Of a DNA stretch of 64,000 nt, positions 1-64,000 are shown piece by piece. Every line of letters starts with the position of its first letter. The stretch's first letter is position 1. The stretch is taken from positions 1-64,000 of the forward strand of contig CALXHR010000002.1 in assembly GCA_944388175.1 (NCBI GenBank), given 5' to 3'. The notes under the pieces are model-generated. The model searched no databases, had not been told where the DNA came from, and saw only the letters and a program-made list of their open reading frames with translations. The stretch is from an uncultured Gemmiger sp. (GTDB taxonomy: Bacteria > Bacillota > Clostridia > Oscillospirales > Ruminococcaceae). The translations under genes and the position numbers were made by a program.

Positions 1-184
1 TAGCAGTCGTTTCCAACTGTTGTCCCCCACTCCAGGGCAGGTTACTCACGCGTTACTCACCCGTTCGCCACTAAACTACATCGGTATCCATCCGAAAACT
101 TCAACCAATATAATTCCGTTCGACTTGCATGTGTTAGGCGCGCCGCCAGCGTTCGTCCTGAGCCAGGATCAAACTCTTCATAAA
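1..184 (-). rRNA. 16S ribosomal RNA, 5' end (partial)
   Basis: The complement of positions 158-177 is the universal 27F site (AGAGTTTGATCCTGGCTCAG), which lies at nucleotides 8-27 of 16S rRNA. This puts the mature 5' end near 184. The rest of the gene runs off the left edge. Only about 180 nt are present, so identification rests on this conserved start and on the conserved helices near 40-70. Confidence 0.97.
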
Positions 185-404
185 ATGGTATTAAATCACT
201 TCATGAGTGTTTAATCTTGTAATCTCTCAGACACAATCGCTTGCGTCCTCTCGGCGTCTTCGATAAACTCCGACGCCGTGAATTACTTGTTTTTTGGAAT
301 TGATTATCGTGGGTTTCCAAACCCACGTTAAAGGTTCCACAAGTTTCAGTTTTGTTCAATTTTCAAGGTCCTGCGCGCTGCCGCGTCTTCGTGACAGCCT
401 GTTT

Positions 405-433
405 ATTATATCTCACAAAGCGCTTTTTGTCAA
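405..433 (-). promoter_or_regulatory. rRNA operon promoter, proximal
   Basis: Read on the minus strand this is TTGACA, 17 nt, TATAAT: a perfect sigma-A consensus about 215 nt upstream of the 16S 5' end. The leader between them holds short hairpins, for example 309-326 and 256-280, as expected of an rRNA leader. Confidence 0.9.
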
Positions 434-559
434 GCACTTTTTTGAGATTTTTTTCGGCGGCTTTGCCGGCTTTTCCCAAAGCCGCGCCGCCGTCCCCAGG
501 CTGCCCGGAACTCTGCCGGGCTGCGCTGCCGTCCCGGCTCACCGCCGGACAGCTTGACT

Positions 560-589
560 AGTTTACCACCGCACCAGGGGCTTTGTCAA
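560..589 (-). promoter_or_regulatory. rRNA operon promoter, middle
   Basis: Minus-strand TTGACA, 18 nt, TAAACT. It is one of three tandem promoters in the 620-nt stretch between sigF and the 16S gene. Confidence 0.7.
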
Positions 590-661
590 CACCTTTTTCC
601 AGTTTTTTTCAAAAAACTTGCCAAAATGTGCCGCCGCGCCGTCTCCGCGGATGGTAGGCGT

Positions 662-690
662 ATCATATCACATCAACTTTTTCTTGTCAA
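662..690 (-). promoter_or_regulatory. rRNA operon promoter, distal
   Basis: Minus-strand TTGACA, 17 nt, TATGAT. It is the first of three tandem promoters feeding the rRNA operon. No T-tailed terminator is visible between the end of sigF (812) and this site, so readthrough from the sporulation operon is possible. Confidence 0.82.
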
Positions 691-811
691 TACGCCCTTT
701 TCACTTTTGTTAACGCGCACAAAGCCCGCTGTGGCGAACCATACATTTTGACGAAACGGCGCGCAAGAAGTCTATACAGCTTGTTGAGTGGCCGCAAACT
801 ATACAATCTGT

Positions 812-1522
812 TTAGCCTGTAGAACGCGTGCCGGGGGCATTCTCCCCCAAAAGCTGCCCCCGCATCCATTGCAGGACTTTGCGTTCGCGGCGGGAGACCT
901 GCACCTGCGTCGTCCCCAGGACGCGGGCCGTCTCGCTTTGGGTCTTGCCGCCAAAGAACCGCAGACGGATCATCTGTTGGTCGCGCGGTTCCAGGCGCGC
1001 CATCACCTCCTGTAAGCCGATGCGATCAGAAAGGCGCTCCTCCGGGGAATCGACCGGTACGTCCCACTCGCGCAGGCCGTCCTCGCTGTCCGTCGGGGTC
1101 AGCGAGAGCGCCGGCAGCGAAGCGCGGATTGCAAGCGCGATCTGTTCCGGCGTTGTCTGCAGCGTTTCTGCCAGCTGCACGACGCCCGGTTCCTTGCCGG
1201 TGCGTTTAAGGCAGCGTTCGCGCTCCGCATGAATCTTGAGCCCCAATTCTTTGAGCGAGCGGCTGACTTTGACCGTGCCGCCGTCCCGGAAGAGCTTTTT
1301 CATTTCGCCCAGAATGACCGGGACCGCATAGGTGGAGAAGCAGACCCCGCGCCCGGTATCGAATCCGTCGCACGCTTTGACAAGCCCCAGACAGCCCGCG
1401 GCGTAGAGTTCCTCATACTCGATTCCACGGCCTTTGAAACGACCGGCGCAGGCGTGGACCAAACCGAGGTTTTTTTCGATAAATTCAGCGCGCGGCAGTT
1501 GTTCGATGCTATATGCAGGCAT
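812..1522 (-). CDS. sigF: RNA polymerase sigma-F factor
   Basis: This 236-residue sigma-70 family factor is the forespore-specific sigma-F, or less likely sigma-G. Region 2 includes the motif EELYAAGCLGLVKACDGFD around residues 37-55 and a following aromatic stretch (FSTYAVPVI). The C-terminus holds a region 4 helix-turn-helix (QSETARVLGTTQVQVSRRE). It is the third gene of the canonical spoIIAA-spoIIAB-sigF order, 31 nt after spoIIAB, which favours sigma-F. In this family the factor is held inactive by SpoIIAB until SpoIIAA frees it. The length is slightly below the roughly 255 residues of the Bacillus protein. A purine-rich RBS precedes the ATG. No clear terminator follows. Confidence 0.93.
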   Translation of the reverse strand: MPAYSIEQLPRAEFIEKNLGLVHACAGRFKGRGIEYEELYAAGCLGLVKACDGFDTGRGVCFSTYAVPVILGEMKKLFRDGGTVKVSRSLKELGLKIHAERERCLKRTGKEPGVVQLAETLQTTPEQIALAIRASLPALSLTPTDSEDGLREWDVPVDSPEERLSDRIGLQEVMARLEPRDQQMIRLRFFGGKTQSETARVLGTTQVQVSRRERKVLQWMRGQLLGENAPGTRSTG

Positions 1523-1552
1523 GGAAGTTCCCCCTTTTGTAATATGTAGGGG

Positions 1553-1987
1553 TCAGTCGCGCGCCTCCAGGCGTTTGGTGAGCGTGACGCGGGTGCCGCG
1601 CCCCGGCGTGGAGGATACGCGCACTTTATCCATAAAGCTTTGCATCACCGCAAACCCCAGCCCGGCCCGTTCCGACGGATCGCCGGTCGTGTACATCGGT
1701 TCCATGGCTTTGGCGATATCCGGGATGCCGACACCGCGGTCGCTGATGGTGATGCGCACGATCCCGCCTTCATACAGCGCCGCCGTCATGGTGACCGGGC
1801 CGATGGCGTCCGGGTAGGCGTGGACGATGCAGTTGGTGACGGCTTCCGACACAGCCGTTTTAAGGTCGGCCAGCTGCGGGACCGTCGGGTCGAGTTGGAC
1901 CAGAAAAGCCGCCAGCGCCGCGCGGGCAAAGCCCTCGTTGACGGAACGGCTGGCAAATGTGATCTTGACTTGGTTTTGCATTTTCAT
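1553..1987 (-). CDS. spoIIAB: Anti-sigma F factor SpoIIAB
   Basis: This 144-residue GHKL-type serine kinase and anti-sigma factor is of normal family length. The ATP-binding boxes are visible: the N box SEAVTNCIVHAYPD, the G1 box DRGVGIPDI and the G2 region ERAGLGFAVM. In the known pathway it binds sigma-F and phosphorylates SpoIIAA. It lies 15 nt after spoIIAA with the RBS GGGAGGAAAC, and ahead of sigF. Confidence 0.95.
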   Translation of the reverse strand: MKMQNQVKITFASRSVNEGFARAALAAFLVQLDPTVPQLADLKTAVSEAVTNCIVHAYPDAIGPVTMTAALYEGGIVRITISDRGVGIPDIAKAMEPMYTTGDPSERAGLGFAVMQSFMDKVRVSSTPGRGTRVTLTKRLEARD

Positions 1988-2002
1988 GGCGGTTTCCTCC
2001 CG

Positions 2003-2299
2003 TTATGCATAGGTGACGCGGGCCAGGTCCAGCATACGGCGCACCGCCGCCGGCGGATTTTGCACGGTCAGGCGGCCGCCCAACGCCGCGATGTGGCGGC
2101 TGCGCCCCAAAATAAGCCCCACGCCGGAGGAATCCATAAAGGTAACGCCGGAAAAGTCCAATGTCAGCAACTCGGGCAGACGCGCGTCGATCTGCGCGTC
2201 GATCTCGCACCGCAGCGACTGCGCGGCGTGGTGGTCGATTTCCCCGCTGAGATAGGCCGCCAGCGTACCGCTGCCCGGCACAAAACAAACTTTCGCCAT
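2003..2299 (-). CDS. spoIIAA: Anti-sigma F factor antagonist SpoIIAA
   Basis: This 98-residue STAS-domain protein carries the phosphorylation motif FMDSSGVGL, with Ser57 and Ser58 matching Ser58 of the Bacillus protein. Dephosphorylated SpoIIAA binds SpoIIAB and releases sigma-F. The start at 2299 (MAKVCF) is preferred over the more upstream ATG at 2353 because AAAAGGGG lies just ahead of it and the conserved fold begins there. It is first in the spoIIA operon. No sigma-H-type promoter could be recognised in the roughly 50 nt between it and the folC terminator. Confidence 0.92.
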   Translation of the reverse strand: MAKVCFVPGSGTLAAYLSGEIDHHAAQSLRCEIDAQIDARLPELLTLDFSGVTFMDSSGVGLILGRSRHIAALGGRLTVQNPPAAVRRMLDLARVTYA

Positions 2300-2351
2300 A
2301 GAGCCTTTGTCCCCTTTTGATGTACGGCGGCGCTCGCCGCCAAACTGCAGC

Positions 2352-2383
2352 AAAAAAAGCCTGTACCCTTACGATACAGGCTT
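2352..2383 (-). terminator. Rho-independent terminator after folC
   Basis: On the minus strand, the stem AAGCCTGTA/TACAGGCTT is followed by a run of seven T. It separates folC from spoIIAA. Confidence 0.85.
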
Positions 2384-2418
2384 GCGGTGAAATATTTTGT
2401 TGGAACCGGGCGGACGGC

Positions 2419-3717
2419 TTATTTTTCTGCTTCTTTGAGCAGCCAGGGGCGCGCTTCGGCCGCCAGATACAGCGAACCGCAGACCACGACGCCCGCAAGG
2501 TTGTGGTCCTCGGCATAGCGGACGGCGGCGCGCAGCGCCCGGGGTACAGTGGGGGCCGCTTCGGCATCCATATAAAACCGCGCTTCCCGCTGCAGGTCCG
2601 CCCCGCTGAGGGCGCGCGGGCAATCGGGCGTGACGGTATACGCTTTGGCAAAGCAGGGGGCCAGCGTTTCCAGCATGGTTTTATAGTCTTTGTCTGCCAG
2701 CATGCCCAGCACCGCGACGAGGTTTTCCTCATACTTGGCGGCATGCAGCGTCTCAGCCAGCGCTTTGGCGCCGTCCGGGTTATGGCAGCCGTCCAGCAGC
2801 AGCAGCGGACGGCGGCGCAGTACTTCGATACGGGCGGGCATGCGCGCGGCGGCAAGGCCGGTTTCAATGGCGTCGTCCGGGATTTCGTAGCCGTATTCGC
2901 GCCAGAGCGCGAGCGCAATCTCCACCGCCATGGCGGCGTGGTTGGCCTGATGCGCGCCCGGCAGGCCCAGCGCCGCCCGGTAGCCGCCGTAGTCGATGCG
3001 GTTTTCCAGCCGTTTGCCGGGCAGGCAGCGGATATCCTCTTTGTCCGGTGTGATGAGGGCGGTGTGCGCTTCGGCCGCCGCCGTCAAAATCGGCCCCATC
3101 GCTTCGTCCGGCTGGTCCGGGTAGCAGACGACGGGGCAGCCTTCCCGGATGATGCCGGCCTTTTCGGCTGCGATCTCGGCCAGCGTGTCGCCAAGAAGTT
3201 CCTGGTGGTCATAGCCGATGCGGGTGATGGCCGCCACCAGCTTGCGCGGCACGGCGTTGGTGGCGTCGTAGCGGCCGCCCAGGCCGGTTTCCAGCACAAC
3301 AAAGTCGCATTTTTCTTTGGCAAACCACAGCAGCGCCAGTGCCGTGACGGCCTCGAACTGGACAGGCGGGTCGCCGCCTTCCTGCCGGATGGCATCCGCG
3401 GCCGCCAGCACGGTTTGCGCCAGCGCGGCCAGCGTGCGGGCGGGGATCATGGCGCCGTCGATCTGGAAGCGTTCGCGGAAGTCCACGACATAGGGGCTGA
3501 TGGTCAGCCCGGTCTTGTAGCCGGCCGCCGTCAGGATGGACGCCGTCATGGCGGCCAGGCTGCCCTTGCCGTTGGTGCCGGCGATATGGATGCACGGCAG
3601 GTCTTTTTCCGGGTTACCGAGATGTGCCAGCAGGCTCTGCATGCGGGCCAGGCCCGGTTGGCCGGACCCCAGGCGCGGCAGGGCGTGCAGGGCTTCAATG
3701 GCTTGCTGCGTTGTCAT
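2419..3717 (-). CDS. folC: Folylpolyglutamate synthase / dihydrofolate synthase
   Basis: This 432-residue Mur-ligase family enzyme adds glutamates to folates; many bacterial members also make dihydrofolate from dihydropteroate. The N-terminal P-loop GTNGKGS lies near residues 47-53. The central motif VVLETGLGGRYDATNA and the C-terminal ligase-domain sequence LLDGCHNPDGAKAL are both present. The length is typical. The start ATG overlaps the stop of the upstream VanZ-like gene by 4 nt (ATGA), so translation is probably coupled. Confidence 0.95.
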   Translation of the reverse strand: MTTQQAIEALHALPRLGSGQPGLARMQSLLAHLGNPEKDLPCIHIAGTNGKGSLAAMTASILTAAGYKTGLTISPYVVDFRERFQIDGAMIPARTLAALAQTVLAAADAIRQEGGDPPVQFEAVTALALLWFAKEKCDFVVLETGLGGRYDATNAVPRKLVAAITRIGYDHQELLGDTLAEIAAEKAGIIREGCPVVCYPDQPDEAMGPILTAAAEAHTALITPDKEDIRCLPGKRLENRIDYGGYRAALGLPGAHQANHAAMAVEIALALWREYGYEIPDDAIETGLAAARMPARIEVLRRRPLLLLDGCHNPDGAKALAETLHAAKYEENLVAVLGMLADKDYKTMLETLAPCFAKAYTVTPDCPRALSGADLQREARFYMDAEAAPTVPRALRAAVRYAEDHNLAGVVVCGSLYLAAEARPWLLKEAEK

Positions 3718-4361
3718 TCGCCGGTTTCCTCCTCTTCCTCTTGCAGGTCCACAGGCGGCCGCCCCCCCTGCTGGGCCAGATGGGCGCGATGTGCGGCGCG
3801 GCGCGCCAGGCGTTCGTGTTCCTGTTCCTGCTGGGCCTGGCGCAGCTGTTCACGCTCGGCCCGCAGGGCGCGGTTCTCGTTTTCAATGCGCACAAACGCC
3901 ATGCCCGCGCGCACCATCAGCAGAATGATGAGCGCCAGGAACAGCCCCGCCACAACGCCCAGCATATCGAGCCAGACATCCGTGACCATCGACGTGCGGT
4001 TGGGGATGAACAGCTGGATCGTTTCGTCCACCAGCGCCGTTGTCATGCCGGCCAACAGCGGCCAGCTCATGTGCCGCACAAAGTGGGCGGTGTAGACCCG
4101 CAGGCAGAGCATGAGTAGGAAACCTTCCAGCATGAATTCCAAAAAATGCGCCAGTTTGCGGATGGTATGTTCCGCCAGCGGGCCCAGGTGCAGGCGTCCC
4201 AGCGCGGTATTGACCATCTGCATCGCGGCCTGGCTGCGCAGCGAGGATTCGGCCCCTGTCTGCAGCGAATTGCGGAAAATATAGGCGATGCACCACAGCA
4301 GCGCCACCGTAAAAATAACCCGAAAGGCGATGAGCCAGGGGCTGGTTTTGTGTGTTTGCAT
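3714..4361 (-). CDS. VanZ family membrane protein
   Basis: This 215-residue protein has a VanZ-type membrane domain: about four helices in residues 10-155, with the typical segment RKLAHFLEFMLEGFLL and the turn DETIQLFIPNRTSMVTDVWLDMLG. A basic, Gln/Glu-rich coiled tail follows (residues 160-215) and ends in an acidic EEEEE patch. The start at 4361 has AAAGGAG seven nt upstream. VanZ proteins are known for low-level teicoplanin tolerance, but most members have no proven function. It is the first gene of a two-gene operon with folC. Confidence 0.85.
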   Translation of the reverse strand: MQTHKTSPWLIAFRVIFTVALLWCIAYIFRNSLQTGAESSLRSQAAMQMVNTALGRLHLGPLAEHTIRKLAHFLEFMLEGFLLMLCLRVYTAHFVRHMSWPLLAGMTTALVDETIQLFIPNRTSMVTDVWLDMLGVVAGLFLALIILLMVRAGMAFVRIENENRALRAEREQLRQAQQEQEHERLARRAAHRAHLAQQGGRPPVDLQEEEEETGE

Positions 4362-4401
4362 AGTACTCCTTTGTTGTACGGCAACTCCTCTATAAAACGG
4401 T

Positions 4402-4430
4402 ATTATAGCACCCGCGCCCCGCCACGGCAA
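4402..4430 (-). promoter_or_regulatory. Promoter of the vanZ-folC operon
   Basis: Minus-strand TTGCCG, 17 nt, TATAAT, about 40 nt upstream of the VanZ-like start. Confidence 0.8.
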
Positions 4431-4550
4431 GAGAAGAACGGCAAAAGTGCGGAAACAACGCCGAATTTTTTGTTGTTCCCCGGCCGATGCAAGCGCCCCG
4501 CCGACCCGCTGCCGGCGCAGAGTCAACGCCTTGCCGCCGCCATTTTGCAC

Positions 4551-4579
4551 TTGACAAGCGCCGCGCGCTGCGTTAGGAT
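4551..4579 (+). promoter_or_regulatory. Promoter of the valS T-box transcript
   Basis: TTGACA (4551-4556), 17 nt, TAGGAT (4574-4579). Transcription should begin near 4586, at the 5' edge of the T-box leader. Confidence 0.85.
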
Positions 4580-4585
4580 ACATAC

Positions 4586-4855
4586 TATAGAAATGCTGGG
4601 AAAAAGAGTGCGCCCGGCAGCCGTTTTTGCAGAGAGCCGGCGGTTGGTGCAAGCCGGCAAAACGGGCGGGGCGCTGTCGCTTTGGAGCAGGCACGGTAAG
4701 GCCGATGGCGTAGCCGTGCCCGGGCCGGCCGCCGTTATCCGCGCCGGGCGGGAGTTTTCCCGCCGCTAAGGGGCCTTGCAAAAGGCAATTTGGGTGGTAC
4801 CGCGACCTGATTTTCAGGCCGTCCCATGGTTCGCATGGGGCGGCCTTTTTCTATA
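4586..4855 (+). promoter_or_regulatory. T-box riboswitch, valine-specific
   Basis: This leader of about 270 nt contains the T-box core TGGGTGGTACCGCG at 4791-4804, whose TGGT can pair with an uncharged tRNA ending in ACCA. In stem I, AAAG and GCGCC on the 5' side pair with GGCGC and CTTT on the 3' side. They enclose a specifier loop with the triplet GTC (4676-4678), a valine codon. A strong terminator closes the leader at 4818-4855. The known mechanism is that uncharged tRNA-Val stabilises an antiterminator and allows valS transcription. Confidence 0.93.
4818..4855 (+). terminator. Regulated terminator of the valS T-box
   Basis: A 12-bp GC-rich stem (GGCCGTCCCATG / CATGGGGCGGCC) is followed by TTTTT. 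It is the off-state structure of the T-box. Confidence 0.88.
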
Positions 4856-4897
4856 CCGGAACGCCCCGCACAGACACCGCATAACAGGAGGGTCAAT

Positions 4898-7603
4898 ATG
4901 CCGAAAGAACTCGCCAAACAGTACGCCCCCCAGGGCACCGAGGACCGCATCTACCAGAACTGGTGCGACAAAGGGTATTTCCATACCCAGATCGACCGCA
5001 GCAAAAAGCCGTTCACCGTCGTCATGCCGCCGCCCAACGTCACGGGCCAGCTGCACATGGGCCACGCGATGGACGAGACCTGGCAGGATATCCTGATCCG
5101 CTACAAGCGCATGCAGGGCTACGCCGCGCTGTGGGTACCGGGCACCGACCATGCTTCCATTGCCACCGAGGCCAAGGTCGTGGCCAAGATGCGCGAGGAG
5201 GGCCTGACCAAAGAGATGGTGGGCCGCGACGGCTTTTTGGAGCGCGCCTGGGCCTGGAAAAGCACCTACGGCAGCCGCATCGTCAGCCAGCTGAAAAAGC
5301 TGGGCTGCTCCTGCGATTGGCAGCGCGAGCGCTTTACGATGGACGAGGGCTGCTCGGACGCCGTCAAGGAAGTGTTTGTGCGGCTGTACGACCAGGGGCT
5401 GATCTACCGCGGCAACCGCATGGTCAACTGGTGCCCGCACTGCAACACCTCGATCTCGGACGCCGAGGTCGAGTATGAAGCCAAGGAAGGCAGCTTCTGG
5501 CACCTGCTGTACAAGGTCAAGGAGACCGGCGAAACGCTGGAACTGGCCACCACCCGCCCCGAGACGATGCTGGGCGACACCGCCGTGGCGATCAACCCCG
5601 ACGACCCGCGCTACGCCCACCTGCACGGCTGCCATGTGATCCTGCCGCTGGTGGAGCGCGAGATTCCCATCGTCTGCGACGAGCACGCCGACATGGAAAA
5701 AGGCACCGGCGTCGTCAAGATCACCCCGGCGCACGACCCCAACGACTTTGAGGTCGGCAAGCGCCACGACCTGCCGATAGTCCGCGTACTGACCTACGAC
5801 GGCCGCATGACCGGCGCGGCCGACAAGGCGGCCGCCGACGCCGAAAAAGCCGCCGGGCGCGCGGCGGCCGACGAGCCCGACGTGCTGGACTGCGGCAAAT
5901 ACGCCGGCATGACCGCCCTGGAAGCCCGCAAAGCCATTTTGGCCGACCTGGAAGCCTGCGGCGCGCTGAAAGAGACCGAGCACATCACCCACGACGTCGG
6001 CACCTGCTACCGCTGCCACTCGGTCATTGAGCCGATGGTCTCCAAACAGTGGTTCGTCAGGATGGAGCCGCTGGCCAAGCCCGCCATCGAGGCCGTGGAG
6101 CAGGGCAAGATCAAGTTTGTGCCCGAGCGCTTTACCAAAAACTACCTCAACTGGATGAACAGCGGCCGCGACTGGTGCATCAGCCGCCAGCTGTGGTGGG
6201 GCCACCAGATCCCGGCGTGGTACTGCGACGACTGCGGCGCGACCGTCGTTGCCAAAAACGCCCCCGCCGTCTGCCCCCAATGCGGCGGCGCGCACCTGAC
6301 CCAGGACCCCGACACGCTGGACACCTGGTTCAGCTCGGCGTTGTGGCCGTTCTCGACGCTGGGCTGGCCGCAGGCGACCGAGGATTACGACTACTTCTAC
6401 CCCACCAGCACGCTGGTGACCGGGTACGATATCATCGGGTTCTGGGTATCGCGCATGATCTTCTCGGGCCTGGCGTACACCGGCCAAGCGCCGTTCGACA
6501 CGGTGCTGATCCACGGCATTGTGCGCGACAGCCAGGGCCGCAAAATGTCCAAGAGCCTGGGCAACGGCATCGACCCGCTGGAAGTCATTGAACAGTACGG
6601 CGCCGACGCGCTGCGCATGATGCTGATTGTGGGTTCCACCGCCGGCAACGATATGCGCTACAGCGACGAGAAAGTGACCGCCAGCCGCAACTTTGCCAAC
6701 AAGCTGTGGAACGCCGCCCGCTTTGTGCTGATGAACCTGCCCGACGATTTTGCGCCCGGCATGCCCGACGAAACGCTGCTGGATATGAGCGACAAGTGGG
6801 TGCTCTCGGAACTGGCGAAGGTCGCGGCCGAAGCCACGGCCAACCTGGACAAGTACGAGCTGGGCCTGGCGGCCGAAAAGATCGAGAACTTCATCTGGGA
6901 AGTGTACTGCGACTGGTACATCGAAATCTGCAAATCCCGCTTGAACAGCGACGACGCACAGCAGGCCGACACCGCGCGCAAGGTGCTGGTGCATGTGCTG
7001 GACCAGGCGCTCAAACTGCTGCACCCGTTCATGCCGTTCATCACCGAGGAAATCTACCAGGCCCTGCCCGGCAGCGGCGAGACCATCATGCTGGAGACCT
7101 GGCCCGGCAACCTGGAGATGCCGGTGTGGGCCGACGAGTGCGCCGACTTTGAGAAGCTGATGGACTACATCAAAGCCGTGCGCGCCATGCGCAGCGAGAT
7201 GAACGTCCACCCGGCCAAAAAGACGACGATGGTGATTGAGACGAGCCACCCCGCCGCTTTTGAGAAGGGCAGCGCTTACCTGGCGCGGTTTGCCTTTGCC
7301 ACCGACGTGACGCTGACCGCCCGCTACGACGGCCCCACCGACGGCATGGTGACGGTGGCCACGCCCGATGCGCGCGGCTTCATCCCGATGATGGAGCTGA
7401 TCGACCGCGACAAGGAGCTGGCCCGCCTGAACAAGGACCTGGCCAAGGCCGAAAAAGAGACGGCGATGTTTGAAAACCAGCTGGGCAACCCCAAATTTGT
7501 CGAGAAAGCCCCCGCCAAACTGGTAGAGGATACCCGCGCCAAGCTGGCCGCCGCGCAGGAGAAGGCCGCCAAGATCCGTGCGTCCATTGCGGCGCTGGGC
7601 TGA
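4898..7603 (+). CDS. valS: Valyl-tRNA synthetase
   Basis: This 901-residue class I synthetase charges tRNA-Val. The HIGH-type motif is HMGH near residue 54, within PPPNVTGQLHMGHA. The KMSKS motif (GRKMSKSLGNG) lies near residue 550. A CP1 editing domain sits between them, and a CxxC...CxxC zinc-like pair (CDDC, CPQC) lies near residue 450. The C-terminal coiled-coil arm (residues 830-900) is typical of ValRS. The ATG at 4898 was chosen because GGAGGG lies just ahead of it and the protein then begins like other ValRS; the frame is open further upstream into the T-box terminator. The synthetase type agrees with the GTC specifier. Confidence 0.98.
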   Translation: MPKELAKQYAPQGTEDRIYQNWCDKGYFHTQIDRSKKPFTVVMPPPNVTGQLHMGHAMDETWQDILIRYKRMQGYAALWVPGTDHASIATEAKVVAKMREEGLTKEMVGRDGFLERAWAWKSTYGSRIVSQLKKLGCSCDWQRERFTMDEGCSDAVKEVFVRLYDQGLIYRGNRMVNWCPHCNTSISDAEVEYEAKEGSFWHLLYKVKETGETLELATTRPETMLGDTAVAINPDDPRYAHLHGCHVILPLVEREIPIVCDEHADMEKGTGVVKITPAHDPNDFEVGKRHDLPIVRVLTYDGRMTGAADKAAADAEKAAGRAAADEPDVLDCGKYAGMTALEARKAILADLEACGALKETEHITHDVGTCYRCHSVIEPMVSKQWFVRMEPLAKPAIEAVEQGKIKFVPERFTKNYLNWMNSGRDWCISRQLWWGHQIPAWYCDDCGATVVAKNAPAVCPQCGGAHLTQDPDTLDTWFSSALWPFSTLGWPQATEDYDYFYPTSTLVTGYDIIGFWVSRMIFSGLAYTGQAPFDTVLIHGIVRDSQGRKMSKSLGNGIDPLEVIEQYGADALRMMLIVGSTAGNDMRYSDEKVTASRNFANKLWNAARFVLMNLPDDFAPGMPDETLLDMSDKWVLSELAKVAAEATANLDKYELGLAAEKIENFIWEVYCDWYIEICKSRLNSDDAQQADTARKVLVHVLDQALKLLHPFMPFITEEIYQALPGSGETIMLETWPGNLEMPVWADECADFEKLMDYIKAVRAMRSEMNVHPAKKTTMVIETSHPAAFEKGSAYLARFAFATDVTLTARYDGPTDGMVTVATPDARGFIPMMELIDRDKELARLNKDLAKAEKETAMFENQLGNPKFVEKAPAKLVEDTRAKLAAAQEKAAKIRASIAALG

Positions 7604-7618
7604 GAAAGGAGCCAAACC

Positions 7619-8203
7619 ATGGAAGCCGGTATGACACGGCAGCAGGCGTGGGACCTGCTGCGCGAATACAACAGGGAGCCGTTCCACCTGCAGCACGCGC
7701 TGACGGTGGAAGCCGTGATGCGCTGGTTCGCCAACGACCTGGGCTATGGCGCCGACGCCGATTTCTGGGCGCTGTGCGGGCTTTTGCACGACATCGACTT
7801 TGAGCGCTGGCCCGACGAGCATTGTGCCAAAGCCGCCGAATTGCTGCCGGCAGCCGGGGCCAGCGAGGCCCTGACCCACGCGGTCTGCTGCCACGGCTAC
7901 GGCCTGTGCAGCGACGTGGAGCCGCAGCACGAGATGGAAAAGGTGCTGTTTGCCTGCGACGAACTGACGGGATTGATTGGCGCGGCGGCCAAAATGCGCC
8001 CGAGCAAAAGCTGCACCGACATGGAACTTTCGAGCCTGAAGAAAAAGTTCAAGGACAAAAAGTTCGCGGCCGGGTGCTCCCGCGACGTGATTCGCCAGGG
8101 GGCCGCGATGCTGGGCTGGGAGCTGGACACGCTGCTGGACAAAACGCTGCAGGCCATGCGCGCCACCGAAGCGGACGTGCAGGCTGCGATGGCGGCCCTG
8201 TGA
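7619..8203 (+). CDS. HD domain-containing hydrolase
   Basis: This 194-residue protein has an HD-type metal phosphohydrolase fold. Residues include HLQHALTVEAVM, GLLHDIDFERWPDEH (the HD doublet) and a later CCHGYG. The substrate is unknown; members hydrolyse nucleotides or other phosphate esters. It follows valS by 15 nt with its own AAAGGAG and is probably cotranscribed under T-box control. A terminator follows at 8235. Confidence 0.85.
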   Translation: MEAGMTRQQAWDLLREYNREPFHLQHALTVEAVMRWFANDLGYGADADFWALCGLLHDIDFERWPDEHCAKAAELLPAAGASEALTHAVCCHGYGLCSDVEPQHEMEKVLFACDELTGLIGAAAKMRPSKSCTDMELSSLKKKFKDKKFAAGCSRDVIRQGAAMLGWELDTLLDKTLQAMRATEADVQAAMAAL

Positions 8204-8234
8204 CGCAGCCGTACTACCATAAAACCGGAAAAAA

Positions 8235-8260
8235 GGCGGGGCTACGGCCCCGCCTTTTTG
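8235..8260. terminator. Bidirectional terminator between converging genes
   Basis: The stem GGCGGGGC / GCCCCGCC with a TACG loop has TTTTT on the plus side and an A-rich 5' flank. It can serve both the HD hydrolase (plus) and the XRE regulator (minus). Confidence 0.9.
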
Positions 8261-8272
8261 TTGTATCCCGCC

Positions 8273-8788
8273 TTATGCCCGGTGCAAAAACCGCCGGATG
8301 AGCGCCTGCTTGCACGCACGGATGCGCACGCCGTAACGGCTGGTAAACAGCGCGCCGACGAGGAGCATGCCCAGCGCTGCCCCCTGCCCCAAACCCGACA
8401 GGAAATTGCAGGGAAACCGATCGGTCAACTCTGCCAGCTGCAGCGCGATGGCGACCGCCAGCAGCAGCCCGGCAGCCCAAAACAGCCGGTGGAAACGCCG
8501 GGTCAGCGCCTGTTTTTCCTGCCGGGTGTACTCTGCGATCTTTTCCATGGCCGTTTCTTCCTTTTCTGTGCTTTGCGTGCGGCGTTCGCCGTCCAGCAGT
8601 TCGTCCGCCGTCACGCCGTACCGCCGCCCCAGTTCCACCAGCAGCGCAAAATCCGGCATGGTGCGGGCGGTCTCCCACCGGCTGACCGTGCGGGGGTTGA
8701 CCCCCAGCTGTTCCGCCAGCTGTTCCTGCGTCAGGCCGCTTTCCTGGCGCAACTGTTTTAAAAAGCGGGCAATTTTTTGCTGATTCAT
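8273..8788 (-). CDS. XRE family transcriptional regulator with membrane helices
   Basis: This 171-residue protein starts with a Cro/CI-type helix-turn-helix (residues 5-60; LTQEQLAEQLGVNPRTVSRWE). A linker follows, then two hydrophobic helices near residues 108-150. DNA binding plus membrane anchoring is common among small Firmicute regulators; the signal and target are unknown. The start at 8788 gives the usual MNQQKIARFLKQLR N-terminus, with AAAGGAG about 11 nt upstream. It stands alone between two terminators. Confidence 0.85.
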   Translation of the reverse strand: MNQQKIARFLKQLRQESGLTQEQLAEQLGVNPRTVSRWETARTMPDFALLVELGRRYGVTADELLDGERRTQSTEKEETAMEKIAEYTRQEKQALTRRFHRLFWAAGLLLAVAIALQLAELTDRFPCNFLSGLGQGAALGMLLVGALFTSRYGVRIRACKQALIRRFLHRA

Positions 8789-8885
8789 CCTTGTACCGTC
8801 TCCTTTCGCGTTCCATCCTACCACAGCGGCCCCCACAATGCCACGACACAAAGTGAGAGCCTCCCTTTTGTACCTGCTACAACCA

Positions 8886-8916
8886 AAAATCCCCGTGCCG
8901 CAAAAGGCACGGGGAT
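8886..8916 (-). terminator. Terminator after the lectin gene
   Basis: Minus-strand stem ATCCCCGTGCC / GGCACGGGGAT followed by TTTTGG. It lies about 50 nt past the stop of the lectin-H1 gene. Confidence 0.85.
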
Positions 8917-8963
8917 CACTCGTTCCAACACAAAAATCGCAAAGTGGGTAAGGGGAAAGCCGC

Positions 8964-9788
8964 TTACTTGCCGGCTTTCTTGGTGGTCTTGGCAGCAGGC
9001 GCCTTCTTGGTGGCAGACGCAGCGGTCTTTTTGGCGGCCGGCTTCTTGGCGGCGGGCTTCACGGCCTCGCTGACGGCCTTGACGGCTTCTTCGACCACGG
9101 GCTTGGCAGCCTTGACAGCCTCGTCGGCGGCGTCGGCCACGGCCTGCACCGTCTCGTTGACCGCTTTGGCGGCTTTCTTGGCGGCGGGCTTGCGGGTGGC
9201 TTTCTTGACGGCCTTGACGACTTCCTCGGCAGCGTCGGCGGCGACGTCGGCCATGTTCTCGGCCGCGGCGGTCAGGTTGGCTTTGGCCTTGGCGGCGGAA
9301 GCCTTGGCGCTGGCCTTGGGCTTGCGGGTCACTTCGCTGATGGTCCAGTACTGGGTGGTGCCGTTCTCGTCATGCCAGATCTGCAGCGCGGCGCCGTTGT
9401 CGGTATTCATGCCCACCACGTCCAGCAGCTTGCCGGCCAGGTTGGACTTAATCTTGACAGTGCCGTCGTTGGAAGGCTCGACGACCCACAGCTGGCTGGA
9501 CGCGGGCGCGCCCTCCCACTGGTGGACGCGGGTGCCGTCGCTGACGCCGCCGCAGTCGAGGTCCAGCATCTTGCCGGTAAAACGGTTCTGGATGCGGTAG
9601 ACGCCGTCGCCGGCGGCGACAAAGTTCCACTGCTGCCACTCGGCATTGACATTGTCCCACAGCTGGATCTTGGCGCCGTTGTCGATGTTATAATCAGCCA
9701 CTTCCACGACTTTGCCGTTGGCAGCGCTGATGGTATAGAACTTACCGTCGGTAAGCACGGTCTGGGCAACTTTCTTTCTGGGTGCCAT
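8964..9788 (-). CDS. Ricin-type beta-trefoil lectin with histone H1-like tail
   Basis: This 274-residue protein has two unlike parts. Residues 12-145 form a ricin B-like beta-trefoil with repeated Q-W blocks (IQLWDNVNAEWQQWNF, VHQWEGAPASSQLWVV, LQIWHDENGTTQYWTI). Residues 150-274 are almost only Ala, Lys, Val, Glu and Thr, with PAAKK repeats like the C-terminal tails of histone H1 and bacterial H1-like proteins. No signal peptide or membrane segment is visible, so a cytoplasmic, perhaps nucleoid-bound, protein is inferred. The start at 9788 has TAGGAGG well placed. A near-consensus promoter and a strong terminator suggest high, monocistronic expression. The function is not known. Confidence 0.85.
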   Translation of the reverse strand: MAPRKKVAQTVLTDGKFYTISAANGKVVEVADYNIDNGAKIQLWDNVNAEWQQWNFVAAGDGVYRIQNRFTGKMLDLDCGGVSDGTRVHQWEGAPASSQLWVVEPSNDGTVKIKSNLAGKLLDVVGMNTDNGAALQIWHDENGTTQYWTISEVTRKPKASAKASAAKAKANLTAAAENMADVAADAAEEVVKAVKKATRKPAAKKAAKAVNETVQAVADAADEAVKAAKPVVEEAVKAVSEAVKPAAKKPAAKKTAASATKKAPAAKTTKKAGK

Positions 9789-9890
9789 ATCAGAAATTCC
9801 TCCTAATACGTTTGGGCGGCCATGTATTTTTGTGTTCTCCTCTTTCATGGGCCGCGTTCTCGCCGCGCAATTTTGCGTGGCTACGTGCCT

Positions 9891-9919
9891 ATTATAGCCA
9901 CTTTTTACCGCCGCGTCAA
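9891..9919 (-). promoter_or_regulatory. Strong promoter of the lectin-H1 gene
   Basis: Minus-strand TTGACG, 17 nt, TATAAT. The leader to the start codon is about 95 nt. Confidence 0.85.
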
Positions 9920-9948
9920 CTTTTTGGCGCTGTTGCGGCGTTTTGCAC

Positions 9949-9981
9949 AAAAAAGCCGGGAAGCCACAGGGCGTTCCCGGC
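9949..9981 (-). terminator. Terminator after the ABC permease gene
   Basis: Minus-strand stem GCCGGGAA / TTCCCGGC with an 11-nt loop, followed by TTTTTT. Confidence 0.8.
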
Positions 9982-10034
9982 CATTTTGTTTGGTTTTGCG
10001 CGTGTTTCCCCGGTTGGGGCCGCGGGCGCGCCGG

Positions 10035-13000
10035 TCATTCGGGCGCTTTCATGCTCTCGACCATCGAGATTTTTTTCAGCGCGCGCTGCATGACCAGGTT
10101 GACAATGGTGCTGAACAGCAGCGTGAGCGCCACGGCGTACACGAAGCTGAGCGGCGCGACCTCGCGCCCGAACATGACGGCGTCGACCTCGACGGTGACG
10201 ATGATGAACCGGTGCAGCGCGATGCCACCCGCCAGGCCGAACAGCGTGCCGATGAGCGTAAGCAGCACGCTTTCGCGGTTGACGTAGGCGTTGACCTCGC
10301 GGTCATAGAAGCCCAACACCTTGATGGTGGCAATCTCCTTGACGCGCTCGGCCACGTTGATGCTGGACAGGTTGTACAGCACCACGAACGCCAGACCCGC
10401 CGCGCAGATGATGATGAGCACGACGACGGCGTCGATGGAGTTGAGCATGTTGAGCACCTGCGCGATGTTGTCCTGCGTGAAACTGAGACTGGCGACGTTG
10501 TCCATGGCCAGCAGGTCGGTCGAGATGGCGTCCTGCGCGCTCTCGCTGTCGTCGGCCAGGATACTGAGGATGGCATTGTACACCGGCGCTTTGCCAAAAC
10601 CGGCCTCGTAGGTGGCGGCGCTCATATACACATAGTTGCTGATGTAATGCTCGCAGACGCCGGTGACGGTAAACTGCCCGGTGTCGCCGTCGGCGTTTTC
10701 CAGCGTAAGGGTATCGCCGGCCGCCACGCCCAGCGTTTGGGCCATTTTTTCGGTCACGACGACGCCGCTCTCGCCCAGCGGCGTGGGGGTGCGGCTGACG
10801 CGCTCATGCAGGTCGGCAAAATCGGCAAAGCGGGCCACATCCTGCGGGACCATCAGGTAGATATCCATGCCGCCCTCGGGGCCGTCCTGGCGCGTCGTCT
10901 CCATCGAGATGGCCATCGACTCAGCGGCAGCGTCGCCCGTAAACAGGTAGTCGTAGATCGGGCCTGTTTCGACGGCGGCTTCCTCGGTGACGATGGTCAT
11001 AAGGTCATAGTGCGAGACGTCGCTGTACTGCCGCGTGATGATGGCGTTGAGCGAGTCCGAGATGCCAAAGCCCGCCACCAGCAGCGACGTGCAGCCCATG
11101 ACGCCGAGCACCGTCATCCAGAAGCGCTTTTTGTAGCGCAGCAGGTTGCGGCAGGTGACTTTCCAACTGAAAGGCAGACGCTGCCACAGCGGGCCGATGC
11201 GCTCGAGAATGATGCGCTTGCCCGCTTTGGGCGCGCGCGGCAGCATGAGCGCGGCCGGGACTTCGGCCAGCGAAGCGCGGCAGGACAGCGCCGTGACGCC
11301 GACGGTGAGCACCGTGAGCGTACCGCCGGCGTACAGCGCCTGGAACGCGCGCCACGGCGTAGCCATGGACGGCATATAGTACATCATGGCGTAGGCCGAC
11401 CAGATGATGGACGGGAACACCCGGAACCCCACCGCCAGGCCGACCGCGGTGCCCGAAAGCGCCGCCGCCAATGCGTAGCAGAGGTATTTGCGCATGATCT
11501 CGCCGCGGGTATAGCCCAGCGCTTTGAGCGTGCCGATCTGCAGACGTTCCTCCTCCACCATGCGGGTCATGGTGGTGGAGACGACGAGCGCCGCCACGAG
11601 GAAGAAAAACACCGGGAAGATGGTGGTGATGGCCGAGAGTTTGTCGATGTTGCCGGTAAAGGACGCATAGCTGACGTTGTCGCCGCGGTCCCAGACATAC
11701 CACTCCGGCATTTCGATATCGTCGATCTCCTGTTGGGCGTCCTCGATCTCGGCGCGGGCGTCGGCCAGTTCCTGCTCAACTTCCGCCTTGGCGTCGGCGT
11801 ATTCGATCTCGCCGTCCAGCAGTTTCTGCTTGTTTTCGTCAATGGTCTGCCGCGCGTCGTCCAGTTCGGCGCGGGCGTCGGCCAGTTCCTGTTTGGCGTC
11901 GGCAATCTGGCGGCGCGCGTCGTCCAGTTCCAGCTGGCGGTCGGTCAGCGTGGCCCAGCCTTCGTCCAGCTGGCGTTTGCCGTCCTGCAGCTGGCGCTTG
12001 GCGTCCTCAAACACCGCTTTCTGTTCGTTATACTGCGCCCACCCGGCGTCCAGTTCCGCCTTGCCGGCGTCCAGTTTGGCTTTGCCGTCGGCCAGTTCGC
12101 GCTCGCCCTCGGCAATGGCCTGGGCGGCGGTTTCCAGTTCCTGGCGCGCGGCTTCCAGCTTGGGGGCGTTTTCCTCCAGCAGGGCTTTGGCTTCGTCCAG
12201 CTGGGCACGCACGGCGGCCAGGCCCTCGTCGTTGAACAGGGCGATGGCTTCCTGCTCATTGGCGGCGGCGCCACTCTCGATCATGGCGGCCACGCCGGCT
12301 TCCACCCCCTTTTGCGCGGTGTTGAGCAGCTTGAGCTGGTCCAGCTGCGCAATGCCGGGGCGGGCTTCGTCGATCAGGGGCACAACGAGCCCCTCGGCGA
12401 TGGTGACCATCATCGGGTTTTCGATATCCAGCTGCATACCCAGCTGGGCGGCGGCTGCCTGCAAGGCTTGCAGCCACAGCGCGTTGGCCTGCTTGTAGGC
12501 TTTTTCCAGCGCTGCGATCTCTTCCGGCGTGGGGGTCTGGGGCGTTTCGGGTTCTTGCGGTGTGTCCGGGTCCGGCTCCCCCTCCGGGTCCTGTGTTTCG
12601 TCCGGCGCTTGCGGGGGTTCGTCCGCCTGCGGCAGCGCGGCGGCGCTCAACATCGCCGGGGCGGCGGTCTCCGGGGCAGCGGTCTCCGGGGCGGCAGTCT
12701 CCGGCGTGGCGGGTGCGGGCTGCTCATGGTTTGCCCGCGCGGCGGCCTGCGCCGCGGCCGGTGTTTCGCCCGCTTTTGTTTCAAGCGGCATTTCTTCGCC
12801 TTCTGCGGGCAGGGTCTCCCCTTCTGCGGGCGGAATCTCGCTTTCTTCAAGCAGCGTCTGCCCCTCTGCGGGCGGCGTTTCGCCGTCCTGCTCCGCCTGG
12901 CGCAGGGCTTCCTGCCAGGCTTCAAAGGCAGCCTTCTTGGCGTCGTACAGCGCGGCCAGCTGCTGCATCTGTTTCAGCTGGGCGATGGTCTCGTCGCTGA

Positions 13001-14381
13001 ACAGGTCCCGCGCGGCGCTCTCGCTGGTGGCCTGCCCGCTGGCCACAATGGCCGCGATGCCGGCCTGCACGCCGTTGTACGCCTGGTTCAGCTGTTCCAG
13101 CTGGGCATACTGTTCCTCGCCCGCCTGGTACTGGGCCAGGCCGTCGTCATATTCTTTTTTGCCGGCTTCATACTGGGCCAGGCCGTCCTTGTACTGCTGT
13201 TTCCCCTCTTGAAACTGCGCCAGCCCGTCCTCGTACTGTTTCAGGCCGTCCTCATACTGCTTCTGGGCGGCCACCAGTTTGGCGTAACCGTCGGCCAGCT
13301 GCCGCTCGCCGTCGGCCAGCTGCGCCGCGCCATCCTCATACTCGGCCTGGGCGTCCAGCAGCTGCTGCCGGCCGTCCTGCAGTTGCACGGCGCCGTCGTT
13401 GACCAGCGCTTCGTTGTCGGCCAGTTCGGTCGCGCCGTCGGCGTATTCCTGCTCGCCGTCGAGGTATTCCTGCTCGCCGTCGGCCAGTTCCTGGCGGCCG
13501 TCGGCCAGCTCCTGCGCGGCGTCGGCCAGTTCCTGCTGCGCTTCGGTCTCGGCGTCGTAGTATTCGGCCCAGGCGTCGTCGATCTCGGCCTGCGCCTCGC
13601 TGCGGATCTCGTCATAGCGGGCCTGGGCGCGCGCGGGTTCCAGCGCTTCGACTTTGTCCTGGATGGGCGCCACGACGGCGTCGTAGGCGTCCTCCATACT
13701 GTCGGCTTCCAGCGCGCCGTCCACCGTCAGGTAAATTTCGGTGTAGGCCTCGTAGGCAAAATCCTCGGGGCGCAGGTACATGACCAGGTTGACGGTACCG
13801 TTGCCGACGCTGGCGGGTTCGCGCTCAAAGCTGCAGTAATTGGCGTTGTGCACAATACCCACCACTGTGTACTCGGTGCAGGCCAGCGTGGTGTCGAGGT
13901 CCTCGTTGTCGGCGCTGACCGTCAGCTGGGTGCCGACCGTGCAGCCGCTGCCCGTCAGGCTGGCGTTGGCTTCGACGACACACTCTCCGGCCGCCTGCGG
14001 CAGGCGGCCTTCCGCCAAAAACAGGCGGTTGACGGCATCCTCGCCGTCGGGCGGCAGGCTGAGCAGCCGCGTGACGAGGATGTCGTCCCCGGCATTGACG
14101 AGCAGATCGGCCGAATAGCCGGGCTGCACGCTGCGCACACCCTCGACGCCTTGCAGCGCTTCAACGTCGCCGTCGCTGAGGCCCATGCTGGAAACAACGC
14201 GCAGATCATAAAAATTGGCGTCGTCCATGTAGCGTTCCATCGACTCTTTCATGTCGAGGGGGGACGCGTTGAGCCCCGCCAGGAACCCCACGCCCAGCGT
14301 CACGATAGAAAAAATGGACAAGAACCGCCCGCGTGAACTTTTGAGCGTGCGTACTATATTTTTGCGGTAGGTGCGGGCCAT
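10035..14381 (-). CDS. FtsX-like ABC transporter permease with giant coiled-coil stalk
   Basis: This 1448-residue permease has an N-terminal membrane helix (near residue 20) and a small extracytoplasmic domain. Residues 250-894 form a long helical region full of xLADGxxEL and YEDGLxQY heptad-like repeats. FtsX-type helices follow near residues 905-1090, then a second MacB-like periplasmic domain and the last helices (1310-1440). The stalk is split at residues 504-613 by a Pro/Glu/Ala-rich linker with three APETA repeats, flanked by two copies of one helical module (near 435-474 and 687-730). It starts one nt after the ATPase stop, so the two form one transporter. The cargo is unknown; MacB-type and FtsX-type systems often transmit force to envelope proteins rather than pump solutes. 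Confidence 0.88.
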   Translation of the reverse strand: MARTYRKNIVRTLKSSRGRFLSIFSIVTLGVGFLAGLNASPLDMKESMERYMDDANFYDLRVVSSMGLSDGDVEALQGVEGVRSVQPGYSADLLVNAGDDILVTRLLSLPPDGEDAVNRLFLAEGRLPQAAGECVVEANASLTGSGCTVGTQLTVSADNEDLDTTLACTEYTVVGIVHNANYCSFEREPASVGNGTVNLVMYLRPEDFAYEAYTEIYLTVDGALEADSMEDAYDAVVAPIQDKVEALEPARAQARYDEIRSEAQAEIDDAWAEYYDAETEAQQELADAAQELADGRQELADGEQEYLDGEQEYADGATELADNEALVNDGAVQLQDGRQQLLDAQAEYEDGAAQLADGERQLADGYAKLVAAQKQYEDGLKQYEDGLAQFQEGKQQYKDGLAQYEAGKKEYDDGLAQYQAGEEQYAQLEQLNQAYNGVQAGIAAIVASGQATSESAARDLFSDETIAQLKQMQQLAALYDAKKAAFEAWQEALRQAEQDGETPPAEGQTLLEESEIPPAEGETLPAEGEEMPLETKAGETPAAAQAAARANHEQPAPATPETAAPETAAPETAAPAMLSAAALPQADEPPQAPDETQDPEGEPDPDTPQEPETPQTPTPEEIAALEKAYKQANALWLQALQAAAAQLGMQLDIENPMMVTIAEGLVVPLIDEARPGIAQLDQLKLLNTAQKGVEAGVAAMIESGAAANEQEAIALFNDEGLAAVRAQLDEAKALLEENAPKLEAARQELETAAQAIAEGERELADGKAKLDAGKAELDAGWAQYNEQKAVFEDAKRQLQDGKRQLDEGWATLTDRQLELDDARRQIADAKQELADARAELDDARQTIDENKQKLLDGEIEYADAKAEVEQELADARAEIEDAQQEIDDIEMPEWYVWDRGDNVSYASFTGNIDKLSAITTIFPVFFFLVAALVVSTTMTRMVEEERLQIGTLKALGYTRGEIMRKYLCYALAAALSGTAVGLAVGFRVFPSIIWSAYAMMYYMPSMATPWRAFQALYAGGTLTVLTVGVTALSCRASLAEVPAALMLPRAPKAGKRIILERIGPLWQRLPFSWKVTCRNLLRYKKRFWMTVLGVMGCTSLLVAGFGISDSLNAIITRQYSDVSHYDLMTIVTEEAAVETGPIYDYLFTGDAAAESMAISMETTRQDGPEGGMDIYLMVPQDVARFADFADLHERVSRTPTPLGESGVVVTEKMAQTLGVAAGDTLTLENADGDTGQFTVTGVCEHYISNYVYMSAATYEAGFGKAPVYNAILSILADDSESAQDAISTDLLAMDNVASLSFTQDNIAQVLNMLNSIDAVVVLIIICAAGLAFVVLYNLSSINVAERVKEIATIKVLGFYDREVNAYVNRESVLLTLIGTLFGLAGGIALHRFIIVTVEVDAVMFGREVAPLSFVYAVALTLLFSTIVNLVMQRALKKISMVESMKAPE

Positions 14382-14382
14382 G

Positions 14383-15108
<726 letters not shown>

Positions 15109-15159
15109 GGTGTTCTCTCCTGCGGCGTGGGCCGCCTGTACATTTTACAAGTTGTGTCC

Positions 15160-15165
15160 ATTATA
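15160..15165 (-). promoter_or_regulatory. -10 element of the ABC transporter operon
   Basis: Minus-strand TGG-TATAAT, an extended -10 element about 52 nt upstream of the ATPase start. No good -35 box was seen. Confidence 0.55.
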
Positions 15166-15253
15166 CCAGATTTGCCGCACAAATTCCCGTATAATTTTTG
15201 AACACCTGCAAAAAAGCGGAAATTTTCACATTTCCCATGGGCGGCCCGTACAC

Positions 15254-15292
15254 AAAAGCAAAACCACCCATTGAACAGGTGGTTTTGCTTTT
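15254..15292. repeat. Orphan 15-bp inverted repeat between divergent genes
   Basis: AAAAGCAAAACCACC and its exact complement flank a 9-nt loop. It looks like a bidirectional terminator, yet it lies upstream of both divergent genes (ABC transporter leftward, GntR rightward) with no recognisable gene reading into it. Confidence 0.7.
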
Positions 15293-15337
15293 TATCGTAC
15301 CATAGACGCTTTCATTGGGCAAGGGGCGGCCCCCGCA

Positions 15338-15366
15338 TTGCTTTGCGCCCCGTTGTGTGGTATAAC
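15338..15366 (+). promoter_or_regulatory. Promoter of the GntR/FCD regulator gene
   Basis: TTGCTT, 17 nt, TATAAC, 34 nt ahead of the start codon. Confidence 0.7.
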
Positions 15367-15399
15367 AAAAACACCAGATCACAACAAAAGGAGCAGCCA

Positions 15400-16137
15400 A
15401 TGGAACAGCAAAACGCACCGCGCCGGTCGCGGCGGGACCAGGTGGAGGACGCCCTGATGGCCTACATCCTGGGCAGGCCGGTCGCCGTGGGGGAAAAAAT
15501 CCCCAATGAATTTGAACTGGGCGAGATGTTCCACGCCGGGCGCAGCACCATACGGGAAGCCGTCAAGGCGCTGGCCACCAAGGGCGTGTTGGAAGTGCGC
15601 CGCGGGGACGGCACCTACGTCAAAAGCCACCGCACCCTGGCCGAAGACCCGTTGGGCCTGGCCCGGCTGGGCGACAAATACAAATTGGCGCTGGAACTGT
15701 TCGACGTGCGCCTGGCGCTGGAGCCGGAGATCGCCGCCGCGGCCGCCGGGCATGCCACCGCCGAGAACAGGGCCCGGCTGAAAGCCCTCTGCGATGAAGT
15801 CGAGCGCATCTACCGCGCCGGGGGCGACCATATCCCCAAAGATATCGAGTTCCACACCTGCATTGCACAGTGCAGCCAGAACCGCGTCATGGAAATGCTG
15901 GTGCCCCTCATCCAGACTGCCGTTATGACCTTTGCCAACCTGACCGGGCATTCGCTGATGGAGGAGACTCTTTCAACCCACCGCGCCGTCACCGACGCTA
16001 TCCTGGAGGGGGATGCAGTGGGGGCGCGGTGCGCCATGGTCATGCACCTGACCCACAACCGCCAGGCGATCCTGCGGCTGTGGAAACAGCACCAGGCGCG
16101 GCAGCACGACGCCGAAACGCCGACCCCCGCACCGTGA
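15400..16137 (+). CDS. GntR family (FadR subfamily) transcriptional regulator
   Basis: This 245-residue protein has a winged helix (residues 10-75; IPNEFELGEMFHAGRSTIREAVKALATKGVLEVRRGDGTYV) and an all-helical FCD effector domain with candidate metal ligands (EFHTCIAQCSQN, ATHRAVTDAI-like and LTHNRQ segments). FCD regulators usually respond to organic or sugar acids. It lies 155 nt upstream of an IlvD/Edd dehydratase gene and probably controls it. AAAAGGAG precedes the ATG at 15400; the frame is open further upstream but lacks homology there. Confidence 0.92.
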   Translation: MEQQNAPRRSRRDQVEDALMAYILGRPVAVGEKIPNEFELGEMFHAGRSTIREAVKALATKGVLEVRRGDGTYVKSHRTLAEDPLGLARLGDKYKLALELFDVRLALEPEIAAAAAGHATAENRARLKALCDEVERIYRAGGDHIPKDIEFHTCIAQCSQNRVMEMLVPLIQTAVMTFANLTGHSLMEETLSTHRAVTDAILEGDAVGARCAMVMHLTHNRQAILRLWKQHQARQHDAETPTPAP

Positions 16138-16159
16138 CGGCGGCGCCCTGTGCAAAAAT

Positions 16160-16226
16160 ACGTCTGATGTATCTTGCATTTTTTCGGGGAATCTGCTAGA
16201 TTATAGCCATAGAACGTATGATGTAT
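16160..16226 (+). promoter_or_regulatory. Dehydratase promoter flanked by paired operator-like repeats
   Basis: TTGCAT (16174-16179), 17 nt, TAGATT (16197-16202) forms a promoter. Two copies of ACGTMTGATGTAT lie at 16160-16172 and 16214-16226, 54 bp apart, one just before the -35 box and one just after the start site. This is inferred to be the binding pair of the neighbouring GntR/FCD repressor. Confidence 0.65.
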
Positions 16227-16292
16227 AGGCCGGAACGCGCTTGCGGCCCTGCATCGCCCTGACAACGGCCCGTAGGAAAGCGAGGTATCCCC

Positions 16293-18050
16293 ATGAAAAC
16301 CCTGATCAGCCAGAAAATGCGCACGTTAGCCCCGGAACTGGACCCTTTGCGGATCGGCACCGGCTGGAAGCCGAATGACCTGGCCAAGCCGCAGGTCATC
16401 ATTGAGAGCACGGCCGGCGACAGCCACCCCGGCAGCGGCCACCTGGGCACCCTGGTGGAGGAAGTGCGCAATGGCGTTGCCGAAGCGGGCGGTTTTGGCG
16501 CGCGGTACGCCTGCACCGATATCTGCGACGGCGAAAGCCAGGGCACCGACGGCATCAACTACAGCCTGGCCAGCCGCGAGATCATCGCCAACATGATCGA
16601 GATCCACGCGAACGCCACCCCCTTTGACGCCGGGGTCTACCTGGCCAGCTGCGACAAGGGCATGCCCGCCAACCTGATGGGCTGCCTGCGGGTGGATATC
16701 CCCTCGGTGGTGGTGCCGGGCGGCACGATGAACGCCGGGCCCGAGATGCTGACCCTGGAACAGCTGGGCATGTACAGCGCCAAATTTGAGCGCGGCGAGA
16801 TCGACGAAGCCAAGCTGGACTGGGCCAAGCAGAACGCCTGCCCCAGCTGCGGCGCGTGCAGCTTTATCGGCACCGCTTCCACCATGCAGATCATGGCCGA
16901 AGCCCTGGGCCTGGCCCTGCCCGGCAGCGCGCTGATGCCCGCCACCAGCCCCGACCTGCTGGCCTACGCCCGCCAGGCCGGCCGCCGCGCCGTCGAGATG
17001 GCCGGCTGCGACGAGATGCGCCCCAGCCGCATTGTCACGATGGACAGCTTTGAGAACGCCATCCTGGTCCACGCGGCGATTTCCGGCTCCACCAACTGCC
17101 TGCTGCACCTGCCGGCCATCGCCCATGAACTGGGGCTGGAGATCACCGGCGATACCTTTGACCGGCTGCACCGCGGCGCGCACTACCTGCTGGACGTCCG
17201 CCCGGCCGGCCGCTGGCCCGCCGAGTGCTTCTACTACGCCGGCGGCGTGCCCGCCATCATGGAGGAGATCAAGGACTGCCTGCACCTGGACGCCATGACC
17301 GTCACCGGCAAGACCCTGGGCGAGAACCTGGCCGAACTGAAAGCGAACGGCTTCTACGACCGCTGCCAGAAGTGGCTGGACGCGTTCAACGCGCGCTACA
17401 ACACCCACATCACGCGGCAGGATATCATCCGCCCGTATGACCAGGCCCTCGGCACCGACGGCTCCATCGCCATCCTCAAAGGCAACCTGGCCCCCGAGGG
17501 CGCGGTCATCAAGCACACCGCCTGCCCCAAAGAGATGTACAAGGCCGTGCTGCGCGCCCGCCCCTTTGACAGCGAGGAGGAATGCCTGGCCGCCGTGCTG
17601 CACCACGAGGTCCAGAAGGGCGACGCCGTGTTTATCCGCTACGAAGGCCCCAAGGGCAGCGGTATGCCCGAGATGTTCTACACCTCGGAAGCCATCAGCT
17701 CGGACAAAGAGCTGGGCCGCAGCATCGCACTGATCACCGACGGGCGGTTCTCGGGCGCGTCCACCGGGCCGGTCATCGGCCACTGCAGCCCCGAAGCCGT
17801 TGACGGCGGCCCCATTGCCCTGGTGGAGCAGGACGACCTGATCGAGATCGACGTGTTTGCCCGCAAGCTGAACATTGTGGGCGTCAAGGGCGAGCGCCGC
17901 ACGCCGGAAGAGATCGACGCCATTTTGGCCGAGCGCCGCGCCCGCTGGCAGCCCAAGCCCCGCAAATACGCCAAAGGCGTGCTGCGCCTGTTCAGCGAAC
18001 TGGCCGCCAGCCCCATGAAAGGCGCTTACCTGGATTACGACGCGCGCTGA
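16293..18050 (+). CDS. IlvD/Edd family dehydratase (sugar-acid dehydratase likely)
   Basis: This 585-residue protein belongs to the iron-sulfur dehydratase family of dihydroxy-acid dehydratase, phosphogluconate dehydratase and aldonate dehydratases. Cluster-type cysteines appear in CDKGMPAN and CPSCGACSF, and the family signature TDGRFSGAS lies near the C-terminus. It stands alone with a FadR-type regulator rather than with ilv genes, and its N-terminus (STAGDSHPGSGHLGTLVEEVRNGVAEAGG) differs from typical IlvD. A sugar-acid substrate is therefore more likely than dihydroxyisovalerate, but this is inference. GAGG precedes the start, and a terminator follows at 18082. Confidence 0.88.
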   Translation: MKTLISQKMRTLAPELDPLRIGTGWKPNDLAKPQVIIESTAGDSHPGSGHLGTLVEEVRNGVAEAGGFGARYACTDICDGESQGTDGINYSLASREIIANMIEIHANATPFDAGVYLASCDKGMPANLMGCLRVDIPSVVVPGGTMNAGPEMLTLEQLGMYSAKFERGEIDEAKLDWAKQNACPSCGACSFIGTASTMQIMAEALGLALPGSALMPATSPDLLAYARQAGRRAVEMAGCDEMRPSRIVTMDSFENAILVHAAISGSTNCLLHLPAIAHELGLEITGDTFDRLHRGAHYLLDVRPAGRWPAECFYYAGGVPAIMEEIKDCLHLDAMTVTGKTLGENLAELKANGFYDRCQKWLDAFNARYNTHITRQDIIRPYDQALGTDGSIAILKGNLAPEGAVIKHTACPKEMYKAVLRARPFDSEEECLAAVLHHEVQKGDAVFIRYEGPKGSGMPEMFYTSEAISSDKELGRSIALITDGRFSGASTGPVIGHCSPEAVDGGPIALVEQDDLIEIDVFARKLNIVGVKGERRTPEEIDAILAERRARWQPKPRKYAKGVLRLFSELAASPMKGAYLDYDAR

Positions 18051-18081
18051 ACCGCGCCGCAACGCCCCCCGAAGCAACCAC

Positions 18082-18125
18082 AGGCGGACGGAACGTCACC
18101 CCACGTTCCGCCCGCCTGCTTTTTT
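18082..18125 (+). terminator. Terminator after the dehydratase gene
   Basis: A long stem built on AGGCGGACGGAACGT and ACGTTCCGCCCGCCT is followed by a T run. Confidence 0.88.
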
Positions 18126-18147
18126 GTGGGCGCCCGTCCCCCGCCGC

Positions 18148-19971
18148 TTACGTCCGGGCCTGGTCCTGCGCGGTCTCGTCCGGCTGTATGCCCAGGTAGG
18201 GCAGCGCGCGGGCCAGCACCTCGGCGCAGACAGGGCCGGACAGTGCGCCGCCGCTGGTGGTCCAGCTGTGGGGTTCGTCCAGGCAGACCAGCACCGCCAG
18301 TTTCGGGTCATCGATGGGCGCGACCGCCACAAAGCTGCTGATGCGCGCGCCGGCGTCGTCGCTGTCCAGTTTTTGGCTGGTGCCGCTTTTGCCGCCCACG
18401 CGGTAGCCCGCCACCGCCGCGTTTTTGCCGGTGCCGTCGGTGACGACGCCTTCCATCAGGGTGCGCATGGCAAGGCTGGTTTCTTCCCGCAGGACGCGGC
18501 GCTTGACGGTGGGGTCGATCTGCTGCACGACGGTGCCGTCCGGCGCGGTGACGCGCTGCACCACATAAGGCTGCATCAGGTTGCCGCCGTTGACGATGGC
18601 ACACACCGCCGTGAGCATCTGCAGGTAGCTGACCTTGCTGCTTTGCCCAAACGAACAGCTGGCCAGTTCCACCGGGCCCATGCGGTCGGCGGTATAGTAC
18701 TCGCTCTTTTTGATCTCGCCCGGCAGGTCGATGCCGGTGCCCTCGCACAGGCCGAACGCGGCAAAATAATCGCAGAATTTCTCTTTGCCCAGCCGCGCGC
18801 CGATCTGGATAAAACAGGGGTTGCAGCTGACGGCCAGCCCCTGGGCAAAGGTTTCCAGCCCGTGGATATGCCCGTTGGCGCAGCGGAAGCGCGTGCCCGC
18901 CACCTTGATGGACCCGGCGCAGACGAAGGTGTCGTCCGGCGTGCAGACGCCGCTGTCCAGCGCGGCGGCGGCCGTGATGAGCTTGAACACGCTGCCCGGC
19001 TCGTACAAATCGCTGATGGCCTTGTTGCGCCACTGCGTCTGCTGGGCCTTCTGCAGCGCGGCGCTGCGCTCTTCCCCGGTCAGGGCGTCCACCGCGGCCT
19101 GCAGTTCCTCGTCGATCAGGCGGCGCGGCTCGTTGGGGTCGTAGTCCGGCTGGCTGGTCATGGCCAACACCGCGCCGGTGTTGACGTCCATGACGATGCC
19201 CACGCCGCGCTGGGCGACGTGGTGCTCCTGCACGGCGGCTTCCATCGCGCTTTCCAGCCAGTGCTGGATGTTCACGTCGATGGTCAGCGTCAGGGTGTTG
19301 CCCGGCACGGCATCCACCAGCGTCTCATAGTGGGTGGGCATATCATAGCCCCAGGCGTTTTTGGCGGTCAGGACGCGGCCGTTTTGCCCGGTCAGCACCT
19401 CGTCATATTCCAGTTCCAGCCCCCACAGCCCGGCGTTGTCGACATCGGTGAAGCCCAAAATGCCGCCAAGGAAATCCCCCTGCGGGTAGACGCGTTTGGT
19501 ATCCTGCCGGATCTGGATGCCCTGCACGCCGTTTTCGTTGCACCAGCGGCGCACGGCGTCGGCCATCTCGCGCCCGACGCGACGGCGCAGCAGGCAGTCG
19601 TTGGAGTTGCGCTGGCTCAGCTTTTCCAGCGTTTCGGCGTAGTCGATCTCCAACAGTTCGCTCAGCGCCTGCGCCGCAGGCTGTACCTGGTCGTCCGCCA
19701 GTTCCCGCGGGGCGGCGCGGATCGTCCAGCAGGTCTCACTGGCCGCCAGCAGCGTGCCGTCGGCCGCGTAAATTTCGCCGCGGGGCGCCGGCAGCGTCGC
19801 GCCGCGCAGCTGCTGGTCGGCGGCGCGCACCGCGTAGCCGCCGTGGTCCAGCAGCTGCAGCACAAACAGCCGCACCAACAGCCCACCAAAACAGACGACG
19901 GCCAGCACCGCCGCCAAAAAGCGCGCCCGCCGGACCGTCTTACGGTCCAGCTGCGGGGTCAGGTAACGCAT
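18148..19971 (-). CDS. Class B penicillin-binding protein (SpoVD/FtsI type)
   Basis: This 607-residue transpeptidase cross-links peptidoglycan. It has a basic N-terminus and one membrane anchor (residues 12-35). A dimerisation domain follows with the motif APRGEIYAADGTLLA. The transpeptidase domain shows SxxK (SVFK, near residue 327), SxN (SCN, near residue 380) and KSGT (near residue 530). No PASTA domain follows, so FtsI/PBP2-like or SpoVD-like are both possible. The start at 19971 was chosen for GGAAGGAGG just upstream and for the Arg/Lys-rich start before the anchor. It is divergent from an EnvC-like gene. Confidence 0.93.
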   Translation of the reverse strand: MRYLTPQLDRKTVRRARFLAAVLAVVCFGGLLVRLFVLQLLDHGGYAVRAADQQLRGATLPAPRGEIYAADGTLLAASETCWTIRAAPRELADDQVQPAAQALSELLEIDYAETLEKLSQRNSNDCLLRRRVGREMADAVRRWCNENGVQGIQIRQDTKRVYPQGDFLGGILGFTDVDNAGLWGLELEYDEVLTGQNGRVLTAKNAWGYDMPTHYETLVDAVPGNTLTLTIDVNIQHWLESAMEAAVQEHHVAQRGVGIVMDVNTGAVLAMTSQPDYDPNEPRRLIDEELQAAVDALTGEERSAALQKAQQTQWRNKAISDLYEPGSVFKLITAAAALDSGVCTPDDTFVCAGSIKVAGTRFRCANGHIHGLETFAQGLAVSCNPCFIQIGARLGKEKFCDYFAAFGLCEGTGIDLPGEIKKSEYYTADRMGPVELASCSFGQSSKVSYLQMLTAVCAIVNGGNLMQPYVVQRVTAPDGTVVQQIDPTVKRRVLREETSLAMRTLMEGVVTDGTGKNAAVAGYRVGGKSGTSQKLDSDDAGARISSFVAVAPIDDPKLAVLVCLDEPHSWTTSGGALSGPVCAEVLARALPYLGIQPDETAQDQART

Positions 19972-20049
19972 AAGGGGACCTCCTTCCCGGCGGCAGGGTG
20001 CGCCGCTGGGAAAGCCTATGCGCCGGGGCGCGGCGGCATGCGGCGAACC

Positions 20050-20078
20050 TTGACAGAATCGGTCTACCGTGATAGACT
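20050..20078 (+). promoter_or_regulatory. Promoter of the EnvC-like gene
   Basis: TTGACA (20050-20055), 17 nt, TAGACT (20073-20078). The -10 box lies inside the nested palindrome at 20060-20105. Confidence 0.75.
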
Positions 20079-20110
20079 TTTTGTACAGTCTATTGCAGTA
20101 GACCGTTTTT
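20060..20110. repeat. Nested palindrome over the divergent PBP / M23 promoter region
   Basis: An outer 8-bp arm (CGGTCTAC / GTAGACCG) encloses an inner 7-bp arm (ATAGACT / AGTCTAT), giving four copies of the GTCTA/TAGAC core. A T5 run follows on the plus side. Its position suggests a shared operator for the divergent cell-wall genes. Confidence 0.7.
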
Positions 20111-20135
20111 CTGGCCGTAAAGGAGTGGGGCGTGT

Positions 20136-21353
20136 ATGCAACGACACAAGCGGCTTGGGGCCGCGGCGCTGGCGCTGTGCGTACTGTGCTGCCTGCCGGT
20201 GCGGGCGGACGACGGCCGCAAGCAGGAACTGACCGACCGCCAGCAGGAGACCCAGCAGGCCTACGAGGACGCCCAAAGCGACCTGGAAGCGCTGGAGAGC
20301 GCACAGCAGCAGACCGAGAGCGAGATCGGCCAGCTGGAAGGCCAGACCGCCGACCTGGCCAGGCAGCTGGACGCCGTCTATGCCGCTTTGCAGGAAGCCG
20401 ACCGCCAACTGCTGGAAAAACAGGCGGCTGCCGACGCCGCGGCCCGCGCGCTGGAAGAAGCCCAACAGGCTTACGACGCCACCTACGCGCGCAGCAAAGA
20501 GCAGATGCGCGCCATGCAGAAGCTGGACGGTGGCGGGGGCATCAGTTTTTTGGTGCAGGCGCGCGATTTCTACCAACTGCTGACGCTGGTAGACGCCCTG
20601 CAGCAGATGGCCACCAAAAACGACGAGGTCCTGCAACGATTGCAGCAGCAGGCCAACGCCCTGGACGCGGCCCGCCAACAGGCCGAAACCGCCCGCCAGC
20701 AGGCCGAGGACGCCCGCAACGCCCTGGAAAGCCAGCAACAGCAGCTGACCGCCACCCAAAACCAGCTGCAGACGGCCCTGCAGCAGGCCAACGAAACGCT
20801 GAGCGAGCAGGAGAGCGCCGCCCGGGCGCAGGCCATCGTGACCGAAGCCGCCAAAAAAGCCTACGAGGAAGCCACCGCCGCGCTGGACGCCTATGTGCGC
20901 GCGCAGAGCGACCGCTACACCACCGCCGACCTGGTGCTGACGAGCTTGAAGTTCCGCTGCCCGCTGGACAGCTACAGCATGATTACAACGCAGTTTGCCG
21001 CGCCGGACCCCTGGGGCATCCCCCACCGCGGCACCGACTTTGCCGCCGCCAACGGCACGCCGATCTACGCCATTGCAGGCGGGGTCATCAGCGCGGCGGG
21101 GCCGGTGAACAGCTACGGCAACTGCGTACAGATCAGCCACGGCACAGCCAGCGACGGCAGCCGCTACGACAGCCTGTACGCCCACATGAGCCGCATTGCC
21201 GTCAACCAGGGGCAGAGCGTGCAGAAAGGCGACGTCATTGGGTATGTGGGCAACACCGGCAACGTGTACGGCGCCAACGGCGGCTACCACCTGCACCTGG
21301 AACTGCGGGTCAACGGCAACCGGGTCAACCCGCTGGCCTATGTGCCGCGCTGA
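20136..21353 (+). CDS. EnvC-like murein hydrolase activator (coiled coil plus M23)
   Basis: This 405-residue secreted protein has a signal peptide (residues 1-24, ending VRADD). A long Gln/Ala-rich coiled coil follows (25-275). The M23 peptidase domain (285-405) holds HRGTDFA, LYAHMS and HLHLE, so the usual zinc ligands appear present and the domain may be active. Proteins of this build cleave peptidoglycan or activate amidases at division sites, often together with FtsEX-type transporters. It is followed 21 nt later by a second M23 gene. Confidence 0.92.
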   Translation: MQRHKRLGAAALALCVLCCLPVRADDGRKQELTDRQQETQQAYEDAQSDLEALESAQQQTESEIGQLEGQTADLARQLDAVYAALQEADRQLLEKQAAADAAARALEEAQQAYDATYARSKEQMRAMQKLDGGGGISFLVQARDFYQLLTLVDALQQMATKNDEVLQRLQQQANALDAARQQAETARQQAEDARNALESQQQQLTATQNQLQTALQQANETLSEQESAARAQAIVTEAAKKAYEEATAALDAYVRAQSDRYTTADLVLTSLKFRCPLDSYSMITTQFAAPDPWGIPHRGTDFAAANGTPIYAIAGGVISAAGPVNSYGNCVQISHGTASDGSRYDSLYAHMSRIAVNQGQSVQKGDVIGYVGNTGNVYGANGGYHLHLELRVNGNRVNPLAYVPR

Positions 21354-21374
21354 CGCGCAAAGGAGGATATGAAT

Positions 21375-22811
21375 ATGACGCTGGCCGCGTTTTTGCAGGG
21401 GCCGTTGGGGGATTTTTTGTACGCCGTCGGCTTTTGGGTCGAATACTGCCTGGTCCGGCTGGCGCGCAGCGCGGCCGCCCTGACGCGCTGGGTGCTGCGC
21501 ACGCTGGGCGGGCTGCTGGTGGCCGCGCTGCGCCCCGCCGTGCGCCTGCTGGCCGACCTGGCCGCTGCCCGGCATACGCCGCGGCAGTTTTTGGTCTGGC
21601 TGCTGCCCGCACTGGCGACAGCCTGGCTGGTGGTGCTGGTGCGCGCCGGGCTGGCGCTGCCGTTTGCGCTGCAGGTGCAGGTGAACGGGCAGACCGTCGG
21701 CTTTGTGGCCAGCGAGCAGGCGTTTGACAGCGCCCGCGCCGACGTGCTGGCGCGCGTGAACACCGCCCGGGCGCTGCTGCAGGACGCCGGGCGTGAAGCC
21801 CCGGCCTGGGACCTGGAGCCCACCTATACATTGGCGGTGAGCGCGCAGACGATGACCGAGCGCGAGATTGCCGACGAAATTTTGCGCGTGAGCGGCAGCG
21901 AGATCACAGCCGGCACCGCCGTGTACATAGACGGCGCGCTGCGCTTTGTGACGACCGAAGGCGACCACCTGCGCTACTACCTGAACGCCGTCAAAGCGCC
22001 CTGGCAGGACGAAGCCGACACCGCCGCGCGGGTGGAATTTGCCCACGGGCTGCGGCTGGTGGACGGCGTCTACCTGACCGACTCGGTGGTAGAATACGCC
22101 GACGCGCTGGCCGCCTTGCAGGCCGACGACGGCGCCGCCCTGCAGGTGCAGGTGGTGCAGCAAACCGAGGAATGGCAGGAGATCCCCTACCCCACCGAAA
22201 CGCAGGAGGACCCCAGCCTGGACTTTGGCAAAAGCGAGACCGTGCAGGCCGGCGTGCCCGGCAGCCAGCGCCTGACCCATGAGCTGACCTGGATCGACGG
22301 CGCGCTGGTGGACGACCAGATTGTGGCCGTACAGGTGGAGCAGACGCCGCAGACCGAGATCATCCGCCGCGGCACGCGCTTAAAAAGCGGCATGATCGGC
22401 AAGCTGGGCACCGGTACGTTTATCTGGCCGGTGCCGGGCTACCGCCAGATCAGCCGCTGGGCCGACCTGCGCCCCGGGGCGGGCTTCCACCGCGGGGCGG
22501 ATATCGCCGCGCCCTACGGCACGCCGATCTACGCCGCCGACGCCGGTACCGTCATTGAGGTGGTGCCCATGCACTACAGCTGGGGCAACTATGTCAAGAT
22601 CGACCACGGCAACGGCTACAAGACGCTGTACGCGCACATGTCGTCGTTTGCCGTCTCGCGGGGCGACACCGTCGAGCAGGGGCAGGTCATCGGCTATGTG
22701 GGCAACACCGGCAACTCCTACGGCAACCACTGCCATTTGGAGATGAGCTACAACGACGTGCTGTTCAATGCGCGGGACGTTTTCCCCAATATGCCGCGCA
22801 TCAACTCCTGA
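21375..22811 (+). CDS. Membrane-anchored M23 peptidase with G5-like domain
   Basis: This 478-residue protein has hydrophobic N-terminal stretches (near 1-50) and a clear membrane helix (near 72-95). A mixed extracellular region follows, then a G5-like segment (around 275-340, with SQRLTHELTWIDGALV and PQTEIIRRGT). The C-terminal M23 domain holds HRGADIAAPYG, YAHMS and HCHLEMSY. The ligands are intact, so it should cut peptidoglycan stem peptides. Two in-frame ATGs exist at 21369 and 21375; the second is preferred because AGGAGG at 21361-21366 is then 8 nt away instead of 2. Confidence 0.9.
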   Translation: MTLAAFLQGPLGDFLYAVGFWVEYCLVRLARSAAALTRWVLRTLGGLLVAALRPAVRLLADLAAARHTPRQFLVWLLPALATAWLVVLVRAGLALPFALQVQVNGQTVGFVASEQAFDSARADVLARVNTARALLQDAGREAPAWDLEPTYTLAVSAQTMTEREIADEILRVSGSEITAGTAVYIDGALRFVTTEGDHLRYYLNAVKAPWQDEADTAARVEFAHGLRLVDGVYLTDSVVEYADALAALQADDGAALQVQVVQQTEEWQEIPYPTETQEDPSLDFGKSETVQAGVPGSQRLTHELTWIDGALVDDQIVAVQVEQTPQTEIIRRGTRLKSGMIGKLGTGTFIWPVPGYRQISRWADLRPGAGFHRGADIAAPYGTPIYAADAGTVIEVVPMHYSWGNYVKIDHGNGYKTLYAHMSSFAVSRGDTVEQGQVIGYVGNTGNSYGNHCHLEMSYNDVLFNARDVFPNMPRINS

Positions 22812-22830
22812 CGGGTTCGCACACAGCCAA

Positions 22831-22866
22831 CAGCCCCCGCGGCCTTGCGGCCGCGGGGGCTGTTTT
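22831..22866 (+). terminator. Terminator after the M23 gene pair
   Basis: A 14-bp GC stem (CAGCCCCCGCGGCC and complement) with a TTGC loop is followed by TTTT. Confidence 0.85.
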
Positions 22867-22875
22867 GGGGTGGAT

Positions 22876-23048
22876 ACAACTTGCTGTGGGGGTATCTATC
22901 GTAATGGCACAAAGCCTTGTTGGTTGTCTGCGCCGGACCGGGGCGGCTGCCCCTCGCATGGCCCGGCTGCAGTGGTAGGGTCTTTGGTAGTGTGGTTTGC
23001 TTACCTTGACTTCGTACCCAGTATACCCCCGGAATGTGTACGAGTTGT
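22876..23048. ncRNA. Possible structured RNA, long imperfect hairpin
   Basis: This gene-free stretch folds on paper into one long interrupted hairpin. The pairings are ACAACT (22876-22881) with AGTTGT (23043-23048), GGGGGTAT (22888-22895) with ATACCCCC (23023-23030), CAC-AAAG with CTTT-GTG, an asymmetric open region, CTGC-GCCGG with CCGGC-GCAG, and a GGGGC/GCCCC apex. The size (about 170 nt) and central bubble resemble 6S RNA, but no sequence signature proves it. The strand is unclear; TATACT on the minus strand at 23020-23025 could be a -10 box, but it would lie inside the hairpin. Confidence 0.3.
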
Positions 23049-23154
23049 CACGGCATTTTAAAGCTTTTGTGAACAATGCGCCGCCTGAAAAGCCGCTTTT
23101 AAAAACCGCATTATTTCGCTATTTTTAGAAAAAATCTCGTTAGGCCGCGGCCGT

Positions 23155-23853
23155 TCAGCGCTGGATGCGTTTGTCGCACCGCACGGCCATGCGGGTGCCC
23201 ACCGTCTGCAAAATCTGTACCAGCACGACAAGCAGCGCCGTGGCAAAAATCTCCAGCAGGCCGTTGAAGCGGTAGTAGCCGTAGTTGATGGCCACCTTGC
23301 CCAGGCCCCCGCCGCCGATGATGCCCGCCATGGCGCCGTAGCCCATGATGGTGGTGGTGGCGATGGTGATGTTGGAGATCAGGCTGGGCATGCTTTCGGG
23401 GATCATGACTTTGACGATGATCTGCAGCGGCGTGGCACCCATGCTCTGCGCGGCTTCAATGACGCCGGCGTCGACCTCGCGGATGCTGGTTTCGACCAGG
23501 CGGGACACAAACGGGAAGGACGCAATGACCAGCGGCACGATGGAAGCCGGCGTGCCGATGGAGGTGCCGACGATCAGGCGCGACAGCGGGATGACGATGA
23601 TCATCAGGATCAAAAACGGCACGCTGCGCAGCAGGTTGATGAGCACGTTGAGCGCCTGCATGAGCCAGCGCGGCAGCGGGCGCACGCCGCCCGGCTCGCC
23701 CGCGACAAGGCAGACGCCCAGCGGCAGCCCGATGACGAGCGCCAGCAGCGTGGCGGCCGCGGTGGACCAGACGGTCTCCCACATTTCAAAGGGGATGGTG
23801 GGCAGAATCTGCATAAATTCTTCCCACTGTTTGCTTGCCAGCAGTTCGGCCAT
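23155..23853 (-). CDS. metI: Methionine ABC transporter permease
   Basis: This 232-residue inner-membrane protein has five to six hydrophobic helices and the EAA-type loop (EAAQSMGATPLQIIVKVMIPESMPS) that docks the ATPase. The sequence SVPFLILMIIVIPLSRLIVGTSIGT is characteristic of MetI. It is the last gene of metQNI, and its ATG shares one base with the metN stop (TGATG). No clear terminator follows. Confidence 0.96.
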   Translation of the reverse strand: MAELLASKQWEEFMQILPTIPFEMWETVWSTAAATLLALVIGLPLGVCLVAGEPGGVRPLPRWLMQALNVLINLLRSVPFLILMIIVIPLSRLIVGTSIGTPASIVPLVIASFPFVSRLVETSIREVDAGVIEAAQSMGATPLQIIVKVMIPESMPSLISNITIATTTIMGYGAMAGIIGGGGLGKVAINYGYYRFNGLLEIFATALLVVLVQILQTVGTRMAVRCDKRIQR

Positions 23854-24854
23854 CAGACGTTCACCTCCTCACAGGTAATGCCGGGGTAGTTCTGGATATA
23901 GGCCATGGCCCGGGCCGCGGCGTCGCCCTCCGGCAGGGCCAGCAGCATGCTGCCCAGCGTCTGCCCGTTCACGATGCGGGTGTCGGCCGCCAGGATGGAA
24001 ACCAGCGCCCCGCACTCGATGGCCAGGCTGGCCACCAGTGGTTTGTCGGTGGTCTGGGTGCCGTTGAACGCCACCCGCACCAGCCGGTGGCCGGGCAGTG
24101 CCTCGGCTTTGGGCGCACCCGCCGGGTAGACCAGGCGGCGCGCGGCAGCCGAGTTGGGGTGGCTGAAAATAGCCTGGACTTCGCCTTCCTCTACGACGGT
24201 GCCCTCGTCCAGAATGGCGACGCGGTTGCAAATCTGCTCGACGACGCTCATCTGGTGGGTGATGACGACGACGGTAATGCCCAGTTCGCGGTTGATCTTC
24301 TGGATCAGCTGCAAAATGGCCTGCGTCGTGTTGGGGTCCAGCGCGCTGGTGGCTTCGTCGCACAGCAGCACTTTGGGGTCGGTGGCCAGCGCGCGGGCGA
24401 TGGCGATGCGCTGTTTCTGCCCGCCGGAGAGCTGCGCCGGGTAGGCGTCGGCCTTATCCGGCAGGCCGACGAGTTCCAGCAGCTGGCGCGCGCGGGCTTC
24501 GGCCTGGGCCTTGGGCGTTTTGGTCAGTTCCATCGGGAACAGGATGTTGTCCAGGCAGGTGCGCTGCATCAGCAGGTTGAACTGCTGGAAGATCATGGTG
24601 ATCTCGCGCCGGGCGGCGCGCAGCTCGGCCGCGCTGAGCTGCTGCATCGCCCTGCCGTTGACGAGCACGCTGCCCTCGTCGGGGCGTTCCAGCATGTTGA
24701 TGCAGCGTACCAGCGTTGATTTGCCGGCGCCCGACATGCCGATGATGCCGTAGATATCGCCGTCGCGGATGGTAAGGTTGATGTCCTTGAGCGCTACGAC
24801 GGTACCGCCGCTGGTGCTGGCGAAGCGCTTGGTCAGGTGTTGCAGTTCGATCAT
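23853..24854 (-). CDS. metN: Methionine ABC transporter ATP-binding protein
   Basis: This 333-residue ATPase has Walker A (GMSGAGKST), the signature LSGGQKQRIAIARAL, Walker B (VLLCDEATSALD) and the switch His (VVVITHQ). A C-terminal NIL domain (residues 255-333) binds methionine and inhibits transport in known MetN proteins. It lies 111 nt after metQ and is fused to metI by overlap. Confidence 0.96.
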   Translation of the reverse strand: MIELQHLTKRFASTSGGTVVALKDINLTIRDGDIYGIIGMSGAGKSTLVRCINMLERPDEGSVLVNGRAMQQLSAAELRAARREITMIFQQFNLLMQRTCLDNILFPMELTKTPKAQAEARARQLLELVGLPDKADAYPAQLSGGQKQRIAIARALATDPKVLLCDEATSALDPNTTQAILQLIQKINRELGITVVVITHQMSVVEQICNRVAILDEGTVVEEGEVQAIFSHPNSAAARRLVYPAGAPKAEALPGHRLVRVAFNGTQTTDKPLVASLAIECGALVSILAADTRIVNGQTLGSMLLALPEGDAAARAMAYIQNYPGITCEEVNV

Positions 24855-24965
24855 GGGGGGTCTCCTCTTTCCCTGTGCCGCAGGGGCGCCGCACAGCGCC
24901 CCGGGCCATGCCCGCAGGCCGCAGCGCTGCCGGGCGTGGTATGGTTTTTGCCGCGGGCGGCCGGT

Positions 24966-25826
24966 TTAGAACAGCGCCACAACCGCGCCGTTGTAGGTCG
25001 CGTCGATGTAATCCTTGACGTCCTGGCTCTGCAAAGCGGCCAGCAGCGCCTGGATGGCGGGGTCGTTCTCGCGGCCTTCCTTGACGACGAGGACGTTGGC
25101 GTAGGTCTGGGCGGCCTCGGAAGCGGCATCCTCGGTGGCGAGGGCATCCTCCCCGGCGGTGAAGCCGGCTTCCAGCGCATAGTTGCCGTTGATGACGGCG
25201 TAGTCCACGTCGGCCAGCGTGCGCGGCAGCTGCGCGGCTTCCAGTTCCTCAATCTCGACGTTGTGCGGGTTGGCGGTGATATCGTTGACGGTGGCGGTCA
25301 GGCCGGCGCCGTCCCGGATCGTGATGATGCCCTGGGCGGCCAGCAGCTGCAGGGCGCGGGCCTCGTTGGTGGTGTCGTTGGGCACGGCAATGACTGCGCC
25401 GTCGGCCAGCGCGTCCAGGCTGCTGCTTTTGCCCGGGTAGATGCCGAACGGCTCGTAGTGGATTTCGCCCACGCTGACCAGGTTGGTGCCGTTTTCCGCA
25501 TTGAAAGAATCGAGGTACTGCTGGTGCTGGAAGTAGTTGGCGTCGACCTCGCCGTTTTCGGTCACCATATTGGGCTGGACATAGTCGCTGAACTCGACGA
25601 TCTCGAGTTCAATGCCCTGTTCGGCCAAAATCTGTTTGGCAATCTCCAGAATTTCGGCATGCGGCGTGGGCGAAGCGGCCACTTTCAGGGTGGTGCCTTC
25701 CAGGCTGCCGGTCTCGCCGGTTGCCGTCCCGTCGGAAGCGGATTCCGGGATGGTCGCGGTCGCGCCGCAGGCGGCCAGGGTGAAGGCCAGCGCGCCGGCC
25801 AGGATCACAGACAAAAATTTTTTCAT
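24966..25826 (-). CDS. metQ: Methionine-binding lipoprotein of the NlpA/MetQ family
   Basis: This 286-residue protein begins with a lipoprotein signal (residues 1-20, lipobox LAAC). A Ser/Thr/Gly-rich linker and the NLPA fold follow (ASPTPHAEILEIAKQIL, GIELEIVEFSDYVQPN, NYFQHQQYLDSFN). It should capture methionine, or a related sulfur amino acid, for MetNI. The start at 25826 has AAAGGAGAA upstream. The long leader contains two short ORFs and a transcription attenuator, described separately. Confidence 0.95.
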   Translation of the reverse strand: MKKFLSVILAGALAFTLAACGATATIPESASDGTATGETGSLEGTTLKVAASPTPHAEILEIAKQILAEQGIELEIVEFSDYVQPNMVTENGEVDANYFQHQQYLDSFNAENGTNLVSVGEIHYEPFGIYPGKSSSLDALADGAVIAVPNDTTNEARALQLLAAQGIITIRDGAGLTATVNDITANPHNVEIEELEAAQLPRTLADVDYAVINGNYALEAGFTAGEDALATEDAASEAAQTYANVLVVKEGRENDPAIQALLAALQSQDVKDYIDATYNGAVVALF

Positions 25827-25904
25827 GGGAAATTCTCCTTTTTCTATGCATGTATCGTAGCAGTACGGTCTTGGTCGCAAACAGGCAGGGCGGATGCCCT
25901 GCGG

Positions 25905-25949
25905 TCACATTCGCACGCCGGGCTGCTTGTATACAGGGCCACGTTCCAT
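25905..25949 (-). CDS. Second short leader ORF of the metQNI transcript
   Basis: This 14-codon ORF (MERGPVYKQPGVRM) lies between the attenuator and metQ and is led by a near-perfect AAGGAGG ten nt upstream. It ends ATG-TGA. The strong RBS makes translation likely. A small hairpin (25885-25902, GCAGGGC/GCCCTGC) without a T run follows. Its role is unknown; it could couple or gate translation towards metQ. Confidence 0.45.
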   Translation of the reverse strand: MERGPVYKQPGVRM

Positions 25950-25982
25950 ATACGTTTTTCCTCCTTCAGCGGGGATGTTGCC

Positions 25983-26021
25983 AAAAAAAGCGGGGCGCCG
26001 AAACAACTTCGGCGCCCCGCT
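25983..26021 (-). terminator. Attenuator terminator in the metQNI leader
   Basis: On the minus strand a 14-bp stem (AGCGGGGCGCCGAA and complement, 5-nt loop) is followed by six to seven T. It lies 160 nt after the promoter and 160 nt before metQ, so it must be read through for expression. An alternative pairing of 26066-26080 with 26007-26024 would break it. Confidence 0.88.
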
Positions 26022-26080
26022 GTGTTCCCGCTTTATGCGCTCAGATCCACGCATGAGAAAGCAAGCACAGGCTGCCGAAG
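26007..26080 (-). promoter_or_regulatory. Antiterminator pairing in the metQNI leader
   Basis: The RNA segment CTTCGGCAGCCTGTG (26080 to 26066) can pair with CACAGCGGGGCGCCGAAG (26024 to 26007). This gives 7 + 3 + 4 base pairs with one 1-nt and one 4-nt bulge. The second segment includes the 5' arm of the terminator, so the two folds exclude each other. The first segment lies inside codons 17-21 of the leader peptide, just past its Met/Cys run. Confidence 0.7.
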
Positions 26081-26128
26081 CAAGCTGCACATGCACATCA
26101 TCATGCCGATGCGATGGGTGCGGACCAT
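26033..26128 (-). CDS. Met/Cys-rich leader peptide of metQNI (attenuation peptide)
   Basis: This 31-codon ORF is led by AGAGAGGAA eight nt before its ATG. Residues 8-15 read GMMMCMCS: four Met and two Cys in six codons (26087-26104). A third Cys lies at residue 26. It ends 12 nt before the attenuator stem. Stalling at Met or Cys codons would leave the antiterminator segment (codons 17-21) free; completing translation would cover it and let the terminator form. This is the logic of classical amino-acid leader peptides and is inferred here from sequence alone. Confidence 0.75.
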   Translation of the reverse strand: MVRTHRIGMMMCMCSLLRQPVLAFSCVDLSA

Positions 26129-26185
26129 GGGGACGTTCCTCTCTTTGCAGGATCTGGCAAGCCGATAACGGCTTTCTTGTTGTAA

Positions 26186-26214
26186 AGTATAGCCCGTGCG
26201 GCGGTGTCTGTCAA
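26186..26214 (-). promoter_or_regulatory. Promoter of the metQNI leader transcript
   Basis: Minus-strand TTGACA, 17 nt, TATACT. Transcription should begin near 26179, about 50 nt before the leader peptide. Confidence 0.9.
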
Positions 26215-26267
26215 CACTTTTTGGCAAAAAAGCCCGTTTTGCCGGATTTTGCGCGCCCGGGCGGGGG

Positions 26268-26296
26268 TTGCCAATTCCCTACAAATATGCTATGGT
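26268..26296 (+). promoter_or_regulatory. Promoter of the rrf2 gene
   Basis: TTGCCA, 17 nt, TATGGT, divergent from the metQNI promoter. Confidence 0.65.
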
Positions 26297-26333
26297 AATG
26301 ACACAATACGACCCGAACCCTAAGGAGACCCGG

Positions 26334-26747
26334 ATGAAATTTTCGACCCGTGACCGCTACGCGCTGCGCCTGATGGTGGACCTGGCCCGCCGCGGCGATG
26401 CGCTGGTGCCGCTGAAAGAGATCAGCGCCGCCCAGCAGATCAGCTTAAAATACCTGGAACAGATCATCCCGCCGCTGGCCCGGGCCGGGCTGGTGGCCAG
26501 CGTGCGCGGCGCGCAGGGTGGCTACCGCCTGACGCGCCCGGCGGCCGAGATCACAGCCGGGGAAATTTTACGCGCTGTGGAGGGCGAGCTGACGGCCGTG
26601 CCCTGCCTGGGGGCCGAAACCGGCTGCCCGCACAGCGGCCACTGCCAGACGCGGGCATTTTGGGGCGGGCTGAATGAACTCATCAACCGCTATGTCGACG
26701 GCGTCACGCTGGCGCAGCTGGCCGGCGAAGCAGGCCCGCTGCCCTGA
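26334..26747 (+). CDS. Rrf2 family transcriptional regulator
   Basis: This 137-residue regulator has a winged helix (MKFSTRDRYALRLMVDLARR, then ISAAQQISLKYLEQIIPPLARAGLV). Three cysteines (C-x6-C-x5-C, in VPCLGAETGCPHSGHC) near residues 92-106 resemble the Fe-S ligands of IscR-type members. Rrf2 regulators control cysteine metabolism (CymR), Fe-S assembly (IscR) or NO response (NsrR). Its divergent position next to metQNI suggests control of sulfur amino acid uptake. AAGGAGA precedes the ATG; the frame is open further upstream but homology begins at 26334. Confidence 0.92.
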   Translation: MKFSTRDRYALRLMVDLARRGDALVPLKEISAAQQISLKYLEQIIPPLARAGLVASVRGAQGGYRLTRPAAEITAGEILRAVEGELTAVPCLGAETGCPHSGHCQTRAFWGGLNELINRYVDGVTLAQLAGEAGPLP

Positions 26748-26765
26748 ACTCCGGATTGCCCATAC

Positions 26766-26812
26766 AAAGCGCCGCACGCCCCCTTTGGCGGGAGCGTGCG
26801 GCGCTTTATTTT
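26766..26812 (+). terminator. Terminator after the rrf2 gene
   Basis: The stem AAAGCGCCGCACGC / GCGTGCGGCGCTTT is followed by ATTTT. It could also act on the minus strand. Confidence 0.8.
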
Positions 26813-26859
26813 GCTGTAGGACCCACTGCCGAAAGGCTTTACGCAGCGCTGGCAGGGGG

Positions 26860-28179
26860 TTATGTAGTCGATTCCGTGGTGGACTCCGACGACGGCGGGG
26901 TAGTTTCCTGTTGGCCATCGGACGGGGGCTGCGATTCCTGCGGCGGTTCCGTGGATGGCGCAGCCGGCGTGGATTCCGGGGGCGACGTAGAGGTCACTTC
27001 CTGCGTCGGGGTCGGCGTCGGGTCCGTCGTGGGGGCTGGCGTCGGGTCCGTGGGTGGTTCCGGCGTCACTTCCGGCGCCGGGGTGGTCGGGTTGGTTGTG
27101 GATTCCGGGGCGGGTTCCGGGGTCGGCGCAGGCGTCGGCGTGGGGGCCGGGGTGGGTTCCGGCGTGGTCTCCGTCACCGTCTCCTCGCTGGCGGGGGGCG
27201 TGGTTTCGGCAGGCGCTGCGCTGGAAGCCGGGGCCGACGTAACCACCGTGGCCGTCGCCACCGAGACGTCTTTTTCGCCGGTGTGCTTGGCCACGTTGCT
27301 GACGGTGGGGCGGTCGTCCTCGGTGATATAGCTGTGGGTGCGCACGTAGGTAAACAGCGCTTCCATCGCCGCGCGGGTCAGGTGGATGCCGTCGCTGGCT
27401 TCCACATAGCCTTCTTTGGCATAGCCGGTGGCTGCGTCTTTGAGCACTTCGGCGCTGTTCAGGAACTTCCAGCCCTGGGTCTCACACATTTGCACCAGGG
27501 CTTTGTTGTATTCGTCCACCTGGTTTTGGGTCAGGCTCTGGTTGGAATGGCGCTGTCCCAGCGGCGGGATGGCGTTGACGATGATATCGACGCTGGGGTA
27601 ACTTTTCGCAATCGCTTCCAGGCCGGCCTGGTACCCCTCAACAAACTTCGCCGCCGTGCGGTTCGGGTTGAGGTCGTTGGTGCCGAACGTCACGATGACG
27701 CGGCGCGGCTGCATCAGCGCGACGGCTTCCGGCATCGTCTTGTAGCCGGAATACCCCTGCAGCTTGACGCAGGCATAGGTTTCCAGGGCGCTACCGCTCA
27801 TGCCCACAGAGCCGATGGCGTTGTCGTAACTGCAATAATCAAACATGCGGTACATGCGGGCGGTGTTGCTGTCGCCCAAAAACAGCGTCTCGTCCACGTA
27901 CGTCTGCCCAGCATCCTCGGTCTCCCGCAGGATCGTCGTTTCATACAGCGTATTATCTATTGTGTTGCGGTCTTTGTCGTACCCGCTCTCTGCGACCATC
28001 GGCTCGCTGGAAGCACCGGGTGTTTCCGGGGTGGCAAACAGGTCCAGCCCGCCGACCAGCACGAACGAGACCGCCACGCTGACCAGCAGCATCAGGCTGC
28101 ACAGCGCCACCACAAGGTACATCTTGCTGCGCAGGTCCAGCGGTTTGCGTTTTGCCTTTTTCTTGGTTTTGCGTGCCAT
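26860..28179 (-). CDS. SGNH/GDSL-type esterase with Thr/Pro-rich tail
   Basis: This 439-residue protein has a basic N-terminus (12 Lys/Arg in 19 residues) and one membrane helix (20-44). An SGNH hydrolase domain follows (95-305) with block I LFLGDSN (Ser104), block III-like VTFGTNDLN and block V DGIHLT. Residues 310-439 are low complexity, with PTPAPTP-type repeats, and probably form an extended wall-spanning region. SGNH enzymes of this build deacylate sugars or lipids at the cell surface. No LPXTG motif ends the tail, so it appears anchored only at the N-terminus. Confidence 0.88.
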   Translation of the reverse strand: MARKTKKKAKRKPLDLRSKMYLVVALCSLMLLVSVAVSFVLVGGLDLFATPETPGASSEPMVAESGYDKDRNTIDNTLYETTILRETEDAGQTYVDETLFLGDSNTARMYRMFDYCSYDNAIGSVGMSGSALETYACVKLQGYSGYKTMPEAVALMQPRRVIVTFGTNDLNPNRTAAKFVEGYQAGLEAIAKSYPSVDIIVNAIPPLGQRHSNQSLTQNQVDEYNKALVQMCETQGWKFLNSAEVLKDAATGYAKEGYVEASDGIHLTRAAMEALFTYVRTHSYITEDDRPTVSNVAKHTGEKDVSVATATVVTSAPASSAAPAETTPPASEETVTETTPEPTPAPTPTPAPTPEPAPESTTNPTTPAPEVTPEPPTDPTPAPTTDPTPTPTQEVTSTSPPESTPAAPSTEPPQESQPPSDGQQETTPPSSESTTESTT

Positions 28180-28220
28180 TCGCGTTTCCTTTCGGGCCGG
28201 TTTGTGTACATACAGCAGTT

Positions 28221-28226
28221 ATTGTA
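28221..28226 (-). promoter_or_regulatory. -10 element of the SGNH esterase gene
   Basis: Minus-strand TACAAT about 42 nt upstream of the start. The -35 region is weak. Confidence 0.4.
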
Positions 28227-28282
28227 CACCATTTTGGGGCACAGCGCCAGTGTTTTTTGAATTTTTACATATTTTAGGGTAC

Positions 28283-28319
28283 AAAAAAAGCAGGGCTGCC
28301 GTTTGGCCGGCAGCCCTGC
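28283..28319 (-). terminator. Terminator after the ECF S-component gene
   Basis: Minus-strand 12-bp stem (GCAGGGCTGCCG and complement) followed by seven T. Confidence 0.88.
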
Positions 28320-28333
28320 CCGGGTGTTTTTGT

Positions 28334-29014
28334 TTATGCTGCACCGTGGGGCCCCCGGGCTGTGCCGTGCGCCCCCGGCAGCAGATGCGCGCGCGTCAGC
28401 GCGGGTTCCAGCGCCAGGTACAGCACCGTGGCGCATACGGTGGACAGCAGCGAGTTGACCAGCGTCACGCCGCCCGCAACTTTGACGAACACTGCGGCTA
28501 CCTCGACCGGCTGGCCGAACAGGAAACGGTCGCGGAAATAGCCCAGCAGCGGGTCGGTGAATACATTGACGAACAGCCCGCTGAACGCGCTGGCTGCCAC
28601 CAGCGCCACATACGCACCGCGCGGGCCATTTTTGCGGCGCTGCAGGTGCACCAGCCGGTGGGCGGTGGCGCCGCAGACAGCGCCAATGATAAATTTGAGA
28701 AGAAACGTCGTGCAGGCATAGCCGGGGTCGCCGGCAATGACGTCGGCCAGCGCCAGGCCGATGGCCCCCGCCAACCCGCCCGAAACGCCGTCGAGCAGCA
28801 GCGCCGTCAGCGCCGTGAACGTATTGCCCAGGTGGAACGACGACCCGCCTGCAAACGGGATACGGAAAAATTCATACGCTACCAGACTGAGCGCCGCCAT
28901 GATGCCGATCATGCTGACTTTTTGCACCGTAAAACGGGTTTTGGTCAGTGCGGCCACCAGCAGCGCCAGCGCCGCCGCGGCCACCAGCAGCAGCCACAAT
29001 ACCGCTGTATCCAT
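28334..29014 (-). CDS. ECF transporter S component, vitamin B6 uptake likely
   Basis: This 226-residue membrane protein has about six helices. Conserved S-component-like segments include IGIMAALSLVAYEFFRIPF, FHLGNTFTALTALLLDG and AGAIGLALADVIAGDPGYACTTFLLKFIIG. S components bind a vitamin and share an energising module, which is not in this window. The substrate cannot be read from sequence, but divergent pairing with a MocR/PdxR-type PLP-dependent regulator points to pyridoxine (PdxU-like); this is inference. AGAAGGTG precedes the ATG at 29014. Confidence 0.85.
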   Translation of the reverse strand: MDTAVLWLLLVAAAALALLVAALTKTRFTVQKVSMIGIMAALSLVAYEFFRIPFAGGSSFHLGNTFTALTALLLDGVSGGLAGAIGLALADVIAGDPGYACTTFLLKFIIGAVCGATAHRLVHLQRRKNGPRGAYVALVAASAFSGLFVNVFTDPLLGYFRDRFLFGQPVEVAAVFVKVAGGVTLVNSLLSTVCATVLYLALEPALTRAHLLPGAHGTARGPHGAA

Positions 29015-29058
29015 ACAAAACACCTTCTGTTCCCACCCCGGCCCCACGCAGCGCCGGG

Positions 29059-29087
29059 TTGACTTTTTCCCCTTTGCAGGGTATGCT
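29059..29087 (+). promoter_or_regulatory. Promoter of the MocR-type regulator gene
   Basis: TTGACT (29059-29064), 17 nt, TATGCT (29082-29087). It lies head to head with the minus-strand -10 box at 29091, so RNA polymerases would compete. Confidence 0.7.
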
Positions 29088-29090
29088 ACC

Positions 29091-29096
29091 ATTATA
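29091..29096 (-). promoter_or_regulatory. -10 element of the ECF S-component gene
   Basis: Minus-strand TATAAT, about 75 nt before the start. ATGGT half-sites on both strands (near 29088 and 29137) could be regulator contacts. Confidence 0.6.
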
Positions 29097-29164
29097 CGGT
29101 TTTCTGGCCCTTTTAAAATAACCAGATTTAAACTTTTTTATGGTGCCAGACGGGAGGTGCCCGC

Positions 29165-30553
29165 ATGATCGAACTGGACCCGGCGCGCGACGCGCCGCTG
29201 TACGAACAGCTCTATACGGCGCTGGCCGATGAGATCCGCACCGGGCAGCGCAAACCGGGGCAGGCGCTGCCCGGCCGCCGCACGATGGCCGCCCAGTTGG
29301 GCGTGAGCGTGAACACGGTGGACACCGCCTACCAGATGCTGGCCGCCGAGGGCCTGGCCGAAGCGCGCCCGCGCAGCGGCTTTTATGTGCAAAAAACCTA
29401 CGGCATGCTGCACAGCCGCACAGTGCGGCCGGTCCCCCCTGCCCCCGCCGCGCCGGCCGGGCCGCTGCCGCGGTATGATCTTTCGACCGGCAGCGTGGAC
29501 ACGGGGTTGTTCCCCGCGCGCAGCTGGGGGCGGCTGCAGCGGGACCTTTTGTACCAGCGCCCCGAACTTTTGCAGCGTGGCGAAATGCAGGGCGACGCGC
29601 CGCTGCGCGCACAGATTGCGGCGTATCTTTCGGCCTACCGCGGCGTCGACTGCACGCCGGAGCAGATCGTCGTCGGCGCGGGGATCGAGTACCTACTGGG
29701 CTGCCTGGCGCATCTGTTTGCCGGGCAGACGGCAGCCGTAGAAAACCCCGGCTACACCCGCACGCGCACGGTGCTGCAAAATAACGGCATTCCCTGCGTG
29801 CTGGTGGATATTGACCGCGACGGCCTGCCCGCCGACGCGCTGGAGCAAAGCGGCGCGGGGCTTTGCTACCTGACGCCGAGCCACCACTTCCCCACCGGCG
29901 TCACGATGCCGGCCCCCCGCCGCGCGCAGCTGCTGGCCTGGGCGACCGCCCGGCCGGGGCGCTATATTTTGGAGGACGACTACGACTCGGAATTCCGCTA
30001 CGACACCCGCCCGCTGCCCAGCCTGCAGGGCATGGCCGGGCCGGACGGGCCGGTGGTCTACCTGACGACGTTCTCCAAAAGTTTGGCGCCCGGCATCCGC
30101 ATTGCCTGCATGGTGCTGCCGCAAAGCCTGCTGCCGCGCTACCGGCGCGACTTTGCAGCCTACGCCAACACCGTAAGCCGTTTTGAGCAGCAGACGCTGT
30201 GCGAGTTTATGGCCGGCGGCTACTTTGCGCGGCACCTGGCGCGCATGCGCCTGGTGTACAAGCGCCGCATGGAAACGTTTGCCGCCGCGCTGCGCGGGGC
30301 GCTGCCCGGCGTGCGGCTGCAGCGCGTGCACAGCGGGTTGCACTTTTTGCTGACGCTGCCCGGCGCGGGCGGCGAGGAAGCCATGGTGCGCACCGCCGCC
30401 CGCGAGGGTGTGCGCCTGCGCGGCCTGCGCGAGTACTATCTGGCCCGGCCGGAACTGTGCCCGCCCGACACCGTGGTGGCGGGCTACGCCGCCTTGCAGG
30501 AGGAGGATATCCCCGCTGTGGCAGCCGCCCTGGCGCGCGCCTGGGTGCGCTGA
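29165..30553 (+). CDS. MocR/PdxR family PLP-dependent transcriptional regulator
   Basis: This 462-residue fusion has an N-terminal GntR-type winged helix (residues 1-75; MIELDPARDAPLYEQLYTALADEIR) joined to a class I aminotransferase-like domain (95-460). The PLP-binding Lys is in TTFSKSLAPGIRIA, and the Asp/Tyr of EDDYDSEFRYD is also present. PdxR members bind pyridoxal phosphate and control B6 genes; others control GABA or taurine genes. It is divergent from an ECF S component, which suggests B6 uptake control. GGGAGG precedes the ATG. Confidence 0.93.
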   Translation: MIELDPARDAPLYEQLYTALADEIRTGQRKPGQALPGRRTMAAQLGVSVNTVDTAYQMLAAEGLAEARPRSGFYVQKTYGMLHSRTVRPVPPAPAAPAGPLPRYDLSTGSVDTGLFPARSWGRLQRDLLYQRPELLQRGEMQGDAPLRAQIAAYLSAYRGVDCTPEQIVVGAGIEYLLGCLAHLFAGQTAAVENPGYTRTRTVLQNNGIPCVLVDIDRDGLPADALEQSGAGLCYLTPSHHFPTGVTMPAPRRAQLLAWATARPGRYILEDDYDSEFRYDTRPLPSLQGMAGPDGPVVYLTTFSKSLAPGIRIACMVLPQSLLPRYRRDFAAYANTVSRFEQQTLCEFMAGGYFARHLARMRLVYKRRMETFAAALRGALPGVRLQRVHSGLHFLLTLPGAGGEEAMVRTAAREGVRLRGLREYYLARPELCPPDTVVAGYAALQEEDIPAVAAALARAWVR

Positions 30554-30570
30554 CGCCGCCGCTGTGCAAC

Positions 30571-30606
30571 AAAAACGCCCGGTGCGGGAAGTTCCCGCAC
30601 CGGGCG
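30571..30606. terminator. Terminator between converging genes
   Basis: A 15-bp inverted repeat (CGCCCGGTGCGGGAA and complement) has five T on the minus strand. It ends the SPFH gene and may also stop the MocR transcript. Confidence 0.8.
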
Positions 30607-30624
30607 CTTTGGTATATGGGCCGG

Positions 30625-31521
30625 TTATTTGGCGGCCGTACCGCCGGCGATCTCCTGGATGGACGCCACGGTGGCGGCCAGGTTCTGCATGTCGCTGGGC
30701 ACGATGAGTTTGGTCGCCTGGCCGTCGGCGACTTTCTCCATCGCTTCCATGCTGCGCAAAGCCAGCATGCTCTGGCTGGGCGCGGCTTCGTTAATCATGC
30801 GGATGGCGTCGGCCTGGGCTTTCTGCACGGTCAGCAGGGCCTGGGCTTCGCCTTCGGCTTCCCGGATGCGCTGTTGCTTGACGGCTTCGGCGCGCAGGAT
30901 GGCGGATTCCTTTTCGCCCTCGGCGCGGGTGATGGCCGCCTGCTTTTCGCCTTCGGCCAGCAGGATGGAAGCGCGCTTCTCGCGGTCGGCCTTCATCTGC
31001 TTTTCCATCGCCTGGCGGATTTCCAGCGGCGGTTCGATGTTTTTGAGCTCGACGCGGTTGACCTTGATGCCCCAGCGGTCGGTGGATTCGTCCAGGCTGG
31101 CGGTGATGCGGCTGTTGATGGTGTCGCGGCTGGTCAGCGTCTCGTCCAGCGTCATGGAACCGATGATGTCGCGCAGCGTGGTGGCGGAGAGGTTCTCGAT
31201 GGCCTGGATGGGGCGGCTGACGCCGTAGGCGTACAGCTTGGCGTCAAACACCTGGAAAAACACGACGGTGTCGATCATCATCGTGACGTTGTCGCGGGTG
31301 ATGACGGGCTGGGGCTGGAAGTCGGCGGCTTCCTCCTTGAGGGAGACGCGGCGGGCCACCCGCTCGATAAACGGCGTGCGCAGGTGCAGGCCGGCTTCCC
31401 AGGTGGTCTTGTAGACGCCCAGGCGCTCGACGACAAAAGCGTTGGACTGCGGCACAATGACGATGCAGCGCACCAGCAGGATCAAAATGGCGACCAGCAA
31501 AATGGCAAGGACCAAAATCAT
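30625..31521 (-). CDS. SPFH/stomatin-like membrane protein
   Basis: This 298-residue protein has an N-terminal membrane hairpin or helix (1-20). An SPFH/PHB domain follows (20-180; VPQSNAFVVERLGVYKTTWEAGLHLRTPF), then an Ala/Glu-rich coiled coil (180-245) and a short hydrophobic C-terminal part. Such proteins form large ring or cage assemblies in membrane microdomains. It follows an NfeD gene, the usual partner. Confidence 0.93.
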   Translation of the reverse strand: MILVLAILLVAILILLVRCIVIVPQSNAFVVERLGVYKTTWEAGLHLRTPFIERVARRVSLKEEAADFQPQPVITRDNVTMMIDTVVFFQVFDAKLYAYGVSRPIQAIENLSATTLRDIIGSMTLDETLTSRDTINSRITASLDESTDRWGIKVNRVELKNIEPPLEIRQAMEKQMKADREKRASILLAEGEKQAAITRAEGEKESAILRAEAVKQQRIREAEGEAQALLTVQKAQADAIRMINEAAPSQSMLALRSMEAMEKVADGQATKLIVPSDMQNLAATVASIQEIAGGTAAK

Positions 31522-31550
31522 AACAATCCTCCTTCTTTTTGGGCAAAACC

Positions 31551-32000
31551 TTACACGGCGGCGGTATCAGCCGTCACCGGGCAGACGATCAAAACGGCGC
31601 CGTCGACCTCCGTCACACGGCAGGGCGTACCTTTGGACATCGGCGTATCGGCGCGGGCCTGCCAGTCCAGGCCATCCACCCGCACGCGGCCCAGGTAGCC
31701 GGGCTGGATATCGGCCAGCACGACGCCCTGTTTGTGCAGCACCAGGCGGGTGCCGTTGGTGACCGGGGGCGGGGTTTCTTTGCGGCGTTTGGCCAGCGTG
31801 GGCACCATGACGCCCAGCGCGATTGCCGAGACGACCGCGAACACGATGGCCTGCATTGGCAGCGAAGCGGTAAAGAAGCTGACCAGCAGCGCCGCGGCCG
31901 CACCGACCGCAAACCACACCGAAACAAGCGCGGTGGTGGCGGCTTCCAGCACGATAAAAGCGATGACTGCGACCAGCCATACCAGGGTATCCATCCCCAT
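31551..32000 (-). CDS. NfeD-like membrane protein
   Basis: This 149-residue protein has three to four hydrophobic helices (residues 5-70) and a C-terminal OB fold (85-145; YLGRVRVDGLDWQARADTPMSKGTPCRVTEVDG). It is a short NfeD without the protease domain. It lies 29 nt upstream of an SPFH gene, the standard two-gene arrangement. AAGGAGG supports the ATG at 32000; a second ATG six nt later is possible. Confidence 0.9.
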   Translation of the reverse strand: MGMDTLVWLVAVIAFIVLEAATTALVSVWFAVGAAAALLVSFFTASLPMQAIVFAVVSAIALGVMVPTLAKRRKETPPPVTNGTRLVLHKQGVVLADIQPGYLGRVRVDGLDWQARADTPMSKGTPCRVTEVDGAVLIVCPVTADTAAV

Positions 32001-32053
32001 ACAACAGGCCTCCTTTCTTGCCTGCAAAGCGCGGCATGCGCTTTGTTGCCAAC

Positions 32054-32082
32054 ACTGTAACACCCGGGCGGAGTCTTGTCAA
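32054..32082 (-). promoter_or_regulatory. Promoter of the nfeD-SPFH operon
   Basis: Minus-strand TTGACA, 17 nt, TACAGT. Confidence 0.8.
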
Positions 32083-32190
32083 GAATTTGTCCTGTAAAAT
32101 TCCGGAAAGGCGTTGTTCTTTTTGTAAGATATGCACAATTTTAGCCGTCATTCTTCGGCAATTCGTCCAAAACCCGCTGTACAAGAAAGA

Positions 32191-32217
32191 CCGCCCTGTC
32201 CAAGACAGGGCGGTTTG
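32191..32217 (+). terminator. Terminator-like hairpin
   Basis: The perfect 10-bp stem CCGCCCTGTC / GACAGGGCGG with a 3-nt loop is followed by TTTGT on the plus side. It lies in the 380-nt stretch between the NfeD promoter and the GH13 gene. Confidence 0.5.
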
Positions 32218-32258
32218 TCCGTGTAAAAAATCACTCGTCTGCTATCCGCAGAACTTTC

Positions 32259-32335
32259 CCTTGCTGTGCAGGGCGGGCGTTCCCGCCCGCCGGGCCGCTA
32301 CCGTGCGGCGGGCGAATTCGCCCGCCTTACAGTAC
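32259..32335. repeat. GC-rich palindromic intergenic element
   Basis: About 75 bp contain stacked inverted repeats: GGGCGGGCG / CGCCCGCC, CCCGCCG / CGGCGGG around a central loop, and a perfect 20-bp palindrome (GGCGGGCGAATTCGCCCGCC, 32307-32326). The ends are imperfect inverted repeats (CTGTgcAGGGCGGGCG against CTGTaAGGCGGGCG). It looks like a REP or MITE-type element dispersed in intergenic DNA. No coding capacity is seen. Confidence 0.6.
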
Positions 32336-32382
32336 AGCCCAAAGCGGCTCTGAACACGGAACGCGATGGTTTATTGCCGCGC

Positions 32383-34233
32383 TTAGTAGATGGAAAAATA
32401 CCCCACATGGGCGGGGGCGTTGTCCTCGACCAGGACGGTAAAACCGCCGGGGTTGACCTCGGTCGATTTGCCGAACGCTTCCTCGGCCAGCAGGTGCGGC
32501 CCGCGGTTGAGGATGATCTCGGCCGTCTGGGTCTTGCCGACGCGGCGGTAGTGCAGCACGTCGCCCTCGGCGCGCACGATCTCCATGCGGCCGCCGTCGA
32601 AAGCGTCGCAGCTGCGGCGCAGGCGGGCCAGCGTTTTCATTGGCCCGCGCAGGCGTTCCTCGGTCGAGTTCCAGTCAAAGAACGCGCGGTTGAAGGGGTC
32701 GCGGTAGCCCTGCATGCCGATCTCATCGCCGTAGTACACCGACGGCACGCCGGGCAGCGTAAAGATCATGGCATAACCCAGCAACATTTTGCGCAGCCCC
32801 TCGTCCACTTTGTTGGGCGCGACGCGGCGGCCGCTCTGCCAGTAGCGGTCGCGGCCGTTGGCCGGTTCGCCGGCAATGGCGGTCAGCGCGCGCTCGGTAT
32901 CGTGGGTGGAGAGGAAGTTCATTGCGCAGTTCAGCGCCGGGGGCGGGTAATTTTCGCAGATGGTCATGATCTGCTCGGCCACGGCGGCGGCGTCCGCCCC
33001 GCGCAAAAAGTCCAGCGTCGCGTTGCGGAAGGGGTAGTTCATCACGCCGTCCAGCCCCTTGCCACGCAGGTAGGTGCGGCGGCGGCCAAAGGCTTCCTTG
33101 GTGGTGGCGTCCTCCCACACTTCGCCCAGCAGCAGTTTGTCCTCGCCATGGGCTTTGACGGCACGGCGGATTTTTTCGATAAAGGCGTCGGGCAGTTCGT
33201 CGGCGACGTCCAGCCGGAAGCCCGACGCGCCCAGGCCCAGCCAAGTATCAATGACACCGCCCGGGCCGCAGACAAATTCCTCATAGCTGGGGGAATTTTC
33301 CTCCACCTCGGGCAATGTCTCGAACCCCCACCAGCAGCGGTACCCGCTGGGGTAGCCGGAGTCGAAATCATACCATTTGCGGTAGGGCGAGTGGCGGTCG
33401 CGGTAGGCGCCGCCGGGGCCGTAGCGGCCTTCGCGGTTGAAGTAGAGCGAGTCCGACCCTGTATGGCTGAACACGCCATCCAGAATGATGCGGATGCCCG
33501 CTTTGCGGGCGGCTGCGCACAGGGCGGCGAACTCCTCGTTGGTGCCCAGCAGCGGGTCGGCTTTGAGGTAGTTGGCCGTGTTGTAGCGGTGGTTGGCGTG
33601 GGCTTCAAAAATCGGGTTGAGGTAGATGCAGCTGACGCCAAGTTCCCGCAGGTAGGGCAGCTTTTGCTGGATGCCCGCGAAATCGCCGCCGTAATAGTCC
33701 ATGTTCAGGTAGCCGTCGTCCTGCTCATTGGGCCAGAAATACGGCTCGCCCGTTTTGTCGGCGCGGTAGATGCGGTCGGCAAACGGCATGGGTTTGTTGG
33801 GCACGCCCTCGCAGAAACGGTCGGGGAAAATCTGGTACATTGTGGCGGCGCGGAACCAGCCCGGCGTGGCAAAGCCCGGCTCATACACCGTCAGCTGCCA
33901 GCTGGCGCCGCCCGTCCAGCTCAAAAAACCTTCGCCGCCGGCCCCGCGGTAGATTTTGCGGAAATCGGTGTAGAGATCAAAGTAGTAAAAGTACAGCCCC
34001 GGCGTGGTGGGCGCAATGGTAAAGGCAAAATGGTTGGCCCCCTGCGCCTGGCCGGTAAACTCCATGCGGTAGTGCACGGGGTCCTCGCGGTCTTTGGTCA
34101 GCACCAGGTGCGGGTCCACATAGCCGAAGGATTCCGGCACCGAAAGGCGGAACGTGACGTCCTGCCCGGCGGGCACCGCGCCGAACGGCGTTTTGCAGGC
34201 GGGGTCCAAACTGTTAAAAAACGTGTGCGGCAT
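32383..34233 (-). CDS. GH13 alpha-glucanohydrolase (neopullulanase / maltodextrinase type)
   Basis: This 616-residue enzyme has an N-terminal beta-sandwich (residues 1-120) like the N domain of neopullulanases. The GH13 TIM barrel follows, with nucleophile Asp in GFRLDVADE (near 341), acid/base Glu in LGEVWED (near 370) and transition-state Asp in FLSTHDTER (near 442), then a C-terminal sheet domain. There is no signal peptide, so it acts on internal maltodextrin. It sits just downstream of glgP, with which it could complete glycogen or maltodextrin breakdown. Confidence 0.92.
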   Translation of the reverse strand: MPHTFFNSLDPACKTPFGAVPAGQDVTFRLSVPESFGYVDPHLVLTKDREDPVHYRMEFTGQAQGANHFAFTIAPTTPGLYFYYFDLYTDFRKIYRGAGGEGFLSWTGGASWQLTVYEPGFATPGWFRAATMYQIFPDRFCEGVPNKPMPFADRIYRADKTGEPYFWPNEQDDGYLNMDYYGGDFAGIQQKLPYLRELGVSCIYLNPIFEAHANHRYNTANYLKADPLLGTNEEFAALCAAARKAGIRIILDGVFSHTGSDSLYFNREGRYGPGGAYRDRHSPYRKWYDFDSGYPSGYRCWWGFETLPEVEENSPSYEEFVCGPGGVIDTWLGLGASGFRLDVADELPDAFIEKIRRAVKAHGEDKLLLGEVWEDATTKEAFGRRRTYLRGKGLDGVMNYPFRNATLDFLRGADAAAVAEQIMTICENYPPPALNCAMNFLSTHDTERALTAIAGEPANGRDRYWQSGRRVAPNKVDEGLRKMLLGYAMIFTLPGVPSVYYGDEIGMQGYRDPFNRAFFDWNSTEERLRGPMKTLARLRRSCDAFDGGRMEIVRAEGDVLHYRRVGKTQTAEIILNRGPHLLAEEAFGKSTEVNPGGFTVLVEDNAPAHVGYFSIY

Positions 34234-34260
34234 ACAAAGCCCCTTGCAGTATAGTATCGG

Positions 34261-34294
34261 AAAAAAGCTGCCGCGGTCAGGCGGCCGCGGCAGC
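34261..34294 (-). terminator. Terminator after glgP
   Basis: Minus-strand stem GCTGCCGCGG / CCGCGGCAGC followed by six T, lying only about 30 nt before the GH13 start. Confidence 0.85.
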
Positions 34295-34311
34295 AGGTGC
34301 GTAAGAGGAAA

Positions 34312-36714
34312 TTATTTGACCGGCGCGGCGCCCCAGATATCGCGCGCATACTCCATGATAGAACGGTCGGCGCTGAAAATACCGGCGTTGGCGATATTCA
34401 TCAGGCTCATGCGGTTCCACTTTTCTTTGTCGCGGTACAACTGCTGCACGGTCTGCTGGGCACGGCGGTAGTCCTTGAAGTCCGCCATGACCATGTACGG
34501 GTCCGAATTGCGCAGGTTGTTGGTGATCTCGCTGAAGTTTTCGCCGTTCCAGCCGCGCTCCAGCAGGTCCAGCACGGCCATGGCCGTGTTGTCGCCCGAG
34601 ATAAAGGCCGAGGGGTGGTACCCCATGCCCTTGAGGGCGTTGACTTCCGGCGTGAGCATGCCGAAAATGATCTCGTTTTCGTGGCCGGCGGCGTCGGCAA
34701 TCTCGACGTTGGCGCCGTCCAGCGTGCCGAGGGTGACCGCGCCGTTGAGCATGAACTTCATGTTGCCGGTGCCCGAAGCTTCGGTGCCGGCCAGGCTGAT
34801 CTGCTCGGAAACTTCGCTGGCGGGCATCAGACGCTCGGACAGCGTGACGCAGTAGTCCTCCAGGTAGACGATGCGCAGCTTGCCGCGCACGGCGGGGTCG
34901 GCGTCGATGAGCTGGCCGAGCTTGCAGATCAGGCGGATCATCTGCTTGGCCATGTAGTAGCCGGGGGCCGCCTTGGCGCCAAAGATATAGGTCTTGGGCG
35001 TGAACTCGGCGTTGGGGTTGTTTTTGAGGTAGAGGTACTCGGCCGCAATGTTCAGCGCGTTGAGGTGCTGGCGCTTGTACTCATGCATGCGCTTGACCTG
35101 GCAGTCAAAGATGGAATCGGGGTCGATGACCTGGCCGGTGGCGCGGGCGAGGTAGTCGGCAAAAATCGCCTTGTTCTCGCGCTTGACTTTGCCCAGACGC
35201 GCCAGGACCTGGGAATCGCCGGCAAACTTCTCAAACTTTTTCAGCTCGGCGGCGTCCTGTTTGAACCCGTCGCCGATCGTCTCGCTGAGCAGGTCGGTCA
35301 GGCCCTGGTTGGAAGCCAGCAGCCAGCGGCGGTAGGCGATGCCGTTGGTGACGTTCTTGAACGCCTTGGGCTTGAACAGGAAATAATCGTGGAAGACGCT
35401 GTCCTTGATGATCTCGCTGTGCAGCTTGGAAACGCCGTTGATGGCGTGGCAGGTGTAGCAGCAGATGTTGGCCATGCGCACCTGGTTGTCGCCCAGGATG
35501 GCCATATAGTTGATCTTGCCCTGGTCGCCGGGGAAGGCTTTTTCCAGCTCGATGCGGCAGCGGCGGTCCATCTCGCAGACGATCTGCCAGATGCGCGGCA
35601 GCGTGGAGCGGAAGATATCGACGTTCCACTTCTCCAGCGCTTCGCTCATGACGGTGTGGTTGGTGTACGCGAACACCTTGCGGCAGATGTTGAACGCGGC
35701 GTCCCAGTCATAGCTGCACTCATCCAGCAAAATGCGCATCATCTCGGGGATGGCCAGCGTCGGGTGGGTATCGTTGAGCTGGATGGCGATCTTGTCGGGC
35801 AGGTTCTCCAGCGTGCCGTACTGGTTGAGGTGGTTCTGCAGGATATCGGCGACCGACGCGGCCGAGAAGAAGTACTGCTGGCGCAGGCGCAGAATCTTGC
35901 CCTCGGTGTGGTTGTCGTTGGGGTACAGCACCTTGGAGATCAGCTCCGCCGAGGCAGACTGGCTGATGGCCGTGTTGTAATTGCCGGCGTTGAAGCTGCT
36001 CATATCAAAGCTGGGCGCCTTGGCCTGCCACAGGCGCAGCTTGGAAACGCCCTGGCTGCCGTAACCGGCCACATACATATCGTTGGGCACGGCGATGACG
36101 GAGTTGTAGTTTTCGTACTTGACGTGGTGGAAACCGCCCTCCCAGGTCTCGATGGCCTGGCCGTCAAAACGGATTTCCTGCGCCTGGTCGGGGTGGCTCT
36201 TGATCCACACCTGGCCGCCGGGCAGCCAGTTGTCGGCGGTCTCCTGCTGCCAGCCGTCAACGATCTTCTGTTTGAAGATGCCGTACTCATACAAAATCGA
36301 GTAGCCGGTGCCGGGGATGCAGTCGGTGGCCATACCGTCGAGGTAGCACGCCGCCAGACGGCCCAGGCCGCCGTTGCCCAGGCCGGCGTCGGGTTCCTGG
36401 TCGTAGATGGTGTCGATCTTGACGCCGGCGTCCGCCAGCACACCCTCGGCCACATCGTTGAGACCGAGGTTGAACAGGCTGGTGCGCAGGCTGCGGCCCA
36501 TCAGGAACTCCATGCAGAGGTAGTAGACCTGCTTTTTGCCCTCGCCCAGCACTTTGGACTGGAACTTTTTCTGCCGGTCCGACATGAGCTGCCGGGTGAT
36601 GGACGCCAGGCAGCGGTAAATCTGGTCGGCCGAGGCAGCCTCCAACGTGACGTTGCACTCGCTCATCAGGGTATCTTTGAGCATTTTCTCAAATTCACGC
36701 TTGGTGTACTTCAA
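34312..36714 (-). CDS. glgP: Glycogen/starch/alpha-glucan phosphorylase
   Basis: This 800-residue enzyme releases glucose-1-phosphate from alpha-1,4-glucans using PLP. Conserved blocks include EPDAGLGNGGLGRLAACYLDG, QLNDTHPTLAIPEMMRILLD, QVKRMHEYKRQHLNAL and the PLP-Lys region EASGTGNMKFMLNGA (near residue 650). The length is normal. The start codon is TTG with TAAGGAGAG ahead of it. It has its own promoter and a terminator. Confidence 0.97.
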   Translation of the reverse strand: MKYTKREFEKMLKDTLMSECNVTLEAASADQIYRCLASITRQLMSDRQKKFQSKVLGEGKKQVYYLCMEFLMGRSLRTSLFNLGLNDVAEGVLADAGVKIDTIYDQEPDAGLGNGGLGRLAACYLDGMATDCIPGTGYSILYEYGIFKQKIVDGWQQETADNWLPGGQVWIKSHPDQAQEIRFDGQAIETWEGGFHHVKYENYNSVIAVPNDMYVAGYGSQGVSKLRLWQAKAPSFDMSSFNAGNYNTAISQSASAELISKVLYPNDNHTEGKILRLRQQYFFSAASVADILQNHLNQYGTLENLPDKIAIQLNDTHPTLAIPEMMRILLDECSYDWDAAFNICRKVFAYTNHTVMSEALEKWNVDIFRSTLPRIWQIVCEMDRRCRIELEKAFPGDQGKINYMAILGDNQVRMANICCYTCHAINGVSKLHSEIIKDSVFHDYFLFKPKAFKNVTNGIAYRRWLLASNQGLTDLLSETIGDGFKQDAAELKKFEKFAGDSQVLARLGKVKRENKAIFADYLARATGQVIDPDSIFDCQVKRMHEYKRQHLNALNIAAEYLYLKNNPNAEFTPKTYIFGAKAAPGYYMAKQMIRLICKLGQLIDADPAVRGKLRIVYLEDYCVTLSERLMPASEVSEQISLAGTEASGTGNMKFMLNGAVTLGTLDGANVEIADAAGHENEIIFGMLTPEVNALKGMGYHPSAFISGDNTAMAVLDLLERGWNGENFSEITNNLRNSDPYMVMADFKDYRRAQQTVQQLYRDKEKWNRMSLMNIANAGIFSADRSIMEYARDIWGAAPVK

Positions 36715-36808
36715 ACTGATTCTCTCCTTACGCTAGGTTTGTATAACGGGCCGCCGCACCGGCGGCCTTGGTGACAGAAAACAAGGGCTTTGCAAAGAGC
36801 CCCTATAG

Positions 36809-36837
36809 ATTATAGCCAAAAATGGACGGTTGCGCAA
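36809..36837 (-). promoter_or_regulatory. Promoter of glgP
   Basis: Minus-strand TTGCGC, 17 nt, TATAAT. The leader of about 85 nt holds a GC-rich hairpin near 36750-36772. Confidence 0.8.
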
Positions 36838-36889
36838 GGGAATTTTACCGCTTCACAAGGTTTTTTATACTTTTCTACAAAAAGGGCTT

Positions 36890-36918
36890 TTGCCAGGGGG
36901 TGTTTTGTATTATAATAT
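36890..36918 (+). promoter_or_regulatory. Promoter of zapA
   Basis: TTGCCA (36890-36895), 17 nt, TAATAT (36913-36918); an overlapping TATAAT lies at 36911. Confidence 0.65.
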
Positions 36919-36992
36919 GGGTAAGATTTTTGGGCCCCGGCCCCCTGCGCCGGGCCAACATTGAACACAATGCGGGAAGGAGCACAATTTTT

Positions 36993-37370
36993 ATGGGAGT
37001 CGCAACCTCGAAAGTGCGTCTGAATATCTGCGGGTCCAGCTATGTTGTCAACACCACCGAGAGCGAGGATTATATGCAGAACCTGGCCGACCGGCTGAAC
37101 CTGGATATGAATGAACTGATGGCTTCCTCCAATTCCATTTCCATCACGACGGCCGCCATCATGACGGCGCTGAACTACCGCGACGAACTGGAAAAGGCCA
37201 GCGGCAGCGCCGACAACATGCGCCGCCAGATCAAAGATTACCTCGAGGACGCCGCCAGCGCCAAGATGGCCGCCGAGGAAGTCCGCCGCGAGAACGCGTC
37301 GCTCAAGCGCCGCATCGACGACCTGGAGCGGCGGCTGCGCCGCACCCAGAGCAACCAGGAGACGCTGTGA
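36993..37370 (+). CDS. zapA: Cell division protein ZapA
   Basis: This 125-residue protein has the ZapA fold (residues 5-95; KVRLNICGSSYVVNTTESEDYMQNLADRLN) and a C-terminal charged coiled coil (85-125). ZapA cross-links FtsZ filaments at midcell. The ATG at 36993 is preferred, with GGAAGGAG about 11 nt upstream. Its TGA stop overlaps the GTG start of the next gene (GTGA). Confidence 0.9.
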   Translation: MGVATSKVRLNICGSSYVVNTTESEDYMQNLADRLNLDMNELMASSNSISITTAAIMTALNYRDELEKASGSADNMRRQIKDYLEDAASAKMAAEEVRRENASLKRRIDDLERRLRRTQSNQETL

Positions 37371-39451
37371 GCCGCCCGCTGGAGATTCTGGCCCCCGCGG
37401 GTGACCGCGCAATGCTTGGCGCCGCTGTGTTCAGCGGCGCTGATGCTGTTTATTTGGGGCTGAGCGGCTTTAACGCCCGCCGCACGGCGGGCAATTTCAC
37501 CCCGGACGAGCTGTGCGAGGCCGTGGCCTTTTGCCATGCGCGCGGCGTGCGGGTGCACGTAGCGCTGAACACGCTGGTCTACGCGCAGGAACTGGCCGGC
37601 CTGGCCGACGCCGTGCGCGCGGTGGCGCGGGCCGGGGCGGATGCCGTCATTGCCGACGACCTGGCCACGGCACAGCTGGTCAAACAGATCGCCCCCACGC
37701 TGGCGCTGCATGCCTCGACCCAGATGACCGTGCATACACCGGCCGGTGCGCAGGAGATGGCCGCGCTGGGGTACGACCGCGTGATCTTAGCGCGGGAACT
37801 GAGTTTGGAAGAAATCCGCGCTGTCTGCGCGACCAGCCCCATCGAGTGCGAGGTGTTCGTCCACGGCGCGCTGTGCATGAGCGTGAGCGGCCAGTGCATG
37901 ATGAGCGCGTTTTTGGGCGGGCGCAGCGGCAACCGCGGCGCCTGCGCCGGGCCCTGCCGTCTGCCGTTTGACGCCACGCCAGGCCTGCGCCCCGGCCAGC
38001 CCGGCAAAGCCTGCCATTTGAGCCTGAAGGACATGGACCATATCCCCCACCTGCGCGCGTTGATGGATGCCGGGGTGGCCAGCGTCAAGATCGAAGGGCG
38101 GCTGCGCACGCCGGAGTATGCGGCCGCCGTCGTCACGGCCTGCCGCGCCGCGCGCGACGGGCTGCCCTATGACGAAGCGCTGGTGCGGGACATTTTTTCC
38201 CGCTCCGGCTTTACCGACGGTTACCTGACCGGCCAAAACGACGGCGCGATGTTCGGCGTACGCACCGAGGCCGACGCCGCCGCCACCCGCGCCGCCACGC
38301 CCAAGGCTCGGGAGCTGTTCCGGCGGGAACTTTGCCGCATCCCGGTGCAGTTCCGGGCCGCGTTTACGGCGGACGGCGTCCAGCTGACGGCCGCCGACCC
38401 CGAGGGGCACGAAGCTGCCGCCCACAGCGGCGAAGCGCCGCAGCCCGCGCAGAAGAACCCCGTCCCCGGCATCGAGCGGGCGCTGGGCAAAACCGGCGGC
38501 ACGCCGTTTTTGTGTGCCGGCGTCACGGTGTGCGGCGCGCCGGGCTTTTTGCCCGGCAGCGTGTGGAACGACCTGCGCCGCCAAACGCTGGACGCCTTGC
38601 TGCAAAAGCGCGCGGCGCCTGCACCGCACGCCGTGCAGCCGTGGACGCTGCCGGCGTACCCGGCGCACCCGGCCGGCAAAACGCCGGTTTTGGCCGCGCG
38701 GTTCCAGACCGTGGCGCAGTGCCCGCCGGAAAGCGTCGATGCGCTGCGCTGGCTGGTCTTTCCGCTGGCGGAAGCCGGTAACGTGCCGGACGCCTGGCGC
38801 GCCAAAACGCTGCTGGAACTGCCGCGCGTGATGTTCGGCCGCGCTGAAACCGCCGCAGCCGCCGCGCTGGCCCGCTGGCAGGATGCCGGTTTTGCCGGGG
38901 CGGTCGCCAACAACGTCGCCCACCTGCGGCTGGCCCAAACCTGGCCGCTGTACGGCGGGCTGGGGCTGAACATCACCAACCCGCTCTCCGCCGCGCGCTG
39001 CGCCGAACTGGGCCTGCGCGGGCTGCTGGTGCACCCCGAGACCTCGCTGCGCGCCATGCAGGCCGTGGCCCCGCAAAAAGACAGCGCGCCGCTGCCCACA
39101 GCCGCGCTGTGCTACGGGCACATGCCGCTGATGCTGACGCGCGCCTGCCCGCTGCGCAACACGCGCAGCTGCGCGCAGTGCCCCGGCGGCGGTACGCTGC
39201 GCGACCGCAAAGGCCGCGACTTTGCCGTGACCTGCACCGCCCCCGGCAGCGCCGGGGTGCGCACAGTGTACAACCCCGTGCCGCTGTATATGGGCGACCG
39301 CCTGGCCGAACTGCCCGTGGATGTGGCCGTGGCCGCCTTTACCACCGAGCCCCCGGCCCGCGCCGCCCAGGTTTTGGCAGCGCTGCTGGCCGGCCGGCCG
39401 TTTGACAGCGAGTTCACCCGCGGGCTATACTATACAGAAGCGGCGACCTGA
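37367..39451 (+). CDS. U32 family peptidase / RlhA-like protein
   Basis: This 694-residue protein has the N-terminal U32 barrel (LEILAPAGDRAMLGAAVFSGADAVYLGL). The family signature (EVFVHGALCMSVSGQCMMS) lies near residues 162-180, followed by GNRGACAGPCRLPF. A long C-terminal part holds further Cys pairs (CPLRNTRSCAQCPGG). Several U32 proteins act in rRNA or tRNA hydroxylation rather than proteolysis, and RlhA is the closest functional model by length. Translation begins at GTG overlapping zapA. Confidence 0.88.
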   Translation: MSRPLEILAPAGDRAMLGAAVFSGADAVYLGLSGFNARRTAGNFTPDELCEAVAFCHARGVRVHVALNTLVYAQELAGLADAVRAVARAGADAVIADDLATAQLVKQIAPTLALHASTQMTVHTPAGAQEMAALGYDRVILARELSLEEIRAVCATSPIECEVFVHGALCMSVSGQCMMSAFLGGRSGNRGACAGPCRLPFDATPGLRPGQPGKACHLSLKDMDHIPHLRALMDAGVASVKIEGRLRTPEYAAAVVTACRAARDGLPYDEALVRDIFSRSGFTDGYLTGQNDGAMFGVRTEADAAATRAATPKARELFRRELCRIPVQFRAAFTADGVQLTAADPEGHEAAAHSGEAPQPAQKNPVPGIERALGKTGGTPFLCAGVTVCGAPGFLPGSVWNDLRRQTLDALLQKRAAPAPHAVQPWTLPAYPAHPAGKTPVLAARFQTVAQCPPESVDALRWLVFPLAEAGNVPDAWRAKTLLELPRVMFGRAETAAAAALARWQDAGFAGAVANNVAHLRLAQTWPLYGGLGLNITNPLSAARCAELGLRGLLVHPETSLRAMQAVAPQKDSAPLPTAALCYGHMPLMLTRACPLRNTRSCAQCPGGGTLRDRKGRDFAVTCTAPGSAGVRTVYNPVPLYMGDRLAELPVDVAVAAFTTEPPARAAQVLAALLAGRPFDSEFTRGLYYTEAAT

Positions 39452-39483
39452 CCCGCCACCCCACGCAAAAGGAGTACCTTGCC

Positions 39484-39729
39484 ATGAACGACAGACAAAA
39501 ACAGGGCCTTGCGCTGGCATTGACCGGCGCCGTGCTGGCCGCGCTGGCCATCCACCCGCCCAAAGTGCTGACCGCCGTCTACCTTGCCATAGAGCGCGCC
39601 CTCGTAGCCTGCGCCGGCGTGTTGCTGGCCGCGGCCGGGGCCGCCGCCTTGCTGGGCCTGGATGCCCCGCACACCGCCAAAGAGCCGGACTATACCATCG
39701 ACTATGCCGACGACGCTGGCGAACTGTGA
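39484..39729 (+). CDS. Small membrane protein, unknown function
   Basis: This 81-residue protein has two hydrophobic helices (about residues 9-24 and 36-60) and an acidic C-terminus (YTIDYADDAGEL). AAAAGGAG lies upstream. I do not recognise a family. It is the last gene before the low-GC restriction-modification cassette. Confidence 0.65.
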   Translation: MNDRQKQGLALALTGAVLAALAIHPPKVLTAVYLAIERALVACAGVLLAAAGAAALLGLDAPHTAKEPDYTIDYADDAGEL

Positions 39730-39741
39730 GGGGCTGCTACC

Positions 39742-39762
39742 ATGAAACAGTTGGAGCATTAG
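39742..39762 (+). CDS. Six-codon ORF before the restriction gene (or broken 5' end of it)
   Basis: ATG-AAA-CAG-TTG-GAG-CAT-TAG is in the same frame as the endonuclease gene and has a good GAGGGG RBS, but it stops 15 nt before the TTG start. Either an amber mutation has split a longer gene, or this is a regulatory mini-ORF giving reinitiation. Confidence 0.4.
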   Translation: MKQLEH

Positions 39763-39777
39763 ATTCAAAAAGATCTT

Positions 39778-40419
39778 TTGGAAAAGTTTGAGTTTCAGAA
39801 TTATGGCCATGCCCTTGAAATTTTGAACGAAGCATTTCCTTCTGAATGGGATGAACTTCAAAAGTGCTTATCACAACTTTTTATCACTATTGATGATTTA
39901 CAGGCCGCGGGCGGAAACGAAACTGCCATTCCCAAAAAATTCGACGATGCCTTATATCCGCTTGGATGGCGCGAAATCCGGATCACTGGCGATCTTTTGG
40001 TAAAGATGTACCCCCGCAGAGCAAATCAACGCGGTCGCTTTTCCGAGATTCCTTTTGACGAAAAAGTCATTAAAGGTTATATTGACGGCCACAATATTGA
40101 TTTCGTTAAAGGAAAAGTAGCTTTTGATTTAGAGTGGAACAGTAAGGATCAAACCTTTGACCGAGATCTTCTTGCTATGCGTACCTATTTCGATTGTGGC
40201 TTAATTGAGGTTGGCGTAATTGTCACACGCTCTCGTGAGTTGAACGATATTTTCCGTGAGCTGACCGACAAAAACGGACGTCCTCTTATGCCGAAATATG
40301 GCGCAAGCACAACATGGATGGGCAAATTGGAATATCGTTTGAAGTCACGCCGAAACGGTGGATGCCCCATCCTTGCCATCGGAATCAAAAAACCATGCGT
40401 AGAGGGATACGCGCCATGA
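39778..40419 (+). CDS. BglII/BstYI-family type II restriction endonuclease
   Basis: From a TTG start this protein has 213 residues. The N-terminus (NYGHALEILN) matches the YNHADEIL start of BglII. The core GHNIDFVKGKVAFDLEWNSK resembles the BglII active-site stretch, although the BglII residue pair E-x-Q reads E-W-N here. GC content is clearly below that of the neighbours. The adjacent MT-A70 gene overlaps it by 4 nt (ATGA), so the two form an R-M cassette. The TTG lacks a strong RBS, and a better-placed ATG upstream is cut off by an amber codon, so expression may be weak or lost. AGATCT sites occur at 39771 and 40164. Confidence 0.72.
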   Translation: MEKFEFQNYGHALEILNEAFPSEWDELQKCLSQLFITIDDLQAAGGNETAIPKKFDDALYPLGWREIRITGDLLVKMYPRRANQRGRFSEIPFDEKVIKGYIDGHNIDFVKGKVAFDLEWNSKDQTFDRDLLAMRTYFDCGLIEVGVIVTRSRELNDIFRELTDKNGRPLMPKYGASTTWMGKLEYRLKSRRNGGCPILAIGIKKPCVEGYAP

Positions 40420-41084
40420 AAGAGAATTTTTCAAACAGTGTTTTAGAAAAAACCACAGAAAGCCTTCTTGCCTTTACGAGCGGGAAAAAATACAAAACAA
40501 TTTATGCGGATCCCCCATGGCAATTTCAAAACCGCACTGGCAAGGTCGCCCCTGAGCACAAACGCCTTGCAAGATACAGCACCATGAAATTGGAAGAAAT
40601 AAAACTTCTTCCAGTCTCCGACTTGGCGGATGAAAAAAGCCATCTCTATCTTTGGGTTCCAAACGCTCTGCTCCCGGAAGGGTTGGAAGTAATGCGCGCT
40701 TGGGGATTTGAATACAAGACAAATATTATTTGGGAAAAAGTTCGCAAAGACGGTATGCCCGATGGACGTGGAGTTGGCTTTTATTTCCGAAATGTAACAG
40801 AAATTCTCTTATTTGGAATCAAAGGAGAAAAAAACCGCACCCTTGATCCTGGTCGCTCGCAGGTGAATTTAATCCGTGCCATGAAGCGTGAACATTCCCG
40901 TAAACCGGACGAGTTTGTTTCTATGATTGAGAGCTGCTCTCCAGGCCCTTACCTCGAATTGTTTGCGCGCGGGGAGCGTGACGGATGGGATATGTGGGGG
41001 AATCAGGCCACGGAAGAATATGAACCCACTTGGCATACTTATGCCAACCACACGGTTGCTTTTCATGCCGCAAAATCCGGTTAA
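40416..41084 (+). CDS. MT-A70 family DNA methyltransferase
   Basis: This 222-residue protein has the catalytic motif YADPPWQF (near residues 31-38) of N6-adenine MT-A70 methyltransferases, a YSTM segment, LYLWVPNALLPEGLEVM, and a C-terminal AdoMet-binding part (GPYLELFARGERDGWDMWGNQ). It is probably the protecting partner of the overlapping endonuclease. The ATG at 40416 sits in an ATGA overlap with GAGGG ahead; the frame is open further upstream inside the endonuclease gene. GC content is low, pointing to transfer. Confidence 0.88.
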   Translation: MKENFSNSVLEKTTESLLAFTSGKKYKTIYADPPWQFQNRTGKVAPEHKRLARYSTMKLEEIKLLPVSDLADEKSHLYLWVPNALLPEGLEVMRAWGFEYKTNIIWEKVRKDGMPDGRGVGFYFRNVTEILLFGIKGEKNRTLDPGRSQVNLIRAMKREHSRKPDEFVSMIESCSPGPYLELFARGERDGWDMWGNQATEEYEPTWHTYANHTVAFHAAKSG

Positions 41085-41113
41085 ACGTTTTGTTTTTTCC
41101 TTAAGGAGTTACT

Positions 41114-41557
41114 ATGGAAACAGTACGCTGCAAAAAACTGGACCCGCGCGCCAAGCTGCCCGCCTACGCCACGCCCGGCGCGGCGGCGGCCGACCTGTGC
41201 GCGCTGCTGGACGAACCGCTGACCATCGCGCCCGGGCAGCGCACGCTGGTGCCCACCGGCCTGGCCATTGAGCTGCCCGGCGCCGGGTTTGTGGCGCTGG
41301 TGTATGCGCGCAGCGGGCTTTCCATCAAGCACGGGCTGTGCATGGCCAACGGCGTCGGCGTCATTGACAGCGACTACCGCGGCGAGCTGCGCGTGCCCGT
41401 CATCAACCTGGGGGACGTGCCCTACACCGTGCAGCCCGGCGAGCGCATCGCCCAACTGTGCATTGCACCGGTGACGCAGGCCGCGTTTTTGCCCGCCGAT
41501 GCCCTGAGCGACACCGACCGCGGCGCGGGGGGCTTTGGCTCCACCGGTACGGTATAA
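41114..41557 (+). CDS. dut: Deoxyuridine 5'-triphosphate nucleotidohydrolase
   Basis: This 147-residue dUTPase converts dUTP to dUMP. The five trimeric dUTPase motifs are visible: YATPGAAAADLCA, ARSGLSIKHG, GVIDSDYRGEL, GERIAQL and RGAGGFGSTG. TAAGGAG precedes the ATG. It returns to high GC directly after the R-M cassette. Confidence 0.97.
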   Translation: METVRCKKLDPRAKLPAYATPGAAAADLCALLDEPLTIAPGQRTLVPTGLAIELPGAGFVALVYARSGLSIKHGLCMANGVGVIDSDYRGELRVPVINLGDVPYTVQPGERIAQLCIAPVTQAAFLPADALSDTDRGAGGFGSTGTV

Positions 41558-41725
41558 GCCGCCGCCCGCTATGCTTTGCGGGCCGGGCAGGCCCGGGCGT
41601 TTCTTCAACATGCCCCGCGCTTCTGCCTGGCGGACAAGCAATTTCCAAAATTTTCCACTCTCGCGCTGCTGCGGCAGGTTTCGACGCCGCGGCCCCGCTA
41701 TAATCAAACGCGAAAGGACCCCGCT

Positions 41726-42280
41726 ATGGCTTTGATCCTGGCCTCCGGCAGCCCGCGCCGCCGGGAACTGATGGCGCTGATTGCGCCGGAATACACCGTT
41801 GTGACCAGCGACGTGGACGAAGGCAAGATTGCCGCCGACACGCCGGCGCATCTGGCGCAGGCGCTGGCCACCGCCAAGGCGCGCGCCGTGGCCGCTTTGC
41901 ACCCCGACGACACGGTGTGCGGGTTTGACACGGTGGTGGACTGCGGTGGCGAGGTGTTTGGCAAGCCGCGCGACGAAGCCGACGCGCTGCGGATGCTGCG
42001 CGCGCTGGCGGACCGCACGCACAAGGTGCACACCGGCGTGTGCGTCTGCCGCGGCACCCGCGCCGCCGCCACGGTGGAGACGACGCTGGTACAGTTTTCG
42101 CCCATTGAGGAGGACGATCTGCTGGCCTATGCGCGCACGCCGGAGCCGTACGACAAAGCCGGGGCCTACGCGATCCAGGGCCATGCGGCGCTGTGGTGCG
42201 CAGGCATAGAGGGGTGCTATTACAACATTATGGGGCTGCCGGTACACCGGACGGCGCAGCTGCTGCGCGCCTTTGGGTGA
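41726..42280 (+). CDS. maf: Maf family nucleotide pyrophosphatase
   Basis: This 184-residue protein has the Maf opening LILASGSPRRRELM and the catalytic region DTVCGFDTVVDCGGEVFGKP. Family members hydrolyse dTTP, UTP or modified nucleotides and affect septation. AAAGGA supports the ATG at 41726. It lies just upstream of mreB, a common order. Confidence 0.95.
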   Translation: MALILASGSPRRRELMALIAPEYTVVTSDVDEGKIAADTPAHLAQALATAKARAVAALHPDDTVCGFDTVVDCGGEVFGKPRDEADALRMLRALADRTHKVHTGVCVCRGTRAAATVETTLVQFSPIEEDDLLAYARTPEPYDKAGAYAIQGHAALWCAGIEGCYYNIMGLPVHRTAQLLRAFG

Positions 42281-42312
42281 ACCCGCACAGCCCCGGAACG
42301 AGGGAGCTGTGC

Positions 42313-43383
42313 ATGGACTGGATCCGCAATTTCTGCAAACGCATTTGGGAGAGACTACGCGCTATGTTTACCAAAGATATCGGCATCGACCTGGGCACCG
42401 CCAACACGCTGGTGTATATGAAAGGCCGCGGCATCATCATGCGGGAGCCCAGCGTCGTCGCGGTGGACCCGCGCAGCGACGAGCTGCGCGTGCGCTGCGT
42501 CGGGCATGAAGCCAAGGCCGTCATCGGCCGCGCGCCGGGGTCCATCGTGGCGGTGCGGCCGTTAAAGGACGGCGTCATCGCCGACTTTGACATCACGGCC
42601 GCCATGCTGCAAAGTTTTATCCGCCGCGCGTGCGGCGGCAGCTTTCTGGCGCGGCCGCGGGTGGTCATCTGCGTGCCGTCCGGCGTGACCGAAGTCGAGC
42701 GCCGCGCCGTGCGCCAGGCCGCCGCCAAAGCCGGTGCGCGGCAGGTCACAGTCATTGAGGAGCCGATGGCCGCCGCCATCGGCGCGGGGCTGCCCACCAC
42801 CGACGCCGTCGGCAGCATGATCGTGGACATCGGCGGCGGCACGGCCGAGGTCGCCGTCATCAGCCTGTCGGGCATCGTGGCCAGCCGCAGCGTGCGCTGC
42901 GCCGGTGACGCGCTGGACCAGAGCATCATCGCCTTCATCAAGCGCAAATACAACCTGCTTGTGGGCGAGCGCACGGCCGAGCAGATCAAGATCGAGATCG
43001 GCTCCGCCTGCCCGCAGGACCCCGAGACCAGCATGGAGATCAAGGGCCGCAACCTCGTGGACGGCCTGCCCAAAGATATCCTGATCCGCTCGGAGGAAGT
43101 GCGCGAAGCGATGGGCGAAAGCCTGCTGCGCATCGTGGACGCCATCAAGGACACGCTGGAGCGCACGCCGCCGGAACTTTCCAGCGACATCATCGACCGC
43201 GGGATCATGCTCTCGGGCGGCGGGGCGCTGCTGCGCGGGCTGGATACGCTGATCCAGAACGAGACCGGCATCACCGTGCATGTGGCCGAAAGCCCGCTGG
43301 ACTGCGTGGTGCTGGGCGCGGGCGCCGTGCTGGACGACCCGGAACTGGCGGGCCGCCGGAAAGAAGAACTCAGCTATCTCTAA
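42313..43383 (+). CDS. mreB: Rod shape-determining protein MreB
   Basis: This 356-residue bacterial actin has phosphate 1 IGIDLGTANTLVY, phosphate 2 IVDIGGGTAEVAVIS and the adenosine motif MLSGGGALLRGL. Two starts are possible. The ATG at 42313 has GAGGGAG ahead and adds a 17-residue amphipathic segment (MDWIRNFCKRIWERLRA), like the membrane-binding N-terminus of E. coli MreB. The ATG at 42364 would give a standard MFTKDIGID start. MreB guides sidewall synthesis. Confidence 0.95.
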   Translation: MDWIRNFCKRIWERLRAMFTKDIGIDLGTANTLVYMKGRGIIMREPSVVAVDPRSDELRVRCVGHEAKAVIGRAPGSIVAVRPLKDGVIADFDITAAMLQSFIRRACGGSFLARPRVVICVPSGVTEVERRAVRQAAAKAGARQVTVIEEPMAAAIGAGLPTTDAVGSMIVDIGGGTAEVAVISLSGIVASRSVRCAGDALDQSIIAFIKRKYNLLVGERTAEQIKIEIGSACPQDPETSMEIKGRNLVDGLPKDILIRSEEVREAMGESLLRIVDAIKDTLERTPPELSSDIIDRGIMLSGGGALLRGLDTLIQNETGITVHVAESPLDCVVLGAGAVLDDPELAGRRKEELSYL

Positions 43384-43397
43384 ACGATCCGTCGCCA

Positions 43398-43432
43398 CAG
43401 GGCGGCAGCCAAATGGCTGCCGCCCTGTTTTT
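43398..43432 (+). terminator. Terminator after mreB
   Basis: A 13-bp stem (CAGGGCGGCAGCC and complement) with an AAAT loop is followed by TTTTT. Confidence 0.92.
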
Positions 43433-43460
43433 GTGCCCGGTGGGCGGTTTCGGGGCAAAG

Positions 43461-43491
43461 AAAAAGCAGGAGGCCGTTTGCGGTCTCCTGC
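43461..43491 (-). terminator. Terminator after the MerR-type gene
   Basis: Minus-strand stem GCAGGAGaCCG / CGGcCTCCTGC followed by five T. Confidence 0.8.
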
Positions 43492-43522
43492 GCTGCCGCC
43501 GGTGCAGGCGGCGGATATTTCA

Positions 43523-44383
43523 TCAGCCTTCAAATTTCTTGTGTCTGTAGAATGCTTCTATTGCCTGGGCGAAAAACTCGGAAGCGCCCTTTCCATATCG
43601 CTCATCCATCATCGTTTTTACTTTTTCATCGCGGTAGTATTGCGCATGTGCCAGCATCACCCCTTCTTCATTCTTTACCTGTGTAAACTGCTTCATGACA
43701 AAGCCAAATTCTCCGACCACTTCTTTCACTTCAAAGCTGTCTGCATCGCATCCCCTCTTGGCGGCCAGTTTTTGCAAAACCGCTTCCATCCGTTTATTAT
43801 AGCTTTCTGCAACTTCTGCGCTGAGAGGATGATTGACGACAGACAGCAAGTTTTCTTTCCCGCCGTACCATTCAACGACCTTAGCGTAGTTTTTCTGCAT
43901 CTTCTCCGAGGAAACCACTTCCATATAATGCTTTTTCCATTCTGCAACGCTCCCGAATTCTTTTACCGCAAGCGTTCTTATGTTTTCGGGCATATGGTCA
44001 AACATCGTTTGAAACAGTTCTTCCATTTCTGTTTTGCTGAAAACTGCAAAATCCATTTTGTTTTCTCCTTTCAAAATGTCGTCAATGCTGGAAATCAGAC
44101 GTTCCATACGTTCCTTCTTGGCAACCAGCATTTTTCGCTGCATTTGCAAGATCTGATTTTTTGCAAGAGCCGGGTCGCTCATAACCGCTTTGATTTCTTT
44201 CAGGGGAATATCGAATTCACGGAAAAACAAGATCTGCTGTAATGTTTCCAGTGCTTTATCGTCATAAAGCCGGTATCCCGCTTCACTTTTCTCCGTCGGC
44301 TTCAACAGCCCGATCTCGTCATAATAGTGGAGCGTGCGCACGCTGATACCTGTTACATCCGATATTTCCTTTACTGTCCTCAT
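43523..44383 (-). CDS. MerR family regulator with TipAS-type drug-binding domain
   Basis: This 286-residue protein has a MerR winged helix (1-75; MRTVKEISDVTGISVRTLHYYDEIGLLKP), a dimer coil, and a C-terminal TipAS-like helical domain (about 135-280; EVVSSEKMQKNYAKVVEWYGG). Relatives Mta and TipAL activate multidrug genes when bound by thiopeptides or other drugs. The gene is AT-richer than both flanks, which suggests recent acquisition. It has no obvious regulated partner nearby, so it may control only itself or distant targets. Confidence 0.93.
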   Translation of the reverse strand: MRTVKEISDVTGISVRTLHYYDEIGLLKPTEKSEAGYRLYDDKALETLQQILFFREFDIPLKEIKAVMSDPALAKNQILQMQRKMLVAKKERMERLISSIDDILKGENKMDFAVFSKTEMEELFQTMFDHMPENIRTLAVKEFGSVAEWKKHYMEVVSSEKMQKNYAKVVEWYGGKENLLSVVNHPLSAEVAESYNKRMEAVLQKLAAKRGCDADSFEVKEVVGEFGFVMKQFTQVKNEEGVMLAHAQYYRDEKVKTMMDERYGKGASEFFAQAIEAFYRHKKFEG

Positions 44384-44413
44384 CGCGGTCTACCTCCTGC
44401 TCTTGCTGTATCC

Positions 44414-44444
44414 ACTTTACTCTATGACGCTCCGTGAGGGTCAA
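44414..44444 (-). promoter_or_regulatory. MerR-type promoter with 19-bp spacer
   Basis: Minus-strand TTGACC, 19 nt, TAAAGT. The long spacer contains the dyad CTCACGGAGCGTCATAGAG. Over-long spacers with a central dyad are the hallmark of MerR-activated promoters, so autoactivation is likely. Confidence 0.8.
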
Positions 44445-44641
44445 TAGGCAATTTTAAATTTTTTCTTTGAATATACCATTTTTTTGCCCGCTTTGGAATA
44501 AGCCGCGCAGGCGTATTCCCCGCCGGGCATCAAACCGCCTGCCATGCAGGGAATTTCCACGCGGCAGACGCAGTCCCCCGGCAGGCGGGCGTCCCGATCA
44601 GCCGCCGCCATGCCCCGGCCCGGAAGCGGCACACTTTTCTC

Positions 44642-44670
44642 TTGCCGCCTACGGGCAAATGCAGTATAAT
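44642..44670 (+). promoter_or_regulatory. Promoter of the nonulosonic acid operon
   Basis: TTGCCG, 17 nt, TATAAT, with transcription from about 44677. The preceding 44445-44640 holds a 9-bp inverted repeat (CCGCCTGCC / GGCAGGCGG) but no gene. Confidence 0.85.
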
Positions 44671-44731
44671 AACAATGTATTTTTGTAAGTTTCTGCCGCT
44701 TTTGCGGCTTTGCGAAAGGAAGGCATGCTGT

Positions 44732-45895
44732 ATGTCCGCATTTATTCCCCTTTCCGTTCCCAACTTCGGCGCGCGGGAGGCGGAACTGGCCGGGGAGGCC
44801 ATCACCTCCGGCTGGGTGTCCACCAGCGGCGGCAAGGTGACCGAGTTTGAACAGGCGCTGGCCCGCTACGTAGGCATGGAGCGCGCCGTAGCCTGCAACG
44901 CCGGGTCCAGCGCGCTGCACCTGGCCGCCATGGCCGCCGGCATCACGCGCGGGGACGAGGTGATCGTACCGGCGCTGACCTTTATTGCCGCCGTCAGCCC
45001 GCTGACGCGCTATGTGGGGGCGGAGCCGGTGTTCATCGGCTGCGACGACCGGCTGTGCATCGACCCCGACGCGGTGGAGGATTTCTGCCGCACCCGCTGC
45101 GAACTGCGCGGCGGCAAGCTGTACAACAAAGCGACCGGCGCGCACGTCAAAGCGCTGGAAGTTGTGCATGTGTTCGGCAACATGGCCGACATGCCCCGCC
45201 TGGTGGAACTGGCGCAGCGCTACGGCCTGGTTTTGATCGAGGACGCGACCGAGGCCCTGGGCACCCGCTATACCGCCGGGCCGTTTGCCGGCAAGTTCGC
45301 CGGTACCATCGGCGATATTGGCTGCTACAGCTTTAACGGCAACAAGATCATCACCACCGGCGCGGGCGGGGCCGTCGTCTCCAACCATGCTGACTGGCTG
45401 GAACACGCCAAGCATCTTTCGACCCAGGCCAAGACTGACCTTTTGCAGTTCAAGCACGACGAAGTGGGCTACAACTACCGCATGACCAACGTGCAGGCCT
45501 GCCTGGGCCTGGCGCAGCTGGAGCGGCTGGAAGGCTTCATCGCCCACAAAAAGGAGCTGTACGACCACTACGTCGCCCGGCTGGACGGCGTGCAGGGGCT
45601 GCGCATGCTGCCGTTTGTGACCGACGGCGTGCGCCCCAACCGCTGGTTCTTCAGCCTGTACCTCAAAGACACCGCCCTGGACCGCGACGACGTCATCGCC
45701 CGTTTGCAGGCGCAGGACATCCAGACGCGGCCGGTGTGGGCGCTGATCCCCGAGCAGGCCGACTACCCGCGCAACGAAGCCTACGCCCTGGCGAAAGCCG
45801 AGGACTACCGCCGGTACATCGTCAACCTGCCCTGCTCGACCAATTTGACGCTTGACGACTGCGAGCGCGTGTGCCAGGCCGTGCTGGCGCTGTAA
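44732..45895 (+). CDS. LegC family DegT/DnrJ/EryC1 aminotransferase
   Basis: This 387-residue PLP enzyme transfers an amino group to a 4-keto nucleotide sugar. It has the family start IPLSVPNFGAREAELAGEAITSGWVSTSGGKV, a PLP pocket (CNAGSSALHLA) and the Schiff-base Lys in CYSFNGNKIITTGAGG. The insert CRTRCELRGGKLYNKATG is typical of the LegC group. It is first in an operon that also encodes a NeuB-type synthase, a NeuC-type epimerase and a CMP-sugar synthetase, so the product is probably a legionaminic or related nonulosonic acid. AAAGGAAGG precedes the ATG. Confidence 0.9.
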   Translation: MSAFIPLSVPNFGAREAELAGEAITSGWVSTSGGKVTEFEQALARYVGMERAVACNAGSSALHLAAMAAGITRGDEVIVPALTFIAAVSPLTRYVGAEPVFIGCDDRLCIDPDAVEDFCRTRCELRGGKLYNKATGAHVKALEVVHVFGNMADMPRLVELAQRYGLVLIEDATEALGTRYTAGPFAGKFAGTIGDIGCYSFNGNKIITTGAGGAVVSNHADWLEHAKHLSTQAKTDLLQFKHDEVGYNYRMTNVQACLGLAQLERLEGFIAHKKELYDHYVARLDGVQGLRMLPFVTDGVRPNRWFFSLYLKDTALDRDDVIARLQAQDIQTRPVWALIPEQADYPRNEAYALAKAEDYRRYIVNLPCSTNLTLDDCERVCQAVLAL

Positions 45896-45924
45896 AACCA
45901 ACGACCGAAAGGGGGCCCCTGCCT

Positions 45925-46974
45925 TTGATCCGGGTAGAGGAACTGTTTTTGGCGCCCGACGCCACCGTGCTGGAGGCGCTGCGCAAGCTGGACGAAACCG
46001 GCCAGCGCATCCTGTTTATTGCGCCGGAAGGGCGGCTGCAAGCCGCGCTGACCGACGGCGATATCCGCAAATTCTTTTTGCGCGGCGGCACGCCGGACCA
46101 GACCGTCGACCGGGCGGCCAACTACCACCCGCTGAGCCTGCCCATTGCCGAGCGCGGCCGCGCGCGGGAAGTGCTGCAGGCCCACCGCATCGACGCGCTG
46201 CCGATTTTGGACAAGCGCGGCGTCATCACCGACATTGTGTTTGCTTACAAGCTGGACGTCGACAACCGCAAACGCGTCGATATCCCCGTCGTGATGATGG
46301 CCGGCGGCCTGGGCACGCGGCTGTACCCCTACACCAAAATTCTGCCCAAACCGCTGATCCCTGTGGGCGAGCAGCCCATTGCGGAACTCATCATCGACCG
46401 GTTCCGCGATTTCGGCTGCCATGATTTCACGATAATCGTCAACTACAAGCGCGGCATGATTAAGTCCTATTTCACCGACCTGGAAAAAGACTACACCGTG
46501 CATTTTGCCGACGAGGACGTGTTCATGGGCACCGGCGGCGGGCTGTGCCTGCTCAAGGGCAAAATGCAGTCGCCGTTTTTCTTTACCAACTGCGACACGC
46601 TGCTGGACGTGGATTTCGGCGATATTTACGAGTACCACAAAAAGCACGGCAACCTGGTCACGATGATCTGCGCGTTCAAGCACTACACGGTGCCCTACGG
46701 CGTGGTGGAACTGGGCCAGGACGGCGGCATTGCCGCCATGCGCGAAAAGCCGGAACTGGACTTTTTGACCAACACCGGCGTCTACGTGGTGGAACCCCGC
46801 GTGGTGGAGGAGATGCGCGACGGCGAGGTCATCGGCTTCCCCGATGTGATTGAGCGCTACCGCGCCGCCGGCGAGAAAGTCGGCGTCTACCCCATCGGCG
46901 AGAACAGCTGGATGGACATGGGCCAGCTGGAAGAACTGGAAAAAATGCGCCGCAAGCTGGAAGCCCAGTCTTAA
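45925..46974 (+). CDS. CBS-domain nucleotidyltransferase (PtmE-like)
   Basis: This 349-residue protein has an N-terminal CBS pair (residues 1-115) and a sugar-phosphate nucleotidyltransferase domain (118-345; MMAGGLGTRLYPYTKILPKPLIPVG). The best model is PtmE of Campylobacter, which makes GDP-glucosamine for legionaminic acid. The start is taken as TTG at 45925, with AAAGGGGG ten nt ahead; a GTG at 45871 would overlap the upstream gene deeply. Confidence 0.88.
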   Translation: MIRVEELFLAPDATVLEALRKLDETGQRILFIAPEGRLQAALTDGDIRKFFLRGGTPDQTVDRAANYHPLSLPIAERGRAREVLQAHRIDALPILDKRGVITDIVFAYKLDVDNRKRVDIPVVMMAGGLGTRLYPYTKILPKPLIPVGEQPIAELIIDRFRDFGCHDFTIIVNYKRGMIKSYFTDLEKDYTVHFADEDVFMGTGGGLCLLKGKMQSPFFFTNCDTLLDVDFGDIYEYHKKHGNLVTMICAFKHYTVPYGVVELGQDGGIAAMREKPELDFLTNTGVYVVEPRVVEEMRDGEVIGFPDVIERYRAAGEKVGVYPIGENSWMDMGQLEELEKMRRKLEAQS

Positions 46975-46994
46975 CGCACCGAAAGGAGCCCGTT

Positions 46995-47990
46995 ATGCCC
47001 GTAACGATCATTGCCGAGGCCGGGGTCAACCACAACGGCGACCTGGAAATGGCCAAGCAGATGGCCCGCGTTGCCAAAGAATGCGGAGCCGACATCGTCA
47101 AGTACCAGACCGCGGTGCCGGAACTGGTCGTGAGCAAATTTGCCGAGAAAGCCGCCTACCAGAAACAGACCACCGACGCCGCCGAGAGCCAGCTGGAGAT
47201 GATCCGCAAGCTGCATTTCTCCTTCGACGCGCACCGGGAACTGAAAGCATACTGCGATTCCATCGGCATCCAGTACCTCTCGGCGCCGTTCGATATCCCC
47301 AGCGTGCGGTTTTTGGGCACGCTGGGCCTGCCGCTGCTCAAGATCCCTTCGGGCGAGATCACCAACCTGCCCTATCTGGAGGAAGTCGCCAAATTGCGCA
47401 CGCCGGTGCTGCTTTCGACCGGCATGAGCACGCTGGGCGAGATCACCGACGCGCTGGGTATTCTGGACGACGGCGGCTGCCCCGAAGCGACGGTGCTGCA
47501 CTGCAACACCCAGTACCCCACGCCCTATGCGGACGCCAACCTGACCGCCATGCTGGAACTGTTTGACCAGTTCGGCCTGCCGGTGGGGCTCTCGGACCAC
47601 ACCCCCGGGTGGGAGTGCGACGTCGCCGCCGCCGTGCTGGGCGCGGCGGTCATTGAAAAGCACTTTACGCTGGACAAAACCCTGCCCGGCCCCGACCAGC
47701 AGGCCAGCCTGGACCCCGCCGAGTTCAAGGCGATGGTGGACGCCGTGCGCCACGTGGAAGCCGCTTTGGGCGACGGCCACAAGCACCTGACCGCCAGCGA
47801 AGCCCCCAACAAGGCCGTGGCCCGCAAAAGCATCGTGGCGGCGCGCGCCATCGCCAAGGGCGAAACCTTCACCGCCGACAACCTGACGACCAAACGCCCC
47901 GGCGACGGCATCAGCCCCATGCGCTGGTACGAGGTGCTTGGCAAAACCGCCCCGCGCGATTTTGCCGAGGACGAGAAGATCGAACTGTGA
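46995..47990 (+). CDS. N-acetylneuraminate / legionaminate synthase (NeuB family)
   Basis: This 331-residue enzyme condenses phosphoenolpyruvate with an N-acetyl hexosamine to make a nine-carbon acidic sugar. The barrel holds IAEAGVNHNGDLEMAKQM, KIPSGEITNLPYLE and LSDHTPGWE. A C-terminal SAF (antifreeze-like) domain (270-331; SIVAARAIAKGETFTADNLTTKRPGDGISP) is present, as usual. It lies 20 nt after the nucleotidyltransferase gene with GAAAGGAG. Confidence 0.95.
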   Translation: MPVTIIAEAGVNHNGDLEMAKQMARVAKECGADIVKYQTAVPELVVSKFAEKAAYQKQTTDAAESQLEMIRKLHFSFDAHRELKAYCDSIGIQYLSAPFDIPSVRFLGTLGLPLLKIPSGEITNLPYLEEVAKLRTPVLLSTGMSTLGEITDALGILDDGGCPEATVLHCNTQYPTPYADANLTAMLELFDQFGLPVGLSDHTPGWECDVAAAVLGAAVIEKHFTLDKTLPGPDQQASLDPAEFKAMVDAVRHVEAALGDGHKHLTASEAPNKAVARKSIVAARAIAKGETFTADNLTTKRPGDGISPMRWYEVLGKTAPRDFAEDEKIEL

Positions 47991-48010
47991 ACCCAGGAAA
48001 GGACGCCGCC

Positions 48011-49201
48011 ATGCGCACAATCTGCGCTGTGACCGCCACGCGGGCGGAATATGGCCTGCTGCGCCCGGTGCTGCAAAAGCTGGCCGCCAGCGATACGCTG
48101 GCCTTACAGCTGGTGGCGACCGGGGCGCATCTGTGTGCGCGGCTGGGGGCCACCGTGGCCGAGATCGAGGCCGACGGGCTGCCCGTTGCGGCGCGGCTGC
48201 CTATTTTTACGGACGACGCCGGCGAGCCGGTGGCGCGCACCATCGCCCGCACGCTGACGGTGTTTGACGAATATTTTGCCGCCCACCGCCCCGACGTGGT
48301 GCTGCTGCTGGGCGACCGGTTTGAAATTTTTGCCGTGGCGGCGGCCGCCGCGGCGCGGCATATCCCCATCGCCCACATTTCGGGCGGGGACGTGACGCTG
48401 GGCGCGGCCGACGAGTATTGCCGCCACTGCATCACCAAGATGGCGGCGCTGCACTTCCCCTCCTGCGCCGACAGCGCCGCCCGCCTGGTGCGCATGGGCG
48501 AGGAACCGGGCCGCGTCTTTTGCGTGGGCGGCCTGGGGGACGAAAACATCCGCACGCTGCCCAAAATGACGCGGCAGGAACTGTGCGATTCGACCGGGTT
48601 TGCCCTGGCGCAGCCCTTTGCGCTGGTGACCTACCACCCCGAGACGAGCGCCGGCGCGCCGGACCCGGCCGTGCAGGCCGCCGCCCTGTGCGCCGCCATG
48701 GCGGCGGTGCCGGGGGTGTTCTGGCTCATCACCGGCTCCAACGCCGACGCGGGCGGGCAGGCCTGCACCCGCGCCATGCAAGATTTTGCCGCCGCCCACC
48801 CGGGCCGCGCCGGGTTTGTGCAGAGTTTGGGGCTGCGCCGCTATCTTTCGGCCATGCAGTACGCCGCCGCCGTCGTGGGCAATTCCAGTTCCGGCGTCGT
48901 CGAAACGCCGACCTTCGGCGTGCCGGCCGTCAACATCGGGCAGCGGCAGGCCGGGCGCATCCTGTGCGAAAACGTGCTCTGCTGCCCGGCCGAAGCCCCC
49001 GCCATTGAAAACGCCCTGCGCACCGCGCTGACGCCGGCTTTTGCCGCGCGCGCCAAAACGGCGCGCAGCCCCTACAACGGCGGCGGCACCAGCGGCAAGA
49101 TCGTGCAGGTGCTGGGGCAGTTTGATTTTGCCCCCGTCAAGCGCTTTTACGACGGCCCCGTGCCGGAATTTGACCCGATGCAGGAACTGGAAAAACCGTA
49201 A
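48011..49201 (+). CDS. UDP-N-acetylglucosamine 2-epimerase, hydrolysing (NeuC/LegG family)
   Basis: This 396-residue protein has the epimerase start ICAVTATRAEYGLLRPVLQKL and the conserved GDRFE and HISGGDVTLGA motifs. VTYHPET and VGNSSSGVVETPTFGVPAVNIGQRQAGR follow. In legionaminic acid synthesis LegG removes the nucleotide and inverts C2; NeuC does so for sialic acid. GGAAAGGA precedes the ATG at 48011. Confidence 0.94.
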   Translation: MRTICAVTATRAEYGLLRPVLQKLAASDTLALQLVATGAHLCARLGATVAEIEADGLPVAARLPIFTDDAGEPVARTIARTLTVFDEYFAAHRPDVVLLLGDRFEIFAVAAAAAARHIPIAHISGGDVTLGAADEYCRHCITKMAALHFPSCADSAARLVRMGEEPGRVFCVGGLGDENIRTLPKMTRQELCDSTGFALAQPFALVTYHPETSAGAPDPAVQAAALCAAMAAVPGVFWLITGSNADAGGQACTRAMQDFAAAHPGRAGFVQSLGLRRYLSAMQYAAAVVGNSSSGVVETPTFGVPAVNIGQRQAGRILCENVLCCPAEAPAIENALRTALTPAFAARAKTARSPYNGGGTSGKIVQVLGQFDFAPVKRFYDGPVPEFDPMQELEKP

Positions 49202-49214
49202 GGAAGTGTTTTGC

Positions 49215-50201
49215 ATGAACCTTTTGATCGTGGGCCTGGGCAGCATGGGCAAGCGCCGCGCGCGGCTGGCCAAAGGCATCGACGCCGGCATCCGCATTGC
49301 CGGTGTGGACACCAGCGACGCCCGCCGGGACGAGACTTGTGCCCTGGGCCTGGCGGACGCCGCCTACCCCGATATCCCCGCCGCGGTGGCAGGCTTTGCC
49401 CCCGACGCCGCGCTGGTATGCACGGCGCCGCTCTCGCACGCGGCGGTCATCGGCCAGCTGCTGGACGCCGGGCTGCCGGTGTTTACCGAGCTGAACCTCG
49501 TCGACGACGGCTACGACGAAAACACTGCCAAGGCCGCCGCCAAAGGGCTGCCGCTGTTCCTCTCCTCCACCATGCTGTACCGGCGCGAGACGCAGTACAT
49601 CAAGGCGCAGGTGCAGCAGTTCGGCAAGCCGGTGCATTACATCTACCACATCGGGCAGTACCTGCCCGACTGGCACCCGTGGGAGAACTACAAAAATTTC
49701 TTCGTCGGCAACGCGCGTACCGGCGGCGTGCGGGAGATTTTGGGCATCGACCTGCCCTGGCTGCTGGACGCCTTTGGCTCGGTGGAACGTCTGACCGTGC
49801 AGATGGACAGCATCAGCGATTTGGGCCTGCCCTACCCCGACTGCGCCACGCTGCTGCTGCGCCATGCTTCCGGCGTGCAGGGTGTGCTGGCCGCCGACGT
49901 CGTCAGCCCCAAAGCCGTGCGCAATTTTGAGTGCTTTGGCGATGGCCTGCACCTGTTCTGGGAGGGCAACCCCAAGGCGCTGTACCGCTTTGAAAATGGC
50001 GAAAAACAGTTTGTGGACACCTACGGCGACTTCACTCACGACCCGCGCTACAGCGACAACATCGTGGAAAACGCCTACGTCGACGAACTGGCGAACTTTT
50101 TTGCCGTGCTGCAGGGCCGGGAGACCCCGCGCTGGAGCTTTGAACAAGACCGCACCGCCATCGCCCTTATGGACCAGGTGCAGGCGGCGGGCGAAGCGTG
50201 A
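49215..50201 (+). CDS. Gfo/Idh/MocA family oxidoreductase (first copy)
   Basis: This 328-residue NAD(P)-dependent enzyme has a Rossmann start LLIVGLGSMGKRRARLAKG and a C-terminal sheet domain. The motif EKP of the family reads TELNLVDDGYDE here. It is inside the nonulosonate operon; similar genes accompany sialic and legionaminic acid loci and may oxidise or reduce a sugar intermediate. Its exact step is unknown. AAGGAAG precedes the ATG. Confidence 0.85.
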   Translation: MNLLIVGLGSMGKRRARLAKGIDAGIRIAGVDTSDARRDETCALGLADAAYPDIPAAVAGFAPDAALVCTAPLSHAAVIGQLLDAGLPVFTELNLVDDGYDENTAKAAAKGLPLFLSSTMLYRRETQYIKAQVQQFGKPVHYIYHIGQYLPDWHPWENYKNFFVGNARTGGVREILGIDLPWLLDAFGSVERLTVQMDSISDLGLPYPDCATLLLRHASGVQGVLAADVVSPKAVRNFECFGDGLHLFWEGNPKALYRFENGEKQFVDTYGDFTHDPRYSDNIVENAYVDELANFFAVLQGRETPRWSFEQDRTAIALMDQVQAAGEA

Positions 50202-50239
50202 GCGCGCCGACGTTTGTTTTTTAGAAAAGGAGTACCCCC

Positions 50240-50881
50240 ATGCCCGACCTCCCTTTGGAGATGGCCGCCTGGCCGCGGCGGGAAGTCTACGACTTTTTCT
50301 CCCGCATCGACGACCCGTTTTACATGGTCACCTTCCAAACCGATGTGACCGCCGTACGCGAGTATACAAAACGTAATATTCTATCGTTTTATTACACAAT
50401 GGTATACCTTTGCACCACCGCCTGCAACGCGGTGCCGGCGTTCCGACAGGTGATTCGCGGCGGGCAGGTGTGGGAGTTGGAAGCTCGCAGCCCCAGCTTT
50501 ACCGACCTGCACCCCGGCAGCGAGGTGTTCCACATCGTCACGATGCCCTGCGCCGGCACGCTGGCAGAATTTTGCCATGCGGCTGCCGAAAAGAGCGCCA
50601 CGCAGACGGCGTTCCTGGACCAGCAGGGCGAGAGCGACGCGCTGATCTATTTTTCCTGCCTGCCGTGGGTGGAGCTGACCGCCCTGACCAACGAGCGCGA
50701 CCGCAACCCCGACGACAGCGTGCCGCGCATCGCCTGGGGGCGCTATACCGCGCAGGACGGCCGCCTGAAACTGGGGCTCTCGCTGGAAGTGAACCACCGG
50801 CTCATCGACGGGGTGCACATCGGGCAGTTTGCCCAGGCGCTGGAGCGCCGCATCGCCGCGCTGGGGGCCGAGACGGTCTGA
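50240..50881 (+). CDS. CatA-like O-acetyltransferase
   Basis: This 213-residue protein is of the chloramphenicol acetyltransferase fold. It opens with WPRREVYDFFSRIDDPFYMVTF, has the CAT block YFSCLPWVELTAL and DSVPRIAWGRY, and ends with the catalytic His motif NHRLIDGVHIGQF. The length equals that of CAT trimer subunits. Inside a sugar operon it more likely acylates the nonulosonic acid or a precursor than chloramphenicol. AAAAGGAG precedes the ATG. Confidence 0.88.
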   Translation: MPDLPLEMAAWPRREVYDFFSRIDDPFYMVTFQTDVTAVREYTKRNILSFYYTMVYLCTTACNAVPAFRQVIRGGQVWELEARSPSFTDLHPGSEVFHIVTMPCAGTLAEFCHAAAEKSATQTAFLDQQGESDALIYFSCLPWVELTALTNERDRNPDDSVPRIAWGRYTAQDGRLKLGLSLEVNHRLIDGVHIGQFAQALERRIAALGAETV

Positions 50882-50928
50882 CCCGTTTGGGTCGCGCCGC
50901 CATTTTTTTACCGAAAGGACGTGGTCGT

Positions 50929-51891
50929 ATGCCCACCCTGACCGCCCTGTTCGTGGGGCTGGGGTCCATCGGCACCCGGCACCTGAACAATCTGCACGCG
51001 CTGTGCCGGCAGCGCGGGGTCACGCTGCGTGCCGACGCGCTGCGCAGCGATTTGGCGCGCCCGCTGCGCCCCGGCGTGGCCGAGCAACTGCACGCACAGT
51101 TTGCCAGCCTGGACGACCCCGCCGCGCTGGCGCGGTACGACCTGGCGTTTATCACCAACCCCACCAGTTTGCACGCCGAAGCGCTGGCCAGCCTGCGCGG
51201 GCGGGCCGGGGCGCTGTTTATTGAAAAACCGATCTTTGCGGCGGAGCAGACGGGCACCGACCTTTCTGCCCTGCTGCCCCCCGGGCAGAAAGCCTATGTG
51301 GCCGCGCCGATGCGCTGGTGCGGCACGATGCTGGCGCTGAAAGAACGGCTGGCCGCCGGGGTGGACGGCAGGCCCTACTGCGCGCGAGTGCTCTGCTCGA
51401 GCTACCTGCCCGACTGGCGGCCGGGCGCCGATTACCGCACGGTGTACAGCGCCCGCAAGGCACTGGGCGGCGGCGTGACCATCGACCTGATCCACGAGTG
51501 GGACTACCTCGTCGATCTGTTCGGCGCGCCGCAAGCGCTGTACAACCTCAAGGGCCAGTACTCGGAGTTGGAAGTGGATTCCGACGACGTATCGCTGTAC
51601 ATCGCCCGCTGGCCCCACATGCTGGGCGAGGTACATCTGGACTACTTCGGCCGCGGGTACCGCCGCAGCATCGAGCTGTTCACGCCCGCCGGCAGCCTGG
51701 TGGCCGACTTTGGCGCCGGCACGCTGACGCTGCCCGACGGCACCGTGCAGCACTGCGAGGAGGACGTCAACGCGCGCTACCTGCGCGAGATGGCCTACTT
51801 TTTGGACTATGCGCAAAGCGCCGAAACGCAAAGCTGCAACCCGCCGGAACTGGCCTTGCAGGTATTGAAACTGACTTTGGGGGAATTTTGA
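50929..51891 (+). CDS. Gfo/Idh/MocA family oxidoreductase (second copy)
   Basis: This 320-residue enzyme has the Rossmann motif LFVGLGSIGTRHLNNLHAL, the dinucleotide-domain end ALFIEKPIFA (EKP intact) and a substrate domain with GGGVTIDLIHEWDYL (the HxxD/Y type). It differs from the first copy and keeps the usual catalytic EKP. GAAAGGA precedes the ATG. It is followed at once by the CMP-sugar synthetase gene. Confidence 0.88.
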   Translation: MPTLTALFVGLGSIGTRHLNNLHALCRQRGVTLRADALRSDLARPLRPGVAEQLHAQFASLDDPAALARYDLAFITNPTSLHAEALASLRGRAGALFIEKPIFAAEQTGTDLSALLPPGQKAYVAAPMRWCGTMLALKERLAAGVDGRPYCARVLCSSYLPDWRPGADYRTVYSARKALGGGVTIDLIHEWDYLVDLFGAPQALYNLKGQYSELEVDSDDVSLYIARWPHMLGEVHLDYFGRGYRRSIELFTPAGSLVADFGAGTLTLPDGTVQHCEEDVNARYLREMAYFLDYAQSAETQSCNPPELALQVLKLTLGEF

Positions 51892-51892
51892 G

Positions 51893-52666
51893 ATGCAACG
51901 TCTGCTCATCACCATCTGCGGCCGCGCCGGCAGCAAAGGCTTTAAGAACAAAAACCTGAAAACCTTCTGCGGGCAGCCGCTGGTCTACTATTCGTTAAGC
52001 GCGGCGGAACTGTTTTGCAAGGCCCACTCCGAGCTGCACATCGACCTGGCGCTGAACACCGACAGCCCCGAACTGGCCGAGCTGGTGGCCGCGCGCTACC
52101 CGGAGGTCATCTACCTGCCGCGCGGGGCCGAGCTGGGCGGCGACAAAGTGCCCAAGATGGCCGTCTACCAGGACAGCCTGCGCCGCATGGAACAGCGCAC
52201 CGGCCAGCCCTACGACTGGTACATGGACCTGGACATTACCAGCCCGCTGCGCACGGCGGCGGATATTGAGAACGCGTTTGCGCACAAACAGGCACGCGAC
52301 GACCTGGACCTTGTGTTCAGCGTCTGCGAGGCGCGCCGCAACCCCTGGTTCAACATGGTCAAGCAGGTCGGCGACCATGTCGAGCAGGTCAACCAGAGCC
52401 GCTTTACCGGCCGCCAGCAGGCCCCCGTCGTCTACGACGTCAACGCGTCGATCTATGTATTCAAGCGGGATTTTCTGGCCGAAAACCCTGACGGCATGCT
52501 GTGGCGCGGCAAGATCGGCGTCTCGGTGATGATGGACACCGGCATCATCGACATCGACTCGGAGCATGACTACCGCCTGATGGAAGCCATCGCCGACCAC
52601 CTGTACAAAACCTACCCGGCCTACGCCGAGGTGCAGCGCAACATCCGCGCCGGAGGGGGCGTATGA
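51893..52666 (+). CDS. CMP-N-acylneuraminate cytidylyltransferase (NeuA/LegF family)
   Basis: This 257-residue enzyme activates the nine-carbon sugar with CTP. It has the start LLITICGRAGSKGFKNKNLK, the QD/RS-like motif LPRGAELGGDKV, MDLDITSPLRTAADIENAF and NASIYVFKRDF. It is the last biosynthetic gene of the operon and overlaps the next gene by 4 nt (ATGA). Confidence 0.93.
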   Translation: MQRLLITICGRAGSKGFKNKNLKTFCGQPLVYYSLSAAELFCKAHSELHIDLALNTDSPELAELVAARYPEVIYLPRGAELGGDKVPKMAVYQDSLRRMEQRTGQPYDWYMDLDITSPLRTAADIENAFAHKQARDDLDLVFSVCEARRNPWFNMVKQVGDHVEQVNQSRFTGRQQAPVVYDVNASIYVFKRDFLAENPDGMLWRGKIGVSVMMDTGIIDIDSEHDYRLMEAIADHLYKTYPAYAEVQRNIRAGGGV

Positions 52667-53475
52667 CCCAGGCCGCACATCCCCTGCCCGGCCGCGGGGG
52701 TGACGCCGGCGCCGACCGCGCGCTGGACCTGGTCGTGGGCGCCGGGCAGACGCTGCTGGAAAACGGCGGCGAGGTGTTCCGTGCCCAGCAGACGATGGAG
52801 ATCATGGCGCAGAGTTTGCAGGTGCGGGACTTTAACGTCTATGTACTGACGAACGGCATATTTGCTTCGGCCCGCAGCGCCGACGGCGCGCCGTTGAGCC
52901 GGGTGCGCCACGTGCCGCTGGTCTCCATCCACCTGGGCCGCGTCGAAGCCGTCAACGAGCTTTCGCGCGAGGTCGCGGCCGGGCAGCTGGACGCCGCGGC
53001 CGCCTGGCAGCGCCTGGAGGAAGCCCGCGCGCTGGACCCCACCACTGTGCGGGCCGAGCGCATCGCCTGCGTGGCGGGCTGCGCCTGCTTTTCTTTTCTG
53101 TTTGGCGGCACGCTGCCCGAGGTGCTGACGGCCGCGGTGGCCGGGCTGCTGGAATCGCTGTTGTGCCAGCAGTTTGGCCGCTGGCGCATCAACCGCATCT
53201 TTACCAACATTGTGGCTGCGTGGCTGAGCACGCTGCTGGCGCTGGGCGTGCGGACGCTGCTGCCGGCGCTGAACGTGGACACCGCCACCATCGGCGCGCT
53301 GATGGTGCTGACCCCCGGCGTTGCGCTGACGATGGGCATCCGCGATATTTTGAACGCCGATTATCTTTCGGGGGCGATCCGCCTGCTGGACGCCGTGCTG
53401 GTGGCCGGCAGCCTGGCCTGCGGCGTGGCGCTGGCCTGGCTGACCGCCCGCTATGCAGGAGGGCTGGTATGGTAG
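52663..53475 (+). CDS. Threonine/serine exporter family protein, large subunit
   Basis: This 270-residue protein matches the N-terminal ThrE (DUF1212) domain. A soluble part (1-120; LDLVVGAGQTLLENGGEVFRAQQTM) is followed by about five membrane helices. Split ThrE systems use a second small subunit, which follows directly. The start ATG overlaps the CMP-sugar synthetase stop, tying it to the nonulosonate operon. Confidence 0.9.
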   Translation: MTQAAHPLPGRGGDAGADRALDLVVGAGQTLLENGGEVFRAQQTMEIMAQSLQVRDFNVYVLTNGIFASARSADGAPLSRVRHVPLVSIHLGRVEAVNELSREVAAGQLDAAAAWQRLEEARALDPTTVRAERIACVAGCACFSFLFGGTLPEVLTAAVAGLLESLLCQQFGRWRINRIFTNIVAAWLSTLLALGVRTLLPALNVDTATIGALMVLTPGVALTMGIRDILNADYLSGAIRLLDAVLVAGSLACGVALAWLTARYAGGLVW

Positions 53476-53921
53476 AACTTACCGCGGGCCGTTATGTGGC
53501 CCAGTTTGCGGTGGCCATGCTGGCCACCATCAGTTTCAGCGTCACGTTCCGCGTGCCGCTGCGCCATTACCTGGCCTGCGGGCTGACCGGCGCGGTGGGC
53601 TGGCTGGCGTATATCCTGTGTGCCGAGTGTCTGGCGCTCAGCGCGCCGGTGGCCACGCTGATTGCCGCGCTGCCGCTGACCGCCTGCGCGCGGCTGTTTG
53701 CCATCCAGCGCAAAGCGCCCATCACGCTGTTTTTGCTGTGCGGCATCTTTCCGCTGGTGCCGGGCGCCGGCATCTACTACACGGCGTACTACTTTTTGCG
53801 CAACGACCGCACGCTGTTTGTCAACCGCGGCGTCGAAACGCTCAAGACTGCGGTGGCGCTGGCGCTGGGCATTGCGCTGGTGTGCAGCGTCCCGCTCAAA
53901 CGGCAAAAACCGCATCCCTGA
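53469..53921 (+). CDS. Threonine/serine exporter family protein, small subunit
   Basis: This 150-residue protein has four to five helices and the ThrE_2 signature (LRHYLACGLTGAVGWLAYIL, GIFPLVPGAGIYYTAYYFL). It overlaps the large subunit by 7 nt, so both are made together. Confidence 0.9.
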   Translation: MVELTAGRYVAQFAVAMLATISFSVTFRVPLRHYLACGLTGAVGWLAYILCAECLALSAPVATLIAALPLTACARLFAIQRKAPITLFLLCGIFPLVPGAGIYYTAYYFLRNDRTLFVNRGVETLKTAVALALGIALVCSVPLKRQKPHP

Positions 53922-53926
53922 ACCGG

Positions 53927-53966
53927 CACACGGCGGCAAGGTCTCCCCTGCCGCCGTGTGGGCGTT
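53927..53966. terminator. Terminator of the nonulosonate-ThrE operon
   Basis: The 12-bp stem CACACGGCGGCA / TGCCGCCGTGTG is followed by GGCGTTTTATT. It also lies at the end of the converging DUF4830 gene. Confidence 0.8.
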
Positions 53967-54557
53967 TTATTCCGTCGGGTATTCAATGGGTTCTTCGGCC
54001 GCCGCCTGCGTCTGCTCGGCCGGCGCGTCCCCGTCCGGCTGCGCCGTCTTTTCCGGGGTTTGCGACGCCGCGGCGTCCGCCCCGGCTTTGGCCGCCGTGA
54101 CAAGGCCCGTCACCTCGCCCGAAGGTTTCTGCAACAGGTACGCGCCGATGGCCTTGGCCTTATACACCAGCAGTACGCAGTAGGTGTCCTGGTCGCCGGT
54201 GGAAAGCTGCGGGCACAGCAGCGTCCATTTTTCCACCGTTTTGCCCTTGTAGCCGGAGAGGTCGAGGTCGCTTTCCTGGATGACCTGGTTGAAGGCCGCA
54301 AAGCTGTCGTCCCACTTTTTTGGGATTTTGACTTTGTCGACCGCCGCGGTGGCAAGGTCGGTCTCAAACCCGTAGCCGGTAAAATAGGTGCCGATATCCT
54401 GCGTTGTCTCGATGCCGGGGTCAGCGGCCGCGCCGGCCGTGACGGTCTCGCCGCTGAAATGCACGGCCGCCGTCACCGCGCCGCACAGGCAGACCGCGCA
54501 CAGGGCAAGCGCGCCCGCCTGCCGCAGGCCGGGTTTTGTGAGCGTACAGTAAAACAT
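53967..54557 (-). CDS. DUF4830 domain-containing protein
   Basis: This 196-residue protein has an N-terminal membrane or signal segment (14-33). A DUF4830-like domain follows (45-145; YFTGYGFETDLATAAVDKVKIPKKWDDSFAAFNQV, KGKTVEKWTLLCPQ, LLVYKAKAIGAYLL), then an Ala/Glu/Gln-rich tail. The function is unknown. Its RBS AAAGGGG lies within an inverted repeat (54560-54636) that could mask it. Confidence 0.78.
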   Translation of the reverse strand: MFYCTLTKPGLRQAGALALCAVCLCGAVTAAVHFSGETVTAGAAADPGIETTQDIGTYFTGYGFETDLATAAVDKVKIPKKWDDSFAAFNQVIQESDLDLSGYKGKTVEKWTLLCPQLSTGDQDTYCVLLVYKAKAIGAYLLQKPSGEVTGLVTAAKAGADAAASQTPEKTAQPDGDAPAEQTQAAAEEPIEYPTE

Positions 54558-54559
54558 AA

Positions 54560-54636
54560 GCGCAGCCCCTTTCTGCTTAACGCCGCTTTGGGCGCCGTTG
54601 GGATCGTTTCATCCCAACGGTATGCAGGGGCTGCGC
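54560..54636 (-). promoter_or_regulatory. RBS-masking hairpin before the DUF4830 gene
   Basis: In the transcript GCGCAGCCCCT (54636-54626) pairs with AGGGGCTGCGC (54570-54560), which contains the RBS of the next gene. An inner 10-bp stem (CCGTTGGGAT / ATCCCAACGG, 54596-54621) stacks within. It could act as a terminator remnant or a translation gate. Confidence 0.5.
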
Positions 54637-54645
54637 CGGGTATGC

Positions 54646-55500
54646 TTATTTGTAGCGGGGCCGCGGGGTGTACCACTGGAAAATCACGGCGTCGTTCTGG
54701 CGTTCCAGGCGGGCGGTGTCGTGGTGGGGCAATGCGGTCCACACCACCGTCATGGCGCCGGCCGCCGCGCACAGCCGTATGTCGGCGTTGCGCGGGCGCG
54801 CGCACCAGGCGATGAAATCCGGCCGGGCAGCCCAGTTGCCGCAGCAGTGCGAGAGCAGCCATGCCGGGACCGGGTGCAGCCCCTCTTTGCGCCAGGCGGC
54901 GTAGCTGTCCACCAGCTGGCCGCGCAGCACGCCGGGCGCCATGCGGCGGAGGATCTGCACGACACGGGGGTCAAAACTCTCGATGCAATAGGGGCCGGGG
55001 TAGGTCTTGAGCTGGGCCAGCGTCACGCTGCACAACTCGGCCAGGTAGGCGTTGCTGAATTCCCGCCGGCTTTTGATCTCGACGATCAGCGGCGTGGCGG
55101 GGTCGGCCTGTGCCACGGTGCGCAACACCTCGGCAAACAGGGGCGGGTGCTGCCCGCTGCCGGCCAGGTGCAGCGCTTTCATCTGCGCCCACGGCGTCTT
55201 GCAGACCAGGCCGTGTCCTTCGGTCATGCGGTCCAGCGTATCGTCATGGAACACGACCAGGCGGCGGTCCCGGGTAAACTGGACGTCCAGTTCAATGCCG
55301 TAACCGCACCGCGCGGCGTCCGCCAGGGCCGGCAGGCTGTTTTCCGGCGGGCACTGGTCGGCGCCAAACAGCCCGCGGTGGGCGTAATTGCGGCCGTAAA
55401 ACGGTTTGCGCAGCGCGGTGCGCCGCGGCCCCGGCCATACTGCCCAGGCGCCGGCCCCCGCCAGCACCGCCAGCAGGGCGGCAGTTTGCCAACGTTTCAT
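54646..55500 (-). CDS. Glycerophosphodiester phosphodiesterase
   Basis: This 284-residue protein has an N-terminal membrane helix (5-22) and the GDPD barrel: NYAHRGLFGADQCPPENSLPAL, GIELDVQFTRDRRLVVFHDDTLDRMT and PLIVEIKS. The catalytic His pair and Glu/Asp ligands are present. It hydrolyses glycerophosphodiesters to glycerol-3-phosphate and an alcohol at the outer membrane face. GCGAGGTG precedes the ATG at 55500. Confidence 0.93.
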   Translation of the reverse strand: MKRWQTAALLAVLAGAGAWAVWPGPRRTALRKPFYGRNYAHRGLFGADQCPPENSLPALADAARCGYGIELDVQFTRDRRLVVFHDDTLDRMTEGHGLVCKTPWAQMKALHLAGSGQHPPLFAEVLRTVAQADPATPLIVEIKSRREFSNAYLAELCSVTLAQLKTYPGPYCIESFDPRVVQILRRMAPGVLRGQLVDSYAAWRKEGLHPVPAWLLSHCCGNWAARPDFIAWCARPRNADIRLCAAAGAMTVVWTALPHHDTARLERQNDAVIFQWYTPRPRYK

Positions 55501-55627
55501 CGCATTCACCTCGCCCCCATTGTACCGCGCCGCCCCGCAAAATGCAACGGCCACGCCCGGACGCGCAAAATTTTATAGTTTTTTAGGAAAGTTTTCACAA
55601 TTTCGCCATGCGGGCCGGGTATTGTGG

Positions 55628-55633
55628 TACAAT
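55628..55633 (+). promoter_or_regulatory. -10 element of the two-component operon
   Basis: TACAAT about 30 nt before the response regulator start. The -35 region is poor. Confidence 0.45.
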
Positions 55634-55663
55634 AGAACGTGTATAGAAAGAGAGGGCGGCTGT

Positions 55664-56347
55664 ATGGCCAATATTTTGATCGTAGACGACGAACCGCGCA
55701 TCCGCGACTTGATCCGCGAACATTTACAGCACGCCGGGTTCACCTGCAGCGAAGCCGGCGACGGCGCCGCCGCGCTGAGCGCCTTGAGCCAGGGCGGCAT
55801 TGACCTGGTGATTCTGGATATCATGATGCCGTTTATGGACGGCATGACCTGCCTGCGGGAGATGCGCACCCGCCGCATCCTGACGCCGGTCATTATGCTG
55901 ACGGCCCGCAGCGAGGAGTACGACAAGCTGGCCGGGCTGGAAGGCGGCGCCGACGACTATGTCGTCAAGCCGTTCTCCCCGCGGGAACTGGTGGCGCGCG
56001 TCAAAGCCGTTTTGGCGCGCACGATGCCCAAACCTGCCGAGGGGGCCGGGCACTACACCTTTGGCGATTTGAGCATTGACACCGCCAGCCATACCGTCAA
56101 GGTGGCCGGCAAGGAAGCATCGCTGACACCCAAAGAATTTGACCTGCTGGTATTTTTGGTCAACAACAAAGGCATTGCCCTGAGCCGCGAAAAGATTTTG
56201 CAGCAGGTTTGGAACTATGATTATTATGGCGAGGACCGCACCGTGGACACCCATATCAAGATGCTGCGCGGCCACCTGGGCGCCTGCCGCAGCTACATTG
56301 TGACGGTGTGGGGCATCGGCTACAAGTTCGACCCCGACGCCCTGTAA
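55664..56347 (+). CDS. OmpR/PhoB-type response regulator
   Basis: This 227-residue protein has a receiver domain (1-120; acidic pair DD at 8-9, phospho-Asp52 in LVILDIMMP, Lys in VKPFSPREL) and a winged-helix DNA-binding domain (130-227; LTPKEFDLLVFLVNN, YYGEDRTVDTHIKMLR). It starts at 55664 after AGAGAGGG and is followed 15 nt later by its kinase gene. Confidence 0.96.
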   Translation: MANILIVDDEPRIRDLIREHLQHAGFTCSEAGDGAAALSALSQGGIDLVILDIMMPFMDGMTCLREMRTRRILTPVIMLTARSEEYDKLAGLEGGADDYVVKPFSPRELVARVKAVLARTMPKPAEGAGHYTFGDLSIDTASHTVKVAGKEASLTPKEFDLLVFLVNNKGIALSREKILQQVWNYDYYGEDRTVDTHIKMLRGHLGACRSYIVTVWGIGYKFDPDAL

Positions 56348-56362
56348 AGGAGGGGTCCGCCC

Positions 56363-57877
56363 TTGAAACCTGCCGTCGCGGCCAAACCGCGCCGCTTTGT
56401 GTTGAGCATCCGCGCCCAGCTGATGCTGTTCATCGGCGCGATGACGCTGCTTTCGTTAGCGCTGGTGTGGGGGGTTATCACCTACGCGCTGGTGCCGCAG
56501 TACAACCGCAAAATCCAGGCAAACCTCAACAGCAAGGCCGCCGCCATCACCGCCATGATCGACCAGAGCAGCCAGCCCATTGCCAGCCGCAATTTCGGGG
56601 TGCTGGCGCTTAACAACGAGTTCTGGCAGAGCGTCGGCGACGCCTTTTTGAACAAACAGATCAACGTCGACGGCTGCTGTGTCGATTTCAGCGACGCGAC
56701 GCTGCGCTGCCTGAAAGCCTACGAGAGCATGTACCCCTGCCTGCTGCACGAGAGCACCGGCGCGTTTGGCGGCGAGTTCGGCTACAATGTGGACACTGCG
56801 CTGGTGATCCAGATGCGGCAGAAACTGTTTGAGGAGGGCCAGCTGTACCAGATCGTGCGCGCCGGGTCCAGCCAGCAGATGCTGGTGGGGCGGCTTTCGG
56901 CCGACGGGCGGTATGGGGTCATTGTCTCGACGAGTTTGGCGCAGATTTCCACCGCCGCCGAGGTCATGCGCTCCATCCTGATGCCGCTGGCGCTGGTGCT
57001 GCTGGTATTGGACCTGATTTTTGCGATGCTGTTCAGCCGCTGGTTCACACGGCCCATTGAGCGGCTTTCGGCCGGGGCAAGGCAGATTGCTTCCGGCAAC
57101 TACGACGTGCAGATTGCGCTCAAGCACCGCGACGAGATCGGCCAACTGGCCGACGACTTCAACCACATGGCCGCCGAGGTCAAGCGCAGCGCCCAGCTGG
57201 AAAAAGACATCCTGGCCAACGTCAGCCATGACCTGCGCACGCCGCTGACGCTGATTAAGGGCTATGCCGAGACGGTGCGCGACATTACCGGCGACGACGA
57301 GCCCCACCGCACCGAGCAGTGCAACATCATCGTCGATGAGACCGACCGGCTTTCGGCGCTGGTCAACAGCGTGATGGAGTTGAGCAAGGTGCAAAACGGC
57401 GCCGAAAAGCCCAACCTCATCGACTTTGACATGAGCGAACTGTGCTTTGAGGTCGCCGGGCGCTATGACGCGCTGTGCGACCAGAACCGCTGGACGCTGC
57501 GCCTGGAAGCCGACTGCAAAGCGCCGGTACACGCCGACCCCGCCATGATGGAGCGCGTGCTGCACAACCTGTTGGGCAACGCGTTCCACCACATCGGCGC
57601 AGACGGCGTGGTGGTGCTGCGCGTAAAGCCGCAGGATGGCGGCTGCCGCGTCGAGGTCGAGGACCACGGCGCGGGCATCCCGCCCGAGGATTTGCCCTAT
57701 ATCTTTGACCGCTATTACCGCGCCCGCCGGGATGCCGGCCGCACCGGCACCGGGTTGGGGCTTTCCATCACCAAAGCGATCCTGCAGCAGCACGGCTTTG
57801 CCTTTGGCGTTGACAGCGCTGTGGGCCAGGGCTCTACGTTCTGGTTCACGATGCGCGATACCCGTCCCCCCGCCTGA
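56363..57877 (+). CDS. Sensor histidine kinase
   Basis: This 504-residue kinase has two membrane helices (22-45 and about 200-225) around a 150-residue outer sensor domain with several Cys. HAMP (226-278), HisKA with phospho-His289 (NVSHDLRTPLTLIKGY) and an HATPase domain (N box NLLGNAFHH, G1 DHGAGIP, G2 GTGLGLSI) follow. The start codon is TTG with AAAGGAGGGG. The sensor Cys residues (DGCCVDFSDATLRC, YPCLL) may form disulfides. The signal is unknown. Confidence 0.95.
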   Translation: MKPAVAAKPRRFVLSIRAQLMLFIGAMTLLSLALVWGVITYALVPQYNRKIQANLNSKAAAITAMIDQSSQPIASRNFGVLALNNEFWQSVGDAFLNKQINVDGCCVDFSDATLRCLKAYESMYPCLLHESTGAFGGEFGYNVDTALVIQMRQKLFEEGQLYQIVRAGSSQQMLVGRLSADGRYGVIVSTSLAQISTAAEVMRSILMPLALVLLVLDLIFAMLFSRWFTRPIERLSAGARQIASGNYDVQIALKHRDEIGQLADDFNHMAAEVKRSAQLEKDILANVSHDLRTPLTLIKGYAETVRDITGDDEPHRTEQCNIIVDETDRLSALVNSVMELSKVQNGAEKPNLIDFDMSELCFEVAGRYDALCDQNRWTLRLEADCKAPVHADPAMMERVLHNLLGNAFHHIGADGVVVLRVKPQDGGCRVEVEDHGAGIPPEDLPYIFDRYYRARRDAGRTGTGLGLSITKAILQQHGFAFGVDSAVGQGSTFWFTMRDTRPPA

Positions 57878-57900
57878 CCCTGACACAATGGAGGTACCCT

Positions 57901-58443
57901 ATGGATGAATTGAACCGCGCCATGAACGAGCAACTGAAGAAAACGGTGGCCGACCTGGCCGCCCACGACGACGAGACCGGCGACGGCAAACTGGACGCCG
58001 CCGACCTGAAAGCCCAGCTGAACCGCATTGAAGCCCAGTTACAGTTGCAGGACGGGCAAAACCGCAACATCATGCGCAACCAGCGCCTGCGCATGCTGTT
58101 GAGCGTGATTATCACCATCGTGCTGCTGGTGGCGCTGGGCGTGTTCTGGTACCATACCAACCTTGCGTATGAGCAGGTCATGGAATCGACCGCGCAGGTC
58201 AACGAGCTGGCCGAAACGCTGCAGCGCAGCCTGGATACCGTCGACCCGGAAGCGCTGGATTCCATGATGCAGGACCTGCCCGAGATCACTGAGCAGCTCA
58301 AGCGCATCGACATCGACGCGCTGAACCGCGTACTGGACGGCCTGCCGGTGGTGATGGACAGCATCAACAGCCTGCAAAGCCAGATGCAGGGGATCGCCGA
58401 CACGCTGGGCAGCCTGAATTTGGCCTCTTTGCTGGGGCTGTAA
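57901..58443 (+). CDS. Membrane protein with coiled-coil segments, two-component operon partner
   Basis: This 180-residue protein has a charged N-terminal helix (1-60), one membrane helix (68-87) and a long amphipathic extracytoplasmic helix region (95-180) rich in LQ and ID heptads. I do not recognise a domain. It lies 23 nt after the kinase gene and may tune it or act as an output. AATGGAGG precedes the ATG. Confidence 0.7.
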   Translation: MDELNRAMNEQLKKTVADLAAHDDETGDGKLDAADLKAQLNRIEAQLQLQDGQNRNIMRNQRLRMLLSVIITIVLLVALGVFWYHTNLAYEQVMESTAQVNELAETLQRSLDTVDPEALDSMMQDLPEITEQLKRIDIDALNRVLDGLPVVMDSINSLQSQMQGIADTLGSLNLASLLGL

Positions 58444-58456
58444 ACACACAAACAAC

Positions 58457-58493
58457 GCGGGGCGCAAGGACCTGAAAAGTCCCTGCGCCCCGC
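58457..58493. terminator. Terminator-like hairpin between converging genes
   Basis: The stem GCGGGGCGCA-GGAC / GTCC-TGCGCCCCGC lies between the two-component operon and the DUF1540 gene. T tracts are poor on both sides. Confidence 0.6.
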
Positions 58494-58520
58494 GCTGCAT
58501 GGCGGCTTGCGGCCGGCGGC

Positions 58521-58676
58521 TCAGCGCTGGCGGTAGCTCTGGCAGTAGTGCGGGTTGTCGACGCCCTGGCAGCCGTTGTCGCAGTGTTCGGTGATCTTGA
58601 TCTGCTCCAGGTTGCACTTGCAGCCGCTCTCGTTGTAGGCGCAGGTGCAGACATCGCAAATGACATTGTTGTCCAT
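58521..58676 (-). CDS. DUF1540 domain-containing Cys-rich small protein
   Basis: This 51-residue protein has eight cysteines in the pattern typical of DUF1540 (ICDVCTCAYNESGCKC, then HCDNGC and YCQSY). Such proteins probably bind metal and several are linked to spores in Clostridia. GGAGGTGA lies just before the ATG. Confidence 0.85.
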   Translation of the reverse strand: MDNNVICDVCTCAYNESGCKCNLEQIKITEHCDNGCQGVDNPHYCQSYRQR

Positions 58677-58731
58677 GTTGCTCACCTCCTTGGCTGTAGT
58701 ATGGCCGGGGCGGCGCGTTTTATACCGCGCC

Positions 58732-58761
58732 TTGCCAAAACGCGCCCGGCTGTGCTATACT
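58732..58761 (+). promoter_or_regulatory. Promoter of the small Cys-rich membrane protein gene
   Basis: TTGCCA, 18 nt, TATACT. Confidence 0.7.
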
Positions 58762-58798
58762 GGGCGCAGAAACGTTTGTACAAAGAGAGGGACCCCCT

Positions 58799-58990
58799 AT
58801 GGCATCGTTGACGCCGGCCAGCATTATGGTGCTGGTCATCGTGTTTGTACTGCTGGCGCTGGCCATTCTGTTCATCTGCCAGCACGGCGGCTGGCAGGGC
58901 GGCTGCACCGGCAACTGCGCAGCCTGCCACAGCAAATGCGCCAGCCCCAAACAGCCGGAAAAACAAGACGACGAAGAAAAAACCGCCTGA
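58799..58990 (+). CDS. Small Cys-rich membrane protein (FeoB-associated type)
   Basis: This 63-residue protein has one N-terminal membrane helix (8-28) and a Cys/Gly cluster (CQHGGWQGGCTGNCAACHSKC) followed by an acidic tail. It resembles small proteins found beside FeoB, but no feoB is in this window. AAAGAGAGGG precedes the ATG. Confidence 0.65.
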   Translation: MASLTPASIMVLVIVFVLLALAILFICQHGGWQGGCTGNCAACHSKCASPKQPEKQDDEEKTA

Positions 58991-59001
58991 AACCAAAAAG
59001 C

Positions 59002-59037
59002 GCCCCGCGCGGGAACCGTAACGTTCCCGCGCGGGGC
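59002..59037. terminator. Bidirectional terminator
   Basis: The 15-bp stem GCCCCGCGCGGGAAC / GTTCCCGCGCGGGGC has TTTTCTT on the plus side and CGCTTTTTGG on the minus side. It ends the small Cys-rich gene and the histidine operon. Confidence 0.88.
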
Positions 59038-59063
59038 CATTTTCTTGTATGGGGGCGCTGCGT

Positions 59064-59891
59064 TTACAGCGCGCAGGGGGTAAAGCCGTCCTTGCCCAGC
59101 ACCTGCACCTTGGTGTAGCCCAGAGCCTTGAGCTTGGCGGCGGCTTCCTCAAACCCGAAGGTCAGCGCCTCGCGCTTGTGGGCGTCGGCCGTGATGACGA
59201 CATTGCCGGACAGCGCCAGCCAGTCTTTGAGGATCGCGTCCGAGGGGAAGAAATCCTGCCGGAAGCCGCGAAACACCGCCGAGGTGTTGACCTCCAGCAC
59301 GCAGCGGTTGCGCGCAGCGGCCATCAACGCGGCTTCGGCCGCAGCGTGGTAGCGCGGGTCCTGCTCGTCAAAGAACTTGCCGCTGCCGTTGATCTTTTTG
59401 ATGAGGTCGAAATGCCCCAGGATGGTGGGCTTTTTCTCGGCCACTTTGGCCACGTTGGCAAAGTACGCTTCGACCACGGCCAGGCCGTCGCCGTCAAAAT
59501 CATCGGCGATGCAGGCGGCCAGGTCGCTCTCGCGCCAGTCGATCTCATAGATTTTGCCGGTTTTGGGGCCCTGCACATAGTGCGTGCTGCCGATCCAGTA
59601 GTCATAGTCCGCCGGGTCGTCGGTGCTCTCCAGGTCCCATTCCAGCCCGCAGAGGATGTCCAGCTTGCCGGCGTAGCGCTCTTTCAGTTTGGCGATCTGC
59701 GCCTTGTACAGCGCCGTGCGGCTCTGCGTCATGCAGTATTCCAGGTCGCAGGGGGTGTAGCTGTGGCCGGTAAAGCCCAGCGTCTGCAGCCCGGCGCGCC
59801 AGGCCGTGACGGCCAGTTCCTCCGGGGTGTTTTTGCCGTCGCACAGTTTGGTGTGCACATGCACCGAACTTTTGAGGTATTCGCCCGCCAT
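59064..59891 (-). CDS. hisK: Histidinol-phosphatase, PHP type
   Basis: This 275-residue PHP-domain phosphatase removes phosphate from histidinol phosphate. Metal-site motifs include SSVHVHTKLCDG, GFTGHSYTPC, LCGLEWDLE, LGHFDLIKK, EVNTSAVFR and ITADAHKREAL. It is the last gene of the his operon, one nt after hisIE. Confidence 0.92.
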   Translation of the reverse strand: MAGEYLKSSVHVHTKLCDGKNTPEELAVTAWRAGLQTLGFTGHSYTPCDLEYCMTQSRTALYKAQIAKLKERYAGKLDILCGLEWDLESTDDPADYDYWIGSTHYVQGPKTGKIYEIDWRESDLAACIADDFDGDGLAVVEAYFANVAKVAEKKPTILGHFDLIKKINGSGKFFDEQDPRYHAAAEAALMAAARNRCVLEVNTSAVFRGFRQDFFPSDAILKDWLALSGNVVITADAHKREALTFGFEEAAAKLKALGYTKVQVLGKDGFTPCAL

Positions 59892-59892
59892 A

Positions 59893-60549
59893 TCATTGCA
59901 TCCTTTCCTGTTTTACTTTATGGTCGATGACATGCCGTTTTTCGAGTTCTTTGGTGATATCCTCGACACGGATGCCCAGTTCGATCATCAGCACCATCAC
60001 ATGGTAGGCCAAGTCGCTGATCTCGTAGATGGTCTCCTCTTTATCGCGCTTGGCCCCGGCAATGATGACCTCGGTGGATTCCTCGCCGACTTTTTTGAGG
60101 ATTTTCTCGAGCCCTTTGTCGAACAGGTAGCTCGTGTAGCTGCCCTCCTGCGGGTCGGTCTTGCGGCCCTCGATCAGTTCGTACAGCCCCTGCCAGGTGA
60201 ACTGCTTGAGCTCGTCCGAGACGTAGACGGGTTCAAAGAAACAGCTCTCGGCGCCGGTGTGGCAGGCCGGGCCGGACTTGACGACGTCGATGACGAGGGC
60301 ATCTTTGTCGCAGTCGGCCGTGATGGAGACGACGCGCTGCACGTTGCCCGACGTTTCGCCCTTGCGCCAGATCTGCTGGCGGCTGCGCGACCAAAAGACC
60401 GTGCGCCCTTCGGCAATGGTCAGGGCCAGCGTCTCGGCGTTCATGTAGGCCAGCGTTAACACCTGCTTGGTGTAGTGATCCTGCACGATGGCGGGAATCA
60501 GCCCGTGGGCGTCAAAGCGCAGCGATTTTTCGGTTGGGGTATATTCCAT
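59893..60549 (-). CDS. hisIE: Bifunctional phosphoribosyl-AMP cyclohydrolase / phosphoribosyl-ATP pyrophosphatase
   Basis: This 218-residue fusion catalyses steps 2 and 3 of histidine synthesis. HisI (1-110) has [33 protein letters not shown]-type [15 protein letters not shown] and [13 protein letters not shown]. HisE (115-218) has [33 protein letters not shown]. An internal promoter and a strong AGGAGG lie upstream. Confidence 0.96.
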
Positions 60550-60620
60550 GGCAAGGGACCTCCTGCTGAAGGGTCACAGACGGCGCGGCGCCGCCGCTCC
60601 GCCCGGGAAAAGATAGTTAT

Positions 60621-60649
60621 AGTGTACCTGTTTTTGCGGCGTTTGGCAA
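60621..60649 (-). promoter_or_regulatory. Internal promoter before hisIE-hisK
   Basis: Minus-strand TTGCCA, 17 nt, TACACT, in the 147-nt gap after hisF. The gap also carries a near duplication of CCCCTTGCCAA-CGC-GCAAAA at 60631-60654 and 60674-60696. Confidence 0.65.
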
Positions 60650-60696
60650 GGGGCCCGGCCGCATTTTTGCCGCGATTTTGCCGCGTTGGCAAGGGG

Positions 60697-61455
60697 TCAC
60701 AGCCGCATTTCGACGCCGTTTTGGCGCAGGTAGCGCTTGAGGTCGCGGATGCCGACCTGCTTGGTGTGGAAGATGGACGCCGCCAGCCCGGCGTCGACGG
60801 CCGGGTAGCCGCGAAACAGCGTGAGGAAATCCTCCGGCTTGCCGGCCCCGCCCGAAGCAATGATGGGCACAGCGCAGCGCTTGGCCACAGCGTCCAGCAG
60901 TTCCAGGTCGAACCCGCCCTTGACGCCGTCGGTGTCGATGGAGTTGACGACGAGCTCCCCCGCCCCGTTGCGCACGCCCTGCTCAAGCCAGTCCAGCGCG
61001 TCAATGCCGGTGTTCTCGCGCCCGCCCTTGGCAAAGAGCATAAATTTGCCGTCCACCCGCTTGATATCGGCCGAGAGCACGACGCACTGATCGCCGTAGC
61101 GCTGCGCGGCCGCCGGGATGATGGCGGGGTTTGCGATGGCGCCGGAGTTGACGCTGACTTTGTCGGCCCCGCATTTGAGCACGCGGTCGAAATCCTCCAG
61201 CGTGCGGATGCCTCCGCCCACCGTGAGCGGGATAAAAATTTCGCTGGCGACGCGGCGCAGAATATCGGTGAAGAGGGCGCGCCCCTCGACGCTGGCAGTG
61301 ATATCGTAAAATACAAGTTCGTCGGCGCCGGCCGCGTTATAGTAACGCGCCATCTCGACGGGGTCGGCCATGTCCTGCAGGCCCGCGAAATTGACGCCCT
61401 TGACGACGCGGCCGTCCTTGACGTCAAGGCAGGGAATGATGCGTTTGGTAATCAT
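60697..61455 (-). CDS. hisF: Imidazole glycerol phosphate synthase, cyclase subunit
   Basis: This 252-residue TIM barrel has the catalytic Asp residues in IIPCLDVKDGRVVKGVNF and ELVVNSIDTDGVKGGFD, plus phosphate loops TVGGGIRTLED and IIASGGAGKPEDF. It works with HisH. It starts 3 nt after hisA. Confidence 0.97.
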   Translation of the reverse strand: MITKRIIPCLDVKDGRVVKGVNFAGLQDMADPVEMARYYNAAGADELVFYDITASVEGRALFTDILRRVASEIFIPLTVGGGIRTLEDFDRVLKCGADKVSVNSGAIANPAIIPAAAQRYGDQCVVLSADIKRVDGKFMLFAKGGRENTGIDALDWLEQGVRNGAGELVVNSIDTDGVKGGFDLELLDAVAKRCAVPIIASGGAGKPEDFLTLFRGYPAVDAGLAASIFHTKQVGIRDLKRYLRQNGVEMRL

Positions 61456-61458
61456 GGC

Positions 61459-62178
61459 TCAGCCCTCCTGGTAGCGGCGCACGGCTTCGGCCAGGTCGAT
61501 GGCGCCGGTGTAGATGGATTTGCCCAAAATGGCCGCATGGCAGCCCATGGCCTGCAGTTCGGCCAGTTCCTGCATGCGGGCGATGCCGCCCGAAGCCGTG
61601 ACTTCCAGCCCGGGGATCGTCAGCAGTTCGCGGTAGAGGTCCAAATTGGTGCCCTGCAGCGTGCCGTCGCGCGAGATATCGGTGGCAATGACGGCCCGCA
61701 CGCCGGCCGCAGCGCAGCGGCGGCAGAACGCGACGCCGGGTTCGGGCGTGACCTCGCGCCAGCCGTTGACGGCGATACAGCCGTCTTTCATATCGACGCC
61801 GACGGCGATGCGCGCGCCGTAGCGCTGCGCCATGCGGGCGGTGAAGTCGAAATCTTTGACGGCGACGGTGCCCAGGATGCAGCGCCCGACGCCGAGGTCG
61901 AGGTAGCGGCGGATGCGCGCTTCGTCGCGGATGCCGCCGCCGACCTCGATGAACAGTCCGCCGAGGGCTGCGATGGCGGCGATGGTCTCAAGGTTGGCGG
62001 TTGTGTCGTCCCTGGCGCCGTCGAGGTCCACCACGTGCAGGTACCGCGCGCCGGCGTCCAAAAACGCCTGTGCCTGCGCCACGGGGTCGGCGTTGTAGAC
62101 CGTCATCTGGTCGTAGTCGCCCTGGTACAGCCGCACGGCCTGGCCGCCGCGCAAATCGATAGCCGGGTACAGTTTCAT
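61459..62178 (-). CDS. hisA: ProFAR isomerase (1-(5-phosphoribosyl)-ProFAR isomerase)
   Basis: This 239-residue TIM barrel has LYPAIDLRGGQAVRLYQGDYDQM, FIEVGGGIRDEARIRRYLDLG and VIATDISRDGTLQGTN, the usual HisA catalytic regions. It lies between hisH and hisF. Confidence 0.97.
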   Translation of the reverse strand: MKLYPAIDLRGGQAVRLYQGDYDQMTVYNADPVAQAQAFLDAGARYLHVVDLDGARDDTTANLETIAAIAALGGLFIEVGGGIRDEARIRRYLDLGVGRCILGTVAVKDFDFTARMAQRYGARIAVGVDMKDGCIAVNGWREVTPEPGVAFCRRCAAAGVRAVIATDISRDGTLQGTNLDLYRELLTIPGLEVTASGGIARMQELAELQAMGCHAAILGKSIYTGAIDLAEAVRRYQEG

Positions 62179-62193
62179 AGCAGCCTCCCCCCT

Positions 62194-62811
62194 TTACAGT
62201 TCCAGAAACGCCTTGAGCAGGCGCAGGCCGGTATCGCCGGATTTTTCGGGGTGGAACTGCGTGCCGTACACAAAGCCGTTGCGCACCGCGCCGGTGACCG
62301 GGATGCTGTAGTCGCTGGTGGCCAGCGTCGACGCCGCGCAGTGCTTGGCGTAGTAGCTGTGCACGTAGTAGACGTACTCGCCGCTGTGCACATAGCGGAA
62401 CAGCGGGTCGGTTTCGCGCCCGGGGGCAATATCCAGCGCGTTCCAGCCGATGTGCGGCACCTTCAGCGCCGGGTCCCGCAGGTCGTCGGCCAGCGGGCAG
62501 ACGTCGCCGGGGATCAGCCCCAGGCCGGCGTGGGCGCCGTACTCATAACTTTGTGCAAACAGCAGCTGCATGCCCAGGCAGATGCCCAGCAGCGGTTTGC
62601 GCTGCGCCTGCTCTTTGAGCACCGGCACCAGCCCGGTGGCCGTCAGCTTGGCCATGGCGTCGGCAAACGCACCGACGCCCGGCAGCAGGATATGGCTGGC
62701 CGCGCGCAGGTCCCCGGCGCGGGAAGTCACGCAGACTTCCGCCCCCAGGCTCTGCACGCTGGAGGTCAGGCTGAACAGGTTGCCGACCCCGTAATCCACA
62801 ATGGCGATCAT
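62194..62811 (-). CDS. hisH: Imidazole glycerol phosphate synthase, glutaminase subunit
   Basis: This 205-residue class I glutamine amidotransferase has the nucleophile Cys in LLGICLGMQLLF and the His/Glu pair in YGTQFHPEKSGDTG. The N-terminus IAIVDYGVGNLFSL fixes the start at 62811, with AAAGGGGGA upstream. Confidence 0.97.
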   Translation of the reverse strand: MIAIVDYGVGNLFSLTSSVQSLGAEVCVTSRAGDLRAASHILLPGVGAFADAMAKLTATGLVPVLKEQAQRKPLLGICLGMQLLFAQSYEYGAHAGLGLIPGDVCPLADDLRDPALKVPHIGWNALDIAPGRETDPLFRYVHSGEYVYYVHSYYAKHCAASTLATSDYSIPVTGAVRNGFVYGTQFHPEKSGDTGLRLLKAFLEL

Positions 62812-62827
62812 GGCAGGTCCCCCTTTT

Positions 62828-63886
62828 TTACAGTACGGCGTCAAGCGCCGCGAAAAAGCGCTGCATCTGCTGCGGCGTGCCGATGGTGATGCGCAGCCAG
62901 TCCCGGATGCGCGGCGCGTCAAAGTAGCGGATGAACACCCCCTGCGCCCGCAGCGCTTCATAAATTGTGCGCGCAGGCAGGCCGCCCGGCCGGGCGAACA
63001 AAAAGTTAGTGGCCGAGTCCAGCACCGTAAAGCCGCGTGCGCGCAGTTTTTGCGCGGTATCGGCGCGGGTGGCCAGCACCTTTTGCGTGACGTCGCGGAA
63101 ATAGGCTTCGTCGCGGATGGCGGCTTCGCCCGCCGCCTGCGTCAGCGAATTGACGTTATAGGGGCTGTAGCTGAACTTGACACGGTCCATATCGGCGATG
63201 AGTTCCGGCCGTGCAAGGCAGAAGCCGAGCCGCGCGCCCGCCAGGCTGTGCGTTTTGGAGAAGGTGTGCGTGATGACGAGGTTGTCGTACCGGTCCAGCA
63301 GCGGCAGGCAGCTGGAACCGGGGGGCGCGAACTCGATGTAAGTCTCGTCGACGATGACGATGTTGTCGGGGTTGGTTTGCAGCACGCGCTCAATCCCCTC
63401 GACCGGGGCCAGCAGGCTGGTGGGCGCGTTGGGGTTGGCGAGGACGATGGTCTCGTGCAGGCCCTCGTACCGGCGCAGATCGAGCGTGAAGTCCGCTTCC
63501 AGCGGCAGGATATGCTGCGGGATGTGCAGCAGCTCGCACAGCACCGCGTAAAAGCTGTAGGTGATATCGGCAAAGGCCAGCGGCGTGTCCCCGTCGCAGA
63601 AGGCGCGCAGCGCCAGCAACAGGTTTTCGTCGCTGCCGTTGCCGCACAGCACGTTTTCCGGCCCGACGCCCCAGTGCTGCGCAATGGCGCGGCGCAGCGC
63701 GGCGTTGGTCAGGTCGGAGTACAGCCGCAGCCCCGGCACGGCCGCCGCCACCGCCGCCGCCACGCCGGGGGCCGGCGGGTAGGGGTTCTCGTTGGCGTTG
63801 AGCTTAACGATGTTGCGGCTGGGGCGCTGCTCGCCGGGGGTGTAGGGTTCCAGCGCGGAAAGCGTTTTGGTAAAATAACGGCTCAT
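62828..63886 (-). CDS. hisC: Histidinol-phosphate aminotransferase
   Basis: This 352-residue PLP enzyme has KLNANENPYPPAP, GNGSDENLLLALRAF, IVDETYIEFAP and the Schiff-base Lys in THTFSKTHSLAGARLGF. It follows hisD by 15 nt. Confidence 0.97.
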   Translation of the reverse strand: MSRYFTKTLSALEPYTPGEQRPSRNIVKLNANENPYPPAPGVAAAVAAAVPGLRLYSDLTNAALRRAIAQHWGVGPENVLCGNGSDENLLLALRAFCDGDTPLAFADITYSFYAVLCELLHIPQHILPLEADFTLDLRRYEGLHETIVLANPNAPTSLLAPVEGIERVLQTNPDNIVIVDETYIEFAPPGSSCLPLLDRYDNLVITHTFSKTHSLAGARLGFCLARPELIADMDRVKFSYSPYNVNSLTQAAGEAAIRDEAYFRDVTQKVLATRADTAQKLRARGFTVLDSATNFLFARPGGLPARTIYEALRAQGVFIRYFDAPRIRDWLRITIGTPQQMQRFFAALDAVL

Positions 63887-63901
63887 GGCAGTCCCTTTGG
63901 T

Positions 63902-64000
63902 TTACGGTTCCTCAAAACGGATGGTCACGCTCTTGGCGTGGGCGTGCAGGCCCTCGTGCTCGGCGAAATTGGCGATGCGGCCCTGCACGCTGCCCAGCGC
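63902..64000 (-). CDS. hisD: Histidinol dehydrogenase, C-terminal end (partial)
   Basis: Only the last 32 residues are in the window (ending HEGLHAHAKSVTIRFEEP). The pattern EGLxAHAxSVxxR is typical of HisD C-termini, and hisD precedes hisC in many Firmicute operons. The rest runs off the right edge. Confidence 0.85.
   Translation of the reverse strand, partial: ALGSVQGRIANFAEHEGLHAHAKSVTIRFEEP

Follow-up and report, generated by a model that had tools for sequence, protein, structure and literature searches.

The methionine uptake operon metQNI of an uncultured Gemmiger sp. is in all likelihood controlled by a ribosome-mediated transcription attenuator of the trp/his type that reads the methionine codons of a short leader ORF, probably together with cysteine codons. 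As judged from sequence comparison, transcription of the uptake genes very probably depends on how this ORF is translated. Attenuators of the leader-peptide kind exist for several amino acids, and those of the trp, his and leu type are known in Proteobacteria. The leader was recognized in a stretch of 64,000 nucleotides, the window, and by its recurrence in other genomes the Met/Cys leader proves to be general, beyond this single case.

On the minus strand of the window a promoter, the leader ORF, an intrinsic terminator and the genes metQ, metN and metI follow one another (Table 1). The elements which the original prediction had placed in this region were all recovered: a sigma-A promoter, a 31-codon ORF behind a good ribosome-binding site and containing the Met/Cys run, a 14-bp terminator with a T run starting 12 nt past the ORF stop (stem 26021-25989), and a segment of the ORF tail (26081-26066) that can pair with the terminator 5' arm (26021-26007). 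The terminator scan counted a closing G-T in addition to the 14 pairs, and 11 unpaired nt separate the ORF stop from the stem, which begins at the 12th. The transcription start, estimated from the -10 box, lies at about 26179. Hairpins of the AAGCC..GGCTT kind, like the one at the 5' end of this transcript, were noticed by eye in several relatives and were left uncounted. The MetQ protein of the window is 95% identical to that of 'Candidatus Gemmiger excrementipullorum' (locus L038).

Table 1. Features of the metQNI leader, its operon and the divergent regulator gene in the window.
Feature	Position	Strand	Remark
Sigma-70-type promoter TTGACA-17-TATACT	26186..26214	-	11/12 consensus matches
Promoter boxes TTGACA and TATACT, 17 nt spacer	26214-26209 and 26191-26186	-	
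Small hairpin AAGCCGTTATCGGCTT, 5' end of leader transcript	26159..26174	-	by reading
Shine-Dalgarno AGAGG of leader ORF	26138..26142	-	
Leader ORF MVRTHRIGMMMCMCSLLRQPVLAFSCVDLSA, 31 codons and stop	26033..26128	-	
Control codons ATG-ATG-ATG-TGC-ATG-TGC (codons 9-14)	26087..26104	-	
Antiterminator segment GCTTCGGCAGCCTGTG within ORF tail	26066..26081	-	can pair with 26021-26007
Terminator 5' arm, common to antiterminator and terminator	26007..26021	-	
Terminator 3' arm and T run	25983..26003	-	
Second conserved mini-ORF (uORF2) MERGPVYKQPGVRM and stop, between terminator and metQ	25905..25949	-	
metQ, methionine-binding lipoprotein (NlpA family)	24966..25826	-	PF03180, E 3.2e-90; start codon chosen by the analyst
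metN, ABC transporter ATPase with NIL domain	23853..24854	-	profile match
metI, ABC permease	23155..23853	-	profile match
Rrf2-family regulator gene, divergent from leader	26334..26747	+	IscR/CymR-like

Allowing up to three mismatches, the Met/Cys run occurs once in the window, and since shuffled sequences gave a mean of 0.08 matches (n = 100; eight of them had one match) it exceeds chance. A detector that combines a short ORF, a Shine-Dalgarno sequence, a Met/Cys run and a terminator returned a single match over both strands of the window, namely the leader ORF.

Conservation was assessed in 35 genomes of the genus, 32 of which contain a full metQ (G018, G028 and G029 do not); one contig begins inside metQ (L012/L039), leaving 31 loci with upstream DNA. 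The leader ORF with its run, ahead of the operon and with promoter and ribosome-binding site, was kept in 31 of these 31 loci, as was the TTGACA-17-TATACT promoter (28 by script; L020, L140 and L141 by eye), and an intrinsic terminator lies between the ORF and the first gene, 10-28 nt past the ORF stop, in all 29 Gemmiger leaders examined. No locus among the 31 retained the hairpins while losing the Met/Cys codons, an outcome that had been named beforehand as evidence against the attenuator. The run reads MMMCMC in 23 loci, MMMCMY in six, and MMMRMC and MMCMC in one each. The stretch of the ORF ahead of it is variable, both in length (6-10 codons) and in sequence. The methionine positions of the run are kept in 123 of 124 instances, Cys12 in 30 of 31 and Cys14 in 25 of 31, the cysteine codons being partly replaced by those of tyrosine and arginine. 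Of the two residues named in the initial proposal of a methionine and/or cysteine sensor, methionine is the more strictly kept. It is probably the main signal, given its nearly invariant positions and an operon for methionine import; cysteine is enriched yet replaceable.

The proposed control would operate as follows. Poor charging of Met-tRNA (or Cys-tRNA) would stall the ribosome on codons 9-14; the tail segment ahead of it would stay free and pair with the emerging 5' arm of the terminator, which could then not form, and metQNI would be transcribed. With good charging the ribosome would cover the tail segment, the terminator would form and transcription would stop.

The pairing on which this scheme depends was examined in an alignment of 28 of the 31 Gemmiger leaders (without L015, L025 and L141). 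The eleven pairs by which the antiterminator joins the ORF tail to the terminator 5' arm were formed in 94.6% of cells, compared with 29-63% in slid controls, the two outermost pairs being gapped in about half of the 28 rows. Antiterminator cells changed on both sides numbered nine, against a mean of 2.7 after shuffling (0 of 500 shuffles reaching the observed value); all nine fall at the pair 27:108, which shows five pair types. The number of antiterminator pairs with a two-sided change (one, reached in 489 of 500 shuffles) and the number of antiterminator pair types (nine, reached in 25 of 500) are unexceptional. In the terminator 42 two-sided changed cells were distributed over six pairs, against 15.2 after shuffling (0 of 500).

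A swap test, in which ORF tails were exchanged among terminators, was weak within Gemmiger alone (386 of 20,000 permutations), and divergent leaders were brought in because the Gemmiger sequences are related and offer too little divergence for it. The resulting set comprised 20 leaders, eight from Gemmiger sub-lineages and 12 from elsewhere, some of them close kin (L109 and L117 are alike; L144, L145, L146 and L155 belong to one genus, L144 and L155 to one genome); L057, L077, L084, L090 and most leaders of the survey described below were outside it. The summed energy of the leaders' own duplexes was -429.7 kcal/mol, compared with -317.5 (sd 16.2) after permutation and -327.1 (sd 11.9) with shuffled ORF tails, and none of 100,000 permutations or of 1000 shuffles was as low; on 11 representatives alone the permutation result was likewise 0 of 100,000. 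Ranked against all 20 tails for pairing with its terminator, the leader's own tail came within the first three in 15 leaders, and first in five. Taken singly, ten of the 20 leaders stood at or below 50 of 1000 tail shuffles; five (L019, L033, L108, L116 and L141) had no pairing excess (282-471 of 1000), and the window's own duplex was unexceptional, 72 of 1000 shuffled tails being as good. The coupling of tail and terminator, as computed, is thus a property of the set of leaders, strong in some and weak in others. The support for an antiterminator at or just past the control codons arises from the comparison of many leaders; the mutually exclusive folds foreseen in the original prediction are supported across species, and weakly so by the window alone. 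The attenuator interpretation itself was supported: promoter, Shine-Dalgarno-led ORF, Met/Cys run, terminator and antiterminator segment are all present, and the last two are coupled over the leader set.

The effect of ribosome position was explored with a fold model in which the partial transcript extends to the terminator loop, the ribosome masks 13 nt past the start of the A site, and pairing is expressed relative to arm length. For the window leader the antiterminator pairing was 1.05, 1.04 and 0.72 when the first, middle and last control codon, respectively, occupied the A site; it was 0.29 eight codons past the run and 0.03 at the stop. All 20 leaders formed the antiterminator when the first control codon was in the A site (0.84-1.81); eight codons past the run the pairing ranged from 0.00 to 0.61, and at the stop codon the model leaves 0.03-0.71 of it. 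In L109 and L019 it had already fallen, to 0.05 and 0.44 respectively, once the A site reached the end of the control codons. Folding without a ribosome gave 1.03 for the window, at least 0.7 in 14 of the 20 leaders and below 0.3 in six; a constant protector hairpin was thus not seen in those 14, the window included, and is possible in the other six.

According to this model, the antiterminator of the window leader is predicted to form without a ribosome, and the leader may be ON by default, to be switched OFF only when a ribosome reads through. If there is no constant protector hairpin, only the translating ribosome is left to set the OFF state, and the pairing that the model retains at the stop codon speaks against this. 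With so strong a terminator (-30.3 kcal/mol), antitermination would also need to be a kinetic process. Since methionine begins every translation, a ribosome-based sensor of it should face a paradox when starvation is severe. A default-ON leader would suit this amino acid, because methionine shortage should also deplete initiator tRNA; that a constant protector hairpin is apparently lacking points to a testable way out of the paradox.

Sensing by RNA alone was considered next to sensing by the ribosome. At gathering score, an Rfam search of the whole window returned only ribosomal RNA at its edge, and neither a SAM riboswitch nor a T-box; a permissive search of 25800-26400 (E up to 10) gave seven matches, all below gathering score and with E of at least 0.26, one of them to the nadA riboswitch (E 5.7) and none to SAM or T-box families. 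At gathering score, 19 further Gemmiger metQ loci and L118 gave no SAM or T-box match either, in line with the original prediction, in which neither kind of element had been found here. Both kinds exist elsewhere in these genomes: 32 of 35 Gemmiger genomes carry one SAM-I riboswitch each, which in the genome of the window stands before metK, and T-boxes occur in 35 of 35 at E<=0.001 and above the family cut-off in 30 of 35. A T-box-like leader was noted at 4589-4829 (+) of the window itself (90.5 bits, the Rfam cut-off being 93).

Rfam coverage extended to 19 of the 31 Gemmiger loci, to 60 of 68 non-Gemmiger metQ loci of named records and to 40 of the 50 leaderless loci of the survey. The 60 named loci comprise six with a SAM riboswitch, nine with a T-box, eight with a strict leader and 37 with none of these (L084 included), and no locus carries two of the three. 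The 40 leaderless survey loci yielded three T-boxes and no SAM riboswitch. It is extremely unlikely that a metabolite-binding RNA (for SAM, SAH or a new ligand) or a T-box is the sensor and the ORF incidental: such elements do lie in 15 of the 60 non-Gemmiger metQ loci, but in none of the eight strict-leader loci among them nor in any of the Gemmiger loci searched, and the leader ORF is preceded by a 5' UTR of only about 51 nt.

The attenuator reading was followed beyond Gemmiger in several ways. In 80 metQ loci of named records (435 kb) the strict detector gave 19 matches in the sense and none in the antisense orientation, 11 in Gemmiger and eight among the 68 others (L057, L077, L090, L108, L109, L113, L116 and L117). 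L077 is that of [Clostridium] aminophilum DSM 10710, where by eye the leader precedes metN-metI-metQ. In a survey of the order, 65 of 245 genomes had metQ at E<=1e-30, and upstream DNA was obtained from 63 loci, the genome of the window and G489 (contig starting in the gene) being set aside; a strict leader was present in only 13 of these 63 non-Gemmiger loci, all sense and none antisense, three of which repeat known ones (L245 = L153, L246 = L117, L248 = L155). A relaxed detector applied to the 50 leaderless survey loci gave two sense matches and one antisense, which are excluded from the counts.

Codon patterns alone, searched in 394 genomes of the order, led to six leader-like places besides the window, located before metN (L145, L146 and L155), before metQ (L153), before an M20-like gene (so named by eye) with metN downstream of it (L157), and before an M20 hydrolase gene (L144). 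The MetN matches at these loci fall under the equivalog cut-off, and the NIL domains of L146 and L155 lie above their own. At L144:1642-2847 (+) the gene that follows the Met/Cys leader encodes an M20 amidohydrolase, which might, as a guess, remove the acyl group from N-acylated sulfur amino acids. The looser codon patterns were noisy, with 14 places against five for reversed-pattern controls, and 16 (window included) against three; a leader layout was judged by eye to be present in five and one of these places, respectively, besides the window. An exact 18-mer proved too specific to map the spread, matching the five Gemmiger genomes drawn and one of 292 others among 297 genomes of the family, with no control matches. 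In G117, of another genus of the family, an MMMCMC leader precedes metF (PF02219; just under the NCBIfam cut-off), downstream of which lies a homocysteine S-methyltransferase domain.

A scan open to all amino acids (the same residue four times within ten codons, and a terminator) was applied to 148 loci, five of them chosen by codons. Met-rich ORFs were concentrated on the sense strand of the met loci, with 35 sense cases and one antisense, or 30 sense in the 143 loci without the codon-chosen five; L084, absent from the strict-detector matches, is one such Met-rich case. The sense and antisense counts for other residues were 15/12 for Ser, 12/6 for Ala, 11/10 for Arg, 7/3 for Leu, 6/0 for Val and 4/1 for Cys, with at most four sense for all the rest. 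Cysteine was the commonest other residue in the 23 distinct non-Gemmiger Met-rich stretches (23 of 112 non-Met residues). Outside Gemmiger the leaders, whose ORFs and terminators precede metN, metQ or metF, differ in sequence save for the composition of the run, which is kept while its order is not (MMMCMC, MMMPMCMCMMPMCM, MTMMEMCMRMRM, MMMCCCETMCMCNMC).

This pattern is as expected for codon identity, and it bears on two readings that place the function in the peptide. Arrest peptides control other attenuators, and the run could be a nascent arrest peptide that senses a small molecule (methionine, SAM or cysteine) instead of tRNA charging, acting through the same RNA switch; the conservation of tail residues LRQPV or similar across much of Gemmiger would agree with this. 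The reading is nevertheless unlikely, in that the run keeps its composition and not its sequence, and the conservation of the tail is explicable by RNA pairing. Met/Cys-rich peptides can also bind metals, and the ORF might encode a small functional protein that lies ahead of a terminator by coincidence; this is scarcely credible for an ORF whose tail pairs with that terminator, whose neighbours are methionine genes and whose counterparts outside Gemmiger share little more than run composition.

A regulatory protein is also encoded nearby. A complete Rrf2-family gene stands close to the leader in 27 of the 31 Gemmiger loci, and part of one in a further locus. CymR controls sulfur genes in Bacillus, and transcription initiation, through this divergent regulator, might be the controlled step, with the leader minor or constitutive. 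We regard this as very unlikely: the Met/Cys codons, the terminator and their coupling would be left unexplained, the protein of the window reaches neither the IscR nor the CymR equivalog cut-off, and the gene was not seen in the fetched stretch of three of the 31 loci, all of which keep the leader. The Rrf2 regulator is a possible second control layer, and could coexist with the attenuator.

The leader resembles the trp, his and leu attenuators in its short, Shine-Dalgarno-led ORF carrying codons for the amino acid under control, its intrinsic terminator and the competing segment carried by the ORF; it departs from them in its Met/Cys codons, its methionine genes and its occurrence in Clostridia, as well as in the constant protector hairpin, none having been found here, the window leader being predicted ON when no ribosome is present. 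For Bacilli, a histidine leader peptide is reported (PMC2965389). Like the polycysteine leaders that respond to cysteine in mycobacteria and other Actinobacteria, it has cysteine codons in an ORF ahead of sulfur genes. The Actinobacteria ORFs are described as leaderless and poly-Cys in the title of Canestrari 2020, as cited in PMC9094748, and according to PMC1262725 the Cys leaders of that group lack conserved terminator hairpins, and its methionine operons show no conserved RNA structure; the ORF described here is Shine-Dalgarno-led and Met-dominated, with an intrinsic terminator and an antiterminator, which sets it apart from that class. The T-box of S. aureus metICFE, specific for initiator tRNA according to PMC3771891, likewise reads methionine tRNA charging and controls methionine genes by premature termination, but, in that account, the RNA binds uncharged tRNA directly and has no leader ORF. 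The SAM-I riboswitch (RF00162) can occupy the same position, directly before metQ, as in loci of Alicyclobacillus and Aneurinibacillus, but it senses SAM without translation, and the leader matched neither RF00162 nor RF00230 (T-box). A methionine-responsive 5'UTR is reported in Xanthomonas (PMC6230763), the term 'leader peptide' being absent from that account.

Among the matches listed in a search of the open-licence literature, with subscription papers and preprints outside its scope, none was a methionine-codon leader attenuator. As read from the sequences, the mechanism is a known one, and its methionine specificity is new relative to those matches. It would provide a methionine-specific control layer for gut and rumen Clostridia, and a search by codons plus terminator finds members that share no sequence homology.

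The second mini-ORF, between the terminator and metQ, occurs in 27 of 31 Gemmiger loci with QPG(V/I)RM near or at its end. In other Clostridia, short ORFs that end in or contain ...RM or ...GRMC stand ahead of genes for met transporters (loci L108, L116, L145, L146, L155/L248, L249 and L253), and that of L257 has GRT instead; the form ...NFRxGRM(C) recurs in several mini-ORFs other than that of the window. Such a mini-ORF was present in four of the 13 leader-bearing survey loci, and in the 50 leaderless ones six were detected in the sense and none in the antisense orientation, L242 and L250 sharing an NFRxGRMC ending. A sequence pattern for it returned mostly noise, yet yielded four clear cases before O-acetylhomoserine sulfhydrylase genes (metY), the gene being assigned by family search in L266 and by eye in L267-L269. 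A literature search for the letters of the mini-ORF returned nothing relevant. The second mini-ORF is possibly an arrest peptide for a sulfur signal.

A wider picture can be sketched tentatively, as a possibility that we favour less than its opposite. A Met+Cys leader-peptide regulon would extend over several families of Clostridia and replace SAM riboswitches and T-boxes at genes of methionine uptake and synthesis, often ON by default (no protector; methionine shortage would starve initiation too), and the Gemmiger leader would be the first of two tandem sensors, the second mini-ORF (...GVRM) reading another sulfur signal, perhaps as an arrest peptide.

Some minor observations were made at related loci. 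An MMCCRM leader with a terminator was seen in L238, L239 and L240 (genomes G255, G188 and G096), about 75 nt ahead of a first gene that encodes the permease of an amino acid ABC transporter; this suggests that the regulon includes other uptake systems. Ahead of metY an ORF like MPAAIRGFARADMRMRIRMCSCRAVRRLPCACCPF was not seen at L266, L267 or L269; at L268 this Met/Arg/Cys-containing ORF and a terminator lie about 230-120 nt before the end of the mini-ORF. Finally, the MetQ of L153:486-1334 (-) is circularly permuted, its two halves being swapped relative to the MetQ of the window, and split MetQ matches with swapped halves were also noted, for example, in G512:C15, G365:C13 and G411:C27, from several families of Oscillospirales.
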